Assembly: GCF_017301735.1 (NCBI RefSeq)
Contig: NZ_CP071090.1
Coordinates: 1,426,001 to 1,490,000, forward strand
Direction of reading: 5' to 3'
DNA length: 64,000 nucleotides
Source of the DNA: Pyxidicoccus parkwaysis
GTDB taxonomy: Bacteria > Myxococcota > Myxococcia > Myxococcales > Myxococcaceae
Each line of letters starts with the position of its first letter. The stretch's first letter is position 1. Shown here one piece after another: positions 1 to 64,000 of this stretch. A model generated the notes under the pieces. It saw nothing but the letters and a program-made list of their open reading frames with translations, ran no database searches and was not told where the DNA came from. Both the position numbers and the translations under genes were made by a program.

Positions 1-1081
<1,081 letters not shown>

Positions 1082-1210
1082 GGCGGGTATTCCCGACGGC
1101 GGGCCACGGGGCGCGGCCTTTCGCGGGCAAACCTCACAATTTCACGAAAAATATTTGGGGATTCAAGGGTTTCGGAGCGCGAGCCCGGTGTCACGGATGG
1201 GACAAATGCT

Positions 1211-1240
1211 TTGACTCACCCCGGCCTCTGCGACTAGACG
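1211..1240 (+). promoter_or_regulatory. Candidate sigma-70-type promoter for the crdB/che operon
   Basis: TTGACT (1211-1216) is followed after 18 bases by TAGACG (1235-1240), about 57 bases before the first gene of the operon. The match is to vegetative -35/-10 elements only. I saw no clear sigma-54 (GG-N10-GC) site in the same gap. Confidence 0.35.
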
Positions 1241-1250
1241 CGTCGCACCA

Positions 1251-1287
1251 GCCCGCCGAGGCGGGCGTCTATTCGTTTTTCACGAAT
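1251..1287 (+). promoter_or_regulatory. Two short hairpins in the crdB leader
   Basis: GCCCGCC (1251-1257) and GGCGGGC (1260-1266) form a tight 7-bp inverted repeat. ATTCGT (1271-1276) and ACGAAT (1282-1287) form a second hairpin that ends two bases before the GGGAGGA ribosome site. They could affect translation of the first gene; this is structure only, with no known family. Confidence 0.3.
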
Positions 1288-1296
1288 CTGGGAGGA

Positions 1297-2049
1297 ATGA
1301 TGCGTCGGATTTCCCTTTGGGCGGGGCTCTCCCTCGCCATGGCCGTGCTGACCGGCTGCCCCCCTACGTACCCCAACTGCAAGGACGACTCGACCTGCAC
1401 CGAGAAGGGCGAGGTCTGCGTCCAGGGGACCTGCCAGCAGTGCGCCACCGACGCCAACTGCAAGGAGGGCTTCACCTGCCAGGGCAACAAGTGCGCCCCC
1501 AAGCCGCCGGAGTGCACGACGGACGCGGCCTGTGGCTCGGGCCGTATCTGCGAGGCGGGCAAGTGCGCGGAGGCGCAGTGCAAGGATGACTCGGCGTGCG
1601 GCGGTGGCAAGTGCCAGGCCGGCCGTTGCCAGGCCCCGACGAACACCTGCACCGTCAACACCGACTGCGGCGAGGGCCAGGAGTGCAAGGCCGGCCAGTG
1701 CGTGACGGCCTCCGCGGACAAGTGCGACTGGAGCCCCATCCGCTTCGGCTTCAACGAGTCCTCGCTGAGCTCCGAGGCCCAGCAGCGCCTGTCGGACCTG
1801 GCCAACTGCATGAAGTCGGGCAAGCAGGGCGCCCTCACGCTCGGCGGGCATGCGGACGAGCGCGGCACGGAGGAGTACAACCTCCAGCTGTCCAACAAGC
1901 GCGCGGCCGCCGTGAAGCGCTACCTCACCGACCTGGGCGTGAAGTCCAACCAGCTCAAGACGGTGGGCTATGGTGAGACCCGCCCGGTGAGCAACGCCTC
2001 CACCGAGGAAGCGTGGTCCGAGAACCGCCGCGTCGAGTTCCAGCGCTAG
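1297..2049 (+). CDS. crdB: OmpA/Pal-like peptidoglycan-binding lipoprotein with Cys-rich repeats (CrdB-like)
   Basis: A signal peptide ends in lipobox LTGC, with the lipidated Cys at residue 21, so this is a lipoprotein. Residues 22-145 are Cys-rich, with repeated short blocks of the type CxxDxxCxxGxxCxxGxCQ as in Dickkopf/EGF-like stalks. Residues 148-250 form an OmpA C-terminal domain with the Pal-type core GGHADERGTEEYN and a terminal NRRVEFQR. The domain should grip peptidoglycan while the lipid anchors the protein in a membrane. It is first in the che operon, so it may be an envelope sensor feeding the MCPs; that is inference. GGAGG at 1291-1295 suits the second ATG (1300) better than the first (1297). 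Gene name by synteny with M. xanthus che3. Confidence 0.85.
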   Translation: MMRRISLWAGLSLAMAVLTGCPPTYPNCKDDSTCTEKGEVCVQGTCQQCATDANCKEGFTCQGNKCAPKPPECTTDAACGSGRICEAGKCAEAQCKDDSACGGGKCQAGRCQAPTNTCTVNTDCGEGQECKAGQCVTASADKCDWSPIRFGFNESSLSSEAQQRLSDLANCMKSGKQGALTLGGHADERGTEEYNLQLSNKRAAAVKRYLTDLGVKSNQLKTVGYGETRPVSNASTEEAWSENRRVEFQR

Positions 2050-2073
2050 TTCTGGGGTAGGCTGGCGCGCGTC

Positions 2074-2508
2074 ATGGCCGTCCACGAGCCTGAAGCGCGT
2101 CAGTCGTATCTCGTCTTTGCCTGCGGAAGTAGCTGGTACGCGGTGCCCGCGGAGAGCGCGGCGGAGGTCGTTACCTTCCCCGAGCTCACGCGGGTGCCGG
2201 GCGCTCCGCCCCACCTGCTCGGCGTGTTCGCCCACCGGGGAGAAGTCATTCCCGTGGTGGACATGGGCCTCTTGGTGGGCGGCGCCAGTCAGTCGTCGCG
2301 GCGCGCGGTGTTGGTGCGCCTGCCCCGCGGCACCCTCGCCCTCACGGCCAGCACGGTGGCCGGCGTCTCCCCGGTGACGGGCACGCTGGAGCCGCTGGGC
2401 CCCACGGGCGTCCACGTCCACCTGCGTGGCCCGGCCAAGAGCGGCCCCCGGGACGTGGCCGTCATCGACCCCGAAGGCCTCTTCGACCACCTCAGCCAGG
2501 GCACCTGA
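2074..2508 (+). CDS. cheW3: CheW coupling protein
   Basis: 144 residues forming a single CheW domain: an N-terminal strand with SYLVFACGSSWYAVPAE, the central block GVFAHRGEVIPVVDMGLLVG typical of CheW, and a C-terminal beta subdomain. It should link MCP signalling tips to the CheA kinase of this operon. It starts 24 bases after the lipoprotein gene and is followed three bases later by a second CheW-like gene. Length is normal for CheW. Family certain; the number 3 follows from synteny. Confidence 0.88.
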   Translation: MAVHEPEARQSYLVFACGSSWYAVPAESAAEVVTFPELTRVPGAPPHLLGVFAHRGEVIPVVDMGLLVGGASQSSRRAVLVRLPRGTLALTASTVAGVSPVTGTLEPLGPTGVHVHLRGPAKSGPRDVAVIDPEGLFDHLSQGT

Positions 2509-2511
2509 GGC

Positions 2512-2877
2512 ATGGGCCCGCCTGACGTGCGTGGCATGCTCCTGTGCCATGCGGGAGCGCACCGGCTCGCCTTCCTCGCGCACGAGGTGGCGGCGATTGC
2601 CTCGCCGGAGGGCCGGGACGCGGCCTCCGCCCGCCGGGCCTTCCGCATGCCCGACGGGGCGGCGCGCGTGCTGCTGTCCGCGACGGGCGGGGCGGTGGGC
2701 GTGGACACGCTGGAAATCGAGGCCGAGGCGCACCCGGTGCTGCCCGCGCCGCCGGTGGCGGTGGCCGCCTCGGGGGGAAGTCTGCGAGGCTTCGTCCTGG
2801 TGCAGGGGCGGCTGTGGCCACTGATGGGGTTGGTGGACTTCGAGCGGTTCCTGCGCGGACTCATGGGGGGAGCATGA
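2512..2877 (+). CDS. Short, divergent CheW-like protein
   Basis: 121 residues. The weak CheW-like pattern is a hydrophobic N-terminal strand (MLLCHAGAHRLAFLAHEVAAI) and a C-terminal block LRGFVLVQGRLWPLMGLVDF that resembles the CheW GVV-RGxVIPVVDL region. It is shorter than CheW and lacks a clear CheA-binding loop. The stop codon overlaps the next start (ATGA at 2874-2877), so it is translationally coupled to the first MCP. The Frz system also has two CheW-type proteins, one degenerate (FrzB), so a specialised adaptor is likely. It could be the M. xanthus protein called CrdC, but I cannot confirm that. Confidence 0.7.
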   Translation: MGPPDVRGMLLCHAGAHRLAFLAHEVAAIASPEGRDAASARRAFRMPDGAARVLLSATGGAVGVDTLEIEAEAHPVLPAPPVAVAASGGSLRGFVLVQGRLWPLMGLVDFERFLRGLMGGA

Positions 2878-4685
2878 AGGCGCCGGAAGGGTTGAGCGGG
2901 CTGGCCCGGTGGACGGCGCGGCCGGCCCTGCTGGGCACCACCGTGGGCACCGGCCTGGGGCTGCTGCACGCGCTCGTCACCGACTCGCTGCCCGGTGGCA
3001 GGTGGGACCTGCTGCTGGGGCAGGTGGGGCTGATGCTGGCCCTGTCGCTGTGGCTCATCGGCGTGCATGGCCGGCGCTCGCTGCGCGTGCTGTATGCGTT
3101 GGGGGAGGGAAGGCTGCCGCCCACGCCGGAGCACCTGCGCGCGGCGCTGCTGGAGGCCCGCGTCTTCCCGGAGCGGAGCTTCTTCTTCATCCTCCAGAAC
3201 TGGGTGGTGGGCGCGCTGCTGCTGGCGCTCGTCTGCGTGCCCCTGGCGGACGAGGAATGGACGCTGGGGCTGCGCATCGTCCTGGGCGGCGTGTCGCTGG
3301 GGCCCTTGAGCGCGCTGCTCGTCTACCTGCTGGTGGCGCGCCGCGGGCGCAAGGTGGTGGAGCTGGTCGCCGCGCAGGGACTGACGCCGCTGGAGGTGGT
3401 GGCCACGGTACCGCCCCGTCGCATGCACATCCGCCGGCGCATGGTGCTCTTCATCGCGATTGCCATGCTCAGCCCGTCGCTCTTCATCCTCGACGCGTCC
3501 GTGCCGCGCACCCTGCGCGCGGTGGACGAGGTGACGGAGGCGGCCACGCCCGGGGAGGGCGCGGCCGCGGTGGAGCGCGCCAGGGACGGCGATGGCATGG
3601 GCGTGGCGGGGCTGGTGGCGCTGCTGGTGATGCTCACCGCGTACCTGGGCGGCACCGTCATCGCCGAGCCGCTGCGCTCCATCACCGAGGACGCCACGCG
3701 CATCGCCCAGGGTGATTTGCGCCCGCCGCGCGTCATCGCCGCGGAGGACGAGGTGTGGGCCACGTCCGCCGCCTTCGCGCAGATGCAGGCGCAGCTCGGC
3801 CAGGCGCTCACCCAGCTGCGGCGCGCGGGCCTGCAGATTTCGACCACCACCGAGCAGCTCGTGGCCACCTCCGGCGAGCAGGAGTCCGGCGCGGACGAGC
3901 AGGCCAGCTCGCTCAACGTGACGAGCGCCACCACGGAGGAGCTGGCGCGCTCGGCGACGCAGATTGCCGGCAACGCCGAGTCCGTCTCCACCATCGCCGA
4001 GACGACGTTCGCCGCCGCGCAGACGGGCCAGCGCGGCGCGGCCGCCTTCCTCGGCGCCATGCAGCGCATGAAGGAGGACAACCAGGCCATCGCCGACGCC
4101 GTGGTGCGCCTCAACAAGCGCGTGCAGCAGATTGGCAAGGTGGTGGAGTTCATCAACGAGATTGCCGACAAGTCCGACTTGCTCGCGCTGAACGCGGAGC
4201 TGGAGGGCACCAAGGCGGGCGAGGTGGGCCGGGGCTTCTCGCTGGTGGCCGCGGAGATGCGGCGCCTCGCGGAGAACGTCATCCGCTCCACCAAGGCGAT
4301 TGAGCAGCTCATCGAGGAGATTCGCGACGCGACGCACGCGGCCGTCATGGCCACCGAGGCGGGGCTGAAGACGACGGACGCGGGCACGGTGCTGGCGGCC
4401 CAGGTGGACGAGAGCCTGAGCCTCATCCTCGAGCTGGCGCGGCAGACGTCGCACGCGGTGCGCAGCATCCATCTGGCCACGCAGCAGCAGCAGACGGGCA
4501 CGGACCAGCTCGCCGCGGCCATGGGCGACATCCTGCGCGTCACCGAGCAGAACTCGGCGGCCACCAAGCAGATGGCGACGGCCAACGCGGACCTGGCCTC
4601 GCTCGCTCGGGACTTGAAGCGGGTGGTGGAGCGCTTCCACGTGAGCGCCGCCGGCTCTGCCGTGGGTTCTGGAGACGGGGCGTGA
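2874..4685 (+). CDS. mcp3A: Methyl-accepting chemotaxis protein with six-helix membrane sensor
   Basis: 603 residues from the ATG that overlaps the preceding stop. About six hydrophobic helices occupy residues 15-275 (for example ALLGTTVGTGLGLLHALVT, FFFILQNWVVGALLLALVC, LVALLVMLTAYLGGTVIA) with very short loops, so there is no large periplasmic ligand domain. A HAMP domain follows (LRSITEDATRIAQGDL), then the signalling coiled coil with the tip motif IADKSDLLALNAELEGTKAG. Signals are probably sensed in the membrane or through a partner such as the upstream lipoprotein. It is a tandem paralog of the next gene; the signalling domains are almost identical at DNA level. Confidence 0.9.
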   Translation: MKAPEGLSGLARWTARPALLGTTVGTGLGLLHALVTDSLPGGRWDLLLGQVGLMLALSLWLIGVHGRRSLRVLYALGEGRLPPTPEHLRAALLEARVFPERSFFFILQNWVVGALLLALVCVPLADEEWTLGLRIVLGGVSLGPLSALLVYLLVARRGRKVVELVAAQGLTPLEVVATVPPRRMHIRRRMVLFIAIAMLSPSLFILDASVPRTLRAVDEVTEAATPGEGAAAVERARDGDGMGVAGLVALLVMLTAYLGGTVIAEPLRSITEDATRIAQGDLRPPRVIAAEDEVWATSAAFAQMQAQLGQALTQLRRAGLQISTTTEQLVATSGEQESGADEQASSLNVTSATTEELARSATQIAGNAESVSTIAETTFAAAQTGQRGAAAFLGAMQRMKEDNQAIADAVVRLNKRVQQIGKVVEFINEIADKSDLLALNAELEGTKAGEVGRGFSLVAAEMRRLAENVIRSTKAIEQLIEEIRDATHAAVMATEAGLKTTDAGTVLAAQVDESLSLILELARQTSHAVRSIHLATQQQQTGTDQLAAAMGDILRVTEQNSAATKQMATANADLASLARDLKRVVERFHVSAAGSAVGSGDGA

Positions 4686-4692
4686 GGGGGCC

Positions 4693-6510
4693 ATGACGAC
4701 GCGCAACGGCCCCCGGCGGGCCTCGTTCAGCCGGCACCTGATGATTCCCATTCCCCTCGCCAACCTGGTGGGGGCGGCGCTCAGCCTGCACTTCGCCTCG
4801 CTCACCCTGGCGGACGAGCTGGCGCCGCGCATGTCCCTCTTCGGCTGGGCGGGGGCGACGCTGTCGGCGGTGACGCTGCTGTCGGGCGCGGCGCTCTCGC
4901 TGGGGCGGCTGCGCACCCTGCGCGGGCTGGAGCGCGGGGACGTGCCCTCCACGCCGGAGAAGCTGGCGGCGGCGGTGGCGGAGGTGACGCGGGCCCCGGA
5001 CGACGCCTTCCTCGGCTCGCTGGGGCTGTGGCTGCTCACCACCGTGTCCCTGGGCGGCGTCATGTGGGGCGTGGGCGGGTTGGGCCACTCCGTGGCGGGG
5101 CGCATCGCCGGGCTGGGGCTGCTCTTCGGGCCGCTCACCGCGCTGCTCGTGCACTGCCTCGTCATCCTGCGCTCGCGCAAGGTGGTGCTGTGGCTGGCGG
5201 AGCTGGGCATGACGCACGCGCAGCTCATCGCCGCCATGCCCCGCCGGGGCGAGATTCGCGCGAGGCTGGTGGCCTTCACGTTCATCTGCGTGGTGACGCC
5301 CGCGGTGCTGTCCCACCGGCTCGCCACGGCGCTGGGGGCGCGGCTCCTCACCCGGCTGGCGCAGGAGTCCAGCCCGGACGCGCAGATGGCGCTGGCGGAG
5401 ACGCTGCGCCTGGAGGCGCTCACCTCGGGCGGCGTGCTGGTGGTGCTCGTCTTCGGGCTGGCGCTGGCCACCGCGTGGCTGGGCGGCACGCTGCTGGGGC
5501 GGCCCCTGCGCGAGCTGTCCGGGGAGGCGCGGCGCATCGCCGAGGGGGACCTGGCCAGCCCGCGCGTGGTGCCCGCGGAGGACGAGGTCTGGGACGTGTC
5601 CGCCGCCTTCACCACCATGCGCGCGCACCTGGCGGACGTCATGTCGCAGCTGCAGCGCGCGGGCGCGCAGATTTCGGCGACGACGGAGGAAATCCTCTCC
5701 ACTTCCGGGCGCTACGAGGCGGGAGCCGCGGAGCAGGCCAGCTCGCTGGACGAGACGAGCGCCACCACGGAGGAGCTGGCGCGCTCGGCGAGGCAGATTG
5801 CGGAGAACGCGGGCTCGGTGGCGGAAATCGCGCACCGCACGCTGGGCGCGGCGGAGCAGGGGCAGGGCAGCGCGGAGGCCTTCCTCGGCTCCATGGCCCG
5901 CATGCGCCAGGACAACGGCGCCATTGCGTCCGCGGTGGTGCGCCTCAACAAGCGCGTGCAGCAGATTGGCAAGATTGTCGAGTTCATCAACGGCGTGGCC
6001 GACAAGAGCGACTTGCTGGCGCTGAACGCGGAGCTGGAGGGCACGAAGGCGGGCGAGGTGGGGCGGGGCTTCTCGCTGGTGGCCGCGGAGATGCGGCGCC
6101 TCGCGGAGAACGTGCTGGAGTCCACGAAGGAGATTGAGGGGCTCATCGAGGAGGTGCGCGAGGCGTCCGCCGCGGCCGTGTCCGCGACGGAGGGCGGCGT
6201 GCGCGCGGTGGAGACGGGCACCACGCTGGCGCAGCAGGTGTCCGAGTCGCTGCGGCAGATTGTGGACCTGGCCGGACAGACGTCTGACGCGGTGCGGAGC
6301 ATCTCCCTGGCCACGCAGCAGCAGCAGATGGGCACGGACCAGCTCGCGGACACGATGGCGGACATCCTCCGCATCACCCAGCAGAGCCTCAACGCCACCA
6401 AGCAGGTGAGCACCGCCAACACGGACCTGCTGGTGCTGGCGAGGGATTTGCGCGGCGTGGTGGAGCGCTTCCAGATTGGACGGGACACGCTCCGCGAGGA
6501 GGGCGGGTGA
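4693..6510 (+). CDS. mcp3B: Second six-helix methyl-accepting chemotaxis protein
   Basis: 605 residues with the same plan as its upstream neighbour: six membrane helices in the first 275 residues, HAMP (LRELSGEARRIAEGDL), and a cytoplasmic signalling hairpin with tip VADKSDLLALNAELEGTKAG. The sensor halves are diverged while the signalling halves are very similar, as expected if the two receptors read different inputs into one array. The stop overlaps the cheA start (GTGA at 6507-6510). In M. xanthus, loss of Mcp3B causes premature development; whether that holds here is inference from synteny. Confidence 0.9.
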   Translation: MTTRNGPRRASFSRHLMIPIPLANLVGAALSLHFASLTLADELAPRMSLFGWAGATLSAVTLLSGAALSLGRLRTLRGLERGDVPSTPEKLAAAVAEVTRAPDDAFLGSLGLWLLTTVSLGGVMWGVGGLGHSVAGRIAGLGLLFGPLTALLVHCLVILRSRKVVLWLAELGMTHAQLIAAMPRRGEIRARLVAFTFICVVTPAVLSHRLATALGARLLTRLAQESSPDAQMALAETLRLEALTSGGVLVVLVFGLALATAWLGGTLLGRPLRELSGEARRIAEGDLASPRVVPAEDEVWDVSAAFTTMRAHLADVMSQLQRAGAQISATTEEILSTSGRYEAGAAEQASSLDETSATTEELARSARQIAENAGSVAEIAHRTLGAAEQGQGSAEAFLGSMARMRQDNGAIASAVVRLNKRVQQIGKIVEFINGVADKSDLLALNAELEGTKAGEVGRGFSLVAAEMRRLAENVLESTKEIEGLIEEVREASAAAVSATEGGVRAVETGTTLAQQVSESLRQIVDLAGQTSDAVRSISLATQQQQMGTDQLADTMADILRITQQSLNATKQVSTANTDLLVLARDLRGVVERFQIGRDTLREEGG

Positions 6511-8960
6511 ACCCGAGCGACCGCCTCCTCAAGCAGTTCCGGGACCTGGTGACGGTGCGCCTGGAGCGCATCAACCGGGGGCTGATGGAGCTGGAGGCCG
6601 GCGCCAACGCGGAGGCCGGGCGGGGCATGCTGCGCGAGCTGCACGGCCTCAAGGGCGAGGCCCGGATGATGGGCTTCGACGACATCAACGCGCTCGTCCA
6701 CGAGATGGAGGAGCTGGTCCGCTGCACCGAGCCGCAGCGCTACAGCCTCTCGCAGCCGTCCACGGATGCGCTGCTCCTGGCGGCGGACGCCGTGCTGGTG
6801 CTGTCCGGCGCGCTGCCGTCCGCGGACCCGCCGCCGAGGGTGGACACGCTCGTGGCGTCGCTCCAGTCCTGCATCCGCACCGAGGCGGACCGCGTGGCGC
6901 TGCTGGTCGTCCCGGGGCCCGCGGAAGCCGTGCAGCGGGGGGGGCCCGGTGCGTCGGGCGCCTCGTCGCGGGAGGGTGCTTCGTTTCCTCATGCCGGGGA
7001 CGAAGCCTCCAGCGGCTCGGTGCGAGCCGGCCCGGCGCTGTCGGTTCCGGGAGCCACGCCCGCGCACGGGACGCTGCTCATGTCTTCCGCGAAGTCCGGC
7101 GCCGCGAGCGCCCACGCGGGGACCGCGCTCGCTCACAAGTCCGCGCCCGTCCCGTCCTCCTCCGCGACGTCCGCCTCCGCCGCGAACATCTCCCGGATGC
7201 CGGCGCCGAACACCCCGGCGACCCGTACCCCCGGAGCCGGGGCGACGGCGGCCCGTCAGCCCGAGCCGCGCTCGGACACGTCGGTGCGCATCGGCGTGGC
7301 GAGCCTGGACGTGCTCACCAGCGCCGTCACCAACCTCGCGCAGGTGGCTCGGCGGCGGGAGCTGGCCAACGCGCGCCGGCTCGCCCTGGCGCGCGAGTTG
7401 AGCCAGCTTGCCCGGGAGGCGGAGGACCTCGGGCCCGCGGGCGCGGCGCTGGCCGCGCGGCTCGGCACGGCCAAGGAGCTCGCCGCCGCGCTCCACCGCG
7501 AGTCCAAGCTGCTGTCCAACGCGGAGCTGCGCGATTTGGGCATGGTGGTGGAAGAGGTCCAGACGCTGCGGATGCTCCCGCTGTCCGTCCTCTTCGAGCC
7601 GTATCCGCGCATGGTTCGTGACTTGTCGCGCGCCCTGGGCAAGGAGGTGGAGCTCGTCGTCGACGGCGAGGACACCCGCGCGGACCGGGCGGTGGTGGAG
7701 GCCCTGCGCGAGCCGCTGATGCACCTGGTGCGCAACGCCCTGGACCACGGGCTGGAGACGCGGGTGGAGCGGGTGGCCTCGGACAAGAATCCCCGGGGCT
7801 GCCTCACGCTGCGCGCCGCGCGCGAGGGCAGCCGCATCGTCCTGCGCGTGGAGGACGACGGCATGGGGCTGGACCCGGCCCAGCTCCGCAAGGTCGCCGT
7901 GCGCAAGGGCTTCCTCGACGAGAGCGCCGCCAACGCCCTCTCGGACGCCGCGGCCCGCGAGCTCATCTTCCTCCCCGGCTTCACCTCGCGCGAGGTGGTG
8001 ACCGACCTGTCGGGTCGCGGCGTGGGGCTGGACGCGGTGCGTACCTCCATCCAGGGCCTGGGAGGCGACGTGGGCGTCGAGTCCGCGCCCGGCTGGGGCA
8101 CCATCTTCGAGGTGCGCGTCCCCGTCTCCCTCACGGTGGCGCCGCTGCTCTTCATCCAGGTGGGGGAGGAGACGCTGGCCCTGAGCGCCACCCACGTCTC
8201 GCGGGCCCTCAAGGTGGAGTCGTCGACCCTGGTCGAGGTCGCCGGCCGTGCCTCGGTGCTGGTGGAGGGGCGGGTGCTGCCGCTCGCTCCGCTGGCCTCG
8301 CTGCTGGGCCTGGCCCCCGACCGCCCCGTGCACGAAGGCGAGCTGGCGCTCGTTGTCAGGAGCCAGGGCGGGGCCGCCGCCCTGGTGGTGGACCGGGTGC
8401 TGGAGGAGCGCGTCCAGGCCATCCTCCCGGTGCGTGGGGTGCTCGCCCGCTATGCCCACCTCACCGGCGCCACGTCCCTGGCGGACGGGCGGCTGGCCAT
8501 CGTGCTGTCGGCCGCCTGGCTCACCTCCAGCGCCCAGGGCACCATCCCCCCGAAGCTGTCCCGCTCGGCGCCGGCCCCGGGCGTCCCGTCGCGCAAGCGG
8601 CGCATCCTCGTGGTGGACGACTCGCCCCTCACCCGGGAGCTCATCTCCAACCTCCTGGAGGCGGTGGGGTACGACACCGTGATGGCCGGCGATGGGGCCG
8701 AGGCCCTGGACCTGGCGGACGCGCATGCCCTGGACCTGGTGGTGACGGATTTGGAGATGCCCGGGGTGGACGGCCTGGAGCTCACCCGGCGCCTCAAGGG
8801 ACACCCGGCCCACTCCAGCCTTCCCGTCGTCATCCTCACCACCCGTGGTGGGGAGGATGACCGGCGGCGTGGGCTGGCGGCCGGAGCGGACGGCTACATC
8901 ACCAAGGGCGACCTGGTGCGACAGGACCTGGTGGACGTGGTGGGGCGCCTGTTGGGCTGA
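6507..8960 (+). CDS. cheA3: CheA-type hybrid histidine kinase with C-terminal receiver
   Basis: 817 residues from a GTG that overlaps the MCP stop. Domains: Hpt (residues 1-75, phospho-His H46 in LRELHGLKGEA); a long Ala/Ser/Pro-rich linker (about 130-255); dimerisation helices; HATPase with N-box LMHLVRNALDHG and G1 box VEDDGMGLD; a CheW-like regulatory domain; and a receiver (about 695-817) with VVDDS, VVTDLEMPG and K in ITKGD. No P2 domain is evident. There is no separate CheY gene, so phosphotransfer to the internal receiver, to CheB and perhaps to the NtrC-type regulator is expected. Its role in control of gene expression rather than motility follows the M. xanthus Che3 model. Confidence 0.93.
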   Translation: MNPSDRLLKQFRDLVTVRLERINRGLMELEAGANAEAGRGMLRELHGLKGEARMMGFDDINALVHEMEELVRCTEPQRYSLSQPSTDALLLAADAVLVLSGALPSADPPPRVDTLVASLQSCIRTEADRVALLVVPGPAEAVQRGGPGASGASSREGASFPHAGDEASSGSVRAGPALSVPGATPAHGTLLMSSAKSGAASAHAGTALAHKSAPVPSSSATSASAANISRMPAPNTPATRTPGAGATAARQPEPRSDTSVRIGVASLDVLTSAVTNLAQVARRRELANARRLALARELSQLAREAEDLGPAGAALAARLGTAKELAAALHRESKLLSNAELRDLGMVVEEVQTLRMLPLSVLFEPYPRMVRDLSRALGKEVELVVDGEDTRADRAVVEALREPLMHLVRNALDHGLETRVERVASDKNPRGCLTLRAAREGSRIVLRVEDDGMGLDPAQLRKVAVRKGFLDESAANALSDAAARELIFLPGFTSREVVTDLSGRGVGLDAVRTSIQGLGGDVGVESAPGWGTIFEVRVPVSLTVAPLLFIQVGEETLALSATHVSRALKVESSTLVEVAGRASVLVEGRVLPLAPLASLLGLAPDRPVHEGELALVVRSQGGAAALVVDRVLEERVQAILPVRGVLARYAHLTGATSLADGRLAIVLSAAWLTSSAQGTIPPKLSRSAPAPGVPSRKRRILVVDDSPLTRELISNLLEAVGYDTVMAGDGAEALDLADAHALDLVVTDLEMPGVDGLELTRRLKGHPAHSSLPVVILTTRGGEDDRRRGLAAGADGYITKGDLVRQDLVDVVGRLLG

Positions 8961-9041
8961 CGGCCCGAATTCTCAAGGCCCTGAGGACAGTTCCGCGCAT
9001 TGGCTATACTCCCGGCTTCGCGTACGGGGTATGGACAGGGC

Positions 9042-10100
9042 ATGGGCAAGAAAGTGTCGGTGCTGGTGGTCGATGACTCACTCATCTGCCGACAGCTCAT
9101 CTGCGACGCGCTGACGAAGGACCCGGACATCGAGGTCGTGGGTTCCTGCGCGGACGGCAAGCAGGCCATCGAGATGACGAAGGAGCTGCGGCCCCACGTC
9201 ATCACGATGGACGTGGACATGCCCGTCATGGACGGGCTCACGGCCACCGAGCACATCATGGCCGAGTGCCCCACGCCGATTCTGGTGCTCACCGCGGACC
9301 CGCGCTCGCAGGCCCCGGAGCTGACCTACCGCGCGCTGGAGCTGGGCGCGCTCGCCCTGCAAATCAAGCCCGCCATCGACGCGGGGCCCGAGGCGTGGAA
9401 CCTCGTCCGCGAAATCAAGCTCCTGTCCTCGGTGCGCGTCATCCGCCACCTGCGCCGGCCCCAGAAGGGCAACATCACCCCGCCCCGGGTGGCCGCGTCG
9501 GTGCTCCCGGCCGTGTCCATGGGCGTGGTGGCGGTGGCCGCCAGCACCGGTGGCCCGCAGGTGCTCTTCCGGATGCTGTCGGAGCTGCCGGCGGACTTCC
9601 CGGCGCCCATCGTCATCGTCCAGCACATCAACGCCGCCTTCGCCGAGTCGCTGGCCGGGTGGCTCGCCAATACCAGCCGGCTCAAGGTGCGGCTGGCCCA
9701 GGACGGCGAGCCGCTGATGCCGGGGCACGTGCTCATCGCCCCGCCGGGGCAGCACCTCGTGATTCCGTTCCGGGGGCGGGTGGGGCTCAAGCCGGGCGTG
9801 GAGCGCGACGGGCACATGCCGTCCGGCACGGTGCTGCTGGAGAGCGCGGCGCGCACGTACGGGCGGCGCGCGGTGGGGCTGGTGCTCACGGGCATGGGCG
9901 CGGACGGCGCGGACGGGCTTCTCTCCATCAAGCAGGCCGGAGGGCTGACGCTGGCGCAGAACGAGGAGTCGTGCGTGGTCTTCGGCATGCCGGGCGCGGC
10001 GGTGGAGCGCAAGGCGGTGGACCACCTCATCCACGGGGACGACGTCGCGAGCACGCTGGCACGGCTGGCGCGCGGCGAGTCCCTCGCCGTGGGGCGCTGA
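9042..10100 (+). CDS. cheB3: CheB protein-glutamate methylesterase
   Basis: 352 residues. The N-terminal receiver has D11/D12 and phospho-acceptor D57 ([10 protein letters not shown]). The catalytic methylesterase domain shows the Ser in [11 protein letters not shown], the His in VIVQHI and the Asp in [11 protein letters not shown]. It demethylates or deamidates the MCPs of this operon, opposing the CheR encoded downstream. I chose ATG 9042, preceded by GACAGGG, over an upstream TTG at 9000 because the receiver begins immediately after it. Confidence 0.93.
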
Positions 10101-10107
10101 GCTCGGG

Positions 10108-11418
10108 GTGGGCGACGCCGGGGCGCAATGGGCGGGCGTCCGCGCCTTCCTGACGGCGCGCACCGGCATGTCGTTGAGTGGTCCGCAGGTGCGCCGGCTG
10201 GATGAACGGCTGGTGGCGCGCAGCCAGGGCCTCACGCCGCAGCAGTACCTCAACTTCATCAAGTCCCCCTCCGGCGCGCTGGAGCTGGAGGCGCTCATCA
10301 ACGCGGTGGTGGTCCACAAGACGGACCTCTTCCGGGACGAGGTGCAGCTGACGGCGTTCCGCGCGCAGGTGCTCGCGCCGCTGGTGGAGCGGGCGCGGAG
10401 GCCGCTGCGCGTGTGGAGCGCGGGCTGCGCCACGGGCGAGGAGGTGGCCACGCTGCTGGTGCTGCTGGCCGAGGCGGGCGCGGACCCGGGCAGCACGGTG
10501 CTGGGCACGGACATCTCCGCGCACGCCCTGCAGCGGGCCCAGGGGCTGGGCTTCACGGAAGAGCAGCTCCGCCGGGTGCCGCCCGCCTCGCGCGAGCGGT
10601 ACTTCGTCCCGTCGGGGGCGCGCACGGCGCTGGTGCCGGCCCTGCGCGAGCGGGCCAGCTTCCAGCTCCACAACCTGATGGACACGCCGTACCCGGCGCC
10701 CGCGGGAGGCGGCGGCTTCGACGTCATCTTCTGCCGCAACGTGCTCATCTACTTCACGGTGGAGGCCTTCCAGCGGACGGTGGAGGTGCTGGCCGGGAGC
10801 CTCGTGCCGGGCGGCACGCTGGTGTTGTCCTCCTCGGAGCCGCTGCTCACGCTTCCTCCGACGCTGCGGGTGCTGCGCGGCGAGCAGGCCTTCTTCTACG
10901 TGCGCGTGGAGGAGGCCACGGGAGGGGAGGGGACCGCGGCCTTCACGCTGCCCCCGAAGCGCGCGTCCGGGAGCGTTCCCGCGGTGGCCGCTCCCGCTCC
11001 GCGAAAGAGCCCACCCGCGCCTTCCAGCGAGCGTCCGCGAGACACCGAGGAGGTCGTCTCCCTCGACGTGGGAGGAGGTCCCTCCACTCCGACGGAGCCT
11101 GCCATCGCCGAGGCGGACCGTCTCTTCGCGGGCGTCCTCGACGGCACGGCCTCCGGCGGCACGGAGGACCTGGCGGAGAAGAACCTGCGCCGCTGCCTCG
11201 CGTTGGATCCGGACCACGCCGCCGGGCGCTACCTCCTGGCGTTGCTGCTGGAGCAGGGCGGACGCCCCACCGAGGCCGCCACCGAGTACCTCCGCGCGCT
11301 CCAGTCTCTGGAGGCGGGCCGGGCGCGCCCCGTGCCCTTCTTCCTCAACCCCGCGCGTCTCCAGGTGGCCTGCGCCCACGCCGTGGAGCGCCTGGACACC
11401 TCCACCCGAGCGCGCTGA
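10108..11418 (+). CDS. cheR3: CheR MCP methyltransferase with C-terminal TPR-like extension
   Basis: 436 residues from GTG 10108, seven bases after cheB. A CheR N-terminal helical domain is followed by the SAM-binding domain with motif VWSAGCATGEEV, the acidic TDIS, and FDVIFCRNVLIYF. After a Pro/Ser-rich linker (about 280-335), residues 340-430 form TPR-like helices (LAEKNLRRCLALDPDHAAGRYLLALLL). TPR tails are known on CheR/FrzF-type enzymes, where they restrict or direct methylation. It methylates glutamates of the two MCPs and is the last che gene of the operon. Confidence 0.92.
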   Translation: MGDAGAQWAGVRAFLTARTGMSLSGPQVRRLDERLVARSQGLTPQQYLNFIKSPSGALELEALINAVVVHKTDLFRDEVQLTAFRAQVLAPLVERARRPLRVWSAGCATGEEVATLLVLLAEAGADPGSTVLGTDISAHALQRAQGLGFTEEQLRRVPPASRERYFVPSGARTALVPALRERASFQLHNLMDTPYPAPAGGGGFDVIFCRNVLIYFTVEAFQRTVEVLAGSLVPGGTLVLSSSEPLLTLPPTLRVLRGEQAFFYVRVEEATGGEGTAAFTLPPKRASGSVPAVAAPAPRKSPPAPSSERPRDTEEVVSLDVGGGPSTPTEPAIAEADRLFAGVLDGTASGGTEDLAEKNLRRCLALDPDHAAGRYLLALLLEQGGRPTEAATEYLRALQSLEAGRARPVPFFLNPARLQVACAHAVERLDTSTRAR

Positions 11419-11506
11419 CGAAAGCGGCCGGCCGGGCGGGCTCTCCACGACGACGCGTGCGAGAAGTCCGGACGGGCCGGGGATTTGGCCGTAAGATGCC
11501 CGCCCC

Positions 11507-12349
11507 ATGCGAAGGCTCGTCCTGCTCGCCCTGCTGGCGCTCCCTGGCTGTTTCTATCCCGCTGACCGTGGCCGCGCGCTCGAGGCCAGGGTGGACCGGC
11601 TCAGCGCCGACTCCGCGCAGATGCAGGCGGAACTGAAGGAGGCGCGCGAGCAGCTCGCCGCCACCCTGCCCAAAATCGACGAGAAGGTCGCCGAAGTCAC
11701 CAAGGCCCTGGAGAGCCTGGACACCGCCTCGCGCCGCAAGGACGCGGACATCGGCATCCAGTTCCAGAAGACGGTGGAGGACCTCTCCCAGCTCCGCGGC
11801 CAGGTGGAGACCTACCTCCACAAAATCACCGAGCTGGAGACGGCCATCGCCGAGCAGGACAAGAAGCTGCTCGCCCTCCAGGGCACCGAGGCGGTGAAGG
11901 AGGCCGAGGCCAAGAAGAAGGCCGAGGAGCTCCAGCGCCCCACGGACAAGAAGGAGTTCCTCACGCTCGCGCAGGAGAAGGCCAAGGCGGGCGAGGTGCT
12001 CGTCGCGCGCCAGCTCTACACCGAGTTCCTGAAGAAGTGGGCCAAGGACCCGCTGGTGGCGGACGCGCACTACGGCCTCGGCGAGACGTACTACGCCGAG
12101 CAGCGCTGCCGCGAGGCCCTCTTCGAGTACGGCAAGGTGGTGCAGGAGTACCCGAAGTCCGCCGCCGCGCCGGACGCGTACCTGCGCTCCTCGGACTGCT
12201 TCTCCAAGCTGAAGATGAAGGACGAGTCGCGCATCGCCCTCGAGGAGCTGGTGAAGGACTACCCGAAGTCCGCCGCCGCCAAGACGGCGAAGGAGCGGCT
12301 CGCCGAGCTGGACAAGGCGAAGACGCCGCCCAAGAAGGGGAAGAAATGA
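11507..12349 (+). CDS. YbgF/CpoB-like lipoprotein: coiled coil plus TPR
   Basis: 280 residues with lipobox ALPGC at residues 11-15. A long coiled coil (about 20-130, Glu/Lys/Leu heptads) precedes three TPR units of the Tol-Pal YbgF type, seen in ARQLYTEFLKKWAKDPLVADAH, YFAE/YYAEQRCREALFEYGKVV and the recurring YPKSAAA. The tail is Lys-rich. Proteins of this design coordinate Tol-Pal with peptidoglycan synthesis. Context differs from a tol operon: the gene overlaps the next one (ATGA at 12346-12349), so it is co-translated with the predicted selenoprotein. The TPR identity is clear; the exact role is not. Confidence 0.8.
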   Translation: MRRLVLLALLALPGCFYPADRGRALEARVDRLSADSAQMQAELKEAREQLAATLPKIDEKVAEVTKALESLDTASRRKDADIGIQFQKTVEDLSQLRGQVETYLHKITELETAIAEQDKKLLALQGTEAVKEAEAKKKAEELQRPTDKKEFLTLAQEKAKAGEVLVARQLYTEFLKKWAKDPLVADAHYGLGETYYAEQRCREALFEYGKVVQEYPKSAAAPDAYLRSSDCFSKLKMKDESRIALEELVKDYPKSAAAKTAKERLAELDKAKTPPKKGKK

Positions 12350-13491
12350 GCCTGCGTCCCACGAAGCTGGCCGCGCTCGCGCTGCTGCTCCTCTTGCCCC
12401 TGGTGGCGGGGGCGGCGCCCAAGCAGCTCACGCTGCTCTTCACCGGAGACAACGGGGGCGAAATCGCCCCCTGTGGTTGAAGCCACAACCCGTCTGGCGG
12501 TCTGGCCAGACGAAAAGTGATGGTGGAGAAGGAGCGCGCGAAGGGCGTGCCGGTGCTCGTGTTGGATGCGGGCAATGCGCTCTTCAAGAGCCGCGACAGC
12601 GGCGAGGCGCCGGATGCGAAGGCGCGCGCGGAGCTGCTCCTGTCGGAGATGGACGCGCAGGGCACCGCGGCCATGGCCGTGGGCACGAGGGACCTCGTGC
12701 TCGGCGTGGACTTCCTCAAGAAGGGGACGAAGAAGGCGAAGCTGAAGCTGCTGTCCGCCAACCTCGTGGACGCCCAGGGCAAGCCGTACTTTCCCGGCTC
12801 CCTGGTAACGACTGTGGGCGGCGTGAAGGTGGGCGTGGTGGGTGTGTCTCCCGCCACCACCGGGCTGGAGCCGGCGGGGCCCGCCGTGAAGGGCACTCCG
12901 CAGCCCATGCGCAAGGGCCTGCCGGTGCTGCCCGCGGTGACGGCCGAGGTGAAGCGCCTGCGCGCCCAGGGGCCGCTGGACGTCGTCATCGTCCTGGCCG
13001 CCGTGCCCTACGACGAGGCCCTGCGCGTGGCCGACCAGGTGGAGGGCGTGGACTTCGTGGTGCAGTCGAACGAGGGGCGCGGGCAGGGCATCACCCAGCG
13101 CGGCGCCCTGGCCACCCTGGTTCCGCCGGGGGAGCGCGGCCGGATGCTCGCGAAGCTGGAACTGGGCCTGGAGGGCCAGGGCCGCTTCGTGGACATCTCC
13201 GAGCTGGAGCGCAACCGGCAGAGCCTGGGCATCGTCGAGAACAACCTCGCCCGGGCCCAGCAGCGGCTCGCGGCGGCCACGGACGCCACCACCCGGCAGG
13301 CGCTGGAGCAGTCGGTCGCCAGCCTGGAGGCCCGGCGGGCGGCGCTCAAAAAGACTGTCGAGGGGAGCGCAACGGGAGCCGGCCGGACGCATCTACTGTC
13401 GTACATCCAGCTCGGGAACGACGTGCCGGCGGACCCGGACGTCCAGAAGCGGGTGGAGCGCGTCGAGCCCCCAGGCTCGGCGGCCCACTGA
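12346..13491 (+). CDS. Predicted selenoprotein: UshA-like metallophosphoesterase-fold protein (UGA-Sec45)
   Basis: Read with UGA 12478-12480 as selenocysteine, this is one continuous 381-residue frame. A signal peptide (1-24) is followed by LLFTGDNGGEIAPCG, then Sec45, then SHNPSGGLARR. The flanks match the Cys-containing motif of UshA-like proteins in related bacteria (PCGC...GGLARR). A SECIS hairpin lies at the right distance after the UGA. Later segments follow the 5'-nucleotidase fold (GVKVGVVGVSPATTG, LLSANLVDAQG), but the usual GNHEFD site reads GTRDLV and DxH reads DNG. Metal-dependent phosphatase activity is therefore probably lost, leaving a Cys-Gly-Sec redox pair. A coiled coil occupies about 285-345. 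Naive gene calling would split or discard the gene. Confidence 0.82.
12478..12512 (+). promoter_or_regulatory. UGA codon plus bacterial SECIS element
   Basis: UGA (12478-12480) is followed after 10 bases by an 8-bp perfect stem, CGTCTGGC (12491-12498) with GCCAGACG (12505-12512), closing a 6-base loop GGTCTG. The loop starts 18 bases after the UGA and contains the GGUCU sequence of the E. coli fdhF SECIS recognised by SelB. Spacing and loop both fit the bacterial consensus. The stem also encodes the conserved protein residues, so it is under double constraint. Confidence 0.82.
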
Positions 13492-13503
13492 CCCGGGCTG
13501 GCC

Positions 13504-13532
13504 TTGTGAACCGGCCGGCGCGCCGTTATAAG
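13504..13532 (+). promoter_or_regulatory. Promoter of rpmE
   Basis: TTGTGA (13504-13509) and TATAAG (13527-13532), 17 bases apart, lie 70 bases upstream of the L31 gene. This is a good vegetative promoter match in otherwise GC-rich DNA. Confidence 0.55.
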
Positions 13533-13602
13533 CGCCGACCACCTCAGTGCCGAACCTCCTGCCCGTGGCGGGTGGGGGAAAGGCACACTGGAGAGAAGCA
13601 AC

Positions 13603-13890
13603 ATGAAGCCCGAAGCCCATCCGGTCTACCCGCCCGCCCGCATCACCTGTGCCTGCGGCAACACGGTGGAGACGAAGTCCACCCGCGGCTCCTTCTCGGT
13701 GGAAATCTGCTCGAACTGCCACCCCTTCTTCACGGGCAAGTACAAGCTCGTGGACACGGCCGGCCGTATCGACCGCTTCCGCAAGAAGTACGCGAACAAC
13801 CCTGCCAAGGAGGCCGCGCCGGCAGCCGAGGGCGCCGAGGCTGCCGCCGCGAAGCCCGCCGCCAAGAAGGGCAAGAAGGCCGAGGCCTGA
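13603..13890 (+). CDS. rpmE: 50S ribosomal protein L31 (zinc-binding form)
   Basis: 95 residues. The N-terminal 70 residues are bL31: [22 protein letters not shown], then [16 protein letters not shown] and [10 protein letters not shown]. The four cysteines C16, C18, C36 and C39 make the zinc-containing (C+) form. The last 25 residues are an Ala/Lys-rich tail beyond the usual length, common in this clade. GGAGAGAAG precedes the ATG. Confidence 0.97.
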
Positions 13891-13911
13891 TTCACGGCCC
13901 CAGGCGCTTCT

Positions 13912-14010
13912 TCACCGCCTGAAGTTGTAACCGACGAGCAGGGTGACGGAGGGCCTCCACGAGAGGCGCTCCCGCCCTGCTCGCGGTGCTTCTACGACCT
14001 GAAGTACGCG
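13912..14010 (-). pseudogene. Remnant of the C-terminus of an outer-membrane beta-barrel protein
   Basis: Reading the minus strand from 14010 to the TGA at 13912-13914 gives a short open stretch ending LSWRPSVTLLVGYNFRR. Alternating hydrophobic residues with a near-terminal aromatic are typical of the last strand of an outer-membrane barrel. The frame closes upstream at 14011-14013, so no full gene remains. The same DNA folds as nested stems (GAGCAGGG 13936-13943 with CCCTGCTC 13975-13982; GCCTC/GAGGC inside), which could serve as the rpmE terminator. Either reading is tentative. Confidence 0.35.
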
Positions 14011-14105
14011 TCAAGTTTCAGGGTGCTACAGACCAGAAATTAGACGTAGCAGTGAAGTCACCGCACATTCCGCCGCGTCCACGACGAGAGTCCGACGGAG
14101 GCGAG

Positions 14106-14987
14106 ATGTCCGCGCACGCTGCAGCCCCTTCCCTGAAGGTTGTCCGCCGCTCCCTGAGCGAGAGCGTCTATGCGAAGGGTGAGGCCTACACGCTGCTGCA
14201 CGGCGACAGCCTGGAGCTCATGGAGCAGTTCGAGCCCCAGACGTTCGACATGATTTTCGCCGACCCGCCGTACTTCCTCTCCAACGGCGGCACCACCTGC
14301 AAGGGTGGCAAGCGCGTGTCCGTGCAGAAGGGCAAGTGGGACGAGTCGCGCGGCATCGAAGAGGACCACCAGTTCACCACCGCGTGGCTCGCGGCCTGCC
14401 AGCGGCTGCTCAAGCCCACCGGCACGCTCTGGGTGAGCGGCACCCAGCACGTCATCTTCAACGTGGGCTTCGCCATGCAGAAGCTCGGCTACAAGCTCCT
14501 CAACACCGTCACCTGGTTCAAGCCCAACGCGAGCCCCAACCTCGCGTGCCGCTACTTCACGCACTCCACGGAGCTGCTCATCTGGGCCTCGCCGAAGTCC
14601 GGCGGCAAGCTGCAGCACGTCTTCAACTACTCGCGCATGAAGACGGAGAACGGCGGCAAGCAGATGCGTGACGCGTGGGTGCTGCCGCCCTCCGGCGACG
14701 CGGAGCTCACCGCGGACGGCGAGGGCCGGCTGTGGACGCTCACCGTCCCGCGCGGCGGCGAGGAGAAGGCCTTCGGCAGCCACCCCACGCAGAAGCCGGT
14801 GGCCCTGCTGGAGCGCATCCTCGAGGCGAGCTGCCCTCCGGACGCGCTCGTGCTGGACCCCTTCAACGGCAGCGGCACCTCCGGCGTGGCGGCCCTCAAG
14901 CTGGGCCACCGCTACGTGGGCATCGACATGGACGAGAAGTACCTCGCCCTGTCGGAGAAGCGCCTGCAGGCCGTGTCGTCGAAGTAG
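14106..14987 (+). CDS. Site-specific DNA methyltransferase (amino-methyltransferase, beta-type), orphan
   Basis: 293 residues. Catalytic motif IV DPPY (53-56) comes first, and the SAM-binding motif LDPFNGSGTSG comes near the C-terminus together with SHPTQKP. That order defines the beta group of N6-adenine / N4-cytosine methyltransferases. Insert segments (GGKRVSVQKGKWDE, HSTELLIWA) form the recognition region. No restriction endonuclase is adjacent, so it is an orphan enzyme, possibly regulatory like CcrM. ATG 14106 follows GGAGGCGAG. It is convergent with the aminopeptidase, with seven bases between the stop codons. The recognition sequence cannot be read from the protein. Confidence 0.88.
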   Translation: MSAHAAAPSLKVVRRSLSESVYAKGEAYTLLHGDSLELMEQFEPQTFDMIFADPPYFLSNGGTTCKGGKRVSVQKGKWDESRGIEEDHQFTTAWLAACQRLLKPTGTLWVSGTQHVIFNVGFAMQKLGYKLLNTVTWFKPNASPNLACRYFTHSTELLIWASPKSGGKLQHVFNYSRMKTENGGKQMRDAWVLPPSGDAELTADGEGRLWTLTVPRGGEEKAFGSHPTQKPVALLERILEASCPPDALVLDPFNGSGTSGVAALKLGHRYVGIDMDEKYLALSEKRLQAVSSK

Positions 14988-14994
14988 CCCGTCG

Positions 14995-16749
14995 TCAGAC
15001 GCGGGACAGGATGAGCTCCACGCCCTGTCGCGCAATCGGGTGGTAGCGCTCCGCGTGCTTCTTGAAGAGCGAGCGCGCCAGGCCCCGGTACTCGCGTGAG
15101 GACGCCAGCACGCCGTACAGCGGCTTGAGGTACTTCATGCGGCCCACCTCGCCGAGGAACTCCTCCGTGCGCGCGACGGCCGGCTCCCAGCCCGCGCGCA
15201 CCGCCGCCACCAGCCACGACACCAGCACCTCCGAGTTGCGGCTCTTCGTGAGGCTGAAGCGCTCGTCGAGCTGGCGGATGGTGTCTCGCGGCGTGTCCGA
15301 CGGCAGCCACTCCAGGTAGAGCTGCCACTCGGTGGGCGTCCAGTGCTTCACCGTCTCCGCCGTGGGCACCGTGCCGCGCGTGCGCACCAGCGCCTCCAGC
15401 CTGCCGGAGCGAGGGGAGGGCGCGCCCGGCGGCACGCCCGGCTTGTGGATGTACGCGTCCGCGTCCACCTTCGCCAGCACCCCGGGAAGCTCCCGCTCCA
15501 CGAAGGCGGCGAACTCCTCGGTGGTGAGCGCGCGGAAGCGGTACGTGGCGAGGTAGCGCCGGAGGAATTCGTCGAAGGCCGTGCGCCCCGCCGCGTCCTC
15601 CATGGCGCGCAGGAGCAGGTAGCCCTTCTCGTACGGAATCTGGGAGAAGGCCTCGTCCGGGTCCACGCCCGCCAGGTGCGTGCGCAGCGCGGTGAGCTGC
15701 GGGTGCGAGCGGAAGTGGTGCAGCGCCTCCTCCAGCGCGCGCCGCCCCAGCGCCGCGTGCAGCGCCGCGATTTCGGGCCCGGCCAGCGCCTCCAGGATGC
15801 GGCGCTCGGCGAAGACGGTGAAGCCCTCGTTGAGCCAGAAGTGCTCCGCGGACGCGTTCGTCACCAGGTTGCCCGTCCACGAGTGCGCCAGCTCGTGCGC
15901 CACCACGTTGACGAGGCTCTTGTCCCCGGCAATCAGCGTGGGCGTGAGGAAGGTGAGGCGCGGGTTCTCCATGCCGCCGTAGGGGAACGACGGAGGCATG
16001 GTGAGCAAATCGAAGCGCTCCCAGTCGTACGGCCCGAAGAGGGACTCGGCGGCGCGGAGCATGTCGTCCACGCCGGCGAACTCCTCCGCCGCGTCCTCCA
16101 ACAACTCCGGCTCCGCCCACACCCGCGAGCGCGGGCCCAATTCCTTCGGCGCGAGGCTGCCCACGGCGAAGGCCAGCAGGTACGGCGGCACCGGCTGCGG
16201 CATCTCGTAGTGCTCTTCCGCCTCCACGCCGTGCTCCTCGCGGCGCACGAAGCTGGCGCCCATCACGGCCTTCAGCGCCTTGGGCACCCGCAGCGCCGCG
16301 CGGTAGCGGATGCGGATGCGCGGCGTGTCCTGCAGCGGCACCACGCTGCGCGCGTGGATGGCCTGGCACTGGCTGTACAGGAAGGGGTGCTGGCCCCCGG
16401 CCGTCTGGGAGGGCGTCAGCCACTGGAGCGCGCTCGCGCCGGGGGACGTCCGGTAGCGCACCGTGAGCTGCTTCAGCCCCGGCGGCAGCTCCACGCGCAG
16501 CCGGCTGCCCAGAATCGGCTCCGGTGGCGACAGCATGTAGGGCAAGGGACGACCGCTCGCGTCCGTCACCGCTCGGATTTCCAGATCCCGAGTATCGAGG
16601 TCCAGTGGACCGGCCGACGCTTCCTTCAGCGTCAGTGTTGCTTCCGCGTGCAGACGCCGCGTCCTGAAATCGACGCGAGCCCTCCAGTCCAGGGTTTCCG
16701 TCTCAGGCTGCGTGCTGTCGTTGTAGGAGTGTGGGTCGAGGCGCGCCAT
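14995..16749 (-). CDS. M1 family zinc aminopeptidase (leukotriene A4 hydrolase-like)
   Basis: 584 residues. The exopeptidase motif GGMEN is at 258-262 and the zinc site HELAH (285-289) is completed by E308 in WLNEGFTVFAE. The C-terminal helical domain with WTPTEWQLYLEWLP is like the LTA4 hydrolase C-domain, and overall length fits that subgroup (about 600), not the 870-residue PepN. No signal peptide, so it is cytoplasmic. It removes N-terminal residues from peptides; epoxide hydrolase activity is known only for some members. The gene is monocistronic and convergent with the methyltransferase. Confidence 0.93.
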   Translation of the reverse strand: MARLDPHSYNDSTQPETETLDWRARVDFRTRRLHAEATLTLKEASAGPLDLDTRDLEIRAVTDASGRPLPYMLSPPEPILGSRLRVELPPGLKQLTVRYRTSPGASALQWLTPSQTAGGQHPFLYSQCQAIHARSVVPLQDTPRIRIRYRAALRVPKALKAVMGASFVRREEHGVEAEEHYEMPQPVPPYLLAFAVGSLAPKELGPRSRVWAEPELLEDAAEEFAGVDDMLRAAESLFGPYDWERFDLLTMPPSFPYGGMENPRLTFLTPTLIAGDKSLVNVVAHELAHSWTGNLVTNASAEHFWLNEGFTVFAERRILEALAGPEIAALHAALGRRALEEALHHFRSHPQLTALRTHLAGVDPDEAFSQIPYEKGYLLLRAMEDAAGRTAFDEFLRRYLATYRFRALTTEEFAAFVERELPGVLAKVDADAYIHKPGVPPGAPSPRSGRLEALVRTRGTVPTAETVKHWTPTEWQLYLEWLPSDTPRDTIRQLDERFSLTKSRNSEVLVSWLVAAVRAGWEPAVARTEEFLGEVGRMKYLKPLYGVLASSREYRGLARSLFKKHAERYHPIARQGVELILSRV

Positions 16750-16807
16750 GGAGGACCGGTTTGTAGTCGGTGCATGACTCCCTGGCGAGCCATCCGGCCA
16801 TCTGATT

Positions 16808-16829
16808 CGATTGACTTTCGAGTCAATCG
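16808..16829 (+). promoter_or_regulatory. Perfect 22-bp palindrome: probable operator of the fadN-fadA operon
   Basis: CGATTGACT (16808-16816), TTCG, AGTCAATCG (16821-16829) is a perfect inverted repeat 48 bases before fadN. It covers a possible -35 box TTGACT (16811-16816); TACATT at 16832-16837 could be the -10. Size and symmetry suit a TetR-family repressor of fatty acid degradation. No regulator gene is adjacent. Confidence 0.6.
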
Positions 16830-16876
16830 CCTACATTTGTGCAGTCCTCCTCTTCCCACATAGGGAGCCTTTCAGA

Positions 16877-19255
16877 ATGACGACGCGGATCCGCAAAGTG
16901 GCTGTGCTGGGCGCCGGAGTCATGGGCAGCGGCATCGCCGCGCACCTGGCCAACTCGGGCGTGCGCGCGCTCCTCCTGGACATCGTTCCCCCCAAGGCCA
17001 ACCCCGGCGAGGACACCTCGTCCAAGGCCTTCCGCAACAAGTTCGCGACGGGCGCGCTGGCCAACATGCGCAAGCAGAAGCCCAGCCCCATCGTCTCCGA
17101 GCAGGTCTTCTCCAACATCGAGGTGGGCAACTTCGATGACGACCTGCACCGCATCGAGGAGTGCGACTGGGTGGTGGAGGTGGTGAAGGAGGACCTCGGC
17201 GTCAAGCAGGCCCTCTTCGAGCGCGTGGAGAAGTTCATGCGCAAGGGCACCATCGTCTCCTCCAACACCTCCGGCATGTCCATCGAGGGCATGACCCAGG
17301 GCCGCGGCGCGGACTTCAAGAAGAACTTCCTCGTCACGCACTTCTTCAACCCGGTCCGCTACATGAAGCTCCTGGAGCTCGTGGCCGGCAAGGAGACCTC
17401 TCCGGAGGTGCTCAAGACGCTGCACCGCTTCGGCGAGGAAGTGCTCGGCAAGGGCATCGTCTACGGCAAGGACACCACCAACTTCATCGCCAACCGCATC
17501 GGCACGTACGGGATGATGAAGACCATCGCCGGCATGGGCCCCGCGGAGATGACGATTGAAGAGGTGGACAAGGTCTTCGGTCCGCCCATGGGCCGCCCCA
17601 AGTCCGCCGTCTTCCGCACCACGGACATCGTCGGCCTGGACACCTTCGTCCACGTGGCGAAGAACTGCTACGACACCCTCACCCACGACGAGGAGCGTGA
17701 GGCGTTCCGCATGCCCCAGTTCATCCTCGACATGGTGCAGAAGGGCATCCTGGGCGACAAGAGCGGCGGCGGCTTCTACAAGAAGGTCGGCAAGGACATC
17801 CAGGTCCTCGACCTGGGCACCATGCAGTACCGCGCCCAGAACAAGGTGCGCTTCGAGTCGCTGGGCGCCGCGAAGGAAGTGGAGAACGTCCGCGAGCGCG
17901 TCGCGGTGGTGATGAACGGCCAGGACAAGGCCGCGAAGTTCGCCGAGCGGATTTCGCTGGACGTCATGGCCTACACCAGCCGCCGCATCCCCGAGATTGC
18001 GGACGACCTGGTCAACATCGACCGCGCCATGCGCTGGGGCTACGCCTGGGATTTGGGGCCCTTCGAGGCCTGGGATGCCTACGGCGTGAAGAAGGGCGTG
18101 GAGCGGATGAAGGAGCTGGGCCTCAAGCCCGCCGCCTGGGTGGAGGAGATGCTGGCCAAGGGCCGCACGTCCTTCTACGGCGTGGAGAACGGCAAGGACA
18201 CGTACTGGGACATCCCCACGAAGTCCGTGAAGGTGGTGCCGGAGAACGCGCGCACGCAGCGCGTGGAGTACCTCAAGCGCGGCAACAAGAAGGTCGCTGG
18301 CAACGACTCCGCCACCCTGTGGGACATGGGCGACGGCGCCACGCTGCTGGAGTTCCACAGCAAGATGAACTCCATCGATGACCAGATCATCGAGATGATG
18401 AACACGGCGCTGGACGAGACGGAGAAGAACTTCAAGGGCCTCGTCATCGGCAACGACGGCGCCAACTTCTCCGCGGGCGCCAACATCGTCGCGCTGCTGT
18501 GGGCGGCGAAGAGCGGCGAGTTCGAGCCCATCCGGAAGATGGTGAAGGACTTCCAGGCGGCCAACCAGCGCATGCGCTACAGCCCGGTGCCGGTGGTGAC
18601 GGCGCCCTTCAACCTCACCCTGGGCGGCGGCTCCGAGGTGACGATGGGCGGCAACGCCGTCCAGGCCAGCGCCGAGCTGTACATGGGCCTGGTGGAAGTG
18701 GGCGTGGGCCTCATCCCCGGCGGCGGCGGCAACATGCAGCTGCTGCGCAACGTCTTCGGCCCGTACGCCGCGGACAAGGACTTCGACGCGCTGCCCTTCC
18801 TCAAGAAGGTGTTCCTGGCCATCGGCACGGCCAAGGTCGCCACCAGCGCCGAGGAGGCCCGGGAGATTGGCTTCCTGTCGCAGCAGGACGGCATCACCTC
18901 CAACCGCGACTTCCTCCTGTCGGACGCGAAGGCGCGCGTGCTGGGCATGGCCAACGCGGGCTTCAAGCCGCCGCGTCCCACGCGCTTCCGCCTGCCGGGC
19001 TCCAGCGGCGCGGCCACCATCGACATGATGCTCTACGACATGGAGCTCAACGGCCAGGTGAGCGCCCATGACCGCAAGATTGCCCAGAAGCTCGCGCGGG
19101 TGCTGACGGGTGGCGACACCAGCCCCTCCGTCCTCGTCACCGAGGAGAAGCTGCTGGAGCTGGAGGCGGAGGCCTTCCTGAGCCTGTGCGGCGAGGAGAA
19201 GACCCAGGACCGCCTGCAGCACATGATTGAGAAGGGCAAGCCGCTGCGGAACTGA
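16877..19255 (+). CDS. fadN: 3-hydroxyacyl-CoA dehydrogenase / enoyl-CoA hydratase bifunctional protein
   Basis: 792 residues. The dehydrogenase half comes first: NAD-binding KVAVLGAGVMGSGIAAHLANSG, the catalytic block VTHFFNPVRYMKLLELV, and GFYKK near 310. The hydratase/crotonase half is at about 480-700, with the oxyanion segments GNDGANFSAGANI and GGGSEVTMGGNAVQA. That domain order and length match Bacillus FadN rather than E. coli FadB, which has the hydratase first. It catalyses hydration and oxidation of trans-2-enoyl-CoA in beta-oxidation. ATG 16877 was chosen over an upstream frame extension because the nucleotide-binding strand starts right after it. Co-transcribed with fadA 79 bases downstream. 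Confidence 0.93.
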   Translation: MTTRIRKVAVLGAGVMGSGIAAHLANSGVRALLLDIVPPKANPGEDTSSKAFRNKFATGALANMRKQKPSPIVSEQVFSNIEVGNFDDDLHRIEECDWVVEVVKEDLGVKQALFERVEKFMRKGTIVSSNTSGMSIEGMTQGRGADFKKNFLVTHFFNPVRYMKLLELVAGKETSPEVLKTLHRFGEEVLGKGIVYGKDTTNFIANRIGTYGMMKTIAGMGPAEMTIEEVDKVFGPPMGRPKSAVFRTTDIVGLDTFVHVAKNCYDTLTHDEEREAFRMPQFILDMVQKGILGDKSGGGFYKKVGKDIQVLDLGTMQYRAQNKVRFESLGAAKEVENVRERVAVVMNGQDKAAKFAERISLDVMAYTSRRIPEIADDLVNIDRAMRWGYAWDLGPFEAWDAYGVKKGVERMKELGLKPAAWVEEMLAKGRTSFYGVENGKDTYWDIPTKSVKVVPENARTQRVEYLKRGNKKVAGNDSATLWDMGDGATLLEFHSKMNSIDDQIIEMMNTALDETEKNFKGLVIGNDGANFSAGANIVALLWAAKSGEFEPIRKMVKDFQAANQRMRYSPVPVVTAPFNLTLGGGSEVTMGGNAVQASAELYMGLVEVGVGLIPGGGGNMQLLRNVFGPYAADKDFDALPFLKKVFLAIGTAKVATSAEEAREIGFLSQQDGITSNRDFLLSDAKARVLGMANAGFKPPRPTRFRLPGSSGAATIDMMLYDMELNGQVSAHDRKIAQKLARVLTGGDTSPSVLVTEEKLLELEAEAFLSLCGEEKTQDRLQHMIEKGKPLRN

Positions 19256-19334
19256 CGGCCGGCCGGTATCCATTGACCACTGAATCCAAATTTGCTGACT
19301 GCCCGGGTGCTCCCCGGGCGAGGAGACACTCAAG

Positions 19335-20507
19335 ATGCCTGGTCGAGTCGTGATTGCCAGCGCGGTGCGCACGCCCTTCACCCGCGCGCACAAGGGAGAG
19401 TTCAAGGACACGCGGCCGGACACCCTGGCCGCCGTGGCCATCAAGGAGGCCGTGGCGCAGGTTCCCGGCCTGAAGCCGGCGGACATCGAGGACGTCATCC
19501 TCGGCTGTGCCATGCCGGAGGCGGAGCAGGGCATGAACGTGGCGCGCATCGCCACCCTGCTCGCCGGCCTGCCGGACACCGTGCCGGCGATGACCATCAA
19601 CCGCTTCTGTTCGTCGGGCTCGCAGTCCATCGCCCAGGTGGCGCAGGCCATCCTGGCGGGAACCATTGAAGTGGGCATCGGCGGCGGCACCGAGTCCATG
19701 ACCATGGTGCCGATGGGCGGCAACAAGGCGAGCGCCAACCCCGAGGTGATGCAGAAGCTGCCCGAGGTCTACACCTCGATGGGCGCGACGGCCGAGAACA
19801 TCGCCTCGCGCTACGGCGTCACGCGCGAGGACGCGGACAAGTTCGCGTACGAGAGCCAGCGCCGTGCCGCCACCGCGCGTGAGCAGGGTAGGTTCAAGGA
19901 CGAAATCGTCCCGGTGACGACGACGTTCTTCGACGAGGAAGGCAACGCGAAGACGGTGACGGTGACGAACGACACCATCCTCCGTCCGGACACCACGCTG
20001 GAGGGCCTGGCGAAGCTGAAGCCGGCCTTCAACCAGAAGGGCGTGGTGACGGCGGGCAACGCGTCGCCGCTGACGGACGGCGCGGCGGCCGCGGTGGTGA
20101 TGAGCGAGGCGAAGGCGAAGGAGCTCGGCGTGAAGGCGCTGGGCTACTACGTGGACTCCACCGTGGCGGGCGTGCCGCCGGAAATCATGGGCGTGGGTCC
20201 TGTGCCGGCGGTGCGCAAGCTGCTGGCGCGCAACAAGCTCGAGGTGAAGGACATCGACGTCTTCGAGCTGAACGAGGCCTTCGCGGCGCAGGCGCTGTAC
20301 TGCATCCGCGAGCTGGGCATTCCGCTGGACAAGGTGAACCCGAACGGCGGCGCCACCGCCCTCGGCCACCCGCTGGGCGTGTCCGGCGCGCGCATGGTCG
20401 CCACGATTCTGCGCGAGCTGAAGCGCCGCAACGGCCGCTACGGCGTCGTCAGCATGTGCATCGGCGGCGGCATGGGCTTCGCCATGCTGCTCGAGGCGGC
20501 GAAGTAG
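19335..20507 (+). CDS. fadA: Acetyl-CoA acyltransferase (3-ketoacyl-CoA thiolase)
   Basis: 390 residues, the standard thiolase length. The nucleophile is C92 in NRFCSSG, the His motif is [16 protein letters not shown] and the second active Cys is in MCIGGGMGF. It performs thiolytic cleavage of 3-ketoacyl-CoA, the last step of the beta-oxidation cycle begun by the upstream FadN. AGGAGA precedes the ATG. The operon ends with a strong terminator. Biosynthetic acetoacetyl-CoA thiolase is the alternative, but the pairing with fadN favours degradation. Confidence 0.95.
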
Positions 20508-20542
20508 TCGCACGCCACGCGGTAGCATCTGTGACGTGATGA

Positions 20543-20580
20543 CGGGCTCCGGGGACACTCCCCGGGGCCCGTTTCATTTT
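20543..20580 (+). terminator. Strong intrinsic terminator of fadN-fadA
   Basis: A 13-bp stem (20543-20555 with 20559-20571, one G-T pair) closes a 3-base loop and is followed by TTTCATTTT. The stop codon of fadA is 36 bases upstream. Confidence 0.88.
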
Positions 20581-20749
20581 CCGCCCCGGCGTACACGGAT
20601 GCTTGCCGCGTGGATGGCGACGAGGGCGGGAATGACCCGTTCGCGCGCCTCGCTGCGTATGCGGCTGAGGACCGGTCCATTTCGAGTGTGCCAGTGGCCC
20701 CCGGCAGGGGCGACGGCGGAGCCATGGCCTGCGTCCGCGAGGAGAGGTC

Positions 20750-23700
20750 ATGCACATCGATACGTATTCGAGGACCCGCCTGTGGCTGGCGGCGCTGCTG
20801 AGCGTCGTACTGGTTGCGGCGGGCTGTGGAGCACCTGGAAGCGCGGACGAGGAGGCGATGGGCTCGGTGGCCCAGGGCGTCATCACGCCCCAGCGCTCGC
20901 GGGTGGCGGCCGGAGGCGGCCACTCGCTGTACCTCACACCGGTGGGAACGGTGTGGACCTGGGGCTTCAACGACACGGGGCAGCTCGGCGATGGCACCAC
21001 CACCACGCGGCCGCTGCCGGGGTTGGTGGAGGGACTGACAGACGTCGTGTCCGTCTCCGCGGGTGGCACGCACTCGGCGGTGATTCGCTCCGACGCCACC
21101 GTCTGGACGTGGGGCGACAATGCCTCCGGGCAGCTCGGTGACGGCACCACCACGCGGCGCACTTCGCCGGTGCAGGTACCGGCGTTGACCAACGTCGTGG
21201 CGCTGGCCCCGGGCTACGGGCACACGCTGGCGCTGCGCTCGGACGGCACCGTGTGGGCCTGGGGTGACAACTCGCAGGGACAGCTCGGCGATGGCACCAC
21301 CACCTCGCGCTCGGTGCCGTACCAGGTGCCGGGGCTGACGAATGTGGTGTCGCTGGCCTCGGGCTTCTTCTCGTCGATGGCGCTGAAGGGCGACGGTACC
21401 GCCTGGGCCTGGGGTGACAACTCGCAGGGACAGCTCGGGGATGGCACCACCACGCAGCGCACGTCTCCGGTGCAGGTGCTGGGCCTGCCCACGGGCGTGG
21501 TGTCGCTGGCCTCCGGCTATGGCTTCTCCCTGGCGCTGCGCTCGGATGGCAGCGTGTGGTCCTGGGGCTTCAACGGGGCGGGCAGCCTCGGGGATGGAAC
21601 GACGACGAACCGCCTGTCGCCCGGAATCATCGCGGGCCTCACGGATGTGAAGGCGGTGACGGCGGGCGTGTACTTCGGACTGGCACTGAAGGGGGACGGC
21701 TCCCTCCGGGCCTGGGGCGACAACACGGATGGCCAGCAGGGAGAAGGCACCTTCATCCGGCACCTGTCACCGGTGCCCGTGTCCACGCTGGGGCCCGTGG
21801 AGACGCTGGCCACCGGCTTCGGGCACACGGTGGCGCTGCTCCGCGATGGCGGCCTGCGCACCTGGGGCCGCAATCCCCGTGGTGAGCTCGGCGTGGGGCT
21901 CTTCACGGACCGGCCCGTGCCCGGCCCGGTGCCCTCGCTGACGGGCGTGACGGCCATCTCCGCTGGCGCCGACCACATGGTGGCACGGCGCAACGACGGC
22001 ACCGTGTGGACGTGGGGCGACAACTCTGACGGTCAGCTCGGCGATGACCTGGGGGCACGCGCTGGAACGCCGCGACAGGTGATGGGCCTGCCTGCCATCA
22101 CCGCCGTCGCCACCGGCTGGGCCCACTCGCTCGCCCTGGCCACGGACGGCACCGTTTGGGCCTGGGGCCGCAATGGCTGGGGGCAGCTCGGCAATGGCAC
22201 CTACAACCACACCACCGGGGTGGGGCAGGTGCTCGGCCTCTGGGGCATCGTCGCCATCAGCGCGGGCAATGACCATTCCCTGGCGCTGCGCAACGACGGC
22301 ACGCTGTGGGCCTGGGGCCACAACGACAAAGGGCAGGTGGGCAACGGCAGCACGGCGGGCTCCATCAACTCGCCGGTGCAGGTGCTCACCCAGGTGGCGT
22401 CGCTCGGAGCGCACATGGGCACCTCGCACTCCATCGTCACGCGGACGGATGGCTCCGTCTGGGTATGGGGTGACAGTTACTTCAGCCAGCTCGGCATCCC
22501 CGGGGTGCTCGGGACGCTGACGCCGCTCCAGGTGGGCGGCATCTCCGGAACCATCACCTCGGCGGTGGGCGGCGCGATGCATTCCTTCGCCGTGGGCAGC
22601 GACGGGACGGTGTGGGCCTGGGGCCTGCAAGGCAACGGCTCACTGGGGCTTCCCGGCGTCACCACCCAGCAGAGCCCGACGCGGGTGCCACTCCTGACGA
22701 ACGTCATCGCGGTGGCGGGGCGCAATCGGCATGGCCTGGCCCTGCGCGGTGACGGCACCCTGCGGACCTGGGGCGCCAACTCCGACGGGCAGCTGGGAGA
22801 CGGGACGTTCGTCGACCGCGCGTCGCCCATCACCGTGCCGGTGCAGGGCACTTTCACCGCCGTGGGCACCAGCCTGTTCGCCTCCATGGCCCTGCGCAAT
22901 GACGGCACGGTGTGGGTGTGGGGAAGCAGCTCCGGGGGGCTGCTCGGCAATGCCACCACGGACAGCGGGTCGGCCCTGCCGGTGGAGCCGAAGGGCATTC
23001 CCAAGCGGGTTCCCGTCTCGGCGGGAGCCTTCCACACGCTGGCGCTCCGGGCCGACGGCACGGCGCGGGCCTGGGGCAACAATGGCTCGGGGCAGCTCGG
23101 CGACGGCACGTACTCGAATCGCAGCCTGCCCATCTCCTCGACGGGGATGTCGTGCACGCAGGCCGTGGCCTCGGGTGGAGTGCACACGCTGGCGCTGCGG
23201 TGTGATGGCACCGTCTGGGCATGGGGAAACAACAGCGCCGGGGCGCTGGGCACGGGCACGGGAACCACGGGGACTCCGACGCGCGTGCCGGGCCTGTCCG
23301 GCGTCGTGGCCATTGCCGCGGGCGTGGATTTCTCGCTCGCGCTGCGCAATGACGGCAGCGTGTTTGCCTGGGGCAACAATGCCTCCGGGCAGCTCGGGGA
23401 TGGGAGCACCACGTCGCGCACGGCACCGGTGCAGGTAACGGGCCTCGCGAATGTCGCAGCCATCGCCGCGGGCCATGCGCATGCGCTGGCGCTGCGCGCG
23501 GATGGGACGCTCTGGGCCTGGGGGAAGAACGATGCAGGGCAGGTGGGCGACTACACCGTGACGAACCGCACCGTCCCCGTGCAGGTGCTGACGGGAGTGA
23601 AGGGCATGGACGCGAGCTCACAGCACTCGCTCGCGGTGGGCAACGACGGCTCGCTCTGGGCGTGGGGCAACAACACCTTCGGTCAGCTCGGCACGGGGAC

Positions 23701-24043
23701 GTACTCCGATGCATTCTTCCCCACGCAGGTGACGGGTGTGTCCGGGCTCGACAACGTGTCCGCGGGGGCGCACTTCTCGCTGGCGGTGGGGACGGATGGC
23801 TCACTGTGGAGCTGGGGGCGCAACCAGGACGGCGAGCTCGGGGATGGAACGACGGTGCAGCGCAACACCCCCGCGAAAGTGACGAGCCTGACGGGCGTCA
23901 CGGTGGCGTCCGCGGGTGAGCAGCATGGCGTGGTGTATCTCCAGGATGGCTCCGTTCGGGCCTGGGGCCTCAACGTCTTCGGGCAGCTCGGCCTGGGCGA
24001 CACCGTGACGCGCACGTCTCCGGCGCAGGTGACCGGGCTGTAG
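20750..24043 (+). CDS. Lipoprotein with 21 RCC1 repeats
   Basis: 1097 residues. The signal peptide ends in VAAGC (Cys near residue 26), so the protein is membrane-anchored at the surface or in the periplasm. From residue 50 to the end I count 21 repeats of about 50 residues with the signature WxWGxNxxGQLGDGTT, separated by blocks such as VVSLASGYGFSLALRSDG. RCC1 units build seven-bladed beta-propellers, so 21 repeats would make exactly three. No enzymatic motif is visible; binding or adhesion is likely. Blades 3 and 4 are almost identical at DNA level, a sign of recent internal duplication. It is flanked by terminators and is monocistronic. Confidence 0.9.
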   Translation: MHIDTYSRTRLWLAALLSVVLVAAGCGAPGSADEEAMGSVAQGVITPQRSRVAAGGGHSLYLTPVGTVWTWGFNDTGQLGDGTTTTRPLPGLVEGLTDVVSVSAGGTHSAVIRSDATVWTWGDNASGQLGDGTTTRRTSPVQVPALTNVVALAPGYGHTLALRSDGTVWAWGDNSQGQLGDGTTTSRSVPYQVPGLTNVVSLASGFFSSMALKGDGTAWAWGDNSQGQLGDGTTTQRTSPVQVLGLPTGVVSLASGYGFSLALRSDGSVWSWGFNGAGSLGDGTTTNRLSPGIIAGLTDVKAVTAGVYFGLALKGDGSLRAWGDNTDGQQGEGTFIRHLSPVPVSTLGPVETLATGFGHTVALLRDGGLRTWGRNPRGELGVGLFTDRPVPGPVPSLTGVTAISAGADHMVARRNDGTVWTWGDNSDGQLGDDLGARAGTPRQVMGLPAITAVATGWAHSLALATDGTVWAWGRNGWGQLGNGTYNHTTGVGQVLGLWGIVAISAGNDHSLALRNDGTLWAWGHNDKGQVGNGSTAGSINSPVQVLTQVASLGAHMGTSHSIVTRTDGSVWVWGDSYFSQLGIPGVLGTLTPLQVGGISGTITSAVGGAMHSFAVGSDGTVWAWGLQGNGSLGLPGVTTQQSPTRVPLLTNVIAVAGRNRHGLALRGDGTLRTWGANSDGQLGDGTFVDRASPITVPVQGTFTAVGTSLFASMALRNDGTVWVWGSSSGGLLGNATTDSGSALPVEPKGIPKRVPVSAGAFHTLALRADGTARAWGNNGSGQLGDGTYSNRSLPISSTGMSCTQAVASGGVHTLALRCDGTVWAWGNNSAGALGTGTGTTGTPTRVPGLSGVVAIAAGVDFSLALRNDGSVFAWGNNASGQLGDGSTTSRTAPVQVTGLANVAAIAAGHAHALALRADGTLWAWGKNDAGQVGDYTVTNRTVPVQVLTGVKGMDASSQHSLAVGNDGSLWAWGNNTFGQLGTGTYSDAFFPTQVTGVSGLDNVSAGAHFSLAVGTDGSLWSWGRNQDGELGDGTTVQRNTPAKVTSLTGVTVASAGEQHGVVYLQDGSVRAWGLNVFGQLGLGDTVTRTSPAQVTGL

Positions 24044-24068
24044 CTGGACTGATTCCGTGAAGTGCGCT

Positions 24069-24096
24069 CGGGCCTCGGAGGGGACTCCGGGGCCCG
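24069..24096 (+). terminator. Hairpin terminator after the RCC1 gene
   Basis: A 12-bp stem (24069-24080 with 24085-24096, one G-T pair) and GGGA loop lie 25 bases after the stop. The trailing sequence TGTCGTTC is only weakly T-rich. The sequence resembles the terminator at 20543. Confidence 0.65.
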
Positions 24097-24212
24097 TGTC
24101 GTTCATGGCTTCAGTGCGGGGCTCCGTGGTCGCTGTCCTCGCCATGAAGCCACGCCCGCCGTCGCTCGTCCGGCCCCTCTGGGGCGCCGCAATCCGTTTC
24201 AAAAAACGTCGC

Positions 24213-24239
24213 GTACCCCTTCTGAAACCCAGGGGGTAC
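24213..24239 (+). promoter_or_regulatory. Inverted repeat overlapping the ribosome-binding site of the lipid operon
   Basis: GTACCCC (24213-24219) can pair with GGGGTAC (24233-24239). The right arm is the Shine-Dalgarno run AGGGGG in front of ATG 24245. Pairing would hide the ribosome site, so translational control is possible. A second arm pair GTTTC (24196-24200) / GAAAC (24224-24228) overlaps it and would compete. Confidence 0.4.
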
Positions 24240-24244
24240 ATGAC

Positions 24245-25540
24245 ATGGATTCGCAGCACGCAGGCATTCCTCTCGTCCCGGAGAGGAGCCGGGATATCTC
24301 CGCCGGCTCACCCAGGCTCCAGGAGGTCCAGCGGCAACTCCAGTCGCTCGCTCACGGCCGGTGTCTCGACATGGTCAGCCGTGTCTTCCACGGCATGCCG
24401 GGTCGCAAGGCCCGAGTCAGCTCGGGGCTGACGGGCTCCTCGAGCGACCTCTCGCCAGCCCGTGCTCGCTTGGTGCTGCACTTCGGCTCGTACAACTACT
24501 CGGGCCTGAACGGCCATCCGCGCGTGCTGGCCGCGGCGGGGGCCGCGTTGAAGCGCTTCGGCACCACCACGAGTGGCGTCCGGCTGCTCAATGGCACGTG
24601 CGAGCTGCACGTGGAGCTGGAGCGGAGCCTCGCCGACTTCCTCGGTGTCGAGGACTGCATCACCTACAGCAGCGGGTACATGGCCAACGTATCGGTGCTC
24701 TCCACGGTCTGCTGCGAGGGAGACGCCGTCCTGTCCGACGTGCTCAACCACCGCTCGCTCGCGGACGGGCTGCGGCTGTCGGGCGCGCGGCTACTTCCCT
24801 TCCAGCACCGTGACTCACGGAGCCTGGAGGCCGCGCTCGCGGAGCTGCCCCGGAGCCAACGGAAGTTCATCGTCACCGACGGCATCTTCAGCATGGATGG
24901 CGACATCGCGGACCTGCCGGACCTCGTGCGGCTGGCCCGCGCATACAACGCCTACATCGTCCTGGATGACGCGCACGCGACGGCCGCGCTCGGTCCGCTG
25001 GGGCGCGGCACTCCGGCTCACTTCGGATTGGAGGATGAGGTGGACCTGCTGACGGGCAGCCTCAGCAAGGGACTGCCGGGCATCGGCGGTTTCGCCGCGG
25101 GACCGAAGGCCACCATCGACCTGCTGCGCTTCGGCTCTTGCGGCTACATCTTCTCCGCCTCGCTGCCCCCGCCCGTCATCGCCGGCCTCATCGAGGCCTT
25201 GCGCATCCTGCGAGAGGAACCGGAGCGGCAGGAGCGGCTGCACCACAACGAGCGCTTTCTGCGCGCGGGAATCCAAGGGCTCGGCCTGGACTGCATGGAC
25301 AGCGCGTCGCCCATCATCCCCATCCGGATGCCTTCCATCCCGACGACGGTGGAGATGGCCCGCCTGCTCCAGGACGAGGGCATCTACATCAACCCCGTCG
25401 GCTACCCGGCCGTGAGCAGGAACAAGCCCCGGTTGCGGCTCAACGTCAGCGCCAACCTGGAGCAGGAGGATTTGGAGCGCTGCCTCGAAGCGCTGGAGCA
25501 CTGCGGCCGCAGGCTGGGAGTCCTGTCGCGGGACGCGTGA
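24245..25540 (+). CDS. Alpha-oxoamine synthase (serine palmitoyltransferase / AONS family)
   Basis: 431 residues of PLP-dependent fold type I. The cofactor Lys is K275 in GSLSKGLPGIGG. D241 and H244 in VLDDAHATAALG contact the PLP ring, and SGVRLLNGTCELHVELE is the conserved substrate segment. The family condenses an amino acid with an acyl-CoA or acyl-ACP: serine gives 3-ketosphinganine, alanine gives KAPA, glycine gives aminoketobutyrate. A 60-residue N-terminal extension exceeds BioF. The downstream fatty-acid hydroxylase and N-acyltransferases favour a serine-palmitoyltransferase-like role over biotin synthesis, for which no other bio gene is present. Substrate is inferred. Confidence 0.85.
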   Translation: MDSQHAGIPLVPERSRDISAGSPRLQEVQRQLQSLAHGRCLDMVSRVFHGMPGRKARVSSGLTGSSSDLSPARARLVLHFGSYNYSGLNGHPRVLAAAGAALKRFGTTTSGVRLLNGTCELHVELERSLADFLGVEDCITYSSGYMANVSVLSTVCCEGDAVLSDVLNHRSLADGLRLSGARLLPFQHRDSRSLEAALAELPRSQRKFIVTDGIFSMDGDIADLPDLVRLARAYNAYIVLDDAHATAALGPLGRGTPAHFGLEDEVDLLTGSLSKGLPGIGGFAAGPKATIDLLRFGSCGYIFSASLPPPVIAGLIEALRILREEPERQERLHHNERFLRAGIQGLGLDCMDSASPIIPIRMPSIPTTVEMARLLQDEGIYINPVGYPAVSRNKPRLRLNVSANLEQEDLERCLEALEHCGRRLGVLSRDA

Positions 25541-25587
25541 GTCCATGGCCCTTCGCACTGGGAGAAACAACGAGTCTGGAGTCTGTC

Positions 25588-28038
25588 GTGGATACGAAAA
25601 CGTATGTCCTCTATGCCCTGCCCATCTTCTTCGCACCGGTAGCCATCGACCTCGCGGCCGCCCGGCTTCAGCGCAAATCTCGCTACCGGCTGAATGACCT
25701 GCTCACCAACTTGATGCTGGCCATCCTCGGCATCCTGGTGGGACTGACGCTCACCGGGGCCACGCTGTATGTCTATGAGGCCGTCCGGCGGGTTGCCCCG
25801 TTCCAGCTCGGGTCCGGGGACGTGACGACGTGGCTGCTCGCCTTCGTCGTGTACGACTGCCTCTACTACTGGGGCCACCGCGCGCATCACGAGGTGGCGC
25901 TGCTCTGGGCCTTCCACTCCGTGCACCACTCCGGAGAGGACATGAACTTCGGCCTCGCGCTGCGGCAGAGCATCGTGGGCGAGGCCACGTCGTGGCCGTT
26001 CTTCATCCCCATGGCCCTGCTGGGAATCCCGCCGGGGGTGTACCTGGGCGTGGCGGTGCTCCAGCTCGCGTACCAGTACACGCTGCACAACACCTACGTG
26101 CCCGCGCTCGGAAGGGCGGAGCAATTGCTGGTGACGCCCTCGCAGCATCGCGTGCACCACAGCCGCAACCAGCCCTACATCGACAAGAACTACGGCAACA
26201 TCCTGGTGCTCTGGGACCGCCTCTTCGGCAGCTATCAGCCCGAGCTGGCCGAGCACCCACCCGTCTACGGCGTGCGGCACGGCATCCGCAGTTGGAGCCC
26301 GCTCACCGTCAACTTCCTCCCGTTCGCCGAGCTGTTCCGCAAGGCGAGGGCCTGCGGCAGTCCCCTGGACGGGCTCCGCTGCTTGTTCAAGGGACCGTCC
26401 TGGCAGCCGCCCTCGCTCTCGCGCGAGCGATTCACGGATGTGGATGACGGGCCTTCGGCCACGTTCCGCAAGTACGACCCCCGGCTCTCCGGCCGCGTGG
26501 CTGCGTACTGTGCCGTGCAATGTGCCGCGCTCATTGTCCTGTCCGCGTGGCTGATGTGGAACCTGGGGGCGTGGGGCGGCGCGGCAATCGCGGGGGCCAG
26601 CGTGCTCATCACCGCGAACGCCCTCACCCTCGGTGGTCTGCTGGAGGGCCGGAGGCGTCTCTGGCACGTGGAGCTGCTTCGGCTCGCGGGCGTGGCCCTG
26701 GCGGGTGCGCTCCTCGTGAGCGGAGTGGGCACGGCCGGGAGGACCGAGTCCATGATGCTCCTCTCCTACGCGGTGCTCAGCGCTGCATGGCTGGCCGCGC
26801 TGCGGAACGACTTCCGGCCGAGTCCTCCTGCTGAAGCGTCGCTCGACCTCCAATGGGTGTCGTCGCTGGAAGACGTGGGACAGGAGGCCTGGGGTGTCTG
26901 CTTCCCCAGGGAGGACGTGCTGAAGTCCTTCGCACTGCACCGGGCCGTCGAGGCGGCACGCCTGCCGGGCATCGAATTCCACCATCTGCTGGCCCGGCGC
27001 GAGGGCCGGGTGCTGGCCATCGTTCCCTGCTTCCGCATCCGGCTGTCCCTGACCACCGTCGCGCCCGACATCGTCAAGAAGGCGGTGGATACGGTGCGCA
27101 GGCTGTTCCCCGGCTTCCTCTGCGCCCGCGCGTTCATCGTGGGAACTCCCGTGGCCATCTGCCGGGACCTCCTGGGCGTACAGCAGGGGAGGGACGGCCC
27201 GCTCCCGGCCGAGGTGCTGAGAGCCGTCACTCGCGAGGTGCTCGACAGGGCCCGTCGGCTGCGCATGGGGTGGGTCATCATCAAGGAGCTGACGAGCCGG
27301 TTCCTGCCCCAGGTGCGGGAGGTCCTCTCGGAGTCCTTCACCCTCGTGGAGAGTGCCGCCACCACGTGGCTCTATCTGGGAGAGGAAGGCGCCGGCACCT
27401 ACCGAGAGCGGCTGCGCAAGAAGTACCGCTCCATGATGACCCACCGCGAACGCCAGCTCGTGGACAGCGGCATGCGCTGGGAGCTTCATCATGACTTCGC
27501 GCCGTACGCAGAGCGGATGGAGGCGCTGTACCTCCAGGTGCTCCATCGCTCGAAGGTCCAGTTCGAGACGCTCAACCGAGACTTCTTCGTGGAGCTGTCC
27601 CGCCGGCTCGGGAAGCGTGCCTTCGCGCTGCTGTGCTTCCAGGAAGACGAGCTGGTCGCTTTCGAGCTGTTCCTGGAGGACGCGGGTGAGGTGCATCCCG
27701 TCTACCTGGGCATGGACTACCGCCACCGGGACCAGGGTGCGCTGTACTTCAATTGCATCTACAAAATCGTGGAGCAGGCCGAGGCGCGCGGAAAGGCCGT
27801 CGTGGAGCTGGGCCAGACGAGCTACGCCGCCAAGGCGAGTCTCGGTGCCGTGGTCGACCGGCTCTACCTGGCCGTCCGTCACCTGAATCCCGCCGTCAAT
27901 CTCCTGCTGCGAGTCTTCCGCCGCGCGCTGTTTCCCCCAACGCAAGTGCCCAGGCGGCAGCGGGTGTTCAGGGACATGCGGGCCAACGACGAGGCCCTCG
28001 TGCGACACGGCGTCCACTTCGAGGAGGCCCTGTCATGA
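25588..28038 (+). CDS. Fatty acid hydroxylase / sterol desaturase fused to a COG3146-type N-acyltransferase
   Basis: 816 residues from GTG 25588, preceded by GGAG at 25578. Residues 1-260 form a membrane di-iron hydroxylase with His boxes HRAHH (97-101), HSVHHS (110-115) and HRVHH (187-191) between hydrophobic helices. Residues 300-405 add further membrane helices. Residues 420-816 look like an acyl-CoA N-acyltransferase of the GNAT-like COG3146/FemAB type (GIEFHHLLARREGRVLAIVPCF, PVYLGMDYRHRDQGALYFN). Bacterial ceramide synthase belongs to a similar family. I infer one protein that N-acylates and hydroxylates a sphingoid-like product of the upstream synthase. Such a fusion is not familiar to me. 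The stop overlaps the next start. Confidence 0.75.
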   Translation: MDTKTYVLYALPIFFAPVAIDLAAARLQRKSRYRLNDLLTNLMLAILGILVGLTLTGATLYVYEAVRRVAPFQLGSGDVTTWLLAFVVYDCLYYWGHRAHHEVALLWAFHSVHHSGEDMNFGLALRQSIVGEATSWPFFIPMALLGIPPGVYLGVAVLQLAYQYTLHNTYVPALGRAEQLLVTPSQHRVHHSRNQPYIDKNYGNILVLWDRLFGSYQPELAEHPPVYGVRHGIRSWSPLTVNFLPFAELFRKARACGSPLDGLRCLFKGPSWQPPSLSRERFTDVDDGPSATFRKYDPRLSGRVAAYCAVQCAALIVLSAWLMWNLGAWGGAAIAGASVLITANALTLGGLLEGRRRLWHVELLRLAGVALAGALLVSGVGTAGRTESMMLLSYAVLSAAWLAALRNDFRPSPPAEASLDLQWVSSLEDVGQEAWGVCFPREDVLKSFALHRAVEAARLPGIEFHHLLARREGRVLAIVPCFRIRLSLTTVAPDIVKKAVDTVRRLFPGFLCARAFIVGTPVAICRDLLGVQQGRDGPLPAEVLRAVTREVLDRARRLRMGWVIIKELTSRFLPQVREVLSESFTLVESAATTWLYLGEEGAGTYRERLRKKYRSMMTHRERQLVDSGMRWELHHDFAPYAERMEALYLQVLHRSKVQFETLNRDFFVELSRRLGKRAFALLCFQEDELVAFELFLEDAGEVHPVYLGMDYRHRDQGALYFNCIYKIVEQAEARGKAVVELGQTSYAAKASLGAVVDRLYLAVRHLNPAVNLLLRVFRRALFPPTQVPRRQRVFRDMRANDEALVRHGVHFEEALS

Positions 28039-29288
28039 GCCGGTGTCTGGAGCCGCTGGAAGTCAGGGTCGTTGCGTCCATCCGAGACGTGCCCGGAACA
28101 CACTGGGACGACACCGTGGCCCGGGGACACCCCTTCAAGAGCAGCGCCTTCCTGTCATGCCTGGAGGACGCCTTCCCGGAGCGATGCTTCGCGTATGTGC
28201 TCATGCTTCGAGGAGGGAGACTGGTGGGACTGGCGCTCGTCACCGAGGAGCGGTTCGACCTGGGCCTGCGCCTTTCCGCAGCGGCAGAGCGCGTGGCCTC
28301 GCGAGTGCGCCGGCTGCTCCCGGGCTTCCTCACGGTGCGCCTGGCCATGGTGGGCACGATGGAGACGGCCCAGCGTCATTGGTGGGTCGACACCCGGCTG
28401 CTGTCCGAGGAGGAGTTCGCCGACGCGCTCCTCGTGGCCTGCGAGGAGGCCTGCCCTCGCGCGGACCTGCTGGTCGTCCGCGACTTCATGGAGGGGGACG
28501 ACGCAGACGCAAGAATGGAAGCGCGATTCCTCTCGAGGGGCTTCCGTCCGGCGCGAAACCTGCCGCTCGCCGTCGTCGAGCTCGAGGGCCGTGACTTCGA
28601 CGCGCACCTCCGACGACTCAGGCGGAAGCCCAGGGCCAGCGTGAGCAAGCAGCTCGCGGCCGCGAGGCGGCTCGGGCTGAAGCTGGAGCGCGTCCATGAC
28701 TTCCGGCCCCTGCTGCCCGAGTGCTACCCGCTCTACCTGCAGGTCCACCACCACGCCACCGAGCTCAAGCGGCCCCCCATTCCGCGAAGCTTCTTCGAAC
28801 ACGTATCGGAGCGGCTGCCCGGGGAGAGCAGCCTGCTGACGCTGCGGACCTCGGATGGGCAGCTCGTCGGGTTCGTGCTCTCGGGCACGTCCGGCCGCGT
28901 CCACAACCCCTTCGTCCTGGGGATGGACTACGCACGCTCCCGCGAGCTGCCCATCTACTACAGCCTGCTGGGCGGGGAGCTCGCGTACGCGGCCGAGCGC
29001 GGGTGCATGCAGGTCGACCTCGGGGTGACGTGCTACTTCATCAAGCAGACCCTGGGGGCCACGCTCGAAGGCATGCGCATGGTCGCGCGGCTCCGTTCTC
29101 GCTGGCTGCGACCATTCCTGAGTCCGCTGCTGCCCGTCCTGCTGAGCGAGAAGCAGCCTGAGCGGCGGCGGACGTTCCGACACACGGAGACCGGGGCGCC
29201 TCAGCGCACGGGGGCGTCCGGGTCGTTCACCGGCACGCCGGCCAGTCGCAGCACGCGCAGGGCATTGGTGGTGTCCACCACGCCCTGA
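28035..29288 (+). CDS. Second COG3146-like N-acyltransferase
   Basis: 417 residues, start coupled by ATGA (28035-28038). The N-terminal segment VRVVASIRDVPGTHWDDTV with HPFKSSAFLSCLEDAFPE is close to the COG3146 start (wDxxxxxNPFxxxxFLxxLE). A C-terminal GNAT-like half has NPFVLGMDYARSRELPIYYSLL and a conserved YAAERGCMQVDLG. It is homologous to the second half of the preceding protein. It probably transfers an acyl chain to an amino lipid. The last 88 bases overlap the opposite-strand MutS-like gene, and the Arg/Thr-rich final 30 residues do not resemble the family, so the coding end may have been extended by loss of a stop. Confidence 0.78.
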   Translation: MSRCLEPLEVRVVASIRDVPGTHWDDTVARGHPFKSSAFLSCLEDAFPERCFAYVLMLRGGRLVGLALVTEERFDLGLRLSAAAERVASRVRRLLPGFLTVRLAMVGTMETAQRHWWVDTRLLSEEEFADALLVACEEACPRADLLVVRDFMEGDDADARMEARFLSRGFRPARNLPLAVVELEGRDFDAHLRRLRRKPRASVSKQLAAARRLGLKLERVHDFRPLLPECYPLYLQVHHHATELKRPPIPRSFFEHVSERLPGESSLLTLRTSDGQLVGFVLSGTSGRVHNPFVLGMDYARSRELPIYYSLLGGELAYAAERGCMQVDLGVTCYFIKQTLGATLEGMRMVARLRSRWLRPFLSPLLPVLLSEKQPERRRTFRHTETGAPQRTGASGSFTGTPASRSTRRALVVSTTP

Positions 29289-31039
29289 CGGAGCTTGTAG
29301 TCGAACACCATCTGCTCGCCCTCCAGGTGGTCGCGGAAGTGGACGTTGACCACGTGCGTGCCGGGCTCATCCGCGAGCGCGGCCAGGGACAAGTCGTGGG
29401 TCGTCACCGCGCCGCACGCGCCCGTGGCCAGCAACAGGCGCAGCACCTCGCGCGAGGCAATCTGCCGCTCGCGCGTGTTGGTGCCGAGCAGGATTTCGTC
29501 GAGCAGGAACAGCGCCTGGCCCTTCGCCGCCTGGGCCGCGTCCAGCACCGCCTTGATTCGCTGTACCTCCGCGTAGAAGTACGACACCCCGCGCTCCAGC
29601 GAGTCCTTCACGCGCATGCTCGTGAGCACCTGGAGTGGAGACAGGCGGAACGTCTTCGCGCACACCGGCGCGCCCGCAAGCGCCAGCACCACGTTGGCGC
29701 CCACCGCGCGCATCAGCGTCGTCTTGCCGCTCATGTTGGAGCCGGTGATGAGCAGCGCATGCCGGGGACCGGGCAGGGACACGTCGTTGGGCACCGGTGA
29801 GTCGAGCAGGGGATGTCCCAGCTCCGTCGCTTCGACACGTGGGCCCTGCGGCTCCAGCACCGGCCAGGCGAACGCGGGCCTGTCATGCGCGAGCCCCGCC
29901 ACGCACGACAGGGCCTCCAGCTCCGCGAGCGCCTCGAACCAGTGCCGCACCTGCGAACCGTGCGCGGCGCGCCAGCGCTCCAGGGCGAACAGCGCGTGGA
30001 TGTCCCACAGCGTGAGCCAGTGCACCAGCGGGTGGAACTGGTGCCGTTTGAATTCGATGAAGGAGAACAGCCGGCTGAAGCGCGCGAAGTGCGCGGACAC
30101 GGGCTTGCCCCCTGGCGGCTGCAATCCGGACTGGAGCTGGCGCAGCTTCGGGTGCTCGAAGCGCTGGCCCTCCACGCGCTCGAAGATGGGCGCGTAGCGG
30201 ACGAAGCCGCGCTCTCCCGCCTCCACGTTCCGGTCCATGGCCTGCAACGTGCGGCGGGTGATGAGCGCCACCACGAGCTGCGCGCCGAGCCCCAGCCACA
30301 CCGTGGACTCCGGCAGCACGCCGAAGTTGCCCAGGATGTAGAGGGTAAGGGTGATGATTGGCAGCACAACGGCCACCGGTCGCGCCCAGCGGATGGAGTC
30401 CAGCGACGGCCCGGCCTCCGCCCAGCGGATGAACAGGGCCGGCTCGGCCTTCTCGCGCGCCACCACCCGCGAGTCCACGCAGAGGTCCTGACGGAAGTCC
30501 ACGCGCGGGGCCAACTCGCGCGCCGCGCCCTGGCGCGCCTCCACCTCCGCCGCCGGGGCCGCGCCGGACAGCCACGCCGCCAGTCGCTCCTCTCCCGTGC
30601 GCGTCGCGGTCTCGTTCATCAACTGGAAGAGGCTGCCCTGGCCGAAGACGTCCAGGTCCGGCGTGTACAGGTGGTTGGCGGAGAGGAAGCGCTCGCCGCG
30701 CTCGGTGAACTCGTGCCAGCCGCGTCCGAGCCGCGCGAGGCCTCGCTCATTGAGCAGCACGTACAGCTTCGCCCGGGCCTCACGGCGGAAGACCTGGTGG
30801 TGCAGGACGGCGAGCACGCCGTACACGACGACGGCGGCCGCCGCGCCCCACCACCACACCTTCGCGAGCTTCCCCGCGAGGGTGAAGCCTGCGATGCCGG
30901 CGGCGGCCAGGAAGGCGAGGGTGCGCAGGTTGGCGTAGCGGGCGCTCACGCTGTCCAGCGCGGTCAGGTCCGCCTGCGCGGCGGCGCGGCGTTCGGTGTA
31001 CGTGCGGTGCGGGGATGGATTCTCGGCGGGGGCGGACAC
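29201..31039 (-). CDS. Membrane-anchored MutS-like ATPase
   Basis: 612 residues. Two hydrophobic segments near the N-terminus (about 43-82) and two at about 220-262 suggest membrane insertion. The C-terminal 200 residues are a MutS ABC-type ATPase: Walker A GSNMSGKTTL (433-442), Walker B ALFLLDEILLGTNTRER, and the MutS His in TTHDLSLA. The mismatch-recognition and connector domains of MutS1 and the Smr domain of MutS2 are missing. This architecture is a recurrent but uncharacterised group of MutS-related proteins; a role in mismatch repair should not be assumed. Its 3' end overlaps the convergent acyltransferase gene by 88 bases. Confidence 0.82.
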   Translation of the reverse strand: MSAPAENPSPHRTYTERRAAAQADLTALDSVSARYANLRTLAFLAAAGIAGFTLAGKLAKVWWWGAAAAVVVYGVLAVLHHQVFRREARAKLYVLLNERGLARLGRGWHEFTERGERFLSANHLYTPDLDVFGQGSLFQLMNETATRTGEERLAAWLSGAAPAAEVEARQGAARELAPRVDFRQDLCVDSRVVAREKAEPALFIRWAEAGPSLDSIRWARPVAVVLPIITLTLYILGNFGVLPESTVWLGLGAQLVVALITRRTLQAMDRNVEAGERGFVRYAPIFERVEGQRFEHPKLRQLQSGLQPPGGKPVSAHFARFSRLFSFIEFKRHQFHPLVHWLTLWDIHALFALERWRAAHGSQVRHWFEALAELEALSCVAGLAHDRPAFAWPVLEPQGPRVEATELGHPLLDSPVPNDVSLPGPRHALLITGSNMSGKTTLMRAVGANVVLALAGAPVCAKTFRLSPLQVLTSMRVKDSLERGVSYFYAEVQRIKAVLDAAQAAKGQALFLLDEILLGTNTRERQIASREVLRLLLATGACGAVTTHDLSLAALADEPGTHVVNVHFRDHLEGEQMVFDYKLRQGVVDTTNALRVLRLAGVPVNDPDAPVR

Positions 31040-31114
31040 GGCCGCGCATGCTGTGCGCGCGGAGGGCCCAGGGCAAGCGGCGGATTCGACTCCGTGACAC
31101 GGAGCGGACGGAGA

Positions 31115-31168
31115 TGGCCCTCAGCCCCAGAGCTCGCGGGGCGGCCCGTGCACCCCGCTCCCTTCGAA
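31115..31168 (-). repeat. Duplicated remnant of the dgcA 3' end (left copy of a direct repeat)
   Basis: Bases 31115-31146 are identical over 32 bases to 31919-31950, which contain the last codons and stop of the racemase gene. Beyond the identical core, similarity fades but still encodes FEGS....PPRELWG-stop. This copy has no gene attached. A 15-bp palindrome, CTCCGTG-A-CACGGAG (31090-31104), lies just to its left. Confidence 0.75.
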
Positions 31169-31265
31169 GCACCTCCCTCCCGCGTTGGAGTGGAACCCGG
31201 TGCGGGAAGGAGATGTCCCGTGGGCCCACGCTCAGGCGGGCTCACGGGCGGAATCTCGGACGGGC

Positions 31266-31472
31266 TCAGCAACTGAAGTCGCAGATCCCCCAGCAGCGGA
31301 AGCACGCGCTCTCGCAGGTGGGGTTACCCGCGCATTGGGAACAGTCATCCTGGCCACAGCCCGAGCAACACGGACGGGCGGCGGTCTCCTCGCTGCCCAG
31401 CGTCGCGGAGCCCACGGCAGTGGCAACTCCCAGCAGCATTCCCAGCAGTCCCATCATCAAGGTCTTCTTCAT
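31266..31472 (-). CDS. Small secreted cysteine-rich protein
   Basis: 68 residues. The signal peptide MKKTLMMGLLGMLLGVATAVGS is followed by a short mature part with ten cysteines, including PCCSGCGQDDCSQC and the C-terminal CFRCWGICDFSC. An excellent GGAGG sits six bases upstream of the ATG. The pattern suggests a disulfide-rich or metal-binding secreted peptide. I do not recognise the family. It lies in the block bounded by the duplicated dgcA 3' end, in DNA with lower GC than its surroundings, so it may be acquired. Confidence 0.72.
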   Translation of the reverse strand: MKKTLMMGLLGMLLGVATAVGSATLGSEETAARPCCSGCGQDDCSQCAGNPTCESACFRCWGICDFSC

Positions 31473-31647
31473 GTTGCCTCCAGACAGAGGGTGAAGGTCT
31501 CGACCCGAGCGGCCCCGAGCGGGGATGCTCGGCGAGGGAGGTTGATGGTAGATAAACCAGACGGGCAGTGGCAATGTGCTTGCTCTATTTGATGAGCAAT
31601 CATTGACTCGTGCGGGTGTCAGTAGTGGTTTACCCTTAGGCTTCAGG

Positions 31648-31924
31648 CCGTCTCCTGATTCACCCTTTGTCTTCGAGCCCCGGCTCATCCTGTCGAGCTC
31701 CAGGTCGCCGACGGTGGCGGCGGGAGACCGGCTGGTGATGGACAAGCTGTCCTATCGTTTCCAGGCTCCGCGTGCCGGAGACCTCGTGGTGTTCGAGCAG
31801 TCCACCACCGAGGCCCGGCGTGAGGGAGAGCCCGTGCCTCCGTCGCTCAAGCGAGTGATTGCCGTGCATGGGCAGAGCGTGGAGGTGCGGGGAGGACAGG
31901 TGCTCGTGGATGGGCAGGTGGCCC
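31648..31924 (+). pseudogene. Signal peptidase I (LepB) fragment
   Basis: The frame shows PFVFEPRLILSSSRSPTVAAGDRLVMDKLSYRF in two pieces and then LKRVIAVHGQSVEVRGGQVLVDG. These match the catalytic-Ser region (IPSGSMxPT, here ILSSSRSPT with Met replaced by Arg) and the catalytic-Lys region (KRVIAxxG) of signal peptidase I. The N-terminal membrane anchor and the C-terminal third are missing. The frame runs straight into the duplicated dgcA 3' sequence. It is therefore a truncated remnant, probably brought in with the neighbouring peptide gene. Confidence 0.7.
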
Positions 31925-31950
31925 TCAGCCCCAGAGCTCGCGGGGCGGCC
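31919..31950 (+). repeat. Right copy of the 32-bp direct repeat (functional dgcA 3' end)
   Basis: Identical to 31115-31146. Contains the stop codon of the racemase gene (TCA at 31925-31927 on the plus strand). Together the copies bracket about 770 bp with the Cys-rich peptide gene and the signal-peptidase fragment. Confidence 0.8.
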
Positions 31951-32917
31951 AGAACATCTCACTCCCCTCGAACCGGATGCCCGGCACGCGGTCCTTGGAG
32001 AGCAGCAGCGGCCCGTCCAGGTCCACCACGGCGGCGTCCTGGGCCACGAGCATCGCGGGCGCCATGGCCAGCGACGTCGCCACCATGCAGCCCACCATGA
32101 GCTGAAGCCCTTCCCCCCGCGCGGCCGAGGCGAGCGCCAGCGCCTCCGTCAGCCCACCCGTCTTGTCCAGCTTGATGTTGATGGCGTCGTACTTCCCGAG
32201 CAGCGCCCCCAGCCCATGCCGGTCATGCGCGGACTCGTCGGCGCACACGGGCACCGAGCGACGCAGGCCCTGCAGCGCGCCGTCATTTCCCGCCGGCAGC
32301 GGCTGCTCCACCATGACGACGCCCAATTCCGCGCACGCGTCGAGCAGGGCGGGCAGCACCTCCGGCTTCCATCCCTCGTTCGCATCCACGATGAGACGGC
32401 TCGACGGCGCCCCCGCGCGGATGGCGCGCAGCCGCTCGATGTCCTCCTCGCCGCGCCCGAGCTTCACCTTCAACAACGGCCGGTGCGCCGCCTTCTCCGC
32501 CGCCGCGCGCATTGCCTCCGTCGTGTCCAGGCTCAGCGTGTACGCGGTGACGAGTGGATGCGGCGCGGAGGCCAGGCCCGCCAGCTCCCAGACAGGCCGG
32601 CCGCTGCGCTTCGCCTCCAAATCCCACAGCGCGCAGTCCAGCGCATTGCGCGCGGCCTTCGGCTCCAGCACCGCCGCGATTCCATCTCGCTCCAGCCCCG
32701 CCTCGATGCGCGGGCGGGCCGCCTCCAGCGCGGACATGACGCCCTCCAGCGTCTCGCCGTAGCGGGCATACGGCACACACTCCCCGCGCCCCACGGCGCC
32801 GCCTTCCTCCAGCGTGACGACCACCACCTCCGCGGACGTCTTGGAGCCACGGGAGATGGTGAAGCGCCCGGCGATGGGCCAGCTCTCATGTGTGACGGTG
32901 AGCTTGCGCATGGACAT
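31925..32917 (-). CDS. dgcA: N-acetyl-D-glutamate racemase / dipeptide epimerase family (DgcA)
   Basis: 330 residues of the enolase superfamily, muconate-lactonizing/Ala-Glu epimerase branch. The catalytic Lys pair is in LLKVKLG and IKLDKTGG, with metal ligands in DANEGW, EQPLP and ADES. Members were long called L-Ala-D/L-Glu epimerase. Paired with a DUF1611 protein, the family is now known as DgcA, converting N-acetyl-D-glutamate to the L form. The gene starts at the base after the dgcN stop, so translation is coupled. Together the two genes allow use of D-glutamate, for instance from peptidoglycan of prey. Alternative: a murein dipeptide epimerase. Confidence 0.83.
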   Translation of the reverse strand: MSMRKLTVTHESWPIAGRFTISRGSKTSAEVVVVTLEEGGAVGRGECVPYARYGETLEGVMSALEAARPRIEAGLERDGIAAVLEPKAARNALDCALWDLEAKRSGRPVWELAGLASAPHPLVTAYTLSLDTTEAMRAAAEKAAHRPLLKVKLGRGEEDIERLRAIRAGAPSSRLIVDANEGWKPEVLPALLDACAELGVVMVEQPLPAGNDGALQGLRRSVPVCADESAHDRHGLGALLGKYDAINIKLDKTGGLTEALALASAARGEGLQLMVGCMVATSLAMAPAMLVAQDAAVVDLDGPLLLSKDRVPGIRFEGSEMFWPPRELWG

Positions 32918-33934
32918 TCAGCTCCTGGCAGGGAAGCGGCGAGCCAGCTCGTCGACGAGCGGACCGACGCCGGTGCGGATGGGGTCTACACAGGGCAGCC
33001 CGTGCTCACGGCCCGTGCGCTCCAGCAACTCCAGCGCCTCCTTCTCACCCAGGTGCTCGGTGTTGATGGCGAGCCCCGTGCACTGGATGCGCGGGTTGGT
33101 GAGCTGTCCCTCCAGAATCGTCCGGTCGATGACCGCCTGGATGGAGGGGAGGGGATGCTGCACGCCGCGCATCTTCGTGCGCGTGGGCTCGTGGCAGACG
33201 ATGAAGGCGTCCGGCTGCGCGCCGTGGAGCAGCCCCAGCGTGACGCCCGCGAAGGACGGGTGGAACAGCGAGCCCTGGCCCTCCACCAAATCCCAGTGGT
33301 CCGCGTCGTTGGCCGGGGTGAGCCACTCGGCCGCGCCCGCGACGAAGTCGGACACCACCGCGTCGATGGCCACGCCGCGCCCGGAGATGAAGATGCCCGT
33401 CTGCCCGGTGGCGCGGAAGTCCGCATCGAGGCCGCGCGCGCGCATCTCCTTCTCCAGCGCGAGCACCGTGTACTTCTTCCCCACCGAGCAGTCCGTGCCC
33501 ACCGTCAGCAGCCGCAGGCCCGGGCGCTTCGTGCCCTTGCCGGTGGCGAAGTCCAGGTCGGGGATGCGCACGTCGTGCAGCTTGCGGCCATTGCGCGCGG
33601 CCGCCGCGGCGATGGCGGGAAATGAGCCCAGCCGCTTGTGCAACCCGGTGGCGATGTCCATCCCCGCGTCGAGCGCCTCCACCAGCTTGCCAATCCAGTG
33701 CTCCGGCAGCACGCCGCCCGCGTTGGCCACGCCCACGATGAGCGTCTTCGCGCCCTTCGCCTTCGCCTGGGCAATGTCCAGGTCGGGGAGGCCGCAGTCG
33801 GCCTTGCAGCCCTCCAGCCGGAGCTGGCCCACGCACCACTCGGGCCGCCAGTCGACGATGCCGTGCGCCGTCTTCGCCGCGAGCTGGTCGGGCACGTCAC
33901 CCAGGAACAGAAGGTAGGGCTTCTCTATCTCCAC
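32918..33934 (-). CDS. dgcN: D-glutamate N-acetyltransferase (DUF1611 family, DgcN)
   Basis: 338 residues. The N-terminal alpha/beta domain contains VGVANAGGVLPEHW. A P-loop domain follows with VGTDCSVGKKYT (145-156) and DLVEGQGSLFHPSFAGVTLGLLHGA, signatures of DUF1611. The DgcN enzyme of this family acetylates D-glutamate using acetyl-CoA, feeding the DgcA racemase encoded directly downstream. Length and the two-gene arrangement match the known D-glutamate catabolism pair. No transporter or regulator gene is adjacent. Confidence 0.83.
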   Translation of the reverse strand: MEIEKPYLLFLGDVPDQLAAKTAHGIVDWRPEWCVGQLRLEGCKADCGLPDLDIAQAKAKGAKTLIVGVANAGGVLPEHWIGKLVEALDAGMDIATGLHKRLGSFPAIAAAAARNGRKLHDVRIPDLDFATGKGTKRPGLRLLTVGTDCSVGKKYTVLALEKEMRARGLDADFRATGQTGIFISGRGVAIDAVVSDFVAGAAEWLTPANDADHWDLVEGQGSLFHPSFAGVTLGLLHGAQPDAFIVCHEPTRTKMRGVQHPLPSIQAVIDRTILEGQLTNPRIQCTGLAINTEHLGEKEALELLERTGREHGLPCVDPIRTGVGPLVDELARRFPARS

Positions 33935-34127
33935 CAGTGGCCTCCGCGCCCCACGTCCGGGGGTTGTGGGGCGGGCTTTTCAGCACGCCCACACGGCCCG
34001 GGCAAGGTCGTCGCTCACCTCTGTCGGGGCTTGTACGTAGGGCTCCCGCGTGTCCAGGCGAGGAGCGGGCGCTGCCGTACCTTCCAGGTTACACTTCGGG
34101 GTCGTCTTCGAACTGGGGGAGCTTCCG

Positions 34128-35042
34128 ATGAACCGCTTCGCGCTACGTGACCGCATCAACCTCCTCGATGCGCAGACGCAGTCCGAGGAGATCGTCCGCA
34201 TCCTCACCACGCAGGAGTTTCCCTGGGACATCGAGCAGGCGCTCAGCTTCGCGCTCTTCCGCACCTACGCCGTGCCCAGCATCGGCGTGCTCCTGCACGA
34301 GACGGGGGAATTCAATCAGCGCACCCAGAAGCGCTACGACGACACCGTGCTCATCCTCGACGCCATCCTCGAGCACGGCATGTCCAGCCCGACGGGCAGG
34401 AGTGCCTTCCGGCGCATGAATCAGATGCACGGCTCCTACGACATCTCCAACGATGACATGCGCTACGTGCTCTCCACCTTCGTGGTGACGCCGGTGCGCT
34501 GGCTCGAGGACTTCGGCTGGCGGCCATTCACCCCGCATGAGGTGAACGCCTGGACGAACTACTACCGCGCCGTCGGCCGCCACATGGGCATCCGGGACAT
34601 CCCGGAGACGTTCGACGCGTTCGTCGCGCTGATGGATGGCTACGAGTCCGCGCACTTCGCCTTCGACGCGCGCAGCAGGGCGGTCGCCGACTCCACGCTG
34701 GAGCTGCTCGCCACCTTCCCACCCACGAATCTCGCGCCGAAGAAGCTCGTCAATCTGTTCGCGCGCACGCTCATGGAGGATGCGCTGCTCGATGCGTTCC
34801 ACTACGAGCGCCCCTCTGGCTTCAGCCGGAGGGTGTTCCGCCTGGCGCTCAAGGCTCGCGGGACGTTCGTGCGCTACGCCCTGTCATCGCGACGTGAGCC
34901 GCTCTACGGCCGGCACCGGGCCAACATCCGCAGCTACCCGAACGGGTACAAGGTCGAGGAGCTCGGCACCTTCCCGAAGGGCTGCCCCGTGAAGCACGGC
35001 GCCACCACGGGGGCGGCTCCGTCGCTCACGCGAGACGTGTGA
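34128..35042 (+). CDS. Oxygenase MpaB family protein (DUF2236)
   Basis: 304 residues. The conserved DUF2236 core is visible: RRMNQMHGSYDISNDDM, YVLSTFVVTPVRWLEDFGWRPFTPHE and YYRAVGRHMGIRDIP. The family is an all-helical haem b fold that includes rubber oxygenase (Lcp) and the fungal MpaB oxidative-cleavage enzyme. A redox role on a hydrophobic substrate is likely, but the substrate is unknown. GGGGGAGC precedes ATG 34128. The last 25 codons are duplicated 1.1 kb downstream (36113-36180), beyond the next gene. Confidence 0.8.
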   Translation: MNRFALRDRINLLDAQTQSEEIVRILTTQEFPWDIEQALSFALFRTYAVPSIGVLLHETGEFNQRTQKRYDDTVLILDAILEHGMSSPTGRSAFRRMNQMHGSYDISNDDMRYVLSTFVVTPVRWLEDFGWRPFTPHEVNAWTNYYRAVGRHMGIRDIPETFDAFVALMDGYESAHFAFDARSRAVADSTLELLATFPPTNLAPKKLVNLFARTLMEDALLDAFHYERPSGFSRRVFRLALKARGTFVRYALSSRREPLYGRHRANIRSYPNGYKVEELGTFPKGCPVKHGATTGAAPSLTRDV

Positions 35043-35046
35043 GTGA
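34967..35046 (+). repeat. 3' end of the MpaB-family gene, original copy of a diverged direct repeat
   Basis: Encodes TFPKGCPVKHGATTGAAPSLTRDV-stop. It aligns with 36113-36180, with clear identity across CGTGAA.CACG and CACGCGAGACG and one 12-base gap. Confidence 0.65.
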
Positions 35047-35328
35047 TATCCGGGAAGGCGCGCCGGAAACAGGTACCGCGAGGGAACAGCGCCCTGCCTG
35101 CGTGCATCTGCAATGCCAGGATGCTCGAGGCTGCAATCCCAGCCCGTTGGACACGGTAAGTACCGGCCGCGGCAACTCCACTGTCGAGGGTCCGGCCGCG
35201 GAATGGGCCTTCGAGTTGACCGCCTGGCAACGCGTCACGCCCGCGAGTGCAATGGATTGGCAGGAGCGCCTGCTGTCATTGCGGGCCGCATTTCAGATAC
35301 AATCCGCACTACCTATCTGTGGGGGGGT

Positions 35329-36138
35329 ATGAAGAAAGTCATTTTCGCGTCAGGCTGGCTCCTGTTCGTCACGGCGTGCTCGACCACGCAAGTCCTCCAC
35401 CCAAGCCGGGCCAGCGCGGACCAGCCGGGTGTGACATTCGAAGCCTCTCCTGAGAGGGCCCGCTATCTCCTGACGGCCTTCGACGAGATACAGGCGATTC
35501 TGGCGGACCCGGCCTTTGCCGAGGCTCTCGTCGCATTCGATGACCAACGACTCGCCACGTCGGCGGACTCGACCTGCACGACGACCCGGGTCTCCGAGGT
35601 CCTCGCTGCCCTGAAGACCCGTCTGCCCACGTACAAGTACGTCCTCGGCAGCCGGTACTCTCTCTTCCATCCATTCTCGACGGCGGGGACGTCGGTCTGC
35701 GGTGGCTCGTGGATCAACACACGACGAATCGACCGGTGGGCAGATGGAACGCCCGCGCAGCGCGGCAAGCTCATCAACACCATCGCCCACGAGCTCACGC
35801 ACATCCTGGCGAGCGAGGACACGGACTGCGAGCACTCCCCGCGTTACGCCTACTCGGACCGCGGCCACGCCGCATGCAGTGCCGGCTCCCCCGAGTGCAG
35901 CGACGCGTTCCTCGTCTCATACGTCTGGGGCGACATCTTGGAGTGCGCCTACCGGCTGAAGCACGGTGTCATTCCGGGCACGGCGTTCCACGCGTGCGTC
36001 CTCGGGCTCGTGAACTCCAACGACGTCATGCGGACTTCGCTCGTGCCGAAGTTCCAGGGCACCTCGAGCGAATGCCAGCGCATCGGCCCCTGGGCTCCGG
36101 TGGTGCGCTCCGCGCCTTCCGGAAGACCTGTCCCGTGA
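35329..36138 (+). CDS. Putative lipoprotein metallopeptidase
   Basis: 269 residues. The signal peptide ends in VTAC (Cys17), so it is a lipoprotein. HELTH at 154-158, within INTIAHELTHILASE, is a zinc-peptidase type HExxH helix, and D/E-rich residues follow. Several cysteines (C83, C124 and a cluster in the final third) suggest disulfides outside the cytoplasm. I do not recognise the family. The final residues RSAPSGRPVP read through a relic of the upstream oxygenase gene in another frame. GGGGGGG directly precedes the ATG. Confidence 0.7.
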   Translation: MKKVIFASGWLLFVTACSTTQVLHPSRASADQPGVTFEASPERARYLLTAFDEIQAILADPAFAEALVAFDDQRLATSADSTCTTTRVSEVLAALKTRLPTYKYVLGSRYSLFHPFSTAGTSVCGGSWINTRRIDRWADGTPAQRGKLINTIAHELTHILASEDTDCEHSPRYAYSDRGHAACSAGSPECSDAFLVSYVWGDILECAYRLKHGVIPGTAFHACVLGLVNSNDVMRTSLVPKFQGTSSECQRIGPWAPVVRSAPSGRPVP

Positions 36139-36180
36139 ATCACGCCACCCCGGTGTCGCCCACGCGAGACGCATGAGCGG
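36113..36180 (+). repeat. Relic copy of the MpaB-family gene 3' end
   Basis: In the frame of the oxygenase it encodes AFRKTCPVNHATPVSPTRDA-stop, homologous to the C-terminus of the upstream protein. It overlaps the last 26 bases of the metallopeptidase gene in a different frame. Confidence 0.65.
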
Positions 36181-36212
36181 CACCGGGGATACGCGGCGGA
36201 CCTCCTGACGCT

Positions 36213-37163
36213 TCAGCTCCGCGGCGCCGCGTCCTCCGGAATCTCACCGAACTCACCCGCCTCGAAGTCATGAATGGCCTGCACGAGCTCGCGCTGGGTG
36301 TTCATGACGAAGGGGCCCATGTGGGCAATCGGCTCGTGGATGGGCTCGCCCGCGAGGACCACGAGGTGCGTGTCCTCCACTGCGCTCAGGGACAGGTGCT
36401 CGCCGTCGTTGGCGAATACCGCCAGCTCTCCCGTCGTGACAGTGTCCCCGTCCGCCGAGACACGGCCCGAAGCGACGAGCACGAGCGTGTTGTAGTGCGC
36501 CGGCACCGGCACTTCGAGCTTCGTGCCCGCGCCGAGCCTCACGTCGAGCAGGGTGATGGGCGTGAAGGTCCGCGCGGGGCCGCGAGTGCCACCATACTCA
36601 CCGGCGATGACGCGGACCTGGCTGGTGCTGCCTCCTCCTTCGACAGGGACGACGGGAATCTGGGCCGTGGTGATGGGCTGGTAGCCCGGGGCGGACATCT
36701 TCTTCGCGCCAGGCAGGTTGACCCAGAGCTGCAGCATCTCGAAGGGGCCTCCGCCGCGAGCGAAGCTCTTCGCATGGTACTCCTCGTGGAGGATGCCGGA
36801 CGCGGCCGTCATCCACTGCACGTCACCCGGTCCGATGACGCCCGAGTGGCCCGCCGTATCGCGGTGCGCGACGGAGCCTTCGAAGGCCAGCGTGACGGTT
36901 TCAAAGCCTCGATGCGGATGCCACCCCACGCCGCGCTGACCTTCGGCCAGGGCCGGGTATTCGTAGCGGGGATGATAGTCGAGCAGCAGGAAGGGACTGG
37001 TCCGCTCCTGCGGGAGGCCCCTGCTCGGGACGAGGGTGTTCACCCGGAAGCCGTCACCGACCCAGTGAAGCTCACCGCCACCATGGACACTTTCGAGGGT
37101 CCGGGCGCGGGGAAGCGAGCGGGTGGAAGCGGAAGGGGAGAGAGTCTGTGTCGTGGTCGTCAT
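36213..37163 (-). CDS. Pirin family protein
   Basis: 316 residues, two cupin domains. Pirin metal ligands lie in GVGWHPHRGFETVTLAFEG and in the ILHEEYH segment (pattern HxH, H, E). The C-terminal cupin carries HYNTLVLVASGRVSADG and PIHEPIAHMGPFVMNT. Bacterial pirins bind iron; some oxidise quercetin, others act as redox sensors binding metabolic enzymes. It follows a LysR-type gene on the same strand by 60 bases, so LysR control or co-transcription is likely. Confidence 0.92.
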   Translation of the reverse strand: MTTTTQTLSPSASTRSLPRARTLESVHGGGELHWVGDGFRVNTLVPSRGLPQERTSPFLLLDYHPRYEYPALAEGQRGVGWHPHRGFETVTLAFEGSVAHRDTAGHSGVIGPGDVQWMTAASGILHEEYHAKSFARGGGPFEMLQLWVNLPGAKKMSAPGYQPITTAQIPVVPVEGGGSTSQVRVIAGEYGGTRGPARTFTPITLLDVRLGAGTKLEVPVPAHYNTLVLVASGRVSADGDTVTTGELAVFANDGEHLSLSAVEDTHLVVLAGEPIHEPIAHMGPFVMNTQRELVQAIHDFEAGEFGEIPEDAAPRS

Positions 37164-37223
37164 GCCAGGAAACGTAAGGGTCCGGGCGGCGCGGTAAATC
37201 CACCGGGCACATGATGCTTTTCA

Positions 37224-38159
37224 TCACCGCGTGTGATGGTGCGCGGCGGTCAGCGCCTCCTGGCAGAGCGTGGTGAGGCGGTTGGAGGCCCACGTCGCCA
37301 CGGGCCCCAGCGGTGAGCCCTTTCTCCGCACGAGGACGAGCGAGCGCTGCGGCGGGAGCCCGCCCTCCCAGGCCGCGAGCTTCAGCTCGATGAGCCGGCC
37401 CGCCGCGAGGTCCTCGCGCACGAGGTGCTCGGGCTCGTGGCCCCAGCCGAGCCCACCCACGATGAGCGCATGCTTCGTCATCAGGTCCGCGACGCGCCAG
37501 GTCCGCGTGGAGAAGACGCCCTTGTCCGTGGAACCCGGCTGGCCGGCCGGCATGCGCTCACTGAGGACGACCTGGACGGCGGAGGCGAGGTGCGCGTCCG
37601 TGAGGACGCCCTTCACCGTGGCCAGCGGATGGGACGGCGCGGCGACCGGAATCATCCGCAGAAGGGCGATGGGCCGCTGCTCCAGCCCCGCGAGGTCCAC
37701 GTCCGTGCCCGCGATTCCCAGCGTGGCCCGCCGCTCGCGCACGAGCGCCGTCACCGCCGCGAGGAGCTCGATTTCGAGCGCCAACTCCACGCCGGGGTGT
37801 GTCGCCGCGAGCTCCTTGATGAAGGCCAGGAGCGCTGCGGTGGGAAACATGGCGTCGACCGCGAGCGAGAGCTTCGTCTCCTCGCCGCTCTTGAGCCGTC
37901 CAATCAACGCCTGGAAGGAGGAGAGGTCCTCGTGGAGCCGCTGTGCCGCGGCGACGACGGCCTCGCCCTTGGCGGTGAGTCGTGGGACGCGACTGCTCCT
38001 GTCGAAGAGGCGCAGGCCGAGCTGCTTCTCGAGCCGCTTCATCGCCTGACTGACCGCGGGCTGGCCCTGGCCCAGCTTCCGCGCCGCCGCCGTGAAGCTG
38101 CCCTCCTCGGCCACCGCGCGGAGCGTCCGGAGCTGTTCGATGGTGACGCTTTCGAGCAC
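37224..38159 (-). CDS. LysR family transcriptional regulator
   Basis: 311 residues from a GTG start. The winged helix-turn-helix at 5-65 has LRAVAEEGSFTAAARKLGQGQPAVSQAMKRLE (shown in part: GSFTAAARKLGQGQPAVSQ). The effector-binding domain spans about 95-300. It lies directly upstream of pirin on the same strand rather than divergent from it, and divergent from the hybrid kinase. The ligand is unknown. Confidence 0.93.
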   Translation of the reverse strand: MLESVTIEQLRTLRAVAEEGSFTAAARKLGQGQPAVSQAMKRLEKQLGLRLFDRSSRVPRLTAKGEAVVAAAQRLHEDLSSFQALIGRLKSGEETKLSLAVDAMFPTAALLAFIKELAATHPGVELALEIELLAAVTALVRERRATLGIAGTDVDLAGLEQRPIALLRMIPVAAPSHPLATVKGVLTDAHLASAVQVVLSERMPAGQPGSTDKGVFSTRTWRVADLMTKHALIVGGLGWGHEPEHLVREDLAAGRLIELKLAAWEGGLPPQRSLVLVRRKGSPLGPVATWASNRLTTLCQEALTAAHHHTR

Positions 38160-38354
38160 GGCGTGAGTGCATCACATCGAGACTGCCAGTGCACCTGTGA
38201 CCTCCTCTGCTCGAGGGAGGAGAGAGGCGGTCCAGCGCACAGTCGTGAGTCCCCGTCAGGCCTCGCAAGCCTGGCCGGTGGGTAGCGAGCCGCGTAGCTG
38301 CCTCCAGCACGCGCATATGCGTACCTTGTTGCGTGTCCCCCGAGGCGTCACGCA

Positions 38355-41300
38355 ATGGAGCTGCCACCCACGGAAGAGTCCACACCTGGCTTCCAGGACC
38401 CGGAGCAGGGGCTGGAAGGCATGTCCGCCCTGGAGCTGGCGGAGACCCTGGAGGACGGATTCCTCGCGGTGGACGCTGCCGGTTTCATTCGGGCGGTGAA
38501 TCCGGCCGCCGAGCGGCTGCTTCAATGTCCCCGGGCCCGGTTGCTCGGCCGTGCGCTGGGCTCGCTCTCCGGCGAGGCGGCCCGCGCCTGGTCCGAGGGG
38601 ACGCCCGCGAAGCTCGTCATCTCTCCTGGGACCTCCGGGCAGAAGCTCGAGCTGCGGCTTCATCCACGGCGTGGCCTGGGCTGGCTCTTCCTACGCGATG
38701 TCTCCCGGGAGCACGGGCGCCAGGGAACCACGGAGGATGAGGTGTCGCGGCAGCGGCTCCGGATGGTGATGAGTCATGCCCCGGTGCTCCTGTTCGCGCT
38801 CGACAGGCAGGGCATCGTCACCCACGCCGCGGGCAAGGGACACGAGCGCCTCGGGTTGCAGTCCGGGGCGCTCATCGGCCGTTCCGTGTTCGATGAGTAC
38901 CGGGACGTCGAGTGGATTGTCGAGAGCATCCGCCGCTCGTTGAGGGGCGAAGAGGTGTCGGTGGTGGGCGCGGTGCAGGGCACCTGGTTCGACGTGCATT
39001 ACACGCCCATCCGCGATGCCACGGGGCAGGTGAACAGCGTCATCGGCGTGGCCACCGATGTGACGGAGCGCGAGCGGGCCCTCCGGGTGCTCCGACATCA
39101 GCAGTCGGTGCTCAAGTATGTCATTGCCAACGTGCCCCACGCCGTCTTCTGGAAGGACCGCCTGGGGCGCTTCCTGGGCGGCAACCAGAACTTCATCAAC
39201 GACAGCGGCGCCGGAAGCCTGGAGAACCTCATCGGGAAGACGGATTTCGAAGTGTGGAGCAAGCGCGAAGAGGCGGAGTTCTTCGTCAAGATTGACCGCG
39301 AGGTGATGGAGCAGGACCGGCCGTTCCATGACATCGAGGAGACGGTCCTCCGTTCGGACGGCTCGCAGCGCACGCTGTTGACCAGCAAGGTCCCCATCCG
39401 GGACGAGGCCGGGCAGGTCACCGGCCTTCTGGGCATCTACGTGGACATCACCGGGCGCAAGCAGATGGAGCTGGAGCTGGAGAAGGCAAAGCAGGCCGCC
39501 GAGAACGCCGCCCGCGCCAAGAGCGAGTTCCTCACCGTGATGAGCCACGAGCTGCGCACGCCGCTCACCCTCATCCTGGGGCCCCTGAGCACGCTGCTCT
39601 CCTCCCGCGCCAGTGAGCTTTCGGAGCGCGCCCGGAGCGACCTCGAGCGCATCCATGGCAATGCCAGACGGCTCTTCCAGCTGGTCGACGACATCCTGGA
39701 CCACCAGAAGCTGGAGGCCGGCCAACTGCGTCTGGACCGGCAGCCCGTGGACGTCGCGAGCTTCGTGGCGGGCCTCGTGGAGGACGCCCGGCCCGCGGGG
39801 AGCTCGCGGGGACTCGACGTGTCTTTCGAGCCGGAGCCGGACCTCGGCGTCGTCCTGCTGGACGAGCGCAAGTTCGAGAAGATTGTCGTCAACCTCCTGG
39901 GCAATGCCCTCAAGTTCACCCCCGCTGGGGGACGGGTGGTTGTGTCCCTGCGACGGGCGGAGGAGGGCTTCGAGCTGAGCGTCCGTGACACCGGGCCGGG
40001 CATTCCCGTGGCCAAGCAGGAGATGATCTTCCAGCGGTTCCAGCAGCTCGACGGCTCCGCCACGCGCAAGCACGAGGGCACGGGGATGGGCCTGGCCATC
40101 GTGAAGGAGTTCGCGGAGTTGATGGGCGGTCACGTCGCCGTGCGGAGCGAGCCGGGCGAGGGCGCGTGCTTCAGCGTCACCCTGCCTGGAGCCGGGGTGG
40201 AGTCCTCTCCGGAGGGTCCTGACGCCCTGGCCGGGGGCTCCTCCGGGGAGAGCTCCTTCCGGCGGTTCGAAGTCACACCCGAGTCCCTGGAGGTGCCCCG
40301 GCGCCCCGCGCATCCGGCGCCGCACCTGCTCATCGCCGACGACAACCCCGGCATGCGCGCGTACCTGGCGGAGCTGCTGGCGGACGAGTACGACCTGGTG
40401 CTGGTGGAGAACGGCCAGCAGGCGTGGGAGGCGGTGCAGCGGGAGCGGCCGGACGTCATCGTGTCGGACCTCATGATGCCGGAGGTGGACGGCATCGAGC
40501 TGACGGCCCGGCTGAAGGCGGACCCCCGGTACCGGAACGTGCCCGTCATCCTGCTGACGGCCAAGGCCAGCCGCGAGGACGTCGTCGGAGGTCTGGACGC
40601 GGGCGCGGATGACTACCTGGGCAAGCCTTTCGGTCCAGCGGAGCTGAGGGCCCGGGTGCGGGCCGCGGTGCGCCTGCACCGCGTCTACCTGGAGCTGCAG
40701 GACACGCTGCGGACGCTGCGCGACACCCAGGAGCAGATGGTGGAAGGCGCCCGGCGGGCCGCGGTGGGCACCCTGGTGGCGGGGCTCTCCCATGAGCTGA
40801 ACAACCCGCTCGCCGTCATCCGCCTGAACTCCCAGATGCTCAGCAAGCACCTGATGGAGCCGGCGAGCCTGCGCAAGCTGCTGCTCTCCATCGACCGGCA
40901 GTCGCAGCGGTGCTCGCACGTGCTCAAGGCGCTGCTGGAGCTGTCGCACCAGGCGTCCATCAAGCGCGAGTGGTTCCAGGCGGGAGTGTTGGTGGACCGG
41001 GTGCTCGGCGCCATCCGCTCCGAGGCGCACCGGCGCGGCGTCCACCTGGAGTCAGTGCCAGCTCCGGCCGGCTCGCCCTGGGTCCACGTGAATGCCGCGG
41101 AGGTGGAGTCCGCGTTGAGCAACGTGGTGACCAACGCGCTGGAGGTGAGCCCGCCGGGGGCCAGCGTCGTGGTCGAGGTGCAGCCGCGAGAGCGAGCCGG
41201 CAGGGAAGGGGTGGAGGTGCTGGTGCGGGACAGCGGGCCCGGCATCCCGGCGGAGGTGCTGCCGCAGGTCTTCGACCCCTTCTTCACGACGAAGCCCCCG

Positions 41301-41477
41301 GGCGAAGGCATGGGGCTCGGTCTGGCGCTGGCCCGCCGTTTCATCGACGGCCAGGGCGGCGCCGTCCAGGTGGAGAGCGAGGAGGGCCATGGCACCGGGG
41401 TCCGCCTGTGGCTGCCCGCGCGGGCTTCGCTCCATGAAGAGGCACGTCCCACCACGGCGGGAGGCCCGGGATGGTGA
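38355..41477 (+). CDS. Cytoplasmic hybrid histidine kinase with two kinase cores
   Basis: 1040 residues without membrane helices. Order: three PAS-type domains (about 22-110, 130-235, 245-375); HisKA with FLTVMSHELRTPL; HATPase (LLGNALKFTPAGG, GMGLAIVKEFAELMGG); receiver (about 655-770) with IADDN, VSDLMMPEVDG and K in GKPFG; then a second kinase core, GLSHELNNPLAVIRLN with HATPase NVVTNALEVSPPGA and GMGLGLALARRF. Two complete transmitters around one receiver suggest an internal phosphorelay. No output regulator is adjacent. ATG 38355 starts after a poor ribosome site. Confidence 0.92.
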   Translation: MELPPTEESTPGFQDPEQGLEGMSALELAETLEDGFLAVDAAGFIRAVNPAAERLLQCPRARLLGRALGSLSGEAARAWSEGTPAKLVISPGTSGQKLELRLHPRRGLGWLFLRDVSREHGRQGTTEDEVSRQRLRMVMSHAPVLLFALDRQGIVTHAAGKGHERLGLQSGALIGRSVFDEYRDVEWIVESIRRSLRGEEVSVVGAVQGTWFDVHYTPIRDATGQVNSVIGVATDVTERERALRVLRHQQSVLKYVIANVPHAVFWKDRLGRFLGGNQNFINDSGAGSLENLIGKTDFEVWSKREEAEFFVKIDREVMEQDRPFHDIEETVLRSDGSQRTLLTSKVPIRDEAGQVTGLLGIYVDITGRKQMELELEKAKQAAENAARAKSEFLTVMSHELRTPLTLILGPLSTLLSSRASELSERARSDLERIHGNARRLFQLVDDILDHQKLEAGQLRLDRQPVDVASFVAGLVEDARPAGSSRGLDVSFEPEPDLGVVLLDERKFEKIVVNLLGNALKFTPAGGRVVVSLRRAEEGFELSVRDTGPGIPVAKQEMIFQRFQQLDGSATRKHEGTGMGLAIVKEFAELMGGHVAVRSEPGEGACFSVTLPGAGVESSPEGPDALAGGSSGESSFRRFEVTPESLEVPRRPAHPAPHLLIADDNPGMRAYLAELLADEYDLVLVENGQQAWEAVQRERPDVIVSDLMMPEVDGIELTARLKADPRYRNVPVILLTAKASREDVVGGLDAGADDYLGKPFGPAELRARVRAAVRLHRVYLELQDTLRTLRDTQEQMVEGARRAAVGTLVAGLSHELNNPLAVIRLNSQMLSKHLMEPASLRKLLLSIDRQSQRCSHVLKALLELSHQASIKREWFQAGVLVDRVLGAIRSEAHRRGVHLESVPAPAGSPWVHVNAAEVESALSNVVTNALEVSPPGASVVVEVQPRERAGREGVEVLVRDSGPGIPAEVLPQVFDPFFTTKPPGEGMGLGLALARRFIDGQGGAVQVESEEGHGTGVRLWLPARASLHEEARPTTAGGPGW

Positions 41478-41520
41478 GCGGCTCCCAGCTCCAAGCCCTT
41501 CGACCTGGACGACGCTCACC
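41473..41520. terminator. Possible bidirectional terminator between convergent genes
   Basis: GGTGAGCG (41473-41480) pairs with CGCTCACC (41513-41520), with an inner CCAG/CTGG pair. The stem spans the stop codons of the hybrid kinase and of the HlyD gene. There is no T-tract, so it is weak evidence. Confidence 0.35.
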
Positions 41521-42718
41521 CCTCGACGCGGTCGAAGAGCTTCGACAGGACGAGCTCGTAGAGCTTCATCCGCCCGGTGACAATCTCCCCACGCACCTTG
41601 TAGCCCGGGCGGACCTCGAACGGGTGGGGCGGGGGCAGGTCCACGATGGCGAAGAACTCGTTGGCATCGTTCGGCGGGGAGACGTAGCGGACGCGCCCCC
41701 TGAGCACGCCGTACCGGTGGAAGTGGAACGCGTCCACCTTGAGGTTCGCCGGCTGGCCCGCCAGCACCCGCTTCACCTCGTCCTGCGTCAGCTTGAACTT
41801 CGCATACAGCGCGCTGCCCTCCTCCAGCACGGGCGCCACCTCGACCAGGATTTCTCCCGAGAGAATCCGGTCGCTGCTCGCCTTCGTGTTGTAGACGTAG
41901 CGGATGGTGCCGCGGATGTCCGCCCGCACCTCCCGCCGCGCCGCGAGCCGGACGCGCAGCTCCTTCTCCTCGCGCTGCTTCTCCACCTCCCTGCGCAGCT
42001 TGTTGGCCCGCTCGAGCAGGGACAGCCGCGCCGCCTCCGCGCCGAGCAGCTCCAGCTCGACGCGGGTGAGCTCGTCGCGGTAGGTGCCGCCCAGCTTCAG
42101 CTTCGTCGCCTCCTGCTCCCGCCGGAGCCTCCGCAGCTCGGTGGCGGCGCTCCTTGCCTCCAGCACGCCGCGTTGGTCCGTCTCGTGCTCCTCCTTCGAA
42201 AGGAGCCCTCGCGCCACCAGGTCGCGGCTGCGCTCCTCCTTCACCTCCGCCAGCGCCTGCTGCTCGCGGGCGAGCTCCAGCTGGCGCGAGTACGCGTCCA
42301 GGCTCTCGCGGACCTGGGCCTTGTCCACCCCATGTTTCTCTTGCAGAAGGGCGAGCTGGCGGCGGTGGCGCACGGCCTGCTCGCTCGCGTTGTCCATCTG
42401 CTCCACCACCGTGCGCAGCTCCTCCTCCAGGGCCGCGTAGTCCGCCTCCGCCTTTCGCGAGGCGGCATCGACCTCCTCGTTGTCCAGGAGCATCAAGAGC
42501 TGCCCCTCCTGGACCGTGTCTCCCTCCTTGACGTACTGGGCCACCACCCGCACCTCGTACGGCGCCTTGTGGACGGAGCGGGGGCGGTAGGAGAGCACCT
42601 CGCCCTCGCGGACGTGGACGACGGCATTGACCTCCACCGTCGCGAAGAGCACCGCCCCGAGGCCGAAGCCTCCCAGAATCAGGGCGAACATCCGCCGGAT
42701 GAAGCGCAGGCCATTCAT
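41516..42718 (-). CDS. HlyD-type membrane fusion protein of a peptide exporter
   Basis: 400 residues: one N-terminal membrane helix (about 10-30), a biotinyl-lipoyl half (YVKEGDTVQEGQLLMLLDNEEV), and a long alpha-helical hairpin of about 170 residues rich in Glu/Arg/Leu. The second lipoyl and barrel parts follow (IRGTIRYVYNT, SGEILVEVAPV, VRPGYKVRGEIVTGRMKLYELV). This adaptor spans the periplasm between an inner-membrane ABC exporter and an outer-membrane channel. It overlaps the ABC gene by ATGA and is last in the operon of the histidine-rich peptide. No TolC gene is adjacent, so a shared one is expected. Confidence 0.88.
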   Translation of the reverse strand: MNGLRFIRRMFALILGGFGLGAVLFATVEVNAVVHVREGEVLSYRPRSVHKAPYEVRVVAQYVKEGDTVQEGQLLMLLDNEEVDAASRKAEADYAALEEELRTVVEQMDNASEQAVRHRRQLALLQEKHGVDKAQVRESLDAYSRQLELAREQQALAEVKEERSRDLVARGLLSKEEHETDQRGVLEARSAATELRRLRREQEATKLKLGGTYRDELTRVELELLGAEAARLSLLERANKLRREVEKQREEKELRVRLAARREVRADIRGTIRYVYNTKASSDRILSGEILVEVAPVLEEGSALYAKFKLTQDEVKRVLAGQPANLKVDAFHFHRYGVLRGRVRYVSPPNDANEFFAIVDLPPPHPFEVRPGYKVRGEIVTGRMKLYELVLSKLFDRVEG

Positions 42719-45174
42719 GCCACGTCCCGGGCCGACGTGCCGTCCGCCGCCCCCTCCTGGATGCGCCCGCCGCGCAGCAGGAGCTTGCGGCTCAGGGGCA
42801 GGTCCGGCACGGACTCGTGCGAGATGAACAGCATCGCCCGGTCGCCAATCTCTCCCAGCAGCCTGGCGATGGCGGCCTTCGACTCCTGGTCAATCCCCCG
42901 GAATATCTCGTCGAAAATCAGCACGTCCGCCTCCGAGAGCAGGGCGCGCAGCACCAGCACCTTGCGCCGCTGGCCGGTGGACAGGTTGCGTCCTCCCTCC
43001 TCGATGAGCCGCTCCAGGTTGTCCGGGTGCTGGACGATGCAGTCGTAGAAGCCGATTCGCCTCGCCAGCTCCACGACGTTCCGCGTGCTCTGGCGCCGGC
43101 CGAAGGTGATGTTGAAGCGCAGTGTCTCGTTGAAGAGAGTGTCCTCCGCGGAGACGAGCACCACCCGGCGCCGCAGCGCCCGCTCGCCATGGAGCTCGCG
43201 AGCGACTTCGTTGACCAGCACCGTCCCTCCGGAGGGTGGCTGGAGCCCGGCGAGCAGCCGCACCAGGGTGGACTTCCCGCTCCCGTTGGCTCCCTGCAGG
43301 AGCACCTTCTCACCCTTGCGCAGCGTCAGGTCCACTCCTTCCAGGACGCCCAGTCCCGAGGGGTAGCGGTAGGCGAGCCCCCGCGCCTCCAGCGAATCCA
43401 CCCGCACGTCCTCCTCGGTCGCGTGAGAGACACGGCGGGCCGCGCCCTCGTCGAAGTCGAAGTAGCGCCGCAGAATCACCAGGTTCTCCTGCAGCGACAG
43501 GTTCTCTTCGATCAGCGTGGTGAAGGAGGAGAAGATCTTCGCCGACAGGGAGATGAAGGTGAGGAGCTGTCCGAGCGTGACGCTCTGCTGGGCAATCAGC
43601 GCGCGGGCGCACACCAGGATGAGCACCAGCGAGGCGACCGTGGTGACGAGGGCGACGGCCGCGTTGCTGCCGAGGTCGAGCAGCTTCCCCTTGCGCTGCG
43701 TCTCCTGGTAGCGCCCCGCCTGGGCCCCCAGCTGCGCGCTGAAGTGCGCCTCCAGGTTGAAGGTCCGGATGGTCTGCACTCCCTCCAGCCCTTCCATCAT
43801 GCAGGAGAGCAGGTCGGCCTTGTTCCGGAAGCGCTCGCTCTCCAGCTTCCGCAGCGCCGGCGTCATCGCCAAAAGGAGGCCGCCCAGCACCAGCAGGGTC
43901 AGCAGCACCAGCGAGGCGGCCTGCCAGTTGAGCACGAACAACACGATGAGCGAGTTGAGCGAGACACAGGCATTGACGGCGATGCGTGAGAAGTAGCTCG
44001 TGAAGAAGCTCTTGAGCTTGAGGCTGTCGCTGAGGCGCTCGAGCAGGTCTCCCCGCGTGAAGGAGCGCAGGTACAGGAGGCTCCCCGTCAGCATCCGCTC
44101 TCCGAAGCGCAGCAGGAAGTAGCGGTCCAGCTCCAGGCCCAGGTGTATCGACACGTACCGGGTGAACACCCCCATGAGGATGTCGAACAGCCTGAAGAGT
44201 CCCAGGCCCAGCGTGAAGGTGACCAGCACGCCGAAGTCGAACTGGGGGATGACTTCGTCCACGAGCAGCTGGTTGACGAACACGGCGGCGTGCGTCGTCA
44301 CGGACGAGAACACGGCGGCCACGAGGAAGGCGTACCAGATGCCTCGCAGCGAGCCGAGCTCCCTCAACAGCCGCCGGAGCGGATGGACGGGTGTCGCGTC
44401 CGGCACCTGCCGGTCCGCCCTCGTGGCTGGCGCCTGCACCGCGAGCACCACGGGTGTCGCCAGCGTCCGCTTCTCCTCGCTGCCCTCCACCGCGCGGAAG
44501 CGCTGGGGAACGGACGAGAGCTGCTGGTGGTGGATGAGGTCGGCGAGGAAGGCCCGCTCGGCCGCCTCGTCCTTCAACCCGAAGTTCTGCTTCACGTAGC
44601 TGAAGTAGAGGAGCTTGTTGTACAGCGCCGCCAGCTCGGTCTCGGTCGGTGGCGTTTCCAACTGGACCCCGTACTTCTTCAGCTCCTCCAGCACCTGGCC
44701 CCGGATGCGGCCGCGCCACAATTCCTCCGTCAGGGGCACCTGCACGGTGTGCGCCCTCCGGATGAAGTCGGCCGCCGTCCAGTGCTCCACCTGTCCGCGC
44801 GTGGGGTTGAGGATGCGCAGCCGCCCCGACACCACCCCGTCGACCACGACGTAGTGCAGCCGTCCGGTGCCCTGCTCTCGCACCGTGGCCAGACACGGGG
44901 AGAGCTCACCCAGCTTCTTCTCCAGCCCCGCGACATCGTTGACGTCCAGCGGCTGCGTGCGCACCCCGAAGCCGTGGTCCCGGAAGAACGTCTTGAGGCT
45001 GTCGAGGCGCAGCCCCTCGACGTCCAGCGGGAGCGCGGCGGCAATGGCCGCGCGGCTCATGGGGACCCCGAGCCGGTCGCAAATCGTCTTCACCGCGCTG
45101 ATGCCGCAGTCGTTGCTCCTCAGCTGCGGGTCCACCTTCGGACGGGCCCGGTGCAGCCATTCCCGGAGGCTCAT
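42715..45174 (-). CDS. Peptidase-containing ABC transporter (C39 type) for a double-glycine peptide
   Basis: 819 residues. An N-terminal C39 peptidase has Q17, catalytic C23 in RSNDCGISAVKTI, and H107 in RLHYVVVDG. The usual Asp of the DP motif is N123 (ILNPTRG). Residues 135-270 are an unusual charged helical insert. The six-helix permease follows (about 290-570), then the ATPase with Walker A QGANGSGKSTL, signature LSTGQRRK, Walker B VLIFDEIF and switch His ISHES. Such exporters cut leaders after GG and secrete the core. The substrate is very probably the 63-residue peptide encoded upstream. It overlaps both neighbouring genes by 4 bases. Confidence 0.9.
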   Translation of the reverse strand: MSLREWLHRARPKVDPQLRSNDCGISAVKTICDRLGVPMSRAAIAAALPLDVEGLRLDSLKTFFRDHGFGVRTQPLDVNDVAGLEKKLGELSPCLATVREQGTGRLHYVVVDGVVSGRLRILNPTRGQVEHWTAADFIRRAHTVQVPLTEELWRGRIRGQVLEELKKYGVQLETPPTETELAALYNKLLYFSYVKQNFGLKDEAAERAFLADLIHHQQLSSVPQRFRAVEGSEEKRTLATPVVLAVQAPATRADRQVPDATPVHPLRRLLRELGSLRGIWYAFLVAAVFSSVTTHAAVFVNQLLVDEVIPQFDFGVLVTFTLGLGLFRLFDILMGVFTRYVSIHLGLELDRYFLLRFGERMLTGSLLYLRSFTRGDLLERLSDSLKLKSFFTSYFSRIAVNACVSLNSLIVLFVLNWQAASLVLLTLLVLGGLLLAMTPALRKLESERFRNKADLLSCMMEGLEGVQTIRTFNLEAHFSAQLGAQAGRYQETQRKGKLLDLGSNAAVALVTTVASLVLILVCARALIAQQSVTLGQLLTFISLSAKIFSSFTTLIEENLSLQENLVILRRYFDFDEGAARRVSHATEEDVRVDSLEARGLAYRYPSGLGVLEGVDLTLRKGEKVLLQGANGSGKSTLVRLLAGLQPPSGGTVLVNEVARELHGERALRRRVVLVSAEDTLFNETLRFNITFGRRQSTRNVVELARRIGFYDCIVQHPDNLERLIEEGGRNLSTGQRRKVLVLRALLSEADVLIFDEIFRGIDQESKAAIARLLGEIGDRAMLFISHESVPDLPLSRKLLLRGGRIQEGAADGTSARDVA

Positions 45175-46436
45175 GGGTGTGCACGCTCCCTGGCCCGGAG
45201 TGTCCGCGCGTCGCGCCGCCAGGCCTCCAGCAGCTCCACGGCGCTGGGGAAGCGCTCCTCGGGGACCTTGGCGAGGGCGCGGCCGATGACGTCGGCGAGG
45301 GCGTCCGGGATGCGCTCGCCCTCGGGGGCCCACACCGCGCGAGGGGCGGGCTGAGCGCGGATGGACTGCGCCAGCCGTCTCCACAGCACCTTCTCCGGGA
45401 AGGGCTCCTGGCTCGTGAGGATGAGGTGGAGCAACACCCCCAGCTGGAACACCTCCGAGCGCATGTCACCCGGGCGGCTGCTGATGCTGAGCGAGCCGGG
45501 CTCGATGCGCTCGGGGGGCATGAAGGCGGGAAGGCCGCCGTGGGGGACGGATGATGCCTCCGCCGCGTCGCTGCTGCGCCGCGCGAGGCCGAAGTCGATG
45601 AGCTTCACCCGGTGCTCGTCCGTCAGCATGAAGTTGCGCGAGTGGACATCGCCGTGCAGCAAGCCGTGGTGGTGCAGGTGGGCGAGCGCGGCGAGCGCCT
45701 CGGCGCCGATGCGCACCCGCTCCGGCAGCGACAGGCAGACGTTCGTCGTGGCCCGGCGGATGGGCGTGGTGCCGGCGTACTCCAGCACCGCGTAGCAGGG
45801 CTCCCCGGCGTGGAAGGCCAGGAGGCGGCAGATGTTCTCATGGGGGGCCAGCCCGGCCATGAGGGAGAACTCCCGCTCGAAGAGCTCGCGCTCCCGCTTC
45901 GCCCTGGGCCCCTGCAGGACGAAGACCTTGAGCACCGCGGGCAGCCCGGTGCCTACCTGCCGCGCGTGGTGGAGCGCCACGTCCACCTTGTCCACAATCA
46001 GCGCTCCGACGCGGTACTCACCGAGCACCTGCCCGGGAGTGAGCGCCCAGGTGGACTCCTCCTGGAGGTCCGTCCCCGCGGAGCGCAGGACGCCAGCGCG
46101 TCGCATGCGCTGGAAGAAGGTCCGCACCGTGGGGGCGATGGCCTCCGTGGGACACCCCGCCTGGCGCGCCAGCTCCTCGAGCGCGGCCTCCTCCGAGCGC
46201 GGCTGCCTGAACAGCTCCAGGTAGCTCTTGATGGCCAGGTTGACGAGGTAGCAGTGCTGGTTGTCGCGTGTATTCTCCACCACGAAGCGCTCGCCGACGC
46301 TTGCGCCGGTGAGCGCTTCCGAGCCACCCAGGAGATTCGAGCCCTCGTCCTCGCTCAACGGACGGAGCTCGAAGTACTCCGGAAACACATAGAGGCGTTG
46401 TTGTCTCATGGTCGAGACTGGGGCGTGGTGCGCCAT
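45171..46436 (-). CDS. Protein kinase with PqqD/RRE-like N-terminal domain, probable peptide-modifying enzyme
   Basis: 421 residues. Residues 45-118 (FVVENTRDNQHCYLVNLAIKS, then LEELARQAG and FFQRMRRAGVL) follow the pattern of PqqD-like RiPP recognition elements. Residues 138-410 are a Hanks-type kinase: K170 in AVLKVF, E187/E189, the catalytic loop HGDVHSRN (D263, N268), DFG (281-283) and MPPERI. Key residues are intact. No lanthionine cyclase or lyase domain is present. Position between the Ser-rich precursor gene and its exporter suggests it binds the leader and phosphorylates core serines; this is inference. An alternative start is ATG 46409. Confidence 0.82.
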   Translation of the reverse strand: MAHHAPVSTMRQQRLYVFPEYFELRPLSEDEGSNLLGGSEALTGASVGERFVVENTRDNQHCYLVNLAIKSYLELFRQPRSEEAALEELARQAGCPTEAIAPTVRTFFQRMRRAGVLRSAGTDLQEESTWALTPGQVLGEYRVGALIVDKVDVALHHARQVGTGLPAVLKVFVLQGPRAKRERELFEREFSLMAGLAPHENICRLLAFHAGEPCYAVLEYAGTTPIRRATTNVCLSLPERVRIGAEALAALAHLHHHGLLHGDVHSRNFMLTDEHRVKLIDFGLARRSSDAAEASSVPHGGLPAFMPPERIEPGSLSISSRPGDMRSEVFQLGVLLHLILTSQEPFPEKVLWRRLAQSIRAQPAPRAVWAPEGERIPDALADVIGRALAKVPEERFPSAVELLEAWRRDARTLRARERAHP

Positions 46437-46458
46437 GGCTGAAGCCTGTTCTTCAGCC
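46437..46458 (-). promoter_or_regulatory. Hairpin between precursor-peptide and kinase genes
   Basis: GGCTGAAG (46437-46444) pairs perfectly with CTTCAGCC (46451-46458) across a 6-base loop. It fills almost the whole 29-base gap and touches the kinase start codon. Peptide operons often carry such a structure so that more precursor than enzyme is made. No T-tract follows, so processing or a translational brake is as likely as attenuation. Confidence 0.5.
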
Positions 46459-46465
46459 CTTGCGA

Positions 46466-46657
46466 CTACTGGCCAAACTTCCAGGAGCAGCTCTTGCTCT
46501 TGCTCTTGCTCTTGTGGCTATGGCTGTGTTTGTGGCTGTGGCTCTTGTGGCTGTGGCTCTTGTGGCTGCCGCTGCCCTTCCAGCCGCCCTTGAACTCCAG
46601 GACGCGGTCCATCTGCTCTTCGGTCAGCTCATCGAGAATGTTCGAAAGGTTCAGCAT
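46466..46657 (-). CDS. Double-glycine precursor of a Ser/His/Lys-repeat peptide
   Basis: 63 residues from ATG 46657, preceded by GAGGGGG; an upstream in-frame ATG at 46696 lacks a ribosome site. The leader MLNLSNILDELTEEQMDRVL ends EFKGG (residues 21-25), a canonical C39 cleavage site. The 38-residue core begins WKGSGS, continues as SHK/SH repeats with eight His, then SKSKSKS, one Cys (about residue 57), and ends SWKFGQ. It is strongly basic and low complexity, unlike known bacteriocins; it recalls histatins and metal-binding His tracts. It is first in an operon with the kinase, exporter and adaptor. Exported, probably modified on Ser; target unknown. Confidence 0.8.
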   Translation of the reverse strand: MLNLSNILDELTEEQMDRVLEFKGGWKGSGSHKSHSHKSHSHKHSHSHKSKSKSKSCSWKFGQ

Positions 46658-46724
46658 CGAAGTCCCCCTCGAAAGGGTTGATGGTGAATGTTTCAAATGA
46701 CGATGCCGTAGCGCCCCCCGCCCC

Positions 46725-46751
46725 CGATGCGACCCAGACTGAATCGCATCG
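46725..46751. promoter_or_regulatory. Inverted repeat upstream of the peptide operon
   Basis: CGATGCGA (46725-46732) and TCGCATCG (46744-46751), 11 bases apart, lie 68-94 bases before the peptide start. Size and spacing fit a dimeric regulator site near the promoter. No -35/-10 pair is convincing on the minus strand. Confidence 0.35.
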
Positions 46752-46881
46752 CAAGAGAACGATAATCATGTCCCTCTCGCCTCAGAACGGCCCCCGGGGC
46801 TCGCTCTGGCGGCGCGTAACACACAGAGGACGATGTATTGGACACGGGCCTCCCGGGGCCTGACGGCTCGCCTCCCGGGGT

Positions 46882-48354
46882 TCAGTGCGTGGGATGCGAG
46901 GCGTCCGCCTCTACGTCCCGTGAGCCTTCCCACGGAGGGCCTTCCACGGGCAGCTCGACGATGAACGTCGCTCCCGCGCCCTGCTGGCTCTCCACGCGGA
47001 TGCGTCCGCCGTGGCTGGCGGCGATGCTCTGGGCGATGTAGAGCCCCAGCCCCAGCCCGCCGTAGTGGCGCACCGACACCGCGCGCTCGAACCGGTCGAA
47101 GATGCGCGCCTGGTCCTCCTCCGCGATGCCCACCCCGTGGTCCCTGACGCTCAACCACGCGGTGCCATCCCGCTGGCCCACCCCCACTTCAATGGGCCTG
47201 CCGGCTCCGTACTTGAGCGCATTGCCCAGGAGGTTACTGAGCACCTGGTCCAACCTCGCCGGGTCCCACCGGCCCACCACCGGCTGCTCCACCTCCAGGG
47301 AGATGACAGTCTGACTGGTGCGGCACTCCTCGGAGAGCCGCTGAATCGCTTCCTGGAGGAGGGCCACGAGGTCCACCTCCTCCAAGTCCAATTGGAGCTT
47401 GCCGCTGGTGATTCGCGAGACATCCAGGAGGTTGTAGATGAGCGTCTCCAGCCGCCGGAGTTGCTTGCCGATGAGCCCCAAATCCCTCTGCAACAGTCCC
47501 GTCCCCTGGTCCGACAGTGTCCCTCGCGCGGCGGCCCGTGTGAGGGATTGGACCTCCAGCTTGAGCGGGGTGAGGGGAGTCCTCAGCTCGTGTGAGGCGA
47601 TGGAGAGGAATTCCTCACGCACCCGGATGGCCTCCTGCGCCTCCCGCTGCCGGCGCCCCACCTCCACCAACATGGTGTTGAAGGTGTCCGCCAGGAAGCC
47701 AATCTCGTCGTCGCTCACCTTCCGGGCCCTGACGGAGTAGTCGCCCTTTTCGGCGACGACGCGCGCCACCTCCGCCAGCGCGAGGATGCGCCGGGTGATG
47801 AGGCGCTGCAGCAGGAACGCCAGCCCCAGTGAGAGCCCGGCCACTCCCACCGCCACCACCAGGATGCCGAGCAGATAGGCATTGATGCGGGCCTGGAGCG
47901 GGACAGCCGAGGCCTGCACGCGGAGGCTGCCGTAGCGCACTCCTTCGTGGATGACGGGCTGGATGACGTTGAGGTGTCTGGCATCCAGCCGCACCCACCG
48001 CCCCTCCACGGGGACGACGGGGAGCGGGACGCCTCCCGGAACCCCCGGACGCCGGTACGACGCGAGGAGGTGGCCTCGCGCGTCCTGAATCGTGGCGAAC
48101 TCCAACTCCGGGAGCGACGCCAGCCGCACGAGTGTCTGCCGCGCCGCCACCTCGTCCTGGAAGGCGAGCGCCGCGGCGCTGTACTCACTGGCCACGGCCG
48201 CGGCCAGCGACGTCGTGGAGATGAGGTCCTCGCGGAAGGACCGGATGTCTCTCACGGCGACGATGCCGAGCCCCGTTCCCATGGGGACGAGCAGCCCGAT
48301 GAAGAGCAACACCGTCAGCTTGCTTCGCAGCGAGAGCGACTCCCAGTACTTCAT
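46882..48354 (-). CDS. Membrane sensor histidine kinase (CHASE8-type sensor, HAMP)
   Basis: 490 residues. Two membrane helices (about 14-36 and 160-185) flank a periplasmic sensor whose ASEYSAAALAFQDEVAARQTL matches CHASE8-type domains. Then HAMP, HisKA with EEFLSIASHELRTPLTPL, and HATPase with LSNLLGNALKYG, DHGVGIAEEDQ and GGLGLGLYIA. It overlaps the YfiR-like gene by 4 bases, so the periplasmic protein encoded upstream is a likely input. No response regulator is adjacent. Confidence 0.9.
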   Translation of the reverse strand: MKYWESLSLRSKLTVLLFIGLLVPMGTGLGIVAVRDIRSFREDLISTTSLAAAVASEYSAAALAFQDEVAARQTLVRLASLPELEFATIQDARGHLLASYRRPGVPGGVPLPVVPVEGRWVRLDARHLNVIQPVIHEGVRYGSLRVQASAVPLQARINAYLLGILVVAVGVAGLSLGLAFLLQRLITRRILALAEVARVVAEKGDYSVRARKVSDDEIGFLADTFNTMLVEVGRRQREAQEAIRVREEFLSIASHELRTPLTPLKLEVQSLTRAAARGTLSDQGTGLLQRDLGLIGKQLRRLETLIYNLLDVSRITSGKLQLDLEEVDLVALLQEAIQRLSEECRTSQTVISLEVEQPVVGRWDPARLDQVLSNLLGNALKYGAGRPIEVGVGQRDGTAWLSVRDHGVGIAEEDQARIFDRFERAVSVRHYGGLGLGLYIAQSIAASHGGRIRVESQQGAGATFIVELPVEGPPWEGSRDVEADASHPTH

Positions 48355-48908
48355 GGAGGCGCCTCCCCGCCCACCAGGTGCCCCAGTTGCAGCAACTGCG
48401 AGCTGAAGCGCAGCCCGCTGCGCTTCGCCTGGGCCATGTTGATGTCGAACGTGAGCCGCGTGCCCTCCCGCTTCAGGTTGATGTGCGCTCCGCGCGCGGC
48501 CAGTCCCTCGGTGTCCCCCACGGTGAGGATGGCCTTGCCCGAGGTGTGCGCCAGCAGCTTGTCCAGCGAGCCCGCGGCCTCGGGAGGAATCCAGACCAGC
48601 TCGCAGCCTCCCACCTCGCTCGGCCCACCCAACAATCGGACCTGGATGGCGTGGCCCTTGATACGGCGGGTCCGGGCCATCTGCGCCAGATAGGGCTCCA
48701 GCGGGGTGTGCCCCAGCAGGCAGAGGGAGAAGGGCGATTCCGGGCTCTCGAACTCAGTGTCCGGCCAGTCGATGAACCGCGTGAAGCGCTCCAGGAACTC
48801 GGCCTTCAGCTCCGCCTCGACGGGAGCCTGCGCCCGGGCCACGCCCTCCAGGAGGACGAGGAGGGCGAAGACCCACGTGGCGTAGAGGAGAATGGGCTGA
48901 GACCTCAT
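48351..48908 (-). CDS. YfiR-family (DUF4154) periplasmic protein
   Basis: 185 residues with a signal peptide (LLYATWVFALLVLLEGVARAQA). Family features are VEAELKAEFLERFTRFIDWP near the N-terminus, SPFSLCLLGHTPLE, CELVWIPP, ILTVGDTEGLAARG and a C-terminal INLKREGTRLTFDINMAQAKRSGLRFSSQLL segment (given in parts). YfiR-type proteins sit in the periplasm and repress a membrane partner, classically a diguanylate cyclase. Here the overlapping partner is a histidine kinase. I chose ATG 48908 because the signal peptide starts there. Confidence 0.87.
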   Translation of the reverse strand: MRSQPILLYATWVFALLVLLEGVARAQAPVEAELKAEFLERFTRFIDWPDTEFESPESPFSLCLLGHTPLEPYLAQMARTRRIKGHAIQVRLLGGPSEVGGCELVWIPPEAAGSLDKLLAHTSGKAILTVGDTEGLAARGAHINLKREGTRLTFDINMAQAKRSGLRFSSQLLQLGHLVGGEAPP

Positions 48909-49190
48909 CGACGTTCTCCGGCGGCCCCCGAGCACGTCGTGGTGCGCATCCTCCGGAGGGATGGAAAGCCTCACCTGGGATGGAGCGTCCCGGCTGTCCT
49001 TGGCCAACGGCGGCCCCATGCCTCCGGCTCCGCACTGGTGCCTTTCCACCGTTGCCCGGACCGTGAGGTCACCCGGGCCCGGGGGAGGGCCGTGCCCCGT
49101 ACCGCGAGCCCGGTTGACTGCATTTGAGGCAGCCCCATCTTCCGCGCGCAGCCAGGGTGCATCCCGCGAGACGGATGCATGGAGTGCATC

Positions 49191-51314
49191 ATGACGACGG
49201 TGGCCAGGCCCGTGGTCTGTTCCGGCATGGCCTTGCTCGTCCTCCTGGGCGGCGCTTCCTCCGCCCGGCAACAGGAGGCTCCCGGCCCGCGGAAAGGGGA
49301 CGCACCCGCGTCCTCCGCGAAGGCTCCCGAGAAGACGCCGGAGTCGCTCTCCGAGCTCCCCCTGGAAGAGCTCATGCAGGTGGAAATCGTCACGCCCACC
49401 AAGCAGCCGCAGACGCTGGAGCAGGCGCCCGCCATCGTCTCGGTCGTCACGCGGGAGGAAATCGTGACGTGGGGCTACCGGAGCGTCGCCGAGGCGCTGG
49501 AGCACGTCCCCGGCTTCTACATGATACGTGACTTCGTGACGCCCAACCTCGGCGTGCGCGGGCTGAGCGCGGGCCTGCGCTCCTACAACCGCGTCATCAA
49601 GGTGTTGGTCAATGGCCAGCCCACCACCTTCCGCGCGGATGGCACCAACTTCCTCGGGACCGAGTTCATCCCCATGTACACCATCGAGCGCATCGAGGTC
49701 GTCCGCGGGCCGGCCTCCGCGCTCTATGGGGCGAACGCCTATCTGGCCGTGGTGAATGTCATCACCCGCAAGCCCTCCGAAGGCCATGTCGGCGAGCTCA
49801 CGGCCCGGGCGGCCGTCGGTCCGCCCTTCGGCGTGGGAGGCGAGGTCCTCCTCGAACAGGCCGGCAAGTCCTGGGGCGTGCTGGGCACCGCGGGCTACGC
49901 CTATATCGACCGCTCGGGCTACGAGCTCCCGGTGGAGTCGCCGAACTACGACCTCTTTCCCACGCACAAGAGTGAAGGAGACATCTCGCGGCCCGCGTCT
50001 GCCTTTGGCGCCGTCGACGTCGCGCCCTTCGACAAGGTCTCACTTCATGTCCAGGCCCTCTACAGCCGCCTGGACGCGTTCGCCGAGTTCCTCGACTTCG
50101 GAACGCTGAGCCATGACAACCGCCTCGTCGTGGACAACTTCACCAGCCGGGCGAAGCTGGACGTCGCGCCCACCGACTGGCTGGAGACCAGCGCCTCGGT
50201 GGGCTTCTCCACGGGAGGCCCGTCGAGCCACGAGCACCTGAATGTCGGCTCGACGGAGACACGGCCCCGCCGCGACTTCGGCTATCACGCCGTGGACTTC
50301 GTGCTCGAGTCGACCGCGCGGACGCACCGGTACTCGCTGCTCGTGGGCCTCGACCTCACGCGGGATTTGGAGAAGCCGCTCACCGTCTTCACGGTGAACA
50401 ACGCCGACGGCTCGGAGACCGCGCCGCTGGGCATCCAGCAGGAGGTGTTGTTCCAGAACCTCGGCGTGTATGGCCAGGGCACCGCCCACCCCTTCTCGTC
50501 GCTGTCCGGCTTCGGCCTGACGGCGAACCTGCGGTACGACCGGCACAACATCTACGGCGGCGTCGTGAACTACCACGTCGCCCTCGCAAACGAGTTCACC
50601 CCGAAGCTGAGCATGAAGCTGCGGCTCGGCACTTCGTTCCTGGCGCCAAACCCGCTGTACCTCTACGCCCAGCCGCTCTACGCGGGGGACGTCGTCGGCA
50701 ACCCCGAGCTCCTCCCCGAGACGGCCACCACGGCGGAGGCCCAGGTCCTGGTGACGCCGTACACCTGGCTCCTGTTGTCGGTGAACGCGTACCTGACGGA
50801 CACGAACGACACCATCTCGCTGATTCCGCAGGGCGCGCAGACCGTCCTGCCCATGAACGTGGGCACGTCGAGGACCCTGGGCGTGGAGACGGAGGCCCGG
50901 TATTCCCATGGAGGCCACCGCGTGGTCGCGACAGTCCAGGCGCAGAACACGGAGGAGGAGCGGGAGGACCCGTTCCTGGGAATGCTCTCCGAGCCGGCCG
51001 CCGCCTACCCGCGCATTCTCGCCGAGCTGGCCTGGACGTGGCGCACCGGGTTGCTGGGCACCGTGGGGCTGCGCGGCCGGTACGTGGGAGCGCGCCGAGC
51101 GTCGCGGGGAAACGTCCTGCTCGCCAACGAGCCCTACCTCTTCGACCCCTACGCGCTCCTCAGCGCCACCTGGATGTACGAGTGGAAGCACGCGCGCCTC
51201 CAACTCCAGGTCAACAACCTGCTGGACTCGCGGTTCGCCGAGCCCGGCTACAACGGCGTCGATCTGCCCGGCTACGGGCGCGAGGCCACGCTGACCTTCA
51301 CATGGGCACCGTGA
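49191..51314 (+). CDS. TonB-dependent receptor-like outer membrane protein
   Basis: 707 residues. The signal peptide is followed by the conserved entry LSELPLEELMQVEIVTPTK (TonB-box region). A plug domain follows (IVSVVTREEIVTWGYRSVAE, VEVVRGPASALYGANAYLAVV in part), then a beta-barrel of about 500 residues ending YGREATLTFTWAP. GGAG lies six bases before ATG 49191, preferred to ATG 49179. It is divergent from the YfiR-kinase pair and overlaps the next gene by 13 bases, tying it to a solute-binding lipoprotein. The ligand is unknown; a sensing or uptake role is plausible. Confidence 0.88.
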   Translation: MTTVARPVVCSGMALLVLLGGASSARQQEAPGPRKGDAPASSAKAPEKTPESLSELPLEELMQVEIVTPTKQPQTLEQAPAIVSVVTREEIVTWGYRSVAEALEHVPGFYMIRDFVTPNLGVRGLSAGLRSYNRVIKVLVNGQPTTFRADGTNFLGTEFIPMYTIERIEVVRGPASALYGANAYLAVVNVITRKPSEGHVGELTARAAVGPPFGVGGEVLLEQAGKSWGVLGTAGYAYIDRSGYELPVESPNYDLFPTHKSEGDISRPASAFGAVDVAPFDKVSLHVQALYSRLDAFAEFLDFGTLSHDNRLVVDNFTSRAKLDVAPTDWLETSASVGFSTGGPSSHEHLNVGSTETRPRRDFGYHAVDFVLESTARTHRYSLLVGLDLTRDLEKPLTVFTVNNADGSETAPLGIQQEVLFQNLGVYGQGTAHPFSSLSGFGLTANLRYDRHNIYGGVVNYHVALANEFTPKLSMKLRLGTSFLAPNPLYLYAQPLYAGDVVGNPELLPETATTAEAQVLVTPYTWLLLSVNAYLTDTNDTISLIPQGAQTVLPMNVGTSRTLGVETEARYSHGGHRVVATVQAQNTEEEREDPFLGMLSEPAAAYPRILAELAWTWRTGLLGTVGLRGRYVGARRASRGNVLLANEPYLFDPYALLSATWMYEWKHARLQLQVNNLLDSRFAEPGYNGVDLPGYGREATLTFTWAP

Positions 51315-52555
51315 ACGAACCCATCCGCGCCGCGCTGGTCGCGCTCGTCCTCGTGGGCGTCTGTGCCTGTAAGCCGCTAGACGCATGGGAGTACACGCCC
51401 GCCGCGGACTCCATCACGCTGGCCGTCATCGAGACGCGCATCCCCCGGCGCACGGGGTTTGGGGCGCGGCTGGCCGCTGAAGAAATCAACCTCGCGGGAG
51501 GCGTGCTCGGCAGGAAGGTGGAGGTCATCGTGGCGCAGGACCGGCTGTGCGACGAGGACCACGCGCCAGAGGTCGTGCGCGGGCTCCTCGAGCGGGGCAT
51601 CGTGGCCATCGTCGGCGCCACGTGCAGCGCGGCGACCCGGACGGACCTCGACGTCGTCGCGCCCGACGCGGCGAACGTGGTCATCGTCTCGCCCACCTCG
51701 TCGTCGTCCACGCTCACCGGGCTCCCCAACTTCTATCGCACCATCGCCAACGACAACCGCCAGGGGCCGCTCCTGGCCGAGGAGGTCCGCCGCCAGGGCG
51801 TGGACGCCGCAGCCATCATCCACGTCGACGACATCTATGGCATTGGCCTCGCGGACGGCTTCGAGCAGCGCTTCACCGCGCTCGGCGGCCGCATCCTGAC
51901 GCGGGTGGGGCACCCCACGGACAAGACCACCGGCTTCACGGACGAGGTCCGGCGCCTCTACGCCGCCGGAAAGCCCCAGGCCATCGTCATCATGGGGTTC
52001 TCGGTGGGCGCCGCCGGCCTGTCGAGAGACCTGGCGGCTTCCGCCGACATCCAGGGCGTGCGGTTCTTCGCCTCGGAGGCGGTGTTCGGCCCGGGCTTCC
52101 TCACGAGCGCGGATGCCACCGTTGCCCAGGGCATGCAGGGCCTCGTCCCCACGGCGGCCCTGGATGACCCGAACCGGCAGCGCTTCGTGGACGCCTATGA
52201 GTCCGCCACCGGGGAGGGCTTCGACATCGAGGACTCCGGCCGGCTCCAGCGGACCTACGACGCCGTCTACCTCCTGGGGCTCGCCATGGCGAGGGGCGGC
52301 GCGGCGACCACCGAGGCGATTCGCGACAACATCATCGCCGTCTCGGGCACCAAGAACGCGGTGGGGACTCCCGTCAACGTGGGCGAGTTCGCCAGGGCGC
52401 TGGAGCTCCTGCGGGCGGGGCAGGAGGTCAACTACGAGGGCGCCTCCGGGCCGCTGGACCTGGACGAGAACGGTGAGCCCTCCCGAGGCACCTATCTGCT
52501 CTGGCGCATCGACGGCGGCCAGTTCGTGTTCGACAAGTCCCTGCGTTTCCCTTGA
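51302..52555 (+). CDS. LivK-like substrate-binding lipoprotein
   Basis: 417 residues. A signal peptide ends VGVCACK, so it is lipid-anchored. The type I periplasmic-binding fold shows RRTGFGARLAAEEINLAGGVLGRK, GIVAIVGATCSAATR and IHVDDIYGIGLADGFEQRF (in parts), the pattern of branched-chain amino acid/amide receptors. No ABC permease or ATPase gene is nearby. Its gene begins inside the end of the TonB-receptor gene, so it probably works as a sensor component with that receptor and the divergent YfiR-kinase pair rather than in classical import. Confidence 0.85.
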   Translation: MGTVNEPIRAALVALVLVGVCACKPLDAWEYTPAADSITLAVIETRIPRRTGFGARLAAEEINLAGGVLGRKVEVIVAQDRLCDEDHAPEVVRGLLERGIVAIVGATCSAATRTDLDVVAPDAANVVIVSPTSSSSTLTGLPNFYRTIANDNRQGPLLAEEVRRQGVDAAAIIHVDDIYGIGLADGFEQRFTALGGRILTRVGHPTDKTTGFTDEVRRLYAAGKPQAIVIMGFSVGAAGLSRDLAASADIQGVRFFASEAVFGPGFLTSADATVAQGMQGLVPTAALDDPNRQRFVDAYESATGEGFDIEDSGRLQRTYDAVYLLGLAMARGGAATTEAIRDNIIAVSGTKNAVGTPVNVGEFARALELLRAGQEVNYEGASGPLDLDENGEPSRGTYLLWRIDGGQFVFDKSLRFP

Positions 52556-52710
52556 GGCCGGATGGCTTCAGCCATTTGATGACAACTGAATCGGGCCTTC
52601 ACGGCACGGTGGATGCGAGGCTCGCGTTGTTCGGGGCCATCGGGGTGTTCTACAACCTCTGACGCCGGAGCTCGTCACGCGGCGGCGCCCGCCGCGAGGA
52701 GGTTGGCACG

Positions 52711-54969
52711 ATGAAGAGCCAGTGGCTGCGATGGGCCGCGATGCTGTGCATGGGGACCTTGTGCCTCACCGGGAGCGCACTCGCGCAGGCGCCCGCCGTG
52801 ACTTCGCCCGAGGCACTCCGCGCCGAACGCCGGGTGCGTCTGGTGAAGCTGTGGGGCGAGGTCCGCTTCTTCCACCCGCAGGCCTTCTCCCGGCCCGCCG
52901 AGTGGGACGCGGCCTTCATGGCCGCGCTGCCCCGGGTGGAGGCGGCGCGGGACGCGGAGGCCTATGCCGCCGCGGTCCAGGGCATGCTTGCGGTCCTCGG
53001 AGATACGGCCACGCGGGTGGAGCGGACCGGGACGCCTGCCTCCACGGGCCCGGCGCCCACCCTCCGCGCGCTGAAGAGCTGGGAGAAGGACGTCCTCGTG
53101 CTCGACCTGCGCAACCTCCTGGGGCCTCAGGGGCACGCTTCATGGGAGGAATTGAGCAAGACGCTGGACGCGGACGCCGCGAAGGCCCGCGCGGTGGTGC
53201 TGGACCTGCGCATGCGGGGCCTCCAGCGCTATGGCCTCTCCTGGCTGGTTCCTCAACTCCTGCCGCACTTCATCGAAGGCGAGCTGCGCGTGCCCGGCCT
53301 GCGCGAGGTGCTCCACTCGGGGCTGAAGCCGCAGGATGGCCAGCCGAGCTACTTGTATAGCACCGAGCTCACCCACCCATCCGATGACCTCGTCACGGGC
53401 ACCCCGGGGAAGAAGCCGGCCCTGCTCGTCTTGCTGGTCGACGGGGAGTCCGCCATCGATGCCTCCATCCTGGCCCTGCGCGCCAGCGGGAAGGGACTCG
53501 TGGTGGCCGAAGGCCCGCTCGATGAGGGCTCCACGAACATGCAGGACCCCACGGAGCTGGGCGAGGGGTACCGGGCGCTGGTGAGCCTCAACGAGACGGT
53601 GTTGGCCCTCGAAGCGGACGTGAAGCGGCCCGCGCGCGCCCGCCTGGATGGGCCCGACGAGGGGATGCGCCAGGCCCTCTCCCTGGCCACGCGCCCCCCC
53701 AGGCGCGGGGCTGGCACGCTCGCGGCCCTTCGTCCCACGGCCGTCTGGCGGCCGGAGCCGCGCTACGAGGACGCGCTCTATCCGTCCCGGGAGATGCGGC
53801 TGCTGGCCGGCGCCAAGCTGTGGACGGTGGTGAGGTTCTTCTTCGCCTATCCGCACTTGATGGACCGGCCCTGGGAGGACCGCCTGCCGGAGCTGCTCGA
53901 GAAGCTGGACGCGGCGAAGGACGCGAGGGCGTACGTGCTCGCGCTGGCCGAGGCGGGCACCTGGCTCCAGGACGGCCACGTCACCCTGCGTGGCCACCCC
54001 GAGCTCCAGCGCTTCTTCGGCACCACCGCGCCGGTCTGGGTGACGGACATCGACGGCAAGGCCGTGGTGCTGCAGGTCATCCTCCCCGAGGCCGCGCCCG
54101 GGCTCGCGGCGGGCGACATCATCGAGACAGTCGATGGTGAGCCCATCGAGGCGCGAGCACGGCGGATTGCCCCGTACATGGCGGGCGCCACGCCCGGCTA
54201 CCTCCGGGACGTGACGTTGCGGCGGACGCTCTCGGGGGAGGAGGGCTCCACGGTGACGCTCGGCGTGCGTGGCGCCCGGGGGCCACGGGAGGTGAAGGTC
54301 ACCCGCACGCCCTGGTGGAACCGGCCTCCCTCACCCGAGGCGCCCTACCGCGTGCTGGAGGGAAACATCGGCTTCGTGGACCTGGGCAGGCTGGAGGCCG
54401 AGCAGGTGCCGAAGATGTTCGAGGCGCTCAAGGACACCCGTGGAATCGTGTTCGACCTGCGAAACTATCCGCGCGGCAGCATGTGGGCGCTCGGGCCCTA
54501 TTTCGATGTGAAGGGCGGGCGTCCCTATGCCCAATACGAGCGCCCGCTGGTCGGTGGACAGCACACGGGCCACTTGATGCTCACCGACTCGGTGTCGACG
54601 GCGAGAGCCGTGCCCAAATACCGGGGCCGCACGGTGACGCTGATCGACTCGCGAACCATCAGCCAGGCCGAGCACACCGGGCTGATGCTGGAGGCCGCGG
54701 CGGACACCGTCTTCCTGGGCAGTCCCACCGCGGGCAGCAACGGCGACGTCACCCAGGCGGTGCTGCCCGGCGGCATCACCTTCTTCCTCACCGGAACGGA
54801 CGTCCGCCACGGAGATGGCCGGCAGCTGCAGCGCAAGGGGCTGGAGCCGCACGTGAAGCTGCGGCCCACGGTGGCGGGCCTCCAGGCCGGCCGTGACGAG
54901 CTGCTGGAGCGCGCCGTCCAAATCCTGCGCGAGGAGCCCGCGAACAAGGCGGCCTCCCGGAAGGAGTGA
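52711..54969 (+). CDS. Secreted S41 (C-terminal processing) family peptidase
   Basis: 752 residues with a signal peptide ending GSALAQA. The protein has two similar helical starts (VRLVKLWGEVRFFHPQAF and AKLWTVVRFFFAYPHLM), the TSP/tricorn-type N-domain. A PDZ domain lies at about 440-530 (APGLAAGDIIETVDGEPIE), then the S41 core GNIGFVDLGRL, GIVFDLRNYPRG and catalytic Ser in SRTISQAEHTG. The N-terminal half may be a degenerate copy of the catalytic unit. Likely periplasmic or secreted proteolysis. GAGGAGGT precedes ATG 52711. Confidence 0.85.
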   Translation: MKSQWLRWAAMLCMGTLCLTGSALAQAPAVTSPEALRAERRVRLVKLWGEVRFFHPQAFSRPAEWDAAFMAALPRVEAARDAEAYAAAVQGMLAVLGDTATRVERTGTPASTGPAPTLRALKSWEKDVLVLDLRNLLGPQGHASWEELSKTLDADAAKARAVVLDLRMRGLQRYGLSWLVPQLLPHFIEGELRVPGLREVLHSGLKPQDGQPSYLYSTELTHPSDDLVTGTPGKKPALLVLLVDGESAIDASILALRASGKGLVVAEGPLDEGSTNMQDPTELGEGYRALVSLNETVLALEADVKRPARARLDGPDEGMRQALSLATRPPRRGAGTLAALRPTAVWRPEPRYEDALYPSREMRLLAGAKLWTVVRFFFAYPHLMDRPWEDRLPELLEKLDAAKDARAYVLALAEAGTWLQDGHVTLRGHPELQRFFGTTAPVWVTDIDGKAVVLQVILPEAAPGLAAGDIIETVDGEPIEARARRIAPYMAGATPGYLRDVTLRRTLSGEEGSTVTLGVRGARGPREVKVTRTPWWNRPPSPEAPYRVLEGNIGFVDLGRLEAEQVPKMFEALKDTRGIVFDLRNYPRGSMWALGPYFDVKGGRPYAQYERPLVGGQHTGHLMLTDSVSTARAVPKYRGRTVTLIDSRTISQAEHTGLMLEAAADTVFLGSPTAGSNGDVTQAVLPGGITFFLTGTDVRHGDGRQLQRKGLEPHVKLRPTVAGLQAGRDELLERAVQILREEPANKAASRKE

Positions 54970-54981
54970 GCGCACCCGTGT

Positions 54982-55016
54982 GAGACAGAACTGTTGAATA
55001 CATGGCGTTCTGTTTC
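54982..55016. promoter_or_regulatory. AT-rich inverted repeat between two secreted-protein genes
   Basis: GAGACAGAAC (54982-54991) and GTTCTGTTTC (55007-55016) pair over 10 positions with one wobble, 15 bases apart. It could be an operator for the next gene or a weak terminator of the protease gene. Confidence 0.3.
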
Positions 55017-55070
55017 ATATTGGCGGCCGCCTCGCGCCGTGGGCCGAGGTCCTGGAGGTTCCGAGACGTG

Positions 55071-55670
55071 ATGGGTATGCGCTGGATGTTGAGCTGGTCT
55101 CTTCCGCTGGTGGCCCTGGGCTTCTCCGCGGCTGCTTCCACTCCCACGGAGGCCCCGAAGGCCCCGCCGGCCGCGAGCACGCAGGCCGCTCCGAGCCAGA
55201 AGGCTCAGCAGCCCGTGGCGCTCACCTACGAGCCGAAGGACTGCGACCCGGTGAAGGAGCTGAAGTGCCTGTGCGTGGGGAGCGTGGGCTCGGCGGAAGC
55301 GGCGCTGAAGGAGATTGGCCTGGACCCGGAGGTCATCCGCACGAGCGGCGCACCGTGCATCCAGGGTGACTTCGACCGCGATGGCAATCCGGACTACGCG
55401 TTCCCGGGCGCCGGCTACAGGATGTGCAACGGAGCCGCCCCCGTGCGCGTCATCTTCACGAAGAAGGGCCTCGTGCGAGAGGTCCAGGCGCTCCCCCGTG
55501 AGATGAGCTGTTTCAATCTCTACCGCCCGAACAAGAAGCCCGGCCGTGACGGCGTGCCGCCCACGAAGAAGGACTCGCTGGTGGACTGGGGCGAGGGCAA
55601 CGCCACCTGGCTCTACCGGTTCGACGGCAAGCGCTGGCTGGCCACGCAATGCGACTCCGAGGACGCCTGA
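55071..55670 (+). CDS. Hypothetical secreted protein with Ca-binding-like FDRDGNPDY motif
   Basis: 199 residues. The signal peptide LSWSLPLVALGFSAAAS is followed by a Pro/Ala-rich linker. A small domain then contains DCDPVKELKCLCVG, GDFDRDGNPDYAFPG (like the acidic loop of FG-GAP/VCBS repeats) and a C-terminal GNATWLYRFDGKRWLATQC. Six cysteines probably form disulfides. No family recognised. The start is uncertain among GTG 55068, ATG 55071 and ATG 55077; GGAGG is at 55054-55058. Confidence 0.68.
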   Translation: MGMRWMLSWSLPLVALGFSAAASTPTEAPKAPPAASTQAAPSQKAQQPVALTYEPKDCDPVKELKCLCVGSVGSAEAALKEIGLDPEVIRTSGAPCIQGDFDRDGNPDYAFPGAGYRMCNGAAPVRVIFTKKGLVREVQALPREMSCFNLYRPNKKPGRDGVPPTKKDSLVDWGEGNATWLYRFDGKRWLATQCDSEDA

Positions 55671-55704
55671 CGCATTCCCACCACGCTTCTCCACGAGTCA
55701 TTCA

Positions 55705-56934
55705 ATGACCACCCATCCGAAGCTCCAGAGGTGCGCGGAGACGCGCGACTCGTCGCTCTATCTCACCGGTGAGGGCCTGACCTCCTTCCCCGAGGAAATC
55801 CTGGCGCTGGGCGACCACCTCAAGTCGCTCAACATCTCGAAGAACCCTCTCAAGAGCCTGCCTGCGGGCATCTCCGCGCTGAAGAACCTGGAGGAGCTGT
55901 ACCTGGTGGGCTGCTCGCTCTCGAGCCTTCCCGCCGAGCTCTTCACGCTGAAGAAGCTCAAGAAGGTCTTCCTGTCGGGGAACCAGCTCGAGTCCCTGCC
56001 GGACGGCATCGGCGAGCTCTCTCAGCTCAAGGAGCTCCACCTCAACGAAAACCCGCTCACGTCGCTGCCCGAGAGCTTTGGCTCGCTCAAGAAGCTCAAG
56101 AAGCTGCTGCTCAAGGAGCTCAAGCTCAAGACGTTGCCCGGGTGGTTCTCGAAGCTGGGCGCGCTCACCGAGCTGGACCTGTGGAAGGCGGGGCTCGAGG
56201 GCTTCCCCGAGGTGCTCCTGTCGATGCCCAAGCTCGAGTCCCTGAACCTCTCGGACAACGCGCTGGCAGTGCTTCCCGCGAATCTCTCGGGCCTGGAGTC
56301 CCTGGAGGAGCTCGACCTCTCCAGCACGGGAGTGTTAGTGGTGCCCGCGAGCATCGCCGCGCTGCCGAAGCTGCGCAGCCTGAACATCTCTCGCAACGGC
56401 GTGCGACGGCTGCCGCCCGAGCTGGCGACGGCGAAGGCGCTCGGGTCCATCAACGTCTACGGGAATCCCATCGAGAACCTCGACGCCGAGCTCATCAAGA
56501 GCAGCAAGTGGGACGACATCCAGAAGGCGCTCCAGGCGCAGCTCCCGGACGCCCCCGCGCCGGCACCGAAGCTCTCGCCCGCGCAGCGCTACGCCGAGTT
56601 CCTGAAGAAGGCGGACTACGAGGCGCTCACGGGCTCTCGCGTGAGCGGGTTTGACTTCCGGCTCGTCTTCGATACCCCGGACATGCTGGCGGACAGCATC
56701 GCCGAGAACAACGTGCACTTCGAGGACGAGCTGCCCGAGGAGTACTCGGTGCTGGCGCTGCCCTATCCCACGAAGAACGAGGCCCGGGACGCCAACCCGT
56801 CCTCGCTCGATGAGTTCTTCGTCGTGGACACGTCGAAGCCCGAGCACCCCGTGCTGCTGTGGACGCACGACGGCGGCTTCGGGCGCTTCTCCAAGAGCTT
56901 CCCGGCCTTCCTGGACAGCTTGAAGAAGGGCTGA
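55705..56934 (+). CDS. Leucine-rich repeat protein with C-terminal SUKH-like domain
   Basis: 409 residues, no signal peptide. About ten LRRs of 23 residues (pattern LKSLNISKNPLKSLPAGIS, LKELHLNENPLTSLPESFG) cover residues 15-265. After a Pro/Ala linker, residues 290-409 (RYAEFLKKADYEALTG, SLDEFFVVDTSKPEHPVLLWT, GRFSKSFPAFLDSL) faintly resemble SMI1/KNR4 (SUKH) proteins, which often act as immunity or adaptor modules. LRR identity is firm; the C-terminal assignment is a guess from pattern. Confidence 0.78.
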   Translation: MTTHPKLQRCAETRDSSLYLTGEGLTSFPEEILALGDHLKSLNISKNPLKSLPAGISALKNLEELYLVGCSLSSLPAELFTLKKLKKVFLSGNQLESLPDGIGELSQLKELHLNENPLTSLPESFGSLKKLKKLLLKELKLKTLPGWFSKLGALTELDLWKAGLEGFPEVLLSMPKLESLNLSDNALAVLPANLSGLESLEELDLSSTGVLVVPASIAALPKLRSLNISRNGVRRLPPELATAKALGSINVYGNPIENLDAELIKSSKWDDIQKALQAQLPDAPAPAPKLSPAQRYAEFLKKADYEALTGSRVSGFDFRLVFDTPDMLADSIAENNVHFEDELPEEYSVLALPYPTKNEARDANPSSLDEFFVVDTSKPEHPVLLWTHDGGFGRFSKSFPAFLDSLKKG

Positions 56935-57055
56935 ATCTCCGCTCCTGCTCCGGCAGGGTTTGTCCATTGCCCGGGAGGCGGAGCGAGCCGGTGCGTACAC
57001 CCGTGTCAGGATTCCCGTGCCGCGTCTGATGGGCGGACGGCACGGGGACCCACAA

Positions 57056-57463
57056 ATGAAGCAGTCGCGTGAGTGGACGTGTGGCGTGCAGCGTTCATGG
57101 TTCGAGCCGCCGGACATCCTCTGGCAACGGTTTCGCGGCGTGGCGGCGCTCGAGGAGACGCGGTGGTCGGTGGAGGTCTACCGGCAGGTGGCCACCCATG
57201 GACCCTTCTATGCGGCCATCGACGTCACGGGCTCCGAGCTCACCTCCGAGTCCCGGAAGTTCCTCGTCGACAACGTCCGGACCGAGTGGCTGCGAGGCGT
57301 CGTCTACGTCGGGGCGGGGCTCATCCAGAGGGCCGTGAGCAAGGGCCTCATGCTGACGTACCTCTTCGACAAGAGGCCGCATTACGAGGTCGCCTTCGCG
57401 AACAGCCTGGACGAGGCCCGCCACTGGATTGAGCGCCAGCGCACGCAGCGGAAGGCGGGCTGA
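57056..57463 (+). CDS. Small cytoplasmic protein, possibly STAS/SpoIIAA-like
   Basis: 135 residues without signal or membrane segment. Segments such as GPFYAAIDVTGSELTSESRKF, GVVYVGAGLIQRAVSKGLML and NSLDEARHWIERQR follow the strand-helix pattern of SpoIIAA-like/STAS proteins (WxVxxxG...DxxxxxxL..AxxWl). No specific function can be given. ATG 57056 has a weak ribosome site; an in-frame ATG at 57029 would add nine residues. The next gene begins eight bases after the stop, so they are probably co-transcribed. Confidence 0.55.
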   Translation: MKQSREWTCGVQRSWFEPPDILWQRFRGVAALEETRWSVEVYRQVATHGPFYAAIDVTGSELTSESRKFLVDNVRTEWLRGVVYVGAGLIQRAVSKGLMLTYLFDKRPHYEVAFANSLDEARHWIERQRTQRKAG

Positions 57464-57470
57464 GGGGCCG

Positions 57471-58070
57471 ATGACGAAGGACATCCTGGTGCTCGTCATC
57501 AGCTTCCTGCTGACCACCGTCGCGGGCGGCTTCGTGGGTACGTACCTGCAGCAGCGCTCCTGGAAGCGGCAGAATGAAGCGCGCCTGCGCGAGGAGGAAC
57601 TGCGCCGGGCGGACACGGCCTGCCAGACGGTGAGCGCCCTCATCGACAAGCGGCGCTACCGCATGGTGAGGCTCCTGAATGCGATGCAGGAGCAGAGCGC
57701 GGGGCGTGACGTCGCGGACAAACTGGAGCAGGGCCTTCAGGCTTATGACGCGGTGCTGTTCGAGTACAACGACAGCCTCAACGTCCACTTCTCCCTGGTC
57801 GGCACCTACTTCGGAGAGCGGGCACGCGCCTGGTTCCAGGACGAGGTCCACGCGACGTTCGTCCGGGCCGGCGAGCACTTCGTGCGGGCAGGGCGCGTCG
57901 CGAGCGCGGAGGAGGTGGGGGCGGAACTCGACGCGGCCGCGAGGGAGCTCGACTCGCTCAACGAGCACATCTACCGCCTCAGCGTCTTCATGATGGCCAT
58001 GCTGCGGGAGGGCCGTGTCGGTAGGCAGGCCGACGATGCGCTCCAGCCAGGGCAGCTCGAGCCGCGTTGA
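57471..58070 (+). CDS. Membrane-anchored helical protein of unknown function
   Basis: 199 residues. One N-terminal membrane helix (LVLVISFLLTTVAGGFVGTYL) is followed by a coiled coil rich in Arg/Glu (QQRSWKRQNEARLREEELRRA) and an all-helical cytoplasmic remainder. No family recognised. GAGGGGCC precedes the ATG. It is convergent with the deaminase, three bases apart. Confidence 0.62.
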   Translation: MTKDILVLVISFLLTTVAGGFVGTYLQQRSWKRQNEARLREEELRRADTACQTVSALIDKRRYRMVRLLNAMQEQSAGRDVADKLEQGLQAYDAVLFEYNDSLNVHFSLVGTYFGERARAWFQDEVHATFVRAGEHFVRAGRVASAEEVGAELDAAARELDSLNEHIYRLSVFMMAMLREGRVGRQADDALQPGQLEPR

Positions 58071-58073
58071 CGG

Positions 58074-58541
58074 CTACTTCCTCGTCGCCTCGCGCCAGAG
58101 CTCATAAAGCTCCACCGTGCCCCCGGACTGGACTGGCATGTGGACGGCCTTCAAGCGCTGCTCCGTGGGCGGCTTCGCCAGCTCGGCGTAGACGGCGGCG
58201 GTCGACAGGCCGTAGGGCTCACCGTCCGCGTTGGAGTAGGCGAACGCAACGTGCTCGATGCCCGCCATCCGCATGGCCGCGAAGCACATCGGGCAGGGCT
58301 GGCCGCTCGCATAGACGGAGCAGCCGTCGAGGCGCGGCGAGCCCAGCGCCCGGCCCGCCGCGCGGAGCGCGAGGAGCTCCGCGTGGGCCGTCGGGTCATG
58401 GGTGGCCAGCATCTCGTTGACACCGCGCGCGATGACCTGGCCGTCCTTGACGACGACGGCGCCGAACGGCCGACCACCGCGACGGACGTTGTCGCGCGCC
58501 AGCTCAATCGCTTCGAGGAGGTGGTCCTTGGGTGATGACAT
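58074..58541 (-). CDS. Nucleoside deaminase (guanine deaminase / CDA-like)
   Basis: 155 residues, the normal length. Zinc ligands and catalytic Glu are in PTAHAELLALR, with the pair of Cys in GQPCPMCFAAM. GGRPFGAVVVKDGQVIARG is the standard N-terminal region, and AYSNADGEPYGLST with the C-terminal LYELWREATRK fits guanine-deaminase-type enzymes better than TadA (tRNA), which has a different tail. It deaminates a purine or related base in the cytoplasm. ATG 58541. Confidence 0.87.
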   Translation of the reverse strand: MSSPKDHLLEAIELARDNVRRGGRPFGAVVVKDGQVIARGVNEMLATHDPTAHAELLALRAAGRALGSPRLDGCSVYASGQPCPMCFAAMRMAGIEHVAFAYSNADGEPYGLSTAAVYAELAKPPTEQRLKAVHMPVQSGGTVELYELWREATRK

Positions 58542-58890
58542 GACTCCCTCATGCCTCCGGGCTGGCTTGGGCGAAAGGAGATTGTGTCGCGCCTGTTGTG
58601 AGGTCATCCCTCCCGGAGGTCGCGGTCTCTGCGGCCGGTCCAATCGCGACGGCTCATCCGTGTGCGAACGCGTCAGCCCGCGTCAGGCATCGCCGCATCA
58701 GTGCACCGCGGCATCACCGTGCGCGTGTCGCGTAGACGCGGCTGCGTGACGCCGCGACGCGGGAACCCGTGCCCGCCAGCGTAACCGCGCGGAAAGGCCC
58801 ACGTGGCGTCGCGGCACAGCCATTGCTCAGAGGACCGTCACCCAGGCAGGCAATGCCCGGGAGTTGTCTCGTCTCGTTGGGGGAAAATCC
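58542..58890. other. 349-bp intergenic region without a recognisable gene
   Basis: Lies between divergent genes (deaminase on minus, secreted protein on plus). It is GC-rich with many CpG-type steps and short repeated words such as CGCGTCAG and GCATCACCG/GCATCGCCG. No open frame on either strand has a ribosome site and family signature, and no strong promoter, tRNA-like or terminator structure was seen apart from GGGGGA before the next gene. Confidence 0.6.
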
Positions 58891-60657
58891 ATGCGTCCAT
58901 TCAGCCGTGCTCTCCCGCGCTCGCGCGCTGGCGGTGGTGTCTTCGCAATCGCCCTCGTCGCGGTGCCTCTCGCCGCACTGCTCCTGCTCCCACGTCCCGC
59001 AGCCGGCTTCACGCAGAGCGGCGTGGGCGTCGGCTTCGGCAACGGCATCCCCATGGGACACGAGTGGATTACCCGCCGGTCCCTGCTCGAGGTGATTGGC
59101 GGCGACCCCATCATGGGCAATGACCCGAATGACCCTCGCCGGACCTGGACGAAGGGCAAGGCGAAGGACACCAGCCTCTCCAGCCCGGAGGCCCAGCGCG
59201 AGCTGGCGCGCATCCGCTCCAAGGCCTACGCCGACCAGCGCTACCAGTCCACGTACAAGCCCATCTACGACGCCATCATGGGTGAGCGCTGGGTGGACAT
59301 CGGCGGCTTCAACGTCACCAACTCGATGGTCCCCGGCAATCGCAACTGCCATGACGCCGTGACGCAGGAGCCGGCGGAGCTGCAGTACGACCACTTCATG
59401 CGCCGCTATGACGACCGTGACGGGGACGGCGGCACCCGGGCCGCGAAGGCCTCCCAGGAGCGCTTCGTCCAGTACTTCGTGAACGCGGCCATGGCCCCGG
59501 CCACGGAGATGCGCGTGTGGGACGGAGGCGGCTACAGCGCGCTCACCGACGTGGACCGCAACTACTTCCTCTTCGGCCGGGCCGCCCACCTCTTCGAGGA
59601 CTCCTTCAGCTCCGAGCACACGGTGCGCATCCCCGCGGACAACCACGAGCGCGTGCGCCAGGTGAAGAGCTACCTGTGCGCGTCGGGCTCCGAGCAGCAC
59701 ACGCACTCCATGTCGGAAGTCCTCAACTTCAAGAGCGGGGACGTCATCTGGAATCCCGGGACGCAGCTCGGCTCGGGCTGGGCGTCCTACAAGCCGAGCA
59801 ACATGAAGGTCCCCGCGCTCGTTGCAATGGAAGCGACCAAGGATTTGTGGGCGGCCTTCATCCGGACCATGGGCATGCCGCTCGCGCAGCGGGAGCAGGT
59901 GGCGAAGGCGGAGGCGCAGCGGCTGGTGCAGAACTGGCTGAGCTTCGACACCGCGGAGGTGCGCGACTGGTACCTGCTCAACGACCACCGGGGTGCGACC
60001 TATGTGCTCGCGACCGGCCAGACGGGCAAGGGCCAGACGGTCTCCGCGTGCATGCAGGGCCTGGGTGTTCCGTCCGGCGACCAGCTCGCCAAGGTGCGTG
60101 AGTTGGAGGAGACGCAGCGCTTCTGCCTTTACAACGTCATCCCGGAAGAGGGGTACTCGGACCTGTTCGACCCGTCCATGCACATGCCCTTCAACTGGAA
60201 GTGGAAGGGGTCGAATTGGCAGACGCCTCCGGCGAGCTGGAAGATTCCCGACCGGCCCGCGGACACGGGACTTCGCGTGCGCATCAAGAGCGTGGACAAC
60301 GGGCAGTACATGGCTGCGCCGGATGGAGTGGCCAGCGACAAGTGGGTCTACTGCCGCGCCGGAGCCTCGCCGCTCGACTTCATCCTCGTGGGCAGCAAGG
60401 ACGACGGTGTCTATCGCGTGAGCAGCGCCCCCGGGCTCTTCCTCAGCTACACGGAGGCGACGGGCTCCGTGAAGCTCTACGGCTCTCCCAGCCAGGCCAG
60501 CTACCAGCTCAGCAAGGCGGGAGCCGGCGTGGCGATTCGCAACCTGTACTGGAAGCAGTTCATGTGGCTCTCGAAGGAGTCGCCCTACATCACCAAGACC
60601 GGCAACCCCTCGAACCGCAACGCCCAGTGGGCCGTCGAGGGCGTGCCCGGGCTGTAG
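58891..60657 (+). CDS. Secreted phospholipase C/nuclease P1-like protein with C-terminal beta-trefoil
   Basis: 588 residues from ATG 58891, preceded by GGGGGAAAA. The signal peptide ends LPRPAAG. The helical catalytic-like domain has MGHEWITRRSL, DYFLFGRAAHLFEDSFSSEHT-type zinc-PLC pattern (seen as FGRAAHLFEDSFSSEHTVR) and HTHSMSEVL, resembling zinc-dependent phospholipase C proteins that bind three zinc ions by scattered His/Asp. The C-terminal 125 residues (LRVRIKSVDNGQYMAAPDG, GVYRVSSAPGLFLSY) look like a fascin/ricin-type beta-trefoil. Activity is inferred; it might attack prey lipids. TTG 58864 upstream is not needed. Confidence 0.68.
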   Translation: MRPFSRALPRSRAGGGVFAIALVAVPLAALLLLPRPAAGFTQSGVGVGFGNGIPMGHEWITRRSLLEVIGGDPIMGNDPNDPRRTWTKGKAKDTSLSSPEAQRELARIRSKAYADQRYQSTYKPIYDAIMGERWVDIGGFNVTNSMVPGNRNCHDAVTQEPAELQYDHFMRRYDDRDGDGGTRAAKASQERFVQYFVNAAMAPATEMRVWDGGGYSALTDVDRNYFLFGRAAHLFEDSFSSEHTVRIPADNHERVRQVKSYLCASGSEQHTHSMSEVLNFKSGDVIWNPGTQLGSGWASYKPSNMKVPALVAMEATKDLWAAFIRTMGMPLAQREQVAKAEAQRLVQNWLSFDTAEVRDWYLLNDHRGATYVLATGQTGKGQTVSACMQGLGVPSGDQLAKVRELEETQRFCLYNVIPEEGYSDLFDPSMHMPFNWKWKGSNWQTPPASWKIPDRPADTGLRVRIKSVDNGQYMAAPDGVASDKWVYCRAGASPLDFILVGSKDDGVYRVSSAPGLFLSYTEATGSVKLYGSPSQASYQLSKAGAGVAIRNLYWKQFMWLSKESPYITKTGNPSNRNAQWAVEGVPGL

Positions 60658-60663
60658 CGCCTC

Positions 60664-63264
60664 TCACGAGAGGAGGTCGCTGGCGCTGAGCGTGGGGGTC
60701 ACCTGCTCGCGGAAGAGCGCGTAGGCGGCGCTTCCGGGCGGGAGGGTGACATCTCCCCGATACAGGGCCGCGAACAAAGGCTCGCTCCCGCGCACGTCCA
60801 GCCGCGTCGCGGGAGTCGAGCCGAGGTCCTTCCGGAGCCGCAGATGGAACGCGGCGGCGTCTTCCCCGGGCCCGCGTATGAAGACGCGCGGTACCGGGCC
60901 TCTCACGGTGACGCGGCTTCCTCGCGCGGCCGCGTGCAGCAGGGCGAGGTCATACATCGACGCGCGCACGCCGCTCGCGAAGTACTCCATCATCTCGGGG
61001 CAGATTTTCGAGATGGCCTCATTCGAGGACTGGACGGTGTTGAGCTCCAGCTCTCCCTTCGAATAGGTGTCGAGCCAGTGCAGCGTGCTGTCGCGCAGGT
61101 CGATGGCCAGCGGCAGGAAGATGCCGTTGTCACCCTGGAGCGCGAACTTGAGCTCGACGGTCCTCGGGTCGAAGTGCTTCCCCTGGACGTCGTCGCGGAG
61201 CATCAGTCCGGCGAAGGCGCGCTCCAGGCTGCTGAAGGGCAGGCCCGCGTAGTTGTTGACCACCATCACCGCGTAGCGAAGCCCCTGCGCCAGGGCGAGC
61301 ACCCGGTCGACGTCGACGAACTCGGAGGCGCCGTCGGGGAAGGGCGCGTCCCGCAGGTCACCGGAGCTGACGGCGATGGGCGCACCGGACGGGGCCGCGA
61401 ACCTCAGTTGGGAGAAGGAGCAGAGTCCCGCGTACGTCCAATCCGCCGTGTAGAAGCCGACCGAGAGGTCGATGTCCGTGGGCACACCTCCTTGCTCGGG
61501 TCTGCACCAGTGGAGGAAGAGTCGGAAGGTCTTCCCCTCGGGGATTTGGACTCGCGCGCCACGCGGCAGCGCCACCGCCGACGGGCTGGCCGTCCGCTCG
61601 TTGAAAGGGACGGGGATGTGCTTCAGCTCCTCGTCGATGAGGAAGTCCTCGAACGCGGGCTTGCTCGCGAAGCGGCGCAACAGCTCGAGCTCGATGGCCC
61701 TGACGGACGGAGCCACGTCATCCGGCGAGAGCACCGCGCGCTCATCGGGGCCGGACACGCCCTTCGCCGTCCCGCCCTTCGGCCAGTACATGCGGAGCCC
61801 GGCCCGCTGTAGCCGCTTCGGGAGATGGCTGAGCAGGGTGAGCAGGACGGGCGTGGAGAACTCGCCGCAGCAGCCGGTGAAGGCCTCCACCAGCTCCTGC
61901 CTCGCGCGCGCGTCGTCGCCCGCGAGCCGCAGGGCATGGTCATAGCGCCGCGCGAACTCTCCCGGACGCTGGAGGAGGAGCTGCTTCAGGCCCTCCATGT
62001 CGTGGCTTCGGGCCGCTGTCTCCAGCCGGGAGGAGTACCCGGCGAACGCGGGCGCGGGCGTGCCGTCCGGTGCCTTCTTCCGCACCACGGCGAAGGCTCG
62101 GGCCACGTTCGGGAAGCGGTCCGCGTACTCGTGCGGGTGCAGGAACTCGCCGAGCCAGACCCAGTACGAGCGATGCCGCAGCATGTCCTCGACGAGGCCG
62201 TCGGGGTGGAAGCCCTCCAGCAGCGCGAGGAGGGCCCTTCGCAGGGGGCGCTTGAGGCGCGCGACCTTGAACCGGTGGACTCGCAGGTGGACCGAGACTT
62301 CGTCGTGCCTGGAATGCGCGGCCGAGCTGCGGATGATTTCGGCCATCCGTCCCCAGAACCGGCCGGACGGCGTGTGGAGGCTCACGGGCTTGAACTGGGG
62401 CTGCGCCGCGAGTGCCGGGTCGGCGCCGGAGTAGACGGCGATGAGGCGGAGCACATCCGTCGCCGTGGAGAGGTAGCCGCGTGCGACGGGCAGCACCGCC
62501 TGCGGCTCACACCGCTGGAACAGGGCGCCAAAAATCTCCGCGACGTTCTCCCGGACGGGGATTTCCTCGGGCAGCCATGCGAGCACCCGCGCGCCCAGGT
62601 CGTGAATCAGCGTCTTGAAGTCGTCCTTGTCCGACGGCGAGAGGACCTGCTTGCGCGCGCAGAAGCTGACGAACAATTCCCGGGCCTGACTGTCGATGTC
62701 CGTGCCCGCATCCAGCAGCTTGAAGGTGACGCGCTCGGCGGGGAGCGCGGCAGGCGCCCGGGGCTTGAAGAACGGGGACGGCGTGTCGACGGGGTGCTCA
62801 CAGACGGGGCAGGCGCTGTAGTTCGAGCCGTCGAAGCACTGGTCGCAGACCACGTGGAGGCAGGGGCTCAGGACGTGCGTGGTGCTGGTGTTCCCGCAGA
62901 AGAGGCAGGGCTGGCCTTCCGCCTGGAGGAAGTGGCTCAGCACCTTGCGCATCCAGAGGTCGAACGTGTCGCGCGGAATGTCCCGGGGAAAGTCGCGGAA
63001 CAGGGGCTGGTGTTGCTGGTCGCCTCCCACGTGCTCGGCGAGCTCGTTCCAGAGCCAGCCCTGGAGCCGCGTGAGCTCGGCGATGGGCAGACGTGCGAGG
63101 CGCGCGCGCAGCCGCGCTGACACGGCGTACCCCAGTTCCGCGAGCTTGATGTCGACGGCCCGCAGGTAGCTCTCCGGGAGCGTGTCCTGGGACTGCTCCG
63201 GCACGAAGACGAGGCCGGAGCGTCGGAGGAGGACTGCCAGCGTCGGCGTGGGCTGTTCATTCAT
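60664..63264 (-). CDS. RING-finger protein of the MXAN_6230/SCO0607 type with TerD-like C-terminus
   Basis: 866 residues. At about 118-155 a cross-brace zinc motif CLFCGN...C.HVVCDQC......CPVC matches a RING finger: four cysteine pairs with a His. RING domains are rare in bacteria. The middle is helical without known motifs. The C-terminal third contains GGVPTDIDLSVGFYTADWTYA, close to the TerD metal/stress fold (DLDxs), and GLRYAVMVVNNYAG, also a TerD-like strand. The family is found mainly in myxobacteria and actinomycetes; a ubiquitin-like partner is not known. ATG 63264 starts after a hairpin. No signal peptide. Confidence 0.83.
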   Translation of the reverse strand: MNEQPTPTLAVLLRRSGLVFVPEQSQDTLPESYLRAVDIKLAELGYAVSARLRARLARLPIAELTRLQGWLWNELAEHVGGDQQHQPLFRDFPRDIPRDTFDLWMRKVLSHFLQAEGQPCLFCGNTSTTHVLSPCLHVVCDQCFDGSNYSACPVCEHPVDTPSPFFKPRAPAALPAERVTFKLLDAGTDIDSQARELFVSFCARKQVLSPSDKDDFKTLIHDLGARVLAWLPEEIPVRENVAEIFGALFQRCEPQAVLPVARGYLSTATDVLRLIAVYSGADPALAAQPQFKPVSLHTPSGRFWGRMAEIIRSSAAHSRHDEVSVHLRVHRFKVARLKRPLRRALLALLEGFHPDGLVEDMLRHRSYWVWLGEFLHPHEYADRFPNVARAFAVVRKKAPDGTPAPAFAGYSSRLETAARSHDMEGLKQLLLQRPGEFARRYDHALRLAGDDARARQELVEAFTGCCGEFSTPVLLTLLSHLPKRLQRAGLRMYWPKGGTAKGVSGPDERAVLSPDDVAPSVRAIELELLRRFASKPAFEDFLIDEELKHIPVPFNERTASPSAVALPRGARVQIPEGKTFRLFLHWCRPEQGGVPTDIDLSVGFYTADWTYAGLCSFSQLRFAAPSGAPIAVSSGDLRDAPFPDGASEFVDVDRVLALAQGLRYAVMVVNNYAGLPFSSLERAFAGLMLRDDVQGKHFDPRTVELKFALQGDNGIFLPLAIDLRDSTLHWLDTYSKGELELNTVQSSNEAISKICPEMMEYFASGVRASMYDLALLHAAARGSRVTVRGPVPRVFIRGPGEDAAAFHLRLRKDLGSTPATRLDVRGSEPLFAALYRGDVTLPPGSAAYALFREQVTPTLSASDLLS

Positions 63265-63276
63265 CGCGGAGTCCCC

Positions 63277-63318
63277 AAAAAGCGAGGGCGGATTGGACCT
63301 GAGAGGCCCAACCCGCCC
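63277..63318 (-). terminator. Intrinsic terminator or leader attenuator before the RING gene
   Basis: On the minus strand GGGCGGGTTGGGCCT (63318-63304) pairs with AGGTCCAATCCGCCC (63300-63286) over 15 positions with two G-U pairs and a CTC loop, followed by TCGC and TTTTT (63281-63277). The run of T ends only 12 bases before the RING start codon. It may end the upstream methyltransferase transcript or regulate the RING gene by attenuation. Confidence 0.7.
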
Positions 63319-63442
63319 ACGAATGCGAAGGAAATCGCCCAGGCTGGATTTTAGGGTTGAGAAGGAAGCCTGGGCTAAGCCTTCGTGCCTCACGGTAGCC
63401 CACGGTGGCGTCGGGTGTCCACGGAGGCCCCGGCGCCCGGGC

Positions 63443-64000
63443 TCAGCGCGCGGCGCCAGGCTCGAAGCGCGTGAGGAAGACCTTGAACTGGACCGAGACG
63501 AAGAGCGTACGCGGCGCCGCGAATCCGGTCCGGGCGAACATCGCGGCCAGCGCGGCGTCGGACTCGATGGGCTGCATCTTCGCGAAGCCCTGGCGTCGAC
63601 GCTCCAGCTCTTCCGGGGAAGCTCCATACGTTCGCCACCGGCGCAGCTCCACTTTCATCAACTCGGGGTCCATGCCGATGCGGCAGCCCAGGACGAGGGG
63701 CGCTCCGGGCTTGAGTCGCCGGGTCACCTCGCGCAGCAGCTCGAGGCGGGCCTCCTCGCCCTCCACGTGGTGCAGGACCCCCATCATCTGTGCGCCGTCG
63801 AACAGAGGGCCGGGAGGCAGGGTGTGCAGCTCGCCCACGTGCAGGTGGGTGCGCGAGAGCAGCCCCTCGGCCTCCAGGCGCTTGCGGGCGACGTCGAGCA
63901 TGGCTCCGGAGGGGTCCACGCCCGTGAAGCGCCAGCCGGGCACGTCGAAGCGGGTATAGGGGACCAATTCCGCGCCCGTGCCCACGCCCACGTAGAGCAC
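63443..64000 (-). CDS. Class I SAM-dependent methyltransferase, 5' end outside window
   Basis: About 186 residues visible, cut at the window end. Motif I is VLYVGVGTGAELVPY, followed by GVDPSGAMLDVARKRL (acidic SAM ligand) and ALF/GPLFDGAQMMGVLHHV. These are Rossmann methyltransferase motifs of the Methyltransf_11/25 type. The C-terminal part has ERRRQGFAKMQPIESDAALAAMF and VSVQFKVFLTRFE. Small-molecule methylation is likely; the substrate cannot be read. Confidence 0.82.
   Translation of the reverse strand: MLYVGVGTGAELVPYTRFDVPGWRFTGVDPSGAMLDVARKRLEAEGLLSRTHLHVGELHTLPPGPLFDGAQMMGVLHHVEGEEARLELLREVTRRLKPGAPLVLGCRIGMDPELMKVELRRWRTYGASPEELERRRQGFAKMQPIESDAALAAMFARTGFAAPRTLFVSVQFKVFLTRFEPGAAR

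Follow-up and report, generated by a model that had tools for sequence, protein, structure and literature searches.

What might a cell make with a kinase that is encoded beside a short secreted peptide and its exporter, when neither a lyase nor a cyclase accompanies it? The question is raised by a locus in a window of 64,000 nucleotides (the whole stretch of DNA analyzed here, bases 1426001-1490000 of the 13.2 Mb, one-contig genome of Pyxidicoccus parkwaysis), in which four consecutive genes on the minus strand encode a 63-aa precursor peptide (46466..46657), a 412-aa fusion of an RRE-like domain with a Hanks-type kinase (45171..46409), an 819-aa C39-peptidase ABC exporter (42715..45174) and a 400-aa HlyD-type periplasmic adaptor (41516..42718). 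The precursor assignment draws on its ORF and the alignment of seven orthologs, that of the kinase on its ORF, Pfam and the ortholog alignment, and those of the exporter and the adaptor on Pfam domains. A first-pass annotation of this DNA had called the four genes and their positions correctly, and the overlaps that it described among the last three, of 4 bases between kinase and exporter and of 4 bases between exporter and adaptor, are seen in the window.

A compact cassette conserved in seven genomes

The cassette is real, conserved and compact. The first 135 residues of the kinase match 7 of 195 genomes of the phylum, window included, at 70-100% identity, and a profile of the 27-residue leader region returns the identical seven genomes at 73.1-76.5 bits, the next best match scoring 19.9. 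A profile of the N-terminal domain of the kinase yields the same set once more (224-261 bits), with 15 further genomes at or below 18.4 bits. Since the leader profile and the kinase N-terminus return the same 7 of 195 genomes, the linkage of precursor and kinase, as judged from sequence searches, is more than chance; conservation of the precursor beside the kinase in relatives, a check that had been set beforehand, was thus borne out. The carriers belong to five genera of a single family and make up 2 of the 27 genomes in the genus of the window genome (G000), of which G011 is a congener according to the genus grouping of the genome collection. The order of the four genes is identical at all seven loci, the 4-base overlap between kinase and exporter is kept at every one of them and the precursor gene invariably lies 51-56 bases upstream of the kinase gene, while identity to the window proteins amounts to 77-80% for the kinases, 81-85% for the exporters and 82-87% for the adaptors. 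A partial search with the exporter matched 2 of 97 genomes, both of them carriers.

An eighth carrier was considered in G114, the sole other match at E <= 0.001 to the kinase N-terminal query among the 195 genomes (E 8.8e-4), and was treated as a chance match because G114 is absent from the profile matches at E <= 0.1 and its frame has no Pfam match at E <= 0.01. A scan of 84,980 species with two short peptide patterns from this cassette family gave 142 pattern matches and five loci, namely four orthologs and one unrelated kinase (27% identity), and did not return the known carriers G123 and G135; as its patterns were drawn from the family itself, the scan reaches close relatives only, and distant RRE-Hanks kinases outside the Myxococcota could be missed by it. 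Among plasmids, 30 records were matched, none of them covering 80% of the kinase.

The surroundings of the cassette were compared among the seven loci, over 26 kb in the window and 17-20 kb in each of the other six, with genes picked by a simple GC3 rule, for which reason small flank genes may be missed. No flanking gene is common to the loci among these ORFs, nor was any lyase, cyclase, immunity or regulator gene found to travel with the unit, and cross-locus matches at E <= 1e-10 are restricted to the cassette genes and to weak ones (24-33%) involving large kinase-like genes. Within the compared ORFs the cassette therefore seems to be self-contained. The large kinase-like genes (L042:40-7022, L043:13960-17391 and L045:830-3859) are found no more than about 8 kb from the cassette at three of the six fetched loci, a proximity probably due to chance, myxobacteria being rich in kinases.

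Similarity of the DNA to the flanks of congeners breaks at 41419-41420 on one side (blastn; G009, G022 and G026) and at 46845-46928 on the other (blastn; G009, G019, G022 and G026), which gives 41421..46844 (unstranded) as the approximate outer limits of an acquired unit that is absent from the homologous flanks of these congeners. Beside G000, homologs of the flanking genes of the window occur in few members of the genus, 4 of 26 for the right flank and 3 of 26 for the left. The left and right flank homologs map to different contigs in G022, and in G026 and G009 they are separated by about 444 kb and about 309 kb, respectively, so that no simple empty site could be found in congeners and breakpoints alone can be given.

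Alignment of the seven upstream regions revealed an inverted repeat before the precursor gene, which in the window takes the form GATGCGAT-N10-TCGCATC (46726..46750, minus strand) and across the carriers that of GATGCGAT-N9/10-TCGCATC. This pattern occurs exactly once per genome in all seven carriers, always upstream of the precursor, and its read-backwards control occurs 0 times. Between 62 and 81 bases separate the end of the repeat from the precursor ATG; 3 of 11 columns are invariant in its spacer, and 47 of 168 in the other upstream columns. The repeat probably serves as an operator or forms a 5' hairpin; no Rfam match was obtained in 41000-47500.

Precursor, exporter and kinase

The leader of the precursor (residues 1-25; 46583..46657, minus strand), as delimited by the leader alignment and profile, follows the pattern MLNLSNILDELTEEQMDRVLEFK-(A/G)-G, and 16 of the 27 columns of the leader region are identical across the seven orthologs (pN/pS 0.23). 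It had been described as a canonical double-glycine leader, which is accurate for the window genome, but the other six orthologs end in Ala-Gly: position -1 is Gly in all seven, and position -2 is Gly in one and Ala in six. Following the rule for C39 peptidases, cleavage after residue 25 is probable.

The remaining residues, 26-63 (46469..46582, minus strand), constitute the core, for which the earlier reading of a Ser/His/Lys repeat within a 63-aa precursor agrees with the composition count of 13 Ser, 9 Lys, 8 His and 1 Cys in 38 residues. Across the seven orthologs the core measures 26-39 residues, of which Ser, Lys, His and Cys together account for 73-87%, with 9-14 Ser, 6-11 Lys, 1-4 Cys and 0-1 Asp+Glu; in none of them is any core residue more frequent than Ser. 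The cores range from a His-rich type with 8 His in the window, by way of extended SK repeats in G107, to a Cys-rich type that lacks His altogether (G011, 4 Cys), and what stays constant is the presence of Ser, Lys and at least one Cys, a Cys being found at an invariant place near the C-terminus in all seven. A constant leader joined to a drifting core is the behavior of RiPP precursors. The histatin-like or metal-binding role first envisaged for the peptide is weak across the family, because His is not constant among the cores (0 in G011 and two each in G107 and G135). A match of the precursor to UreE (E 0.0066) was put down to its His-rich composition, and PHROGs gave no match for it.

The exporter carries the domains expected from the first-pass annotation (Peptidase_C39, 8.6e-10; ABC_membrane, 5.8e-24; ABC_tran, 3.1e-24), as does the adaptor (HlyD_3, 4.4e-9), which also matches the type_I_hlyD model at 7.8e-24 with 84.4 bits, below the model cut-off of 208.65. 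Within the C39 domain Gln17, Cys23 and His107 are invariant in all seven orthologs, and Cys23, His107 and a third residue are presumed from C39 motifs to be catalytic. Asp is usual at the third triad position of C39 peptidases, a type to which the peptidase LahT150 belongs, and the presumed third position here is Asn123 in 7/7. From these residues, peptidase activity is likely. The C39 domain is separated from the transmembrane region by a segment of about 110 residues (residues ~150-262; 44389-44727, minus strand), which is present in all seven orthologs and falls outside the listed Pfam stretches; a low-confidence model would make this segment mainly helical up to about residue 215.

The catalytic part of the kinase (about residues 125-397; 45219..46037, minus strand) is a Hanks-type domain (Pkinase PF00069, 6.3e-27) for which the closest solved structures by sequence are PknB-type kinases. 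Alignment with PknB places K161, E180, D254 (within HGD), N259 and D272 (within DFG), all of them invariant in the seven orthologs, at positions that we take from kinase motifs to be the ATP-binding Lys, the alpha-C Glu, the catalytic Asp, the Asn and the DFG Asp. The kinase had been called intact, and this needs qualification because the glycine-rich loop is gone: the catalytic residues are kept, but the glycines of the PknB loop have no counterparts in the aligned stretch (IVDKVDVAL in the window). The window kinase also has HGD in place of HRD, and the pN/pS of the domain, 0.43, is not low. Against the LanL model the kinase part scores 4.2e-16 and 58.4 bits (cut-off 650), and PHROGs returned generic kinases. 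PADLOC kinase matches (best 1.4e-38, PD-T4-6), which begin from residue 122 on among the matches listed, were not taken to indicate a defense system because the unit contains no other defense gene. No HprK family was found among 13 Pfam matches at E <= 1, and at this threshold none of the four proteins matches the lanthipeptide dehydration family of the phospeptin type. The absence of a lyase or cyclase asserted for the locus likewise agrees with the Pfam matches of the four proteins, among which there is none, and with the lack of a neighbor gene common to the compared loci.

The N-terminus of the kinase had been predicted to contain a PqqD/RRE-like domain, and the check on this point, run by sequence profile only, upheld the prediction for a winged-helix domain at residues 48-108 (46086..46268, minus strand), with the window copy below the Pfam cut-off. 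The Pfam PqqD model scores above its cut-off of 23.4 bits in two of the seven orthologs (24.2 and 28.3) and below it in five (15.0-21.4), the window copy reaching 16.6 bits and the full window protein 14.9. Comparison by hhalign of the seven-row alignment with 25 PqqD domains of the same phylum gave a probability of 90.6% (P 1.3e-6), and 24 controls (20 column shuffles, one reversal and three kinase-domain pieces) gave at most 3.3%. Three NCBIfam models of RiPP peptide binding match 7, 6 and 5 of the seven members (best E 0.014, 0.00096 and 0.0022). Weak unrelated matches of the N-terminus comprise TetR_C_7 in two of seven (best 0.029) and an FAD-dependent dehydrogenase model in five of seven (best 0.05), and a search of PDB sequences with the RRE profile returned no PqqD chain and a single match, to an RNA polymerase subunit at E = 1. 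AlphaFold2 models built from seven-row alignments (mean pLDDT 35.4 for the kinase and 48.4 for the exporter) were too poor for a fold check. The order of strands followed by helices in the kinase model (strands 13-17, 41-46 and 51-56; helices 57-65, 73-84 and 88-104), which is that expected of a PqqD domain, was hence given no weight. We take the kinase N-terminus, on the profile evidence, to be a PqqD/RRE-like domain.

Proposed modification of the core and competing explanations

The sequence itself shows four genes that are conserved together, an RRE-like domain and a kinase domain, and a leader that stays constant while the core drifts. The reading that we favor, and hold to be moderately probable, is that RRE-guided phosphorylation of serines would generate a linear phosphopeptide that is clipped and exported by the C39 exporter. 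The PqqD/RRE domain fused to the kinase would hold the conserved leader around LTEEQMDRVLEFK, allowing the Hanks-type domain to phosphorylate several core serines in the Ser-Lys and Ser-His repeats, and the phosphates would stay on the core because no lyase follows the kinase. The C39 domain would then cut after residue 25, at Gly-Gly or Ala-Gly. Export of the linear, zwitterionic phosphopeptide would fall to the ABC transporter together with the HlyD adaptor and a putative TolC-type pore encoded elsewhere. Phosphate on many Ser among as many Lys would make a zwitterion or a polyanion of a peptide that is otherwise strongly cationic; its possible roles outside the cell are metal or mineral binding, matrix association or service as a masked cationic toxin. 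Phosphorylation alone leaves the core Cys found in all seven orthologs unexplained.

The charge of the core may also be understood in terms of self-protection, with a cationic core active on membranes or nucleic acids being rendered harmless in its producer by phosphorylation and unmasked outside by extracellular phosphatases. All seven cores are indeed cationic (Lys+Arg 6-13, Asp+Glu 0-1), and since the compared ORFs include no further gene common to the loci, they offer no immunity gene that accompanies the unit. The unit, however, contains no phosphatase, and most membrane-active peptides do not resemble the SK repeats found here, which are long and plain and contain few hydrophobic residues, so that we regard this explanation as unlikely.

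A different role for the kinase, in which the RRE senses the leader, the transporter or adaptor is phosphorylated and the peptide is exported unmodified, would make it a regulator of the exporter or of peptide loading. Hanks kinases are mostly regulatory in myxobacteria, and the loss of the glycine loop can be counted in the same direction. Nevertheless, the PqqD-like domain fused to the kinase in 7/7 is the usual mark of a peptide-modifying enzyme, and the prevalence of Ser in every core also argues against an unmodified product; the regulatory role is accordingly considered quite unlikely.

The invariant core Cys speaks for a lanthionine or dehydroamino-acid route in trans, in which the kinase would prime Ser for a lyase and a LanC protein encoded elsewhere to eliminate and cyclize on Cys. 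LANC_like genes are present in all seven genomes, with 30 matches to frames 364-1206 aa long, and LanL-like genes in G000 and G135. Yet the HopA1-type lyase family is found in none of the seven carrier genomes, and a LanL-like match at E <= 1e-60 is missing in five of them, with none above the model cut-off in any; this lyase search covered the HopA1 family and LanL-like proteins only. No neighbor gene is common to the loci among the compared ORFs, and the cores of G107 and G000 offer one Cys for 12-13 Ser, all of which renders a route in trans very unlikely. In G000 itself, outside the window (G000:C1:3611105-3613581), the LanL-like gene is possibly divided between two frames, one of 524 aa that contains model residues 1-438 and a neighboring one of 682 aa that contains the LANC_like part (100-341).

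The least probable explanation, that the domain is a pseudokinase or performs some other transfer on the peptide, such as AMPylation, could account for the missing glycine loop and for HGD instead of HRD, but is hard to reconcile with the invariance in 7/7 of the ATP-binding Lys, the alpha-C Glu, the catalytic Asp, the Asn and the DFG Asp.

Relation to known phosphorylated peptides

The first-pass annotation knew of no described RiPP class with this make-up, a claim that goes too far in view of the published accounts, drawn on here in part, of phospeptin (PMC9259500) and of the LPPs (PMC13381572), both of which are RiPPs made by a kinase without a lyase, the LPP cluster also including an RRE and an exporter. 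The LPPs of Bacillota (Nat Commun, May 2026) are specified by a precursor, an HprK-like kinase, a discrete RRE, a peptidase, an exporter and an NTP transferase, which yield a linear, multiply phosphorylated peptide (PMC13381572). They resemble the cassette in their short leader-core precursor, kinase, RRE, leader peptidase and ABC exporter and, in the cited part of that report, in having no cyclase; their linear phospho-Ser product is also of the kind proposed here (PMC13381572). Besides the HprK-like type of the kinase, the LPP system differs in its separate RRE, its SpI-like peptidase, its NTP transferase and the placing of several phosphates on one Ser (S3), according to the same part of the report (PMC13381572), whereas the cassette presents a Hanks-type kinase fused to the RRE, a C39 domain fused to the exporter, an HlyD adaptor and 9-14 core Ser, and contains no NTP transferase.

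Phospeptin, described in 2022 from 'Ca. Eudoremicrobium malaspinii', is a linear di-phosphorylated RiPP whose maturase, EmbM, is a relative of lanthipeptide dehydration domains that performs no elimination (PMC9259500). Its likeness to the pathway proposed here lies in the use of a single kinase-type maturase without elimination and in the linear product, from which the leader was removed in vitro with LahT150; in the portion of the article drawn on, however, an NMR legend points to phosphothreonine, and the system has neither a Hanks kinase nor an SK-repeat core (PMC9259500). Lasso peptides of the paeninodin type likewise have a precursor Ser phosphorylated by a dedicated kinase (PadeK/ThcoK) before maturation, but they are built on a lasso scaffold and, in the sections cited, are modified at the C-terminal Ser only (PMC9266682), by a kinase that is HprK-like (PMC13381572). 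Like the cassette, the LanKC and LanL enzymes of class III and IV lanthipeptides pair a Ser/Thr kinase-like domain with a precursor that bears a leader; the cassette, in turn, has no lyase or cyclase and has an RRE-like domain, and according to the cited part of PMC10604976 no RRE can be identified in any lanthipeptide enzyme of classes II-V.

A likeness of another sort is offered by the diatom silaffins, zwitterions that combine phosphoserine with cationic side chains and among which phosphorylated silaffin-1A bears 8 phosphates per molecule, as stated in the cited part of PMC11733937. Silaffins and the cassette core are both Ser and Lys peptides, a likeness of composition only that runs through predicted phosphorylation, and silaffins differ in being eukaryotic and in carrying polyamine-modified Lys (PMC11733937). 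Neither an RRE-Hanks kinase fusion nor such a cassette was found in the titles and abstract openings of the open-licence papers that the literature searches listed. What is new relative to the known linear phosphorylated RiPPs is the fusion of an RRE to a Hanks kinase, the route through C39 and the core of SK/SH repeats.

We would tentatively put forward, as a possibility that is on balance doubtful, that the cassette represents a distinct RiPP class built on an RRE-fused Hanks kinase, the secreted and heavily phosphorylated (Ser-Lys)n/(Ser-His)n product of which would be a silaffin-like zwitterion that might impose order on mineral, metal ions or matrix polymers in the extracellular space. 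The RRE-Hanks fusion provides a search handle that is not mentioned in the main text of RRE-Finder, where the word 'kinase' occurs 0 times in the text as accessed (PMC7470986), and a polymer of phosphoserine and lysine that is genetically encoded would serve work on biominerals and metal binding. If the favored reading is right, three kinase origins, HprK-like in the LPPs, dehydration-domain-derived in phospeptin and Hanks-type in the myxobacterial cassette, would each have given rise to makers of phosphorylated linear peptides, and this would speak for phosphorylation by itself as a useful end point of RiPP biosynthesis.
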